Notes under the pieces: model-generated
Databases searched by the model: none
Seen by the model: the letters and a program-made list of their open reading frames with translations, nothing else
What the model was told of the DNA's origin: nothing
Position numbers and translations under genes: made by a program
Shown: positions 1 to 32,466 of the stretch, in pieces
Layout: each line of letters begins with the position of its first letter
Position numbering within the stretch: the first letter of the stretch is position 1
Source: an uncultured Pelagibacteraceae bacterium
GTDB lineage: Bacteria > Pseudomonadota > Alphaproteobacteria > Pelagibacterales > Pelagibacteraceae
Assembly: GCA_902514755.1 (NCBI GenBank)
Contig: CABXRY010000012.1
Span: 1-32,466, forward strand
Length of the DNA stretch: 32,466 nt
Reading direction: 5' to 3'

Positions 1-1233
1 GATCAACTTGCTGATGTTGTGGATGGAAAAGCTTTTCTTCTTCAAGGTGGAGATTGTGCTGAGAGTTTTGCTGAATTCAATCCAGATAACATAAGAGACA
101 CATTTAAACTACTGTTACAGATGTCATTAGTTTTAACATATTCAGCATCTTTACCAGTTGTAAAACTTGGAAGAATAGCTGGTCAATTTTCAAAACCGAG
201 AAGTTCACCAGTTGAAACAAAAAATGGTGTCGAGCTCCCAAGTTATCTAGGTGATAATATTAATGGCATGGAATTTAATGAAAAAGCAAGAATTCCTGAT
301 CCAAAAAGATTATTTAAGGCTTATTCTCAGTCAGCTGCAACGCTTAATCTTATAAGAGCTTTTTCAAAAGGAGGTTTTGCAGATTTAAATAAAGTACACT
401 TGTGGAATCTTGATTACATAAAAAAAAGTCCACAAGCTAAAAAATTTAAAGACCTCGAAGATAAAATTGCTGATGCTATAGCATTTATGAGAGCATGTGG
501 AATTACATCAGATTTTAATAACAGATTGTACACAGTTAATTTTTGGACATCGCATGAAGCCTTGTTGTTACCATTTGAGGAGTCTATGACAAGAACAGAC
601 TCTACTACCGGTGAGAATCATGATACCTCAGCTCATTTTGTTTGGATTGGAGATAGAACTAGACAATTAGATGGTGGACATGTTGAATTTTGTAGAGGAA
701 TAGAAAATCCTATAGGTATTAAATGTGGCCCTACTTTAAAAGCAGATGATCTTGTTAATCTATGTAATAGGATTAACCCAAAAAATGAAAAAGGTAAAAT
801 TACATTAATATCAAGATTTGGAGCAGATAATGTCTCAAAACATTTGCCGAAACTAATTAGAGTAATCAAAAAAGAGGGTCTAAATGTAATTTGGTCATGT
901 GATCCTTGTCATGGTAATACTATCCAAGCAGTGACAGGCTTTAAAACAAGACCTTTCAACAAAGTTTTAAAAGAAGTTAAAGACGTTTTTGCTTGCCATC
1001 AAAGCGAGGGAAGTTATGCGGGTGGTCTTCATATTGAGCTTACAGGTCAAAATGTAACGGAATGTATAGGTGGTGCTCAAAAAATATCGGAAAAAGATCT
1101 GTCATCAAGATATCATACTCATTGCGACCCAAGATTGAATGCAAATCAAGCTTTAGAATTAGCTTTTTTAATATCAGATGAGATTAAAAAGAATAGCTCA
1201 TATTCAAAAAACGCAGATAGAGCGGCATCTTAA
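1..1233 (+). CDS. 3-deoxy-7-phosphoheptulonate synthase, class II (5' truncated by window edge)
   Basis: Open frame runs from base 1 ([23 protein letters not shown]...); the motifs [41 protein letters not shown] and [10 protein letters not shown] are typical of plant-type/class II DAHP synthases. The GTG at 19 is not the true start. Confidence 0.95.
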
Positions 1234-1271
1234 AACATTGCAAAAACAAAAATAATTAATATTTAGATATT

Positions 1272-2009
1272 ATGAATGTTTCTGAAAAAGTTAAATTTAT
1301 TTCCAATTGGATTAAAGATTATGCAGATAATATGCCGTCTAAAGCAGAGTCTTTAGTTATAGGAATTTCTGGAGGAATAGACTCTTCTGTATCAAGCACC
1401 TTAAGCGCTTTGACAGGTTTAAAAACAATTGTTTTATCCATGCCAATTAAGCAAAAATCACATCAGCATGATTTAAGTTTAAAACATCAAGAGTGGTTAA
1501 TAAAAAATTTTAAAAATGTTGAAGGACACACAGTTAATCTTGATGAATTATTTTTAGCTTTTAGTGCCAGTTTGTCTAAGTTTGATAACGAGCATGGAAT
1601 GGCAAATTCAAGAGCAAGGTTAAGAATGACAACGCTTTATCAGGTAGCTGCAGCCAATAAAGGAATTGTTGTAGGCACAGGAAATAAAGTAGAAGATTTT
1701 GGTGTTGGCTTTTATACAAAATATGGAGATGGTGGAGTTGATATTTCACCAATAGCTGATTGTAATAAAACTCAAATTTGGGAACTAGGAAAAGAACTTG
1801 GAATTTTAAAAGAAATAATTGAAGCTGCTCCAACGGATGGGTTGTGGGATGACGGAAGAACGGATGAAGGACAATTAGGACTAAAATATGCAGAATTGGA
1901 GGAGGCTATGGCTAATCCAAATTCTCCGAATCGATCTAAATACGAAACTATAAGAAAACAAAATATGCATAAAATGGAGCCAATTCCGGTATGCATCATT
2001 CCGAATTAA
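1272..2009 (+). CDS. nadE: NH3-dependent NAD+ synthetase
   Basis: P-loop-like SGGIDSS motif, GTGNKVEDFGVGFYTKYGDGGVDISPIADCNKTQ; lacks a glutaminase domain (245 aa). Confidence 0.93.
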   Translation: MNVSEKVKFISNWIKDYADNMPSKAESLVIGISGGIDSSVSSTLSALTGLKTIVLSMPIKQKSHQHDLSLKHQEWLIKNFKNVEGHTVNLDELFLAFSASLSKFDNEHGMANSRARLRMTTLYQVAAANKGIVVGTGNKVEDFGVGFYTKYGDGGVDISPIADCNKTQIWELGKELGILKEIIEAAPTDGLWDDGRTDEGQLGLKYAELEEAMANPNSPNRSKYETIRKQNMHKMEPIPVCIIPN

Positions 2010-2011
2010 TC

Positions 2012-2036
2012 AAATAGATTCACAAATCTATTTTTT
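2012..2036 (+). terminator. putative intrinsic terminator downstream of nadE
   Basis: 9-bp inverted repeat AAATAGATT-CACA-AATCTATTT followed by T residues, just after the nadE stop. Confidence 0.55.
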
Positions 2037-2054
2037 AAGTATATTTCTAAAATC

Positions 2055-3404
2055 ATGGGAAATGATATTTTTTTAACTAATAATCTAAGTAACAAAAAAG
2101 AAAAGTTTGTCCCTTTAGATGAAAAAAATATTGGTATGTATGTGTGTGGTCCAACAGTTTATGATGATCCACATATAGGAAATGCAAGACCGATTGTAAT
2201 TTTTGATATTCTTTTTAAAGTTCTTAAAAAAAAATTTTCAAATGTAACTTATGTTAGAAATATTACTGATGTTGATGATAAAATAATTAAATCATCAAAA
2301 GAAAAAAATATATCGATCTCTGATTTAACTCAAACTGTTATTAAAAGTTTTAATGAAGATTGTAATTATTTAAATTGTGAAAATCCTTCACAACAACCAA
2401 AAGCAACTGAACATATTGATTTAATGATTGAGATGATTTCTGAATTAATTAAAAAAGGTTTTGCTTATGAAAATAATCAACATGTTTATTTTGAAGTAAA
2501 AAAATTTGATGATTATGGAAAATTATCAAATAAAAAATTAAAGGATTTAATAGCAGGATCTAGAATTGAAGTTAGTGATAACAAAAAAAATTCAGAGGAT
2601 TTTGTATTATGGAAACCATCTTTAGAGAATGAACCAGCGTGGGATTCGCCCTGGGGCAAAGGAAGACCCGGTTGGCATTTAGAGTGTTCAGCGATGTCTA
2701 AGAAATTTTTAGGTAATGAATTTGATATTCATGGGGGAGGAATAGATTTAATTTTTCCTCATCACGAAAATGAAATTGCACAATCAAGATGTGCAAATGA
2801 TACCGATGTTTTTGCAAATTATTGGTTACATAATGCTTTTATTACAATGTCTAATGAGAAAATGGCAAAATCTCAGGGAAATATTTTAAAGATAAAAGAT
2901 TTTAGAAATAAAGTTAGTGGTCAAGTTTTAAGACTAGCGTTAATAAGTGCTCATTATAAACAACCTTTAGATTGGAATGATAAACTTTTAGAAGATTGTC
3001 AAAATACAATTGATAAATGGTACAATGTTTATTTGCCATCCGATAACGATTTGAATGATGAAATTATCCAACCTTTGAATGATGATATAAATACACCTGG
3101 TTATATTGCAAATTTACATAAGCTTTATGATAAAGCTAATAAAGGAGATGAAAAAGATAAACAAATTTTTAACTCTGCATGTAATTTTATAGGTTTGCTT
3201 CAAGAATCAAAAGAAGTGTGGTTAAATCATAAAAAAGGTAAAGTAGATATTTCTGAGGAAGAAATAGAAAACAAAATACAGCTTAGAAATAATGCAAGAG
3301 CTAAAAAAGATTATAAGGAAGCTGATAATATTAGAGATTATCTTTTAGATAAAGGAGTTTTAATAGAGGATAAAGATGGTAAAACAATTTGGAAATTTAA
3401 ATGA
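2055..3404 (+). CDS. cysS: cysteinyl-tRNA synthetase
   Basis: MYVCGPTVYDDPHIGNAR, GWHLECSAMS, FDIHGGGIDLIFPHHENEIAQS and MAKSQGN (KMSKS-like) motifs. Confidence 0.97.
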   Translation: MGNDIFLTNNLSNKKEKFVPLDEKNIGMYVCGPTVYDDPHIGNARPIVIFDILFKVLKKKFSNVTYVRNITDVDDKIIKSSKEKNISISDLTQTVIKSFNEDCNYLNCENPSQQPKATEHIDLMIEMISELIKKGFAYENNQHVYFEVKKFDDYGKLSNKKLKDLIAGSRIEVSDNKKNSEDFVLWKPSLENEPAWDSPWGKGRPGWHLECSAMSKKFLGNEFDIHGGGIDLIFPHHENEIAQSRCANDTDVFANYWLHNAFITMSNEKMAKSQGNILKIKDFRNKVSGQVLRLALISAHYKQPLDWNDKLLEDCQNTIDKWYNVYLPSDNDLNDEIIQPLNDDINTPGYIANLHKLYDKANKGDEKDKQIFNSACNFIGLLQESKEVWLNHKKGKVDISEEEIENKIQLRNNARAKKDYKEADNIRDYLLDKGVLIEDKDGKTIWKFK

Positions 3405-5002
3405 GTAAAGAAAGACTATATATATTTGATACAACGTTAAGAGACGGAGCACAAACTCAAGGAGTTGATTTTTCAATTGATGATAAGCAAAAAATATCTA
3501 CTTCTTTAGATGCTTTAGGTATTGATTATATTGAAGGTGGGTGGCCAGGAGCAAATCCGACAGATACTGAATTTTTCAATAAAGACCAGGGTTTTAAAAA
3601 TGCTAAACTTACTGCTTTTGGTATGACTAAAAAGTCTGAACATAGTGCAGAAAATGATCCTATGTTGGCATCTCTAATCAATTCAAAAAGTTCTTCAGTA
3701 TGTTTATTTGGTAAATCTTGGGATTTTCAAGTTGATGTAGCACTTGGTATTACTAATGAACAAAATTTAAAAAATATTAGTGAGAGTGCAAAACATATAG
3801 TTAGTTCAGGTAAAGAGTTTATGTTTGATGCAGAGCACTGTTTTGATGGTTATAAAGCTAATCCAGATTACACACTTTCATGTTTAAAGGCAGCTTATAA
3901 TCAAGGTGCTAGATGGATTGTTTTATGTGATACTAATGGCGGAACTCTTCCACACGAAATATCAAAGATAGTTTCTGAGATTTCAAAACATATTCCAGGA
4001 GAAAATTTAGGAATACATGCACATAATGATACTGAAAATGCTGTTGCAAATAGTTTAGCTGCAGTTCAAGCAGGTGTTAGACAAATTCAAGGTACTATAA
4101 ATGGATTAGGCGAGAGATGTGGAAACGCAAATTTAATATCTTTAATTCCAACTTTATTCTTAAAGAAAGATTTTAGTGAAAAATTTGAAATTAGTATCAA
4201 ACGTGAAAATTTACAAAATTTAACACAGTGTTCTCGTTTATTAGATGAATTATTAAATAGAAAACCAAATAAACATTTACCTTATGTAGGTGCATCTGCA
4301 TTTTCACATAAAGGTGGTATGCACGTTTCAGCAGTTCAAAAAAACCCCAAAACTTATGAACACATTGATCCAGAGGAAGTCGGAAATTCAAGAAATATTG
4401 TAGTATCCGATCAGGCTGGACAATCAAATATAATGTCCAGATTAAAATCAATTGGTATTGAGGTTACAAAAAATGATCCAAAAATTAAAAAACTTTTAGA
4501 AGAAGTAAAAGATAGAGAGTTTATTGGTTATAGCTACGATGGAGCAGACGCTTCATTTGAATTATTGGCAAGAAGATTAATGGGTGAAATTCCAAGGTAT
4601 ATATTAATTAATGAGTATGATGTTTCAGTTAAAAAAGACAACGTGGGTGAAATAATTTCTCATGCAAAAGCCAACCTAGTTGTTGATGGTGAAAAAATAT
4701 TATGTGAAGGTCAAGGTAATGGACCTGTAAATGCTTTAGATAATGCGATTAGAAAAAATGTAAATAAACTTGCAAAATATTCTGAATATCTAAAAGATTT
4801 AAAATTAGTTGACTATAAAGTTAGAATTTTAAACACAGGTACTGAAGCAGTAACCAGAGTTTCAATTGAAAGCACAGATGCAAAGGGAGTTAACTGGTTC
4901 ACAATAGGTGTTTCACCTAACATAATTGATGCCTCTTTTAAGGCTTTAGTTGATAGTTTAGATTATAAATTATTTAAAGATAAGGCACCAGCAAGCTTGT
5001 AA
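3401..5002 (+). CDS. cimA: citramalate synthase
   Basis: IPMS/HMGL-type FDTTLRDGAQTQGVDFS, NGLGERCGNANL, and a C-terminal LeuA-type regulatory domain; overlaps the cysS stop by 4 bp. Confidence 0.92.
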   Translation: MSKERLYIFDTTLRDGAQTQGVDFSIDDKQKISTSLDALGIDYIEGGWPGANPTDTEFFNKDQGFKNAKLTAFGMTKKSEHSAENDPMLASLINSKSSSVCLFGKSWDFQVDVALGITNEQNLKNISESAKHIVSSGKEFMFDAEHCFDGYKANPDYTLSCLKAAYNQGARWIVLCDTNGGTLPHEISKIVSEISKHIPGENLGIHAHNDTENAVANSLAAVQAGVRQIQGTINGLGERCGNANLISLIPTLFLKKDFSEKFEISIKRENLQNLTQCSRLLDELLNRKPNKHLPYVGASAFSHKGGMHVSAVQKNPKTYEHIDPEEVGNSRNIVVSDQAGQSNIMSRLKSIGIEVTKNDPKIKKLLEEVKDREFIGYSYDGADASFELLARRLMGEIPRYILINEYDVSVKKDNVGEIISHAKANLVVDGEKILCEGQGNGPVNALDNAIRKNVNKLAKYSEYLKDLKLVDYKVRILNTGTEAVTRVSIESTDAKGVNWFTIGVSPNIIDASFKALVDSLDYKLFKDKAPASL

Positions 5003-5022
5003 GTTTTGATTTATCGCAAATA

Positions 5023-5736
5023 ATGTCAGCAAATAACATTACCTTCATTTTACATAAACCTCAGTTATCAGAAAACATAGGTGCTTGCGCAAGAGGTATG
5101 AAAAATTTTAATTTTCAAAAATTAACTGTAATTAACCCAAAACCTATTTTTCCAAATGATAAAATTTTAGCAACTTCTGTTGGTGCTAAAAATATAATTA
5201 TTAAAAGTAAAGTTTTTGATAATTTAGAGCCTGCTTTAAAGAATATTGATTATGTCATTGCAACATCTGCAAGATTTAGAAACAAAAATATTAAACATAT
5301 TCAACTGGAAGATTTAAAAAAAATTAATTTTACCAAAAAAGTAGCATTTCTTTTTGGCTCAGAGGCATCAGGTTTATCTAATAATGAGATTAGTTATGCA
5401 AATTATACACTACAAATACCAACCAACCCTGATTTTAAGTCTTTAAATCTATCTCATAGTTTAATCATTATTGCTCAATGTGTTTCAAGTATAATTAAAT
5501 CAAAGACTTCTAGTTTTAAAAGATCAAAAAAAATAAAATCAGCTTCCAAAAAAGAGATATATGCTATGACTAATTTATGTATTAAAAACTTGGATGAAAT
5601 AAACTTTTTTAAACCTAAAGAAAAAAAACCAATCATGTTGGAAAATTTAAGAAATATTTTCTATAAAATGGAATTATCGGCTAAAGAAACACGAATATTA
5701 GCAAGTGTATTCGCTAGTTTGGGTAAAAAACGTTGA
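5023..5736 (+). CDS. RNA 2'-O-methyltransferase, TrmH/TrmJ (SpoU) family
   Basis: ILHKPQLSENIGACARGMKNF, VAFLFGSEASGLSNNEI, IPTNPDFKSLNLSHSLIIIAQ: SpoU-family motifs 1-3. Confidence 0.9.
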   Translation: MSANNITFILHKPQLSENIGACARGMKNFNFQKLTVINPKPIFPNDKILATSVGAKNIIIKSKVFDNLEPALKNIDYVIATSARFRNKNIKHIQLEDLKKINFTKKVAFLFGSEASGLSNNEISYANYTLQIPTNPDFKSLNLSHSLIIIAQCVSSIIKSKTSSFKRSKKIKSASKKEIYAMTNLCIKNLDEINFFKPKEKKPIMLENLRNIFYKMELSAKETRILASVFASLGKKR

Positions 5737-5764
5737 TTGACAAAATATACTGTAAGCTTATAAA
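5737..5764 (+). promoter_or_regulatory. candidate sigma70-type promoter for rpsD
   Basis: TTGACA (5737-5742), 16-nt spacer, TATAAA (5759-5764), immediately after the upstream stop codon and 12 bp before the rpsD ATG. Confidence 0.4.
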
Positions 5765-5776
5765 CCCCTCTATTAA

Positions 5777-6394
5777 ATGACAAAAAGATTAAACTCTAAA
5801 CATAAAGTAGATAGAAGATTAAAGGTTAACCTATGGGGAAGACCAAAAAGTCCATTTAATACTAGAGCTTACGGACCAGGACAACACGGACAATCAAGAC
5901 AAGGTAAATCATCAGACTATGGAATTCAGTTACAAGCTAAGCAAAAATTAAAAGCTTACTATGGAAATATTAATGAGAGACAATTTAGAAATATTTATAA
6001 AAAAGCAGTTATGCTTAAAGGTGATACTGGTGAGAATTTAATTGGATTACTTGAGAGAAGATTAGATGCGGTCATTTATAGAGCAAAGTTTGCAACTACA
6101 ATTTTTTCTGCAAGACAATTAATCAATCATAACCATGTAAGAGTAAATGGTAAAAAAGTTAACATTGGAAGTTATTTAGTTAAAGAAGAAGATACGATTG
6201 AAATTAGAGATAAGTCAAAACAACTCGCAATCATTGATATCGCTTTAGCTAATAAAGAAAGAGAAGCTCCGGAATACATTCAAATGGACGAGAAAAATAA
6301 AAAATTTAAGTTCGTGAGAACGCCTAAATTTGAGGAAGTTCCATATCCAATCGTAATGGAACCAAATCTAGTAATTGAATATTATTCTAGATAA
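5777..6394 (+). CDS. rpsD: 30S ribosomal protein S4
   Basis: [26 protein letters not shown]...[10 protein letters not shown]...[42 protein letters not shown] (S4 domain). Confidence 0.98.
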
Positions 6395-6399
6395 AAATT

Positions 6400-7011
6400 T
6401 TGATCAGAAGATCTTCAAAAAAATCGATAGATAAACTATTAAAAAACAATACATCTTGGAAAATTTTAGATGTTGGATGTGGTTATAATGCACATAAAAA
6501 TGCTACTGTTATTTGTGATGTTCAAGACTTATCAAATATATATAAAGAAAAACATTTTGTTAAATTAACTAGTAAAATTTTACCATTTAAAGATAAAGAG
6601 TTTGATTTTGTAATTGCTTCGCATGTAATTGAACATGTTAAAGAAGTTGAATTTTTCATCAAAGAGTTACAAAGAGTTTCATCTAAAGGTTATATAGAAC
6701 TACCAACTATACTTGAAGATAATTTAGTATTTGAAAATAAGAAGGATCATCTTTGGCATATGGAGTTTGATGATGATAAAAATCAATTAATTATTTCAAA
6801 AAAGATTCAATTTTTAGAACCTGTTTTAACTGTTTCATCTATAAAAAAGTTTTTAAAGTATTTTAGACAGAGTTTGGTGCTTGAATTATTTTGGGAAAAT
6901 TCAATAGAATTTGAAATTATACTAAAAAATCATGATAACTATCAAAAATTATCAAGATTATCTTTGATGAGAAAATTCTTTTCTAAATTAATTAGAAATT
7001 TAATTAGATAG
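6400..7011 (+). CDS. class I SAM-dependent methyltransferase (Methyltransf_11-like)
   Basis: ILDVGCGYNAHKNATVICDVQDL, LPFKDKEFDFVIASHVIEHV; TTG start 5 nt after the rpsD stop. Confidence 0.75.
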   Translation: MIRRSSKKSIDKLLKNNTSWKILDVGCGYNAHKNATVICDVQDLSNIYKEKHFVKLTSKILPFKDKEFDFVIASHVIEHVKEVEFFIKELQRVSSKGYIELPTILEDNLVFENKKDHLWHMEFDDDKNQLIISKKIQFLEPVLTVSSIKKFLKYFRQSLVLELFWENSIEFEIILKNHDNYQKLSRLSLMRKFFSKLIRNLIR

Positions 7012-7215
7012 TATCTCTCTTTCGGGTTTTTTTGCTAAATTAAAATTACTGTTACTATAAATATCGTCACATATTTTTTGGGGAAATAATTCATTAAATT
7101 CTAATCTTTTTTCAGGTTGAAATGAAGAAACTTCGATTGAATACCCAATAGTATTTAAGAACAATAATGAATAAAAAAAAGTTACGAAATAAATCTTTTT
7201 AGGTAGCTTATACAT
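7000..7215 (-). CDS. small exported hypothetical protein
   Basis: 71 aa with an N-terminal hydrophobic signal-like segment (KKIYFVTFFYSLLFLNTIGYS); tail overlaps the convergent methyltransferase by 12 bp. Confidence 0.4.
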   Translation of the reverse strand: MYKLPKKIYFVTFFYSLLFLNTIGYSIEVSSFQPEKRLEFNELFPQKICDDIYSNSNFNLAKKPEREILSN

Positions 7216-7219
7216 ACTA

Positions 7220-7555
7220 CTATGAAGAAAATATAACCCTATTTCTATGAAACCATTTAGTTATAACTTCTCTAAGATTATTACAATTATAATATTTTTT
7301 TCTTTTATCCTTTTTATCTACTTCTTTTGATAAATAATCTTTATTTACACCATCTATCAAAATAGATTGAATAGTAGTTCTACTCGCAACATTTGTTAAA
7401 TTTTTACATAAATCTTCAAATGTAATTTTTCTATTTCCAAAAATATTAAAAACTATTATTGAATGAATTTTAGTTTTGAAAATGTAGGACATCTCACCCT
7501 TGGTGTTTGAATTATTTATTAAATCTTCTGAAATTTGTAAAAATTTTGAGTTCAT
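7220..7555 (-). CDS. putative winged-helix (MarR-like) transcriptional regulator
   Basis: Compact 111 aa; ITFEDLCKNLTNVASRTTIQSILIDGVNKDYLSKEVDKKDKRKKYYNC resembles the recognition helix plus wing of MarR-like wHTH proteins. Confidence 0.5.
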   Translation of the reverse strand: MNSKFLQISEDLINNSNTKGEMSYIFKTKIHSIIVFNIFGNRKITFEDLCKNLTNVASRTTIQSILIDGVNKDYLSKEVDKKDKRKKYYNCNNLREVITKWFHRNRVIFSS

Positions 7556-7780
7556 AACAAATTTAATTATTTAAATTTATTACTATTTATTGATAGTTTT
7601 ACAGTGATAATATGTCACTTTAGATATGCATTAAGATCAAAGCTTAAATCTTTATAAAATAGAGCTTAATAAACTAAAACTTATAAAGTTTTATTTATTA
7701 TCAAATTTTGATACTAAATTTTTATAACAAATTTAAATAATTTTTTATTCACTTATTTCTAATATGTAGTTCGTGGATAA

Positions 7781-10237
7781 ATGAAAAAAATTTTACACAA
7801 AATAAATAAATTTTCCTTAAGTTTTTTAGCTTTTATATTATTTCTTAATACTAGTGTTGCTAATGGTACTACTGTAACTTTTAGTCATACTGGAGCTCAA
7901 CAAACATGGACAGTTCCCTCAGGAGTTACCAGTATAACAGTTGAGGGTTATGGAGCGGCAGGAGGTGATGGCGAGAGAAGCGGTTCAACTAAAAGTAATG
8001 GTGGTTTAGGTGGTTATTTAAAAGCAACTATTTCTGTAACACCAGGAGACACTTTAATTATAAATGTAGGTGGAGTAGGTGAAAGTGGTGCTGATATTGC
8101 AAATGCAGTTAGTGCTGGTGGATTTAATGGAGGAGGTGACGCAGCAAATTCTTTTAGTACTAATCGAAATGGTGGAGGTGGAGGTGGTGCCACTGACATA
8201 AGAACAAGTACAAATTTAAGTGATAGAATTTTTGTTGTTGGAGCCGGTGGCGGCGGCGGCGGTGGTTCGGTATCTGGAACAAACTCTAATGGTGGTGCTG
8301 GTGGTGGAACTTCAGGTGAAAATGGTACTGATGGTGAAGGAAGTAGACCGGGTATAGGTGGAGGTGGAGGTTCACAAGCATCAGGAGGCACTAGGGGAAC
8401 TGGTAATACTAATGATAATGAACATGGAATTGCAGGAGCACTTGGTCTTGGTGGTGATGAAAGTATAAGTGGTGGAGATGCAAATTGTAAAGAGGGTAAT
8501 GGAGGAGGTGGTGCTGGTTATTATGGTGGTGGCTCTGGTGGATGTGGACATGGTACTGCAACTGGTGGTGGAGGAGGAGGAGGATCTTCCTTTACAACTG
8601 GAACAATTATTACAAATACACAAGGTCATTCATCTGCAACTGGAAATGGATCTTTACAAATTGAATATACAGCTAATGTTTTACCAACTTTAAGCTCATC
8701 TGTGCCAGCTGATAATGCGACAGACGTTGCAAGGGATGCAAATATAGTTTTAAACTTTAGCGAAATAGTTGATGTTGAAACTGGAAATATTACAATAAAA
8801 AAAACCTCAGATGATAGTACTTTTGAGACAATTGATGTTACAAGTTCAAATGTAACAGGCACAGGAACTACCCAAATAACTATAAATCCAACCTCTAATT
8901 TTGATGCAGAAATTGAATATTATATATTAATTGACGCAACAGCTTTTGATGATGTTCTTAGTGGATCATACGCTGGGATAAGTTCAACAACCGCATTAAG
9001 TTTTACAACTGAAAGTATGGTTGATCCAACTACTGTTAAAGATGTAGTAGGTTCAATTGATGTACAATCTCAGTTAGCAAAAAGTTTTATTACTCAATCC
9101 ACTAGCACGGTTTCAAGTAGATTAAGTTATTTAAGACAAAATAAAGATAGTCAAAATTTATCCAAAAATAATCTTAAATTAGATTTTGGAAATGCTATAC
9201 TAATATCACTCACAAATGAGCTTTTAGTTAAAAATGATAAATCAATCATCCCTGATAATTGGTCTTCATGGTCTGAAGGGTCATTAAGTTCTTCCAAAAT
9301 TGGAGATAATTTAGGCTCATCTTCAAGTGAGACAGATGCTCAAGCTCTTGCATTTGGTTTTGATACAAAATTAAATGATAGTGATTTACTTGGATTTGCT
9401 ATTCAGTATGGCAAAAGTGATACGGATATTGGATCCAGTGGAAGTACAACTGATAGTGAAAATATAAATATATCAATTTATCGAACAAGACCTTTAGATG
9501 ACGATAATTTTATTGAAGGAATGTTTGGGGTTGGATTAATTGAAAGTGATTTAACAAGGATAAGTGGCTCTAATACACTAACAGGATCTAGAAATGGTTC
9601 ACAAATATTTGGTTCAATTAATTATGGTAAGACAATTGACAAAGGGGACTTTAATTTAACGCCTATTGGTCGTATTGATTTAGGATACACTGAACTAGAT
9701 GCTTATTCAGAGACTGGAACGGATGCTTTATCTTACGCTAAACAAACTATTGAAAGTGGATTAGCGTCTTTTGGACTAGAATTTAGCGATATTGTTAAAT
9801 TTAATGACAATAAATTAAAGCCATTTGGATCAATAGAGTATGGTATGGACTTTAGTAATTCATCAAACGCTAAGATGAATTATGTCTCGGATACAACTAC
9901 AATTTTTACCTATAGCCAAGGAGCAAATTCAAATCATCTAGTAACATTGATGGTTGGCTTTGAATATATTACAAAAGATAATTTAGAAATAATATCAAGT
10001 TATAAACGAATTCAAGGAAACGAGAGTGAACAAACTGATATTTTAAATGTATCTGTTAATTTTAAATCTAAACGTGAGACCGAATATGCTATGAGCGTTG
10101 ATGGGTCTGAAGATTTAAAAGCTGGATTTGATATTTCTAAAAATGTAAATGGATTTGATATAAAGTTTAATGCTAACCAATCATTAAGCGAAAACTCTGA
10201 TCAGACAGCTAATGTATCTTTATCAAGATCGTTTTAA
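7781..10237 (+). CDS. glycine-rich surface protein: signal peptide, Gly-rich domain, SbsA/Big_5-type Ig-like domain, probable autotransporter beta-barrel
   Basis: Signal-like N-terminus (SLSFLAFILFLNTSVANG); long GG-rich segment (GGGGGGATDIR, GAGGGGGGGS); LSSSVPADNATDVARDANIVLNFSEIVDVETGNITIKK typical of Ig-like SbsA domains; C-terminal ~300 aa of alternating amphipathic strands ending in aromatic F (VSLSRSF), an OMP-type terminus. Confidence 0.8.
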   Translation: MKKILHKINKFSLSFLAFILFLNTSVANGTTVTFSHTGAQQTWTVPSGVTSITVEGYGAAGGDGERSGSTKSNGGLGGYLKATISVTPGDTLIINVGGVGESGADIANAVSAGGFNGGGDAANSFSTNRNGGGGGGATDIRTSTNLSDRIFVVGAGGGGGGGSVSGTNSNGGAGGGTSGENGTDGEGSRPGIGGGGGSQASGGTRGTGNTNDNEHGIAGALGLGGDESISGGDANCKEGNGGGGAGYYGGGSGGCGHGTATGGGGGGGSSFTTGTIITNTQGHSSATGNGSLQIEYTANVLPTLSSSVPADNATDVARDANIVLNFSEIVDVETGNITIKKTSDDSTFETIDVTSSNVTGTGTTQITINPTSNFDAEIEYYILIDATAFDDVLSGSYAGISSTTALSFTTESMVDPTTVKDVVGSIDVQSQLAKSFITQSTSTVSSRLSYLRQNKDSQNLSKNNLKLDFGNAILISLTNELLVKNDKSIIPDNWSSWSEGSLSSSKIGDNLGSSSSETDAQALAFGFDTKLNDSDLLGFAIQYGKSDTDIGSSGSTTDSENINISIYRTRPLDDDNFIEGMFGVGLIESDLTRISGSNTLTGSRNGSQIFGSINYGKTIDKGDFNLTPIGRIDLGYTELDAYSETGTDALSYAKQTIESGLASFGLEFSDIVKFNDNKLKPFGSIEYGMDFSNSSNAKMNYVSDTTTIFTYSQGANSNHLVTLMVGFEYITKDNLEIISSYKRIQGNESEQTDILNVSVNFKSKRETEYAMSVDGSEDLKAGFDISKNVNGFDIKFNANQSLSENSDQTANVSLSRSF

Positions 10238-10576
10238 TTAGTTTTTAGCTTTAAAACTTATTCCTTTAGTTTCAAGTAGTTTTGCTAGTTCACCAGTTTC
10301 ATACATTTCTTTTACGATATCACAACCACCAACAAATTCTTTTTGGATATAAAGTTGAGGGATAGTAGGCCAGTCACTAAAGGCTTTAATACCTTCTCTA
10401 ATATTTTGATCCTCTAAAACGTTTACGCTATGAAAATTTACCTCAAGAAGTTTGAGCATATTTGTTACAGCCATTGAAAATCCGCACTGAGGAGCGTCAG
10501 GCGTTCCTTTCATAAACAAACATATTTCATTTGTATCTATATGATTTTGAATTGTATTTTTTGTATTCTCGTCCAT
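10238..10576 (-). CDS. grxD: monothiol glutaredoxin, Grx4 family
   Basis: FMKGTPDAPQCGFSMAV (CGFS active site), WPTIPQLYIQKEFVGGCDIVKEMYETGEL. Confidence 0.95.
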   Translation of the reverse strand: MDENTKNTIQNHIDTNEICLFMKGTPDAPQCGFSMAVTNMLKLLEVNFHSVNVLEDQNIREGIKAFSDWPTIPQLYIQKEFVGGCDIVKEMYETGELAKLLETKGISFKAKN

Positions 10577-10806
10577 TACAGCTCCTTTGTTTTAATTGCT
10601 AAGGCATGTAATTCATTGCCCATTTTACCTTTTAAAGAATTATAAACCATTTTGTGTTGTTCAATTTTACTTTTACCCGAGAATTGAGATGAAGTTACAG
10701 TAGCTGAATAATGATTTCCATCACCAGCTAAGTCTTGAATTTCAACAGAAGCATCTGTTAATGCTTCTTTAATTAAACTCTCAATTTCTTTTAAATCCAT
10801 TGCCAT
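10576..10806 (-). CDS. BolA family protein
   Basis: Short alpha/beta protein with SKIEQHKMVYNSLKGKMGNELHALAIKT, BolA signature; adjacent to grxD. Confidence 0.93.
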   Translation of the reverse strand: MAMDLKEIESLIKEALTDASVEIQDLAGDGNHYSATVTSSQFSGKSKIEQHKMVYNSLKGKMGNELHALAIKTKEL

Positions 10807-12998
10807 TATTTGCTCATATAATTAGTTAACCAACTTGTATTCGAAGTTCTTAATACGTCAATTGTAACTTTTGTCTTATCATTAATATACAGTTGATTTT
10901 CATTAATCGAACCAAGTTCATCAAAGTGGACTGCATTTTTATTAAGTAAATCAGTCACTTTTTTTAGATTTTTTTTAGTAATTTCAATTATATATCGACC
11001 CTGGTCTTCAGCGAAGAAGTATTCAATTTCATTAATTAAAAATTTAGGTTTTTTAAGATTGATACCTTTATTTCCTTTGATGCACATTTTGCTGACAGCA
11101 GTTATTATTCCACCAATTGATACGTCATGAGCACTTTTAATTAAACCACTATCCATTAATTTTAAGAGGGTTTCACCATTATTTTTTTCATTAAATAAAT
11201 TTATTTCTGGTGGTGGACCATTTTTTTCATCTAAAATATTTCTTGCAAATAAACTTTGATCAATATGACCTTCTGTTTTACCGATAACTAAAACAATATT
11301 ATCAACTTCTTTAAAGTCCATGGTAATCATTTTATTGTAATCTTTGATTAATCCAACACCGCCAATAGATGGAGTAGGTTTAATTCCTTCATTTTTAGTT
11401 TGGTTATAAAAAGATACATTTCCGGAAACGACAGGAAATTTTAAGTATTCAGCAGCTTCACCTATTCCTTGAACACATTCGACAAACTCACCCATATTTT
11501 CCTCATTTTCGGGACTTCCAAAGTTTAAACAATTTGTAATAGCAACTGGTTTAGCTCCAACAGAGATTAAATTTCTAAAGCTTTCGCAAACAACTTGTTT
11601 TCCACCCGTTAAAGGATGTGCCCAACAATAAACAGCAGAACTATCAACTGATGCTGCAACAGCTTTATCAGTTCCATGAACACGAACCACACCAGAGTCC
11701 CCACCTGGTTTTTGAATAGTATCTCCCATAACTGTATGATCATACTGTTGCCAAATCCATTCTTTGCTACAAACATTTGGATGAGATAATACTTTTTTTA
11801 AGACATCAATTATCTTTAAATTTTTAAGATCTTCTTTTTTAATCTTATTTTTTTTAGGAAGTTTTGCTTTTTTCCATTTTCGGTCGTACATTGGTGAGTT
11901 TTCAACTAATGTATTTACTGGAATATCAGCAACTTGTTGATTATCAAAATAAAGTTCAATTTTTTTTGATTTAGTAGTTTTACCAATAACAGCAAAATCT
12001 AAGTTCCATTTATCAAATATTTTTTTAGCTTGTTCTTCTTTCCCACTTTCTAAAACAATCAACATTCTCTCTTGGCTTTCTGAAAGCATGATTTCATATG
12101 GTGTCATCTTTGCTTCTCTACAAGGAACTTTATTTAGATTAATTTCAATTCCAAGATTTCCTTTAGATGCCATTTCAATACTAGATGAAGTAAGTCCAGC
12201 TGCACCCATGTCTTGAATAGCAATAATAGAGTCACCCGCCATTAACTCTAAGCAAGCTTCAAGTAATAATTTTTCAGTAAAAGGATCTCCTACTTGAACT
12301 GTAGGTTTTTTTTCTTCAATTTTTTCATCAAAACTAGCTGATGCCATACTTGCTCCATGAATACCATCACGACCTGTTTTAGATCCCACATAAATTACAG
12401 GTTTATTTAATCCTGCAGCTTTAGAGTAGAAAATCTTATCTTTTTTAACCAATCCTAAAGTCATTGCATTTACTAGGATATTGCCATTATATGAACTATC
12501 AAAGTTAGTTTGACCAGCTACAGTTGGAACTCCCATACAATTTCCATATCCACCAATACCATGAACCACACCTCTTAATAGATTTTTAGTTTTTTTATGT
12601 TGAGGAGAGCCAAAGTGAATAGAATTTAAATTAGCAATAGGTCTAGCTCCCATTGTAAATACATCTCTCATAATACCCCCAACACCCGTTGCAGCACCTT
12701 GATAAGGCTCAATAAAAGATGGGTGATTGTGACTTTCAATTTTAAAAACTATTGCATCATCGTCACCAATATCAACAACACCTGCATTTTCACCAGGTCC
12801 TTGAATTACTTGTTTACCTTTAGTTGGAAGTTTTTTTAAGTGAAGTCTTGATGATTTATAAGAACAGTGTTCATTCCACATTGCAGAGAATATACCTAGT
12901 TCTGTAATATTTGGAGTTCTCTTAAGGAGTTCACAAATTTTGGCATATTCATCTTTTTTAAGACCATGGTCTATAGCTACTAGTTCGTTTACAATCAT
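10806..12998 (-). CDS. purL: phosphoribosylformylglycinamidine synthase, large subunit
   Basis: [62 protein letters not shown]; small PurL form with separate PurQ and PurS. Confidence 0.98.
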
Positions 12999-13678
12999 TT
13001 AAGGTTATTGATTAAATTTTTAAAAAAAAGTGAACCATCTTCACCTGATAGAGAAGGGTCTATCATCCTTTCAGGATGAGGCATCATTCCTAGAACATTT
13101 TTTTCTTTATTTAGAATACCTGCAATATTCTTAATTGATCCATTTGGATTAAATTGTTCCTGTGTTTTTCCATCTTTATCACAGTAATTGATTGCAATTT
13201 GTTCATTATCTTCAATTTCTTTTAATTGATCTTTTGTACAGAAATAATTTCCCTCATTGTGGGCAATATGAAATTCTAAAATATCATTTTTAATATCTTT
13301 AAAATATGTATTTTTTTTATCTTTAATTTTTACGAATACATTTTTACAAATGAATTCTAAATATTTATTTCTAAGTAAAACACCTGGAACCAAACCTGTT
13401 TCAACTAAAATTTGAAATCCATTACAAATTCCCATCACCATTCCACCTGAGTTAGCAAAATTTATAACTGATTTCATTATTTTTGATTTTGATGCCATAC
13501 TTCCACATCTCAGATAATCCCCATAAGAAAACCCCCCAGGCAATACCACTAGATCACTTTTTGGTAGTTCAACATCATTATGCCAAACCATCTTATTTTT
13601 AAAGCCAAATTTATTTAAAGCAACATCCATATCTCTATCGCAATTAGAACCAGGAAATGTAATGACTGATGATTTCAT
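12995..13678 (-). CDS. purQ: phosphoribosylformylglycinamidine synthase, glutaminase subunit
   Basis: [42 protein letters not shown] (class I glutamine amidotransferase). Confidence 0.97.
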
Positions 13679-13681
13679 TAA

Positions 13682-13924
13682 TTATTGTGCATCAATAATT
13701 TTATAATTTTCAATAACTAAATTTGCTAAAAGTTTCTTACACATTTCTTCTATTTTTTCTTTAGCTTTTTTGGGATTACTCTCTTTAGTATCGATTTCAA
13801 AATATTTTCCTTGTCTTACTTCATTTACGTCATTGAAACCCATTCCATCTAAAGTTTGATGGATAACTTTTCCTTGAGGATCAAGCACATCTTTTTTAAG
13901 AGTTATGATTACTGAAATTTTCAT
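13682..13924 (-). CDS. purS: phosphoribosylformylglycinamidine synthase subunit PurS
   Basis: KKDVLDPQGKVIHQTLDGMGFNDVNEVRQGKYFEI; located between purC and purQ. Confidence 0.95.
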   Translation of the reverse strand: MKISVIITLKKDVLDPQGKVIHQTLDGMGFNDVNEVRQGKYFEIDTKESNPKKAKEKIEEMCKKLLANLVIENYKIIDAQ

Positions 13925-14706
13925 TTTCGTTTTCTTTTAACAGATGATAATTTTGTAACATTTACTGCTGATACATTTGATTGCTCGTGAAGTATTCCAA
14001 GCCTCTTTGCAACTTCAGTATATGCTGGGATAAGATCACCTAAATTTTTTCTAAATCTGTCTTTATCTAATTTTTTATCTGTTATGCTGTCCCAAAGTCT
14101 ACATGTGTCAGGGCTTATTTCATCTGCCAGTATAACTTCATCTTTGCCATTAACTTTAAGCCTTCCGAATTCTAGTTTAAAATCAATAAGTTTAATTCCA
14201 ACACCTCTAAACATTCCAATCATAAAATCATTAATTCTTAAGATCATTTTTTTAACTTTTTCGATCTCTTTTTTTGTTGCCCATTCAAAAGCCATAATAT
14301 GCTCTTCCGCAATTAATGGATCACCTAGTTTGTCATCCTTTAAGCAATATTCAATTAATGGCTCCTTAAGCACAGTGCCGTCTTCTATGCCTAATCTTTT
14401 AGTGATTGAGCCAGATGCTACGTTTCTAATGATGAATTCAATAGGAATAATTTCAACTAACTTAATAACTTGTTCACGCATATTAAGTCTTTTTACTAAA
14501 TGATTTTTAATTCCTATTTGTGATAAATTTGAAAGAATATGTTCAGATATTCTATTATTTAAAACACCTTTTCCCTCAATTACAGATTTTTTTTGATTAT
14601 TAAAAGCTGTTGCGTCATCCTTAAAATATTGAATAACTAAATTTTTATCATTTGTAGCATAAATGATCTTAGCTTTACCTTCGTATAACTTTTTACCTTT
14701 TTTCAT
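13921..14706 (-). CDS. purC: phosphoribosylaminoimidazole-succinocarboxamide synthase
   Basis: KLYEGKAKIIYATND, RNVASGSITKRLGIEDG, LIDFKLEFGR, DEISPDTCRLWD. Confidence 0.97.
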   Translation of the reverse strand: MKKGKKLYEGKAKIIYATNDKNLVIQYFKDDATAFNNQKKSVIEGKGVLNNRISEHILSNLSQIGIKNHLVKRLNMREQVIKLVEIIPIEFIIRNVASGSITKRLGIEDGTVLKEPLIEYCLKDDKLGDPLIAEEHIMAFEWATKKEIEKVKKMILRINDFMIGMFRGVGIKLIDFKLEFGRLKVNGKDEVILADEISPDTCRLWDSITDKKLDKDRFRKNLGDLIPAYTEVAKRLGILHEQSNVSAVNVTKLSSVKRKRK

Positions 14707-15998
14707 TATTTAAAAACTCTTCTAAAGATCAGATTTACATTTTTAAAGTGTTTTGCGTAACTAAATATAGATTTTAATTTTTTTGGGGTAATTTTACTCA
14801 TAATCAACTTATCAGAGGAGATAACATCAAATAAATCTAAATTTTCAGCAAAACATTGTTTAGCATAACTTTGAACCATTTTATACGACTGCTCTCTAGC
14901 TAAACCTGATTTTGTTAATTCTAGCATAACTTCTTGTGAAAAGATTAAACCTTTGGTGATATTTAAATTTTCTAGCATTTTCTTTGGATATACAATCATG
15001 TTGTCTAAGATATTTGTTAATCTTACTAAAGCAAAATCAGTTGTAATATTTGCATCAGGCCCAATATTTCTTTCTACACTCGAATGAGAAATATCTCTTT
15101 CATGCCATAAAGCAATATTTTCTAAAGCAGGTATTACAGCACTTCTGACCATTCGCGCAAGCCCCGTTAAGTTTTCACTTAAAATAGGATTTTTTTTATG
15201 AGGCATTGCTGAAGAGCCCTTTTGATTTTTTGAAAAATATTCTTGTAATTCATACACTTCTGTTCTTTGTAGATGTCTTATCTCAATTGCAACTCTCTCA
15301 ATAGATCCGGCAATTATTCCTAAAACTGAAAAATAAAAAGCGTGTCTATCTCTAGGTATCACTTGTGTTGAGATTGGCTCAACTCTTAAGTTTAATTTTT
15401 TTGCAACATGTTTTTCAACTTTTGGATTGATATTTGCAAAAGTCCCAACTGCACCTGAAATTGCGCAAGTTGAAACTTCATTTATCGCATCAACTAATCT
15501 TTTTCTGTTTCTTTTAAATTCTTGATAGAATGAGGCTAATTTTAATCCAAAGGTTACAGGCTCTGCATGAATTCCGTGGCTTCTTCCCATACAAGGAGTA
15601 AATTTATATTTTTTAGCCTGTTTTTTTAAAACTTTTAAAATTTGATCAATATCTTTTAGAATTATTTTTCCTGATTGAACCATTTGGATGTTAAAGCTTG
15701 TGTCCACTACATCTGATGAAGTCATTCCTTGATGTAAATATCTTACTTTAATACCAGCTTTTTCAGTAACTGAAGTTAAAAATGCAATTACATCATGTTT
15801 AACTTCAGACTCGATTTTATGAATTCTATTAACATTGATTTTTGTTTTTTTTCTTACAATTGAAGCAACACCTTTTGGTATTTGACCAAGTTTTTCCATT
15901 GCCTCAGCTGCAGCAACTTCAACATCAAGCCAAATTTGATATTTATTTTCCTCTGACCAAATGTCAGTTAATTCTTTACGCGAGTATCTTTTAATCAT
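14706..15998 (-). CDS. purB: adenylosuccinate lyase
   Basis: QGMTSSDVVDTSFNIQ, GRSHGIHAEPVTFGLK, KGSSAMPHKKNPILSEN (fumarase/ASL signature). Confidence 0.97.
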   Translation of the reverse strand: MIKRYSRKELTDIWSEENKYQIWLDVEVAAAEAMEKLGQIPKGVASIVRKKTKINVNRIHKIESEVKHDVIAFLTSVTEKAGIKVRYLHQGMTSSDVVDTSFNIQMVQSGKIILKDIDQILKVLKKQAKKYKFTPCMGRSHGIHAEPVTFGLKLASFYQEFKRNRKRLVDAINEVSTCAISGAVGTFANINPKVEKHVAKKLNLRVEPISTQVIPRDRHAFYFSVLGIIAGSIERVAIEIRHLQRTEVYELQEYFSKNQKGSSAMPHKKNPILSENLTGLARMVRSAVIPALENIALWHERDISHSSVERNIGPDANITTDFALVRLTNILDNMIVYPKKMLENLNITKGLIFSQEVMLELTKSGLAREQSYKMVQSYAKQCFAENLDLFDVISSDKLIMSKITPKKLKSIFSYAKHFKNVNLIFRRVFK

Positions 15999-16001
15999 TA
16001 A

Positions 16002-16772
16002 TTATAAGTATGGAGGCTTAGAAAAACCTTTAGCAGATTCTGTAAATATTTCATAACCATTTTCAGTAATTCCTAACGTATGTTCAAATTGTGCAGATAA
16101 AGATTTGTCTTTTGTAACAGCAGTCCAACCGTCATTTAACATTTTTACATCATATTTACCGGCATTAATCATTGGCTCGATCGTAAATGTCATGCCCGGT
16201 TTTAAATCCATACCTGAATTTTTACTTCCATAATGTAAAATATTTGGTGGCTCATGAAAAGTTGTACTTATACCATGACCACAAAAATCTCTTACGACAG
16301 AAAAACCTTTTTCTTCAACAAAGGATTGAATTTCATATCCTATATCACCTAATCTAATTCCAGGTTTTAATATTTTAATAGCTCTCATCATAGACTCATA
16401 TGTTGTATCAATAAGATTATTTAATTTGACTGAAGTCTTGCCTACAGAAAACATTCTACTAGTATCACCATAATGCTCATCAACTATTGCAGTCACATCC
16501 ACATTAATTGCGTCTCCATCTCTCAAAATTCTATCGGATGGAATACCATGACAAACTACGTGATTTAAAGATGTGCATAGAGATTTTGTAAAGCCTCGAT
16601 AATATAGTGGTGCTGAATGACCACCATTATCTCTAATAAATTCATATCCAAGTTTATCTATAAAATCTGTTGAAACACCTTCTTTAATATTTTCAGTTAA
16701 CATATCTAAAGTTTGTGCTGCAAGCCTTCCTGCAACTCTCATTTTTTCAAATTTTTCTTTATAATCAGACAT
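16002..16772 (-). CDS. map: type I methionine aminopeptidase
   Basis: HVVCHGIPSDRILRDGDAINVDVTAIVDEHYGDTSRMF, GHGISTTFHEPPNI, GMTFTIEPMI. Confidence 0.96.
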   Translation of the reverse strand: MSDYKEKFEKMRVAGRLAAQTLDMLTENIKEGVSTDFIDKLGYEFIRDNGGHSAPLYYRGFTKSLCTSLNHVVCHGIPSDRILRDGDAINVDVTAIVDEHYGDTSRMFSVGKTSVKLNNLIDTTYESMMRAIKILKPGIRLGDIGYEIQSFVEEKGFSVVRDFCGHGISTTFHEPPNILHYGSKNSGMDLKPGMTFTIEPMINAGKYDVKMLNDGWTAVTKDKSLSAQFEHTLGITENGYEIFTESAKGFSKPPYL

Positions 16773-17463
16773 CTATAATTTTAAGTTTTTTATTTATAAA
16801 AATTTTCTTAGAACTTATATCACATCTATAAGCCAAAAAGTTAACACCTGCTTTTTTAGCAAGTAGATAATTCTTATAATACTCAGGATCAATATCTTTT
16901 GCTATTTTAAAATTTTCCATATTTTGAATTTGAACTAAGAACAATAAATAAGTTTTATAACCTTTTTTTATGGCATCAATAAGGGTAAGTAAGTGTTTAG
17001 AACCACGAGATGTGATAGCATCTGGAAATTCAGCAGTATTTTTATCTCTAAATAAGGTTACATTTTTAACTTCTACAAACATTTTTTGTTTTTTTTTCTC
17101 AAGTAGAAAATCGAACCTAGTTTCTTTATTAAAAAAAACCTCAGGCTTTATTAAATCATTATCTTTAAGTTCTTTGATAAGATTGTTTTCTAAACCATGA
17201 TGAGCTATTTTGTTGGCCATAAGGGTATTAACTCCAACTAAATTTTTTCGTGTTTTTATGATTTCAAGTCCATATTTAAGTTTTCTTTTTGGATCATTAT
17301 TTGGAAGTAAGTAGACATCATTTCCCTCTTCTAACAGGCCTTTCATTGAGCCTGTATTAGGACAATGTGCTGTGACAATTTCTTTATCTAATTTCACATC
17401 AGTAAAGAAACGTTTATATCGCCTGATTAGTTTGCCTTTTATTAAAGACTTGGTAAATTCCAT
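16765..17463 (-). CDS. sfsA: SfsA family DNA-binding/sugar fermentation stimulation protein
   Basis: LIRRYKRFFTDVKLDKEIVTAHCPNTGSMKGLLEEGNDVYL, FVEVKNVTL, FPDAITSRGSKHLLTLI. The ORF track starts at 17478, but the MEF... start (17463) matches the usual SfsA N-terminus better. Confidence 0.9.
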   Translation of the reverse strand: MEFTKSLIKGKLIRRYKRFFTDVKLDKEIVTAHCPNTGSMKGLLEEGNDVYLLPNNDPKRKLKYGLEIIKTRKNLVGVNTLMANKIAHHGLENNLIKELKDNDLIKPEVFFNKETRFDFLLEKKKQKMFVEVKNVTLFRDKNTAEFPDAITSRGSKHLLTLIDAIKKGYKTYLLFLVQIQNMENFKIAKDIDPEYYKNYLLAKKAGVNFLAYRCDISSKKIFINKKLKIIDV

Positions 17464-17483
17464 TTCTGAATTATACATTTAAA

Positions 17484-18233
17484 ATGATCAAAAACACAAA
17501 AGTTAATGCTGCGATATTAATCATAGGTAATGAAATTCTTTCTGGCAGAACCCAAGACACTAATACCTCAACTTTAGCAACTTGGCTTAATTCAATTGGA
17601 GTAAAAGTTCAGGAAGTAAGAGTGATTCCAGATATTGAAAAAACAATTGTAAATACTTTAAATGTTTTAAGAAAAGAAAATGATTATGTTTTTACAACTG
17701 GGGGCATAGGACCAACACATGATGACATAACGGCAGAATCTGTTTCAAAAGCATTCGGTTTAAAATATGAAATTCACAAAGAAGGTTATAAAATTTTAGA
17801 AGCTTATTATAAACCAGGTGAATTTAATGAAGGTAGACAAAAAATGATATGGATGCCTGAGAACGCTGAATTAATCTTAAACCCAACAAGTGGTGCACCT
17901 GGATTTAGTGTGGATAATGTATTTTGTCTGCCTGGTGTTCCATCAATTATGAAATCAATGTTAGGTGGATTAAAAAACAAGATAGTGGGTGGGGAACCTA
18001 TTTTAAGTCAAACAATTAGTTTAAAAACTGTTGAAAGTGAAATAGCAAATTCTTTAACTGAAGTTCAAGATAATAATAAAGATGTTGAAATTGGAAGCTA
18101 CCCTTTTTTTCATGCAGGAAAATTAGGAGTTTCTATCGTTCTACGGTCTGAAAATCAATCCAGAATTGATGAATGCAATTTACAGATTTTAAATTTTGTA
18201 AATAAAAAAAACATTGAAATTGTAGATCGTTAA
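17484..18233 (+). CDS. CinA-like molybdopterin-binding domain protein (N-terminal domain only)
   Basis: AAILIIGNEILSGRTQDTNTSTLATWLNSIGVKV, FTTGGIGPTHDDITAESVSKAFG, NPTSGAPGFSVDNVFCLPGVPSIM. Confidence 0.9.
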   Translation: MIKNTKVNAAILIIGNEILSGRTQDTNTSTLATWLNSIGVKVQEVRVIPDIEKTIVNTLNVLRKENDYVFTTGGIGPTHDDITAESVSKAFGLKYEIHKEGYKILEAYYKPGEFNEGRQKMIWMPENAELILNPTSGAPGFSVDNVFCLPGVPSIMKSMLGGLKNKIVGGEPILSQTISLKTVESEIANSLTEVQDNNKDVEIGSYPFFHAGKLGVSIVLRSENQSRIDECNLQILNFVNKKNIEIVDR

Positions 18234-18638
18234 ATGCTTTATTTTGCTTATGGAAGTAATTTACATCATTTTCAAATGAAACGCAGATGCAAAGATAGTA
18301 TTTTTTTAAAAAAGATTAATCTCAAAGATTTTAGATTAACATTTAGAAGCAAATATAGAGCTGCAGATATTGAGCCAAAGAAAAATTCTATTGTACCTGG
18401 TGGATTGTTTGAAATTTCAAAAAGTGATGAAAAAAAATTAGATCTTTATGAAGATTATCCAATTTTATATAAAAAATATTATTTTAGTTACTACGGAAAA
18501 AAAGTAATGACTTACACAATGGTTAAAAAATCTTCTTTTAAATTTCCAACAGAACGGTATCTCAATGTTATAAAACGTGGATATAAAGATTGTGGGCTTG
18601 ATAAAAGATTTCTTAATCGAGGATTAAAATATAGTTAA
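18234..18638 (+). CDS. gamma-glutamylcyclotransferase-like (GGCT/AIG2 fold) protein
   Basis: YFAYGSNLHHFQMKRRC, VPGGLFEISKSDEKKLDLYEDYP. Confidence 0.8.
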   Translation: MLYFAYGSNLHHFQMKRRCKDSIFLKKINLKDFRLTFRSKYRAADIEPKKNSIVPGGLFEISKSDEKKLDLYEDYPILYKKYYFSYYGKKVMTYTMVKKSSFKFPTERYLNVIKRGYKDCGLDKRFLNRGLKYS

Positions 18639-18643
18639 ACAAA

Positions 18644-19453
18644 ATGATTAAAAAGAATTTTATATTATCAATTCTTTTTATTATGTTAATTAATTTTGTT
18701 AATGCCAATGAAAATAATTCTAATGGATACAAGGTAAAAAAACGTTTTACATCTAGTATTTTTCTTCAAAGTAAAAAACAAAAAAATTCTACAATAATTC
18801 TCTCTCATGGTAGTGGTGGAGTTTGGAAGCATATTTCTATGTGGAAAGATCGTTTATTTAAACAAGGTTATAATGTTGTAATAATTGATCATCATACAGA
18901 AAAAGGAATTCAACCACATGTTGGAAGAAGAAATTATACTGATTTTCCAGAAGAAAGAGTTAAGGATCTTTTAAAATTATCGCGCTGGATTAAAAAAAAG
19001 AAATGGAATAAGGATAAAATAGGCGTAATTGGCTTTAGTTATGGTGGTGCAGGAACGAATTTATTAGCGAACAATCTTGAATTAAGCATTCTAAAGGATT
19101 TTAAAAAAAAAGACAAAAAACTATTTGGAGCAATTGTATCTTATTATCCTGGATGTGGATTAGCTGGAGGTTCAATACCTCATAATTCATATGTCCCAAT
19201 TTTAATCCATATTGCTGAAAAAGATGAACTGGTTATTCCTTATTTAAATTGTATAGAACCAATAAATAATCCAAATTTAATTTTATATAAATATCCAGAA
19301 GCACAACATTCGTTTGATGTAGATATACCTGGATTTAAATATGAAGGAATTATTTTAGCCACAGGAAGAAAGTTTACAAATATAGGACATGATGAATCAA
19401 GAGTGTTAAGTATAAAAAGAACCCTTAAATTTTTAAAAGAACATTTAGACTGA
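18644..19453 (+). CDS. exported dienelactone-hydrolase-like alpha/beta hydrolase
   Basis: Signal-like N-terminus; LSHGSGG oxyanion region, nucleophile elbow GFSYGG, EKDELV acid region and AQHSFD histidine. Confidence 0.75.
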   Translation: MIKKNFILSILFIMLINFVNANENNSNGYKVKKRFTSSIFLQSKKQKNSTIILSHGSGGVWKHISMWKDRLFKQGYNVVIIDHHTEKGIQPHVGRRNYTDFPEERVKDLLKLSRWIKKKKWNKDKIGVIGFSYGGAGTNLLANNLELSILKDFKKKDKKLFGAIVSYYPGCGLAGGSIPHNSYVPILIHIAEKDELVIPYLNCIEPINNPNLILYKYPEAQHSFDVDIPGFKYEGIILATGRKFTNIGHDESRVLSIKRTLKFLKEHLD

Positions 19454-19454
19454 A

Positions 19455-20750
19455 ATGTTTTTACACACTAAACTAGAAAATAGAAAAGAACCTATTAGAA
19501 TAGCTTTTATTGGATGTGGAAAATTCGTGAGCATGTTTCTAGCTCAATACAATCATTTAGATAAAATTCAAATTGATAGCATAGTTGATTTGAATACAGA
19601 TAGGGCAAAGAAAAATTGTAAGAATAGCGGTATTAAATCTTCTTCAATAGATAAAATAAATTTTACAAATTCCTTGGATGATATTTTAGATAGAAATATT
19701 GAAATTTTTATTGAAGCAACTGGCAATCCAATTATTGGAACTGTTCATGCTGTAAAGATAATCAAAAATAAGAAAAATTTAATTTTGGTTAATGTTGAAG
19801 CAGATATTACTTGTGGCAAATATCTGTCAGATCTAGCAAAAGAAAATAATGTAATCTGCTCTATGGCTTATGGCGATCAGCCGTCATTAATATTAGAGCA
19901 AATTGAATGGGCAAGGTTAAATGGTTTTTCTGTAGTATGTGCTGGAAAAGGTACAAAATATCACCCCACTTTTGAATACTCTACACCTGATACAGTATGG
20001 GATTATTATGGTTTGACTAAAGAAAGGGCTGAAATTGAATCTGGCATGAATCCTAAAATGTTTAATAGTTTTTTATGTGGTGATAAGTCAGCTATTGAAA
20101 TGTGTGCTGTAAGTAATGCAGCCAATCTAAAGTGTCCAGAAAATGGATTAACCTTTCCACCAATAGGTGTTTATGATATTGCAAAAAAAATGATACCAAA
20201 GTCTGATGGTGGATTACTAGACTTTGAAGGTCAAGTTGAGGTTATATCAAGTATTGATTTTGATAAAAAAAATATTCCAAATGATTTAAGATGGGGAGTT
20301 TACATTGTAATTAAAGCACAAAATGAATATGTAAAAAATTGTTTTAAAGATTATGGAATGGTCACAGATAAATCTGGAAATTATTCAGCTATTTGGAGAC
20401 CTTATCATTATATAGGTTTAGAACTTGCCCAATCTATTTATTCAATTGCTCTAGATAATAGGGCAACAGGATATACAAAAAATTATAATGCTGATGTTGC
20501 AAGTTATGCAAAAAAGGATTTAAAAAAAGGTGATAAGCTTGATGGTGAAGGAGGTTTTTGTGCAAGAGGTCGACTAGTGACATCTGAAAAATCAAAAAGA
20601 GAAAAAATTTTACCACTAGGTCTTACAGATAATGCAATTTTAATAAGAGATATTAATAAAGATGATATTATAAAATTAGATGATGTTGATTTAAACCTTC
20701 CTGAAGATATTGTTAAAGCAAGAGAATATCAGTATAATACATTGAAATAA
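19455..20750 (+). CDS. NAD(P)-dependent oxidoreductase, homoserine-dehydrogenase-like with C-terminal SAF-type domain
   Basis: Rossmann-like IRIAFIGCGKFVSMFL, VEADITCGKYLSDLAKENNVICSMAYGDQP; C-terminus KKGDKLDGEGGFCARGRLV ... LPLGLTDNAILIRDINKDDIIKLDDVDL is SAF-like. Confidence 0.75.
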   Translation: MFLHTKLENRKEPIRIAFIGCGKFVSMFLAQYNHLDKIQIDSIVDLNTDRAKKNCKNSGIKSSSIDKINFTNSLDDILDRNIEIFIEATGNPIIGTVHAVKIIKNKKNLILVNVEADITCGKYLSDLAKENNVICSMAYGDQPSLILEQIEWARLNGFSVVCAGKGTKYHPTFEYSTPDTVWDYYGLTKERAEIESGMNPKMFNSFLCGDKSAIEMCAVSNAANLKCPENGLTFPPIGVYDIAKKMIPKSDGGLLDFEGQVEVISSIDFDKKNIPNDLRWGVYIVIKAQNEYVKNCFKDYGMVTDKSGNYSAIWRPYHYIGLELAQSIYSIALDNRATGYTKNYNADVASYAKKDLKKGDKLDGEGGFCARGRLVTSEKSKREKILPLGLTDNAILIRDINKDDIIKLDDVDLNLPEDIVKAREYQYNTLK

Positions 20751-21022
20751 TGACTTTAGTAAATGATAAAATAAAAATGATCAGTTGTTCAGACTTCAGA
20801 CTGTTCTTAAAAAAGATGATTAAAGATAAGATAGAAAAACAATGGTCAGAAAGTTTTGTTGAAAATTTAAATTTTGTAATGGTTTCAAGAAATACAATTA
20901 AAAGAAGATATGAGGATAAAGGAATAGATCTTATTAAACTTTTAAATGATGTTAGTTATTATAAGCATGTAAAAAAAAGGGTAAATTCTAGAGGAAATTT
21001 AGAATTTCAATTTAAACAATAA
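20750..21022 (+). CDS. hypothetical protein, translationally coupled to the upstream gene
   Basis: TAATG stop/start overlap with the 19455-20750 CDS; 90 aa, basic, no recognised domain. Confidence 0.45.
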   Translation: MTLVNDKIKMISCSDFRLFLKKMIKDKIEKQWSESFVENLNFVMVSRNTIKRRYEDKGIDLIKLLNDVSYYKHVKKRVNSRGNLEFQFKQ

Positions 21023-21104
21023 AGCAAGTAATCTCTTCAATAAATTTTGTCTCAATTATCTTTAAATAGTTCATATTTTATAAAGTTAAGTTATAAACAA
21101 ATTT

Positions 21105-22169
21105 ATGAAAACATATAACATTGCATCTATAGCTGGAGACGGAATAGGGACAGAGGTTGTTCCAGAAGCTCATAAAGTTTTAAAAAAAATATCAGAACAA
21201 CATCAATTTAAATTAGTAATTGATGAGTTTGATTTTGCATCATGTGATTACTATGAAAAATATGGAAAAATGATGCCCGATAACTGGAAAAAAAAAATTG
21301 AAAAACATGATGCTATTTTTTTTGGCGCTGTTGGAATGCCTGATAGATATCCTGATCATATAACTTTATGGGGCTCATTATTAAAGTTTAGAAGAGAATT
21401 TGATCAATACATTAATTTAAGACCGGTAAAATTGTTTCCTGGTGTTAAATCACCACTAGCAGATAAAAAACCTGGTGATATTGATATGGTTATTATTAGA
21501 GAAAATACAGAGGGAGAATACTCGTCAGTTGGTGGAAGAATGTTTGAGGGAACCGAAAGGGAAATGGCTCTTCAGGAAACAATTATGTCTAAGCATGGAA
21601 TTGATAGAGTACAAAAATTTGCTTTTGAACTAGCTAAATCTAGAAAAAGAAAAAAACTTACTAGTGCCACAAAATCAAATGGGATTTCAATTACAATGCC
21701 ATACTGGGATGAGAGATTTAATGAAAATAAAAAAGATTATTCAGATATAAAAACTGATCAATTTCATATTGATATTCTGGTCGCTCGATTTGTTTTAAAT
21801 CCTGAATGGTTTGATGTTGTTGTGGCTTCTAATTTATTTGGAGATATTTTGTCAGACTTAGGTCCAGCCTGCACTGGAACCATTGGTATTGCGCCATCTG
21901 GAAATATAAATCCTGAAAAAAAATTTCCATCATTGTTTGAACCAGTGCATGGCTCTGCTCCTGATATTGCAGGAAAAGGTATTGCTAATCCAATTGGACA
22001 AATTTGGTCTGGAGCATTGATGTTAGATTATTTAGGTGAAAAAGAAGCTGCAAATTCCATTATGATATCAATTGAAAAAACTTTATTTGATAAAAAGAAT
22101 AGAACAAAAGATTTAAATGGAGAAAGTAACACTATTCAGTGTGCTCAAGCAGTATTAGATAATTTGTAA
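21105..22169 (+). CDS. tartrate dehydrogenase / isopropylmalate-isocitrate dehydrogenase family
   Basis: IAGDGIGTEVVPEA, IIRENTEGEYSSVGGR, VVASNLFGDILSDLGPACTGTIGIAPSGNINPE, FEPVHGSAPDIAGKGIANPIGQIWSGALMLDYLG; resembles the TtuC-type subfamily. Confidence 0.85.
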   Translation: MKTYNIASIAGDGIGTEVVPEAHKVLKKISEQHQFKLVIDEFDFASCDYYEKYGKMMPDNWKKKIEKHDAIFFGAVGMPDRYPDHITLWGSLLKFRREFDQYINLRPVKLFPGVKSPLADKKPGDIDMVIIRENTEGEYSSVGGRMFEGTEREMALQETIMSKHGIDRVQKFAFELAKSRKRKKLTSATKSNGISITMPYWDERFNENKKDYSDIKTDQFHIDILVARFVLNPEWFDVVVASNLFGDILSDLGPACTGTIGIAPSGNINPEKKFPSLFEPVHGSAPDIAGKGIANPIGQIWSGALMLDYLGEKEAANSIMISIEKTLFDKKNRTKDLNGESNTIQCAQAVLDNL

Positions 22170-22175
22170 ATAACA

Positions 22176-22967
22176 ATGATTAAAATTATTCCAAATAAAA
22201 AAGACATTGGAGCTGAGATAGAATGTGATTTAAAGAAAATCTCAAATCAAGATTTAAAAAAGATAAAACAAGCTCTTTATAAATATGGTGTAATTTTTTT
22301 TAGAAAACAAATTTTAACATCAAGTTCTTACATTAAGTTTGCTAAAAATTTTGGGAAATTAGCAAAATATCCAAGATTAAAAGGTCTAAATAAAAAATAT
22401 CCTCAAATTACAGTTGTACAACGAAAAGCCACCGATAAAGGACCTAGTTTTGGTGAACAGTTTCACACAGACTCTATTTATACAAAAAAACCTCCAAGAT
22501 TTACGATGTTGTTATCAAAACTTGTTCCTAAAAAAGGTTTAGCTAATACAGAGTTTTGCTCTCAATATTTAGCTTACAAACAATTGCCAACTAAAATTAA
22601 GAAGAAATTAAAATTATCCAAAGGTATTTATTCATCTGAAGGTCCAATATCAATTACTACCCAAGAAAGAGTAAAGGAAAAAGGTAGAAAAATTAAAGAA
22701 TTAATTTCTACTCATAAATTTTTAAAAAGAATAAATAAAAATTATGCAATTTATTGTAGCCCAGGTCATTTAATAGATTTTAAACCAAAAATAAAAAATC
22801 AATCAAAAGTAAAGAAATTATTACTAAATCATCAAGTTAAGAAAAAATTTCAATATTCATTAGAATGGGAAAAAAACCAACTAGCTATTTGGGACAATAG
22901 ATCTATGCTTCATCAAGCAACACCATTTAAAGGTAATAGAGTAATGCATAGAATTACAATACATTAA
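22176..22967 (+). CDS. TauD/TfdA-family 2-oxoglutarate/Fe(II)-dependent dioxygenase
   Basis: QFHTDSIY (HxD), distal ...IWDNRSMLHQATPFKGNRVMHRITI (H and R residues). Confidence 0.88.
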   Translation: MIKIIPNKKDIGAEIECDLKKISNQDLKKIKQALYKYGVIFFRKQILTSSSYIKFAKNFGKLAKYPRLKGLNKKYPQITVVQRKATDKGPSFGEQFHTDSIYTKKPPRFTMLLSKLVPKKGLANTEFCSQYLAYKQLPTKIKKKLKLSKGIYSSEGPISITTQERVKEKGRKIKELISTHKFLKRINKNYAIYCSPGHLIDFKPKIKNQSKVKKLLLNHQVKKKFQYSLEWEKNQLAIWDNRSMLHQATPFKGNRVMHRITIH

Positions 22968-22998
22968 TATTTTATAATCAATTTTGTTAGATTAAGAA

Positions 22999-24726
22999 TT
23001 ATCTACTAGATAACCAAACAGTCTCGAATGGTTTAAGTTTGATCATTTTATTTGAAATATGATTATTGTTAGAAGAAAGTAAATTTTTCCATGTTAAAAA
23101 TTTTTGATTTATTTTTGTAATTTGAATTTTAGAAGATAAATTAGTTATACATAGGATAGATTGTTTCTTATCAACGCTTTGTCTTTTAAAACAAAATATT
23201 TTTTTACCCATATTGACACTAGATCTTATCCCATTAGGATGAAAGGCCTTTTGTTTTCTTCTTATTTCCAATAAGTTAGTAATATTTTTATAAAAAATAC
23301 TCTGTTTTGATTTTGAGTTTTTAAGTTTTTCAGTGATATTTTTATGGTTCCACCTGTATCTATTTAAATCTCTATTATTTCCAGTGATTATATACTTAGC
23401 CTCATCATTAGATGTTCCAAATAATGAATTAAAATATATTGCTGGTACTCCTTCGAAAGAAATCATAATTGAGTGAGCAGAAATAAATCTTTCTAGAAAA
23501 AACTTACCTTTTGGGTCATAGTCTGATTTTTTTAAAGCATCAAAAATTGTAATATTTGCCTCATAAACTTTTTTCGATTTATTCTGAACTTTTCTATATG
23601 AGAATTTTGAGCCATTTTTTTTTAATCTTTTAAGAAATTTATCTTTATTGTTTTTATTGATAATACCTTCAACTGGTCTCATCCCAATGCCATCATGTGA
23701 AGCAATAAAATTTAGATAACTATTTCCTTTTTTTGTTTGTGGTAATTTTTTATTCCAACTGTTGAGGTGTGAGCTATTTTCAAATAAAAAACTATAAATT
23801 AACAAGGGAGGTAAAGAAAAGTTATAAATCCAATTAGCTTCATCTGCATTGCCAAAATAACTTATATTTTCTTTTTCTGGTAAATTAGTTTCTGTAACAA
23901 TAATGCTTTCAATATTTAGTAGATTACAAATCAATCTAAAAAGCTTTATTATTTCATGTGTTTCTTTTAAATTTATACATTTAGTACCGCTCTCTTTCCA
24001 AAGATATGCAATTGCATCTAATCTAAAGATTGTTACCCCATGATTTATAAGATTAATCATAATCTTTATGAATCTTAATAAAACTGCTGGATTTTTAAAA
24101 TTCATATCCAATTGATCTGGACTAAAAGTTCTCCACAAATACTCTGGTTGTTTAAAGATATCAATTTTTTTAAGCAATTGATGATCTCTTGGTCTAATTA
24201 CTTTTGATATATCAAAATTAGAATCAACCTTTATAAAATAATCTTTTCCAGGCTTTTTACTTTTGAGAAAATTTTTGAACCAAAGACCTCTCGCAGATGA
24301 ATGATTGATTACTATATCTGCCATCACATCATTTTTTTTTGAAAATTTTGTTATGTCTGACCAATTACCAAGTCTACTATCAATCTTGTAATGATCTTTT
24401 ACCGCAAAACCACTGTCACTACTTGAAGGGTAAAAAGGTAAAAAGTGTACTGTATCAAAAAATTTATTTAATTTTTTTTGAAAAAAACTTTGAAAATTTT
24501 TTAATAAATGTTTTTGTGAGCTGGAAAAAACACTATCTCCATAACAAATTAATATTGAAGTTTTTTCTGAAATTAATTTTTTTTTTTTATTTTTTTTTTT
24601 ATTAAATTGATTAATTATTTTTATTATTGCTTCATAACAATTACTAATTTCAATTTCGGATACTTGGTTCTTGTATATACTTTTAAGCTTAAATTTAATT
24701 TTTTTTTGATCTATTAGAGATAACAT
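22999..24726 (-). CDS. GH13 sucrose-phosphorylase-like enzyme, probable glucosylglycerate phosphorylase
   Basis: VHFLPFYPSSSDSGFAVKDHYKIDSRLGNW, IFRLDAIAYLWKESGT (nucleophile Asp), IVTETNLPEKENISYFG (acid/base Glu), FIASHDGIGMRPVEG; adjacent to GpgS- and GpgP-like genes. Confidence 0.8.
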   Translation of the reverse strand: MLSLIDQKKIKFKLKSIYKNQVSEIEISNCYEAIIKIINQFNKKKNKKKKLISEKTSILICYGDSVFSSSQKHLLKNFQSFFQKKLNKFFDTVHFLPFYPSSSDSGFAVKDHYKIDSRLGNWSDITKFSKKNDVMADIVINHSSARGLWFKNFLKSKKPGKDYFIKVDSNFDISKVIRPRDHQLLKKIDIFKQPEYLWRTFSPDQLDMNFKNPAVLLRFIKIMINLINHGVTIFRLDAIAYLWKESGTKCINLKETHEIIKLFRLICNLLNIESIIVTETNLPEKENISYFGNADEANWIYNFSLPPLLIYSFLFENSSHLNSWNKKLPQTKKGNSYLNFIASHDGIGMRPVEGIINKNNKDKFLKRLKKNGSKFSYRKVQNKSKKVYEANITIFDALKKSDYDPKGKFFLERFISAHSIMISFEGVPAIYFNSLFGTSNDEAKYIITGNNRDLNRYRWNHKNITEKLKNSKSKQSIFYKNITNLLEIRRKQKAFHPNGIRSSVNMGKKIFCFKRQSVDKKQSILCITNLSSKIQITKINQKFLTWKNLLSSNNNHISNKMIKLKPFETVWLSSR

Positions 24727-25946
24727 TAACTATATTTTTTGTTATCATCATTGACTGTTTTTTCTAATCTATTCAGAAAGTCTGGAATTGCGCTTTTTAC
24801 TCTACTCCAAGTTGGTATAAAAGGAGTATCCATCGGATTTAGAATAAAAGCTTCCCCAGCTTTCATTATATTCATTGCAAACAATTCGACCGCCTTCTCC
24901 TCTGTATGAGAGTCAAATTTGAGACCATTCATATCAGCATCACTTCTATATATATCGATAAGATCTAAAGCAGATCTGTAATAGGTTGCTTTTAAAGATC
25001 TAAATTTTTCTCTACTAAATGAATTTCCTTGAGTTGCTAATTTTTTAATAAATGTTTTTATTATATCTATAGACATTCTTGACAAACCTTTAGTCTCATC
25101 ATCATGAGATAAAACTTGGTGCTTATGATCATAAGTATCAGCTAGATCAACTTGACATATATTTTGAGGAGAAAAACTTCGTTGCATTTCAGATAAAATT
25201 CCTACTTCAATACCCCAATCTGAAGAAATTCTTAGTTCAGGTAAAACGTTACGCCTAAATGAAAACTCACCTGCTAATGGGTATTTAAATGATTTCATAA
25301 ATTCCAAGTAATCACTTTTTCCTATAGTCTTTTCAAGGGCTGTTAATAAAGGAAAAACAAGAAGTCGTGCAACGCGTCCATTCATTTTTTCATTCGCTAC
25401 TCTTGGATAATACCCTTTACAAAATTCAAAATTAAAAAGAGGATTTACAACTGGATAAAAAAGTTTAGCCAGCATTCTTCTATCGTAAGTTTTTATATCA
25501 CAATCGTGAAGAGCAACAGAACGAGCAGTATTTCTAGCTATAGACATTCCAAGACAATACCAAACATTTCTTCCCTTCCCGAGTTCGCCAGGAGCAAGAT
25601 TTTTTTTCTTCAACTCTTTATCTAGACTTTTTAACCTTGGACCATCATTCCATAGAATTGAAAAAGGAGATTTTAATTTTTTAAAAAACTTCCAGGCTTT
25701 TTTTGCTTGATTTTCATTTGCTCTATCAAGACCTACGATTATATGGTCTAAATAATTGGTCTTACTTATTTCTTCAACTATCTTTGGTAATGCTGTACCT
25801 TCTAGTTCAGAGTAAAGACATGGTAAAATTAATTCCATCTTTCTTTCTTTTGAAAATTTTGATAATTCGTTTTCAATGACTGACGTAGACTTTGTGCCAA
25901 AGTCATGTAATGTTGAAATTACACCGTTTTGTGAAAAATCACCCAT
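24726..25946 (-). CDS. glucosyl-3-phosphoglycerate synthase-like glycosyltransferase (GT81-type GpgS)
   Basis: LILPCLYSELEGTALPKIVEEI, ALHDCDIKTYDRRMLAKLFYPVVNP (DxD), FCKGYYPRVANEKMNGRVARLLVFPLLTALE, YPLAGEFSFRR, SSDWGIEVGILSE. Confidence 0.82.
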   Translation of the reverse strand: MGDFSQNGVISTLHDFGTKSTSVIENELSKFSKERKMELILPCLYSELEGTALPKIVEEISKTNYLDHIIVGLDRANENQAKKAWKFFKKLKSPFSILWNDGPRLKSLDKELKKKNLAPGELGKGRNVWYCLGMSIARNTARSVALHDCDIKTYDRRMLAKLFYPVVNPLFNFEFCKGYYPRVANEKMNGRVARLLVFPLLTALEKTIGKSDYLEFMKSFKYPLAGEFSFRRNVLPELRISSDWGIEVGILSEMQRSFSPQNICQVDLADTYDHKHQVLSHDDETKGLSRMSIDIIKTFIKKLATQGNSFSREKFRSLKATYYRSALDLIDIYRSDADMNGLKFDSHTEEKAVELFAMNIMKAGEAFILNPMDTPFIPTWSRVKSAIPDFLNRLEKTVNDDNKKYS

Positions 25947-25955
25947 AACCAGTTT

Positions 25956-26762
25956 TTAATACTTGTAGTTGAGTTTAGCTAGGGCCATTTTGATCACATC
26001 TGACCATCCTTCAGGTGATGGCTTGTTAGAAACTATTAAATTATCTAGGTGTATTTGATCTTGTTTAAATTGATCATTAAACACTAAACATGCAATATCA
26101 GCATATTTTAACATGTCCAAATCATTATAGTTGTCCCCAACAGCAATTGATTTAAGTTCTTTTTTATTTTTTTTTAAAAATCTTAAAAAAATTTGCATTG
26201 CTTTAGCTTTACTTACATTATCACAAAGATTAATTACCCGACCTCCTTCTTGTAATGTTAAACCCTTAACTTTTAAGATTTTGTTTAATTCAATTTTTTC
26301 ATTTTTCGTACCTTTAAAAACAAAAGGAATTGTAAATTTTCTATCCAATGCAAATTTAAGATTTTCTTTTGATAAACCTAAAATATTAGACTGAACATCT
26401 TCATTCATTAAATAAAGCCATTTACATTTTATAATTAAATTTTTTGGGACTTCTTTATTAAAAATTTTTAACAATTCACTCTGATCTCTACCAAGTATTA
26501 ATTTTTGTGGTAAATCTTTTTTAAGTAAGTTTAATCCACTAATTACAGATCCATTCTCAGATATAAAAGGAAGCTCTGAGCCCAGCTCATTTAAAAAATT
26601 CATAGTTTCTTTTTCAGTTTTGCTAGTATTGGGAATAATTGTAATCCCTTTATCAATAATATTTTTTACATAATCTTTTATTTCGTCAAATTTGAAATTA
26701 TCTCTATGTAGCAATGAGCCATCTAAATCAGTAAATATAATTAATGAAAATTTATTACTCAA
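25956..26762 (-). CDS. HAD-superfamily mannosyl/glucosyl-3-phosphoglycerate phosphatase (MPGP/GpgP-like)
   Basis: FTDLDGSLL (HAD motif I), FISENGSVI, SIAVGDNYNDLDMLKYADIACLV (motif IV, Cof/MPGP type). Confidence 0.8.
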   Translation of the reverse strand: MSNKFSLIIFTDLDGSLLHRDNFKFDEIKDYVKNIIDKGITIIPNTSKTEKETMNFLNELGSELPFISENGSVISGLNLLKKDLPQKLILGRDQSELLKIFNKEVPKNLIIKCKWLYLMNEDVQSNILGLSKENLKFALDRKFTIPFVFKGTKNEKIELNKILKVKGLTLQEGGRVINLCDNVSKAKAMQIFLRFLKKNKKELKSIAVGDNYNDLDMLKYADIACLVFNDQFKQDQIHLDNLIVSNKPSPEGWSDVIKMALAKLNYKY

Positions 26763-26768
26763 AGATAT

Positions 26769-27821
26769 CTATCTTATTCTATTGTTATTTTTATCAAAAA
26801 ATAAAACCTTATCTTTTGAAAAAGATATGGTGAGTGATTGTTCATTTATATTTTCTGATGATTTAATTATAATTTGGTTTTCTAATAATTTTGTATAAAT
26901 AATTTTTTCAAAACCTAAATTTTCAATAAGATCGATTTTAACGTCTACTTGAATTTCATGATTATTTTTTATACTTATATCTTCAGGTCTAATACCTATA
27001 AAAATCTCATCATTAAATTCAAAATTTTCAAATGTTATTTTATTATTAAATAATTGTAGTGTGTTAGAATTGATAATTTGTTTTTTATTAATCTTTATAA
27101 TGTTCATCTTTGGTGATCCTATAAATTCTGCAACAAAAATATTATTAGGGTCTGAATAAATTTCGTTTGGTGTTCCATATTGTTCGATGTTTCCTTTATT
27201 AAGAACTACGATTTTATCAGCTAATGTCATTGCCTCAATTTGATCGTGAGTAACATAAATTATATTTGATTGTAGTTTTTTATGTAATTTAGATATTTCA
27301 ACTCTCATTTCAGATCTTAAAGCGGCATCAAGGTTTGATAATGGTTCATCAAATAAAAAAACTTTAGGATTTCTTGTGATTGCTCTACCAATAGCAACTC
27401 TTTGCCTTTGTCCACCTGATAGCTGTTTAGGTTTTCTTTCAAGTAAATCTTTTATTTGAAGTATTGTAGCAGCATTATTTACTTTTTGATTTATTTCACT
27501 TTTTGGAATTTTTTCCATTTTTAACCCAAAGGACAGATTTTCAAAAACATTCATGTGTGGATACAAAGCATAGGATTGAAACACCATTGCAATTTCACGT
27601 TTAGAGGGAATTAGATTATTTATTAACTTTTGATCTAAAAAAATTTCTCCTTGATCTACACTTTCTAGTCCCGATATCATTCTCAATAAAGTAGATTTTC
27701 CACAACCTGAAGGACCCACTAAAACAATAAATTCTCCATCATTTATATCTATATTAAAATTATTAATAATTTTATTATTACCAAAAGATTTTTTGAGATT
27801 TTTTATAACAATTTTTGACAT
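26769..27821 (-). CDS. MalK/UgpC-type ABC transporter ATP-binding protein
   Basis: [69 protein letters not shown]-terminal TOBE-like regulatory region. Confidence 0.95.
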
Positions 27822-27876
27822 TTTTAAAATTCAAAAGGATTTAAATAGTTATTATGTAATACTATAGCATTAATCG

Positions 27877-27905
27877 TTGTCAAAAATTTATTACACTGTT
27901 AAATT
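27877..27905 (+). promoter_or_regulatory. candidate sigma70-type promoter for the solute-binding protein gene
   Basis: TTGTCA (27877-27882), 17-nt spacer, TAAATT (27900-27905) in the divergent intergenic region; strong GGGGG Shine-Dalgarno-like stretch before the ATG at 27933. Confidence 0.4.
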
Positions 27906-27932
27906 TATGGCAATAAAAAAAAAGGGGGTTTT

Positions 27933-29261
27933 ATGATTAAAAAAATAATTACTAATATATTTGTATTATTACTTCTAATTACAAATACTAGTTTTGCAGA
28001 TATCAAATTTTGGACTACAGAGGTCCAACCAGCAAGAATGGCAAAACAAGAGGAAATGGCGAAAGCTTTTGAGGCAAAAACAGGTATCGGAGTTGAGGTA
28101 ATACCAATTGAAGAAAAAGATCTTGGAACAAGAGCTACAGCAGCTGCCGCTGCTGGTGATCTTCCAGATGTTATTTATCATACACTACAATATGTTTTAC
28201 CTTGGGCTGAAGCAGGTATATTGGATGTTGATGCAAATAATGACGTTGTAAAGGATCTGGGTAAAAAAACTTTCGCACCTGGAGCACTCAACATGGCCAA
28301 ATCAGGATCAAAAATTGCAGCTGTTCCAGTAGATGGATGGACTCAGATGGTTGTTTATAGAAAAGATTTATTTCAAAAAGCAGGTCTTGAGCCACCAACA
28401 AATTATGCAAAAATAGTAAAAGCTATTGAGACTTTATCTAATGATAACATGTATGGTTTTGTTGCTGCAACTAAAACTGATGAAAACTTTATGAGTCAGG
28501 TTTTAGAGCATGTACTCTTAGCAAATGGAGTAAATATTGTTAAAAGAGGTGGAACAAAAAAACAAGGAAAAGCTTTAAAAAATTCTTTAGAGTTTTATAA
28601 AGTTCTAGCAAAAGCAAGTCCTCAAGGTGAATTATATTGGAAACAATCTAGAGCATTATATTTTGCTGGTAGAACACCAATGATAATTTGGTCTCCATTT
28701 ATAATGGATGAGTTGGCTGGTCTAAGAGACTCTGCTCCACCAACATTTAATGTTGACCCAACATCTAACGAATTAGCACAAAAAACTGGTTTCATTACAA
28801 ATTTTAGTGGACCTAATAATAAAAAAGGAGCAGCTTGGGCTGATATTAGATATTTTGGTATAACTGCGGATGCAGACACAGATGAAGCTAAAAAATTCAT
28901 CATGTATTCAATGAACGAAGGGTATACAGCGACCTTAGGAATTGCTCCTGAAGGTAAATTTCCTGTAAGAAGAGGAAATTCTAGTGATGCAAACGCATTT
29001 ACTAAAGCGTGGAGTAAACTTCCAGTTGGTGTTGATAGAAAAGCTCCATTAACTGACCTTTATTCTGCTGATGTAATTAATAATATCGTTGCAGGATTAG
29101 ATACAGCTAGTAGATGGGGTGTTAAAGAAGGAGAACTATCTAGAGCATCAAAAATCATTAATTCTCAATTCTTAAATAGAATTACTAGAGAATATATTGA
29201 TGATCAAATTTCAGTTGATGAAGCAGTCAAAAAAATTAACGCTGAATTAGCTAAGTTTTAA
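27933..29261 (+). CDS. extracellular sugar-type ABC transporter solute-binding protein
   Basis: Signal peptide MIKKIITNIFVLLLLITNTSFA; DIKFWTTEVQPARMAKQEEMAKAFEAKTGIGVEVIPI, AAAAGDLPDVIYH: family 1 (MalE-like) SBP. Confidence 0.93.
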   Translation: MIKKIITNIFVLLLLITNTSFADIKFWTTEVQPARMAKQEEMAKAFEAKTGIGVEVIPIEEKDLGTRATAAAAAGDLPDVIYHTLQYVLPWAEAGILDVDANNDVVKDLGKKTFAPGALNMAKSGSKIAAVPVDGWTQMVVYRKDLFQKAGLEPPTNYAKIVKAIETLSNDNMYGFVAATKTDENFMSQVLEHVLLANGVNIVKRGGTKKQGKALKNSLEFYKVLAKASPQGELYWKQSRALYFAGRTPMIIWSPFIMDELAGLRDSAPPTFNVDPTSNELAQKTGFITNFSGPNNKKGAAWADIRYFGITADADTDEAKKFIMYSMNEGYTATLGIAPEGKFPVRRGNSSDANAFTKAWSKLPVGVDRKAPLTDLYSADVINNIVAGLDTASRWGVKEGELSRASKIINSQFLNRITREYIDDQISVDEAVKKINAELAKF

Positions 29262-29274
29262 ATAATTTATAAAG

Positions 29275-29303
29275 AGCGGATAATATTTTATTATCCGCTT
29301 TTT
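29275..29303 (+). terminator. perfect hairpin plus T-run between SBP and permease genes (partial terminator/processing element)
   Basis: 10-bp perfect inverted repeat AGCGGATAAT-ATTTT-ATTATCCGCT followed by TTTT. Confidence 0.75.
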
Positions 29304-29306
29304 ATT

Positions 29307-30566
29307 ATGAGCGACTCTTTATCTAAACTAGAAAAAAGAACTGCATACACATTAGTTTTACCAGCAGTCTTATTGGTTTTTGCAATTGTATTATTTCCTA
29401 TTTTTGCAAATGTTTGGATCAGCTTTAAAGATATTCAGCTAAAAGATATCAGAATTCCAGAACCTAGAGCAAAAAAAATTGTTAAATCAATTTCTGATAG
29501 TGGAGCAGAATTGAAAGTTATTTATAAATTAAGAAATAGTTCATTAATTCAGGAAATAAGAAATGTTCAATTTCAAGACAAGTTTCCTAAAAAAATTTCT
29601 CCTACTAATCTAGATCCAAGATGTAATTTTAAATCCAAAAAAGTCATTTGTGACTTTGGAAATTGGGAAGCAAAATACAGAGAGAATTTTGAAATAATAG
29701 TAAAGAATATTGATGGTAAAAAAATTGATAAAAAAAAAATAAAATCACAAAAACCAATTTTAAGCGGAGAAGCAAATAATCCATTATTAACAATAAATTT
29801 TACCCTAAAAAATTTTAAAAAAGTCTTTTATGAAAATAATTTTGTTGAATTACTTTTAACTACATTTTACTTTACTTTTTTCGGTACCATCGGGGCAATA
29901 ATTTTTGGGATTTTAGCAGCTCAATTAGTCAATCAGAACATTCAAGGCCGAACTTATATGCGAGGTATTTTACTTTTTCCCTATGTTGGACCCGTAGTTG
30001 CTTTAGCATATACATGGACATTGTTATTAGATCCAAATAGTGGAACTTTAAATGCATTATTGGTTAATTTTAACATTTTAGAGTCGCCAATAAATTTATT
30101 AGGTCAAAAATACATAACGATGAGTATTTTGGGGTTTGAATTCAAATTAAGGTTAGCTTTAACTACAGTCATATTTTTTGAAATTTGGCGCTATTTCCCA
30201 TTGGCATTTTTATTTATCTTAGCAAGACTTCAGGCTATCCCAAAAATTTTGTATGAAGCAGCAGATGTGGACGGAGCAAGCCCAATTCAAAAATTTATAC
30301 ATATTACGCTACCTCAAATTACAGCAATAATTTCTATTTTATTTATGATTAGATTTATTTGGAACTTTAATAAATTTGAGGATATTTTTTTATTAACAGG
30401 GGGTGCATCAGGAACAAGAACGCTGCCTATCAATGTTTATCAGCAAGGATTTGCTGTTTCAGATATTGGAATGGGCTCAGCTGTTTCAATTGTCATTGTA
30501 ATGTTACTTCTTAGTTTCATGATTATTTATTTTAGATTAATTGGAAAGAAGGCTAATGAAGTTTAA
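29307..30566 (+). CDS. MalF-type ABC transporter permease with ~100-aa periplasmic insertion
   Basis: TM1 TLVLPAVLLVFAIVLFPIFANVWISF; later permease EAA-loop YEAADVDGASPIQKFIHITLPQI; insertion between TM1 and the remaining TMs. Confidence 0.92.
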   Translation: MSDSLSKLEKRTAYTLVLPAVLLVFAIVLFPIFANVWISFKDIQLKDIRIPEPRAKKIVKSISDSGAELKVIYKLRNSSLIQEIRNVQFQDKFPKKISPTNLDPRCNFKSKKVICDFGNWEAKYRENFEIIVKNIDGKKIDKKKIKSQKPILSGEANNPLLTINFTLKNFKKVFYENNFVELLLTTFYFTFFGTIGAIIFGILAAQLVNQNIQGRTYMRGILLFPYVGPVVALAYTWTLLLDPNSGTLNALLVNFNILESPINLLGQKYITMSILGFEFKLRLALTTVIFFEIWRYFPLAFLFILARLQAIPKILYEAADVDGASPIQKFIHITLPQITAIISILFMIRFIWNFNKFEDIFLLTGGASGTRTLPINVYQQGFAVSDIGMGSAVSIVIVMLLLSFMIIYFRLIGKKANEV

Positions 30567-31749
30567 ATCTCTAGCAATATTTTTAGTTATATCATCTGTT
30601 TTTCTGACTTGTATTTTATCAATTTGGAAAATTATGTCTACGCTTCAAGGACTAAACTTTACTAATTTAAATATTACACAAGTTTTTTTAATCGGAATTC
30701 TTTTATCTTTATCATCTGTTTTAATTAGTAACAAGATTAATCATTTAATAAAAATTTTCTTAATATCTTTTTCATTTTCAATTTTATATTTTTACTTAAA
30801 TGAAGAGTCACCATATTGGTATATTGTTGGAGTTTTTTTTATAAGCTTATTTTTTACAAACAAACTAAAGAAATATAATATGCAATCTTTAAAAGAAGAT
30901 TTCATATCTGAAAAAATTATTTTTGATTTTGTTACCTTATTAGGCATTGTTTTTTTTGCTTTTGTAATTTTATTTCCTTTTTACATTATGCTGGTGACAA
31001 GTTTTAAAACTCAAATAGCTTTATTAGTCAATCCTTTAGACTTTAGTTTAGATTTTTCTAAAAATTTAACCGAATTATTTAAATCTTATTTTGTAATTTT
31101 CGAAAATTATAATTTTGGAAGGTATATTTTAATTAGCTCTGCTGTTTCAATCGGAACTGTTATTGTTACGTTATTATTTGCAATTCCTGCGGCTTATTCA
31201 GTAGCAAGATTAAATTTCTTTGGTAAAAATTTTTTATCAACCTCAATTCTAATCATTTATATGTTTCCAGCAATAGTCTTAGTGATTCCTTTATATACGG
31301 TTTTTAGTCAACTTGGATTAAGAAATTCAATTTTTGGTCTATTGATAGTTTATACAGCTACAACTTTGCCTGTTGCTATTTATATGCTGCAAGGATATTT
31401 CAAAAGTATTCCAAAAGAAATTGAGGAAGCAGGAATAATGGATGGTCAAAATTGGTTTGGAATAATTTTAAAGATTATAATTCCTTTAAGTTTGCCAGCT
31501 ATTGCATCTGTTGCTCTCTATGTCTTTATGATAGCTTGGAACGAATTCCTTTTTTCATTGATGTTTTTAGATAGCCCTAAATCATTTACCTTATCAAGAG
31601 CCATTCAATATCTTAGTGGTGATGCAGAAACTCCTCGCCAATATCTAATGGCTGGATCTGTAATTGTTACTTTACCAGTTTTATTTATATTTATTTATTT
31701 TGAAAAATACTTGGTCAGTGGTTTGACTGCTGGTAGTGTAAAAGAATAA
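30556..31749 (+). CDS. MalG-type ABC transporter permease with extra N-terminal membrane segment
   Basis: EAA-loop PKEIEEAGIMDGQNWFGIILKIIIPLSLPAI; PFYIMLVTSFKT. ATG at 30556 is preceded by an AAGAAGG Shine-Dalgarno, so preferred over the track TTG at 30541; overlaps the upstream permease by 11 nt. Confidence 0.92.
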   Translation: MKFKSLAIFLVISSVFLTCILSIWKIMSTLQGLNFTNLNITQVFLIGILLSLSSVLISNKINHLIKIFLISFSFSILYFYLNEESPYWYIVGVFFISLFFTNKLKKYNMQSLKEDFISEKIIFDFVTLLGIVFFAFVILFPFYIMLVTSFKTQIALLVNPLDFSLDFSKNLTELFKSYFVIFENYNFGRYILISSAVSIGTVIVTLLFAIPAAYSVARLNFFGKNFLSTSILIIYMFPAIVLVIPLYTVFSQLGLRNSIFGLLIVYTATTLPVAIYMLQGYFKSIPKEIEEAGIMDGQNWFGIILKIIIPLSLPAIASVALYVFMIAWNEFLFSLMFLDSPKSFTLSRAIQYLSGDAETPRQYLMAGSVIVTLPVLFIFIYFEKYLVSGLTAGSVKE

Positions 31750-31825
31750 AATTTTAAGATTATAAAAAAATTAATTTCAATATTTATAATTTTATTTATT
31801 TCTACAAATGGTGCGATTGCTGTTT

Positions 31826-31969
31826 TCATTCAAGAAGTAAAGGTTTTTTATCTTTTTTTCGTTTTACTTCATTTTTTTGATTACAATATCTCTTAAAAAA
31901 ATAAACTGCTGATACACCACCAATTAGTACAAATTTTAGCATTTTTAATTTAATGAGGGTTTTAATCAT
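31826..31969 (-). CDS. 47-aa single-TM small protein (not in ORF track)
   Basis: Manual reverse-strand translation: MIKTLIKLKMLKFVLIGGVSAVYFFKRYCNQKNEVKRKKDKKPLLLE*; ATG 2 nt after the stop of the upstream 67-aa ORF. Confidence 0.45.
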   Translation of the reverse strand: MIKTLIKLKMLKFVLIGGVSAVYFFKRYCNQKNEVKRKKDKKPLLLE

Positions 31970-31971
31970 GA

Positions 31972-32175
31972 TTAAATATCAAATTTTTCTAATAAGAAGT
32001 GGATTACAAAATTGTAGAGAAATACAAAACAAGAAATATAAAATAGAAAAATTACTCCCTTAGAATTAAAAATGTAGCCAGTTGATGTTAAAAGCACAAT
32101 AAATGTGCTAATTGATAAAGCAAGCTTTGATTGTGCTTTTTTTTTCAAGTGAGATTTAATAAAATCTTTTTTCAT
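31972..32175 (-). CDS. small hypothetical membrane protein (2 TM)
   Basis: 67 aa; KLALSISTFIVLLTSTGYIF and GVIFLFYISCFVFLYNFVIHFLL hydrophobic segments; Lys-rich N-terminus. Confidence 0.5.
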   Translation of the reverse strand: MKKDFIKSHLKKKAQSKLALSISTFIVLLTSTGYIFNSKGVIFLFYISCFVFLYNFVIHFLLEKFDI

Positions 32176-32219
32176 TAAGCATAATTAGTTAGTCCTGCAT
32201 AGGTTAGTATTGGTTGAGA

Positions 32220-32405
32220 TTAATAAAAATTTAAAATAATAAAACAAACTATAAAGAAAACAGCTAAACCAGAAAGATACTTAGTTTCTAAAGTTTTTCC
32301 ATTTTTTCTATAATTGATAAAGCTTACTATTACAAAACCAATAGCAGTTATTAGAAAATATATTGGTTCAGTTACTCCGTCGATGCTAATACCCATTTTA
32401 CTCAT
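32220..32405 (-). CDS. small hypothetical membrane protein (2 TM)
   Basis: 61 aa; PIYFLITAIGFVIVSFINY and LSGLAVFFIVCFIILNFY hydrophobic segments. Confidence 0.5.
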   Translation of the reverse strand: MSKMGISIDGVTEPIYFLITAIGFVIVSFINYRKNGKTLETKYLSGLAVFFIVCFIILNFY

Positions 32406-32466
32406 TTTAAAATACTATTTAATACTTATTAAGCACACAATGTCATCAATTGTCCTAGTGAGTGTT

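Follow-up and report, generated by a model that had tools for sequence, protein, structure and literature searches.

The 818-aa protein analyzed here is probably a type Va autotransporter with an interchangeable ligand-binding head, which would be swapped by homologous recombination at its conserved leader and its Big_5 hinge; we give this reading a probability of about 0.72. The gene is located on a Pelagibacteraceae (SAR11) contig, of which the whole stretch of 32,466 nt, hereafter the window, was analyzed. SAR11 ranks among the most abundant groups of marine bacteria, and its cells are tiny and streamlined. A variable head may matter for the encounters of these cells with phages, grazers or food particles. 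At the short, precisely bounded locus described here the putatively exposed head varies, whereas anchor, promoter and adjacent genes are retained, and surface variation of SAR11 thus becomes amenable to direct tests. Moreover, the head fold of the ALK/LTK receptors would be placed on the surface of a free-living bacterium.

Results

The open reading frame and the modules proposed in a preliminary description of this DNA were all recovered. The frame comprises exactly 818 aa plus stop (Table 1), and Pfam assigned to it the ALK-type glycine-rich domain expected at the N-terminus (PF12810 ALK_LTK_GRD, residues 54-285, E 5.8e-25), the expected SbsA/Big_5 Ig-like module (PF13205, residues 302-410, E 3.6e-11) and an autotransporter domain (PF03797, residues 497-737, E 3.9e-36), all exceeding the curated cut-offs. 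The PF12810 match reaches 89.1 bits against a cut-off of 24.5, and the glycine-rich composition of the passenger is not due to chance. Because of its glycine codons, the passenger has a GC content of 45-48% compared to about 30% in the surrounding DNA. The passenger lies N-terminal to the barrel as in classical type Va proteins, and the barrel is C-terminal according to Pfam, i.e. not in the inverse order of type Ve. Pfam found no tyrosine kinase domain in the 818-aa protein, so it does not belong as a whole to the ALK/LTK receptor family. A phmmer search with the full protein against the PDB returned low-complexity matches only. In the source assembly (974 kb, 70% complete), where the gene is found on contig 12, it is the sole carrier of PF03797; judged by this gene, SAR11 SAG-MED49 is the nearest named relative.

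Table 1. Features of the autotransporter locus and its borders (positions in the window).
Feature	Positions	Strand	Basis
rpsD, bounding the variable site on the left	5777-6394	+	junction comparison
Methyltransferase-like gene, alternative cargo of the rpsD-grxD site in other genomes	6400-7011	+	Pfam, junction comparison
Remnant of a gene for a pentameric ligand-gated ion channel, retaining 69 N-terminal residues with 88% identity	7009-7215	-	comparison with intact genes in L002, L130
Divergent 111-aa winged-helix-like protein, weak HTH_27	7220-7555	-	Pfam, locus comparisons
Intergenic/promoter region common to regulator and autotransporter, conserved with SAG-MED49	7556-7780		DNA comparison
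Autotransporter gene, 818 aa (P0001)	7781-10237	+	ORF list, translation, Pfam
Signal-peptide-like N-terminus, residues 1-28 of MKKILHKINKFSLSFLAFILFLNTSVANG...	7781-7864	+	sequence reading; homology comparison with SAG-MED49
Exchanged segment, no DNA homology to the syntenic SAG-MED49 gene (L002 5068-6333)	7848-8669	+	DNA comparison
Exchangeable passenger, ALK/LTK-type glycine-rich domain (PF12810)	7865-8668	+	Pfam, profile, structure model, Foldseek
Big_5 Ig-like hinge, residues 302-410	8684-9010	+	Pfam, DNA of relatives (homology back from its upstream edge)
Linker helix, residues 420-453, expected position in the barrel pore	9038-9139	+	AlphaFold
Outer-membrane beta-barrel, residues 495-818 (PF03797; C-terminal Phe)	9263-10234	+	Pfam, AlphaFold, Foldseek, alignment
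Conserved C-terminal extension (residues ~762-818) past the canonical autotransporter barrel end, predicted with low confidence to form about four strands	10064-10234	+	Pfam, AlphaFold, family alignment
grxD-like glutaredoxin, right border	10238-10576	-	ORF list, Pfam, junction comparison

The beta-barrel-like C-terminus, for which lack of a predicted barrel had been named beforehand as counter-evidence, is borne out not only by the PF03797 match. The AlphaFold model of the anchor, built with 54 aligned rows, predicts the linker helix upstream of the first strand, as in type Va proteins and with an expected placement in the pore, and then a barrel with pLDDT values mostly of 80-97 over residues 495-745 and one dip near 675. 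All best Foldseek matches of the barrel in the PDB are autotransporters, namely EstA (1.8e-14), NalP (5e-11), AaaA, BrkA and EspP. By profile and model, the C-terminus is hence a genuine autotransporter beta-barrel. After the end of the PF03797 match follow about 57-75 strongly conserved residues, with a C-terminal Phe in 50 of the 54 alignment rows. AlphaFold models the extension at low confidence as about four extra strands, and it may either belong to a barrel larger than the 12-stranded one of classical type Va proteins or be an appended element. In L038, L023 and L148, which belong to the family but have distant barrels, only about 21 residues follow the Pfam match.

In the head model, made from four sequences, a beta-sandwich core is predicted confidently (with blocks near 90) and a glycine-rich insert at about residues 133-236 with low confidence. 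Foldseek ranked ALK/LTK ectodomain structures at all positions from 1 to 21 (E 2e-6 to ALK), followed by the fibre of cyanophage Pam3 and the tail tip of mycobacteriophage Bxb1, and the sole sequence match of the head profile in the PDB was human LTK (7nx0, E 1e-5). Heads of this type are rare. PF12810 occurs in 2 of 200 other SAR11 genomes of the genus, both times as part of exoproteins of the two-partner-secretion type, with TPS and ShlB partner domains, and in one of 384 further genomes of the class; a broad alphaproteobacterial origin of the head was therefore rejected. A phage origin was rejected as well: three unrelated phages share with the head only its first ~70 residues (46-49%), and a scan of viral contigs yielded no relative of it.

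The gene occupies an island among housekeeping genes, as had been proposed, with cimA, trmJ and rpsD on the left and grxD followed by purL/Q/S/C/B on the right. The core genes rpsD and grxD are convergent, and the stop codon of the autotransporter gene directly abuts that of grxD. Among 52 distinct rpsD-grxD junctions, a set that is not random and enriched for occupied sites, 21 are empty (0-12 bp between the stop codons), eight carry a methyltransferase gene without autotransporter, three another gene, and 20 one to three autotransporter genes in up to 8.3 kb, the spacing being 0.6-8.3 kb where the site is not empty; when loci were chosen by grxD similarity alone, an autotransporter was present in 3 of 30. 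Arrays of several autotransporter genes in tandem were seen at L131 (G349), L137 (G202), L144 (G212) and L052 (G151); in G349, three consecutive ones lie between rpsD and grxD. Integration associated with a tRNA was ruled out, since the whole window contains no tRNA and no integrase was seen, and so was variation by tandem repeats or slippage, since no tandem repeats were found at 6400-10600.

At this site the Big_5 and barrel anchor is constant while the class of the passenger varies, including glycine-rich, DUF285, Laminin_G_3, F5/8C discoidin, propeller-like, beta-helix-like repeat and two unassigned passengers; domain scans found no catalytic family among them. The window and SAG-MED49 share 86.7% DNA identity over 6979-7847 (regulator, promoter and the signal-peptide region up to 7847) and 85.6% over 8670-10900, from Big_5 onward, whereas the segment in between lacks homology and encodes DUF285 repeats in SAG-MED49. 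A second, independent case is provided by G285 and G138, which share 90.2% DNA identity along 2587 bp that begin with Big_5 and reach into grxD, while their passengers are unrelated (an unassigned domain and a propeller-like one). In the third case, both partners, the window and the one-contig genome G384, carry glycine-rich heads, which are 52% identical compared to 93% for Big_5, 91% for the barrel and mostly 94-99% for the flanking proteins; the window head is no closer to that of G384 than to the heads of the two-partner-secretion proteins (50-53%). All these passenger comparisons are between species. The diversification anticipated in the preliminary description, as opposed to conservation at housekeeping level, is strong and takes the form of passengers being replaced in a syntenic position.

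The synonymous sites tell the same about the head. Between the window and G384, fourfold-site differences amount to 0.67 in the head (95% 0.58-0.76), 0.14 in Big_5, 0.33 in the barrel and 0.15-0.36 in cimA, rpsD, grxD and purL, and the NG86 dS is 1.26 in the head and 0.28-0.59 elsewhere. The head thus has a history that is separate from, and older than, that of its carrier gene, for which recombination appears to be the simplest reading. An assembly chimera was ruled out, because G384 has a glycine-rich autotransporter at the same site within a single 1.46-Mb contig and the reading frame continues across the junctions; chimeric junctions are likewise unlikely in the swap with SAG-MED49, which is a single-cell genome. 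A contig labelled Flavobacteriales (L003, CALSPA010000028.1), probably mis-binned SAR11, encodes an autotransporter whose barrel is 83% identical and whose DUF285 passenger comes without Big_5.

The hinge is better conserved than the barrels: in pairs with barrel identities below 30%, the best Big_5 pair has on average 65% identity and up to 86%. This would fit shared homology where crossovers resolve, while functional constraint could be an alternative cause. In the barrel tree, passenger class requires 9 changes, compared to a minimum of 6 and a mean of 20.2 after shuffling, i.e. it is mostly inherited with the barrel. Hence, swaps between classes are recurrent, not rampant, and occasional at the scale of species.

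Discussion

Our data support the notion of a surface protein whose anchor and head have different fates. The signal peptide would direct the 818-aa protein to Sec export, and the C-terminal barrel would be inserted into the outer membrane by the Bam machinery, as is known for autotransporters, such that the ALK/LTK-like head could be displayed outside on the Big_5 Ig-like stalk. DNA from related cells would enter by homologous recombination, with crossovers in the conserved leader and upstream region and in the Big_5 hinge, and would replace the head by another one, whose fold may be the same or unrelated; anchor, promoter and regulator would be kept. The rpsD-grxD site is a variable one that can be vacant or carry between one and three such autotransporter genes, and their heads, which probably bind ligands or surfaces, might be under diversifying or frequency-dependent selection, possibly by phages, grazers or particle attachment. 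One might tentatively go further and regard the site as a dedicated SAR11 locus for head exchange, in which conserved leader, homogenised Big_5 hinge and barrel accept binding heads of unrelated fold, an ALK/LTK-like receptor head among them, and provide a streamlined genome with standing surface variation under pressure by phages or grazers; we consider this possible, with the odds somewhat against it.

In this regard, it is highly improbable that fast-evolving passengers simply diverged in place beyond recognition, without any exchange. Ordinary vertical divergence would agree with the passenger class usually following the barrel clade, but the DNA boundaries are sharp, with unrelated domains bordered on one side or on both by DNA of 86-90% identity, and the near-saturated synonymous divergence is confined to the head. 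The latter counts against divergence in place, because rapid selection on amino acids leaves synonymous divergence unraised; for the same reason, adaptive amino-acid divergence was ruled out as the sole cause of the passenger difference.

Regarding the role of an exchanged head, the families found at the site have binding folds and none of them is catalytic, which makes recognition or adhesion the main candidate function; adhesion is plausible, and phage reception may be possible. That the head acts instead in nutrient capture, for example by binding polysaccharides for uptake, or as an enzyme, seems rather doubtful. Laminin-G and F5/8C domains are commonly carbohydrate-binding, and their occurrence at the same site in relatives would suit such a function, but besides the lack of catalytic families in the scans there is no neighbouring transporter in the island. 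For a different autotransporter of SAR11, uptake of nutrients or organic carbon has been suggested speculatively (PMC12636525). We also find it unlikely that the head serves chiefly as a receptor, or decoy, for phages, with phage escape driving the exchange. In favour of it, the putatively exposed head is replaced far faster than the anchor and at a variable site, and the literature often ties marine metagenomic islands to phage pressure (PMC3909814). However, no phage is linked to the 818-aa protein, the viral contigs and the three partially matching phages mentioned above offer no full counterpart of the head, and with heads coming from binding-domain families it is no less likely that they have a positive role in binding.

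The protein can be compared with several known systems. With the classical type Va proteins EstA, NalP, EspP and BrkA (PF03797) it shares the C-terminal barrel, the preceding putative pore helix, the putative N-terminal signal peptide and the passenger and the terminal Phe, but as passenger it carries, in place of a beta-helix, an ALK/LTK-like glycine-rich domain mounted on a Big_5 hinge, its barrel has a conserved extension of ~57 residues, and its heads are exchanged between relatives. With the ALK/LTK receptors it has in common the glycine-rich (TG) domain, as supported by profile, LTK match and Foldseek ranks alike, whereas this head sits on a bacterial barrel with neither a kinase nor a cytokine-binding context. 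The SAR11 two-partner-secretion exoproteins (L139, L140) have a glycine-rich domain ~50% identical to the head and an adjacent winged-helix gene 52% identical to that of the window, but they are TpsA proteins of 1500-1700 aa with a TPS domain, a ShlB partner and no barrel of their own. Autotransporters of SAR11 were already reported in 2007 (SAR11_0042/0044/0046 in the hypervariable region HVR1; Wilhelm 2007, PMC2217521). In HVR1, type V autotransporters likewise lie in a variable genome region with an indel between strains, but, compared by site description, HVR1 is a 13-gene region with transporters and pilins and not a precise rpsD/grxD site (PMC2217521). The autotransporter adhesin of coastal Pelagibacteraceae is also variably present, but its gene has 5-9.5 kb and is located beside type IV pilus/T2S genes (ISME J 2025, PMC12636525), while the present gene has 2457 bp and lies between rpsD and grxD. 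In the open-access literature no description of the rpsD-grxD site or of passenger exchange in SAR11 was found, which is not proof of absence. Passenger exchange, the precise insertion site and the divergent regulator go beyond the preliminary description.

The 111-aa protein is probably a local regulator and, as its gene association suggests, a candidate for one dedicated to exposed surface proteins. The gene is present in 12 of 201 genomes, and in the 12 loci examined (eleven of these genomes and G384) a surface-protein gene adjoins it without exception: autotransporters in the window, SAG-MED49, G384 and G153, large two-partner-secretion-type exoproteins in G009, G026, G029, G032, G035 and G111, and porins in G024 and G093. 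The channel gene, of which the window retains a remnant adjoining the methyltransferase gene, is GLIC/ELIC-like (PDB phmmer E 2e-14) and adjoins the autotransporter in relatives. It is intact in L002 (3197-4441, minus strand), in L130 (414-aa ORF between rpsD and the HTH gene) and in L036 (417-aa ORF), and a homologue also neighbours an autotransporter in G035. Finally, the window contains at 22999-31749 genes for a GH13-like glucosyl enzyme, a glycosyltransferase-like protein, a HAD-type phosphatase (Hydrolase_3) and a sugar ABC transporter, a cluster which on reading resembles a compatible-solute (glucosylglycerate-type) or sugar-use locus.
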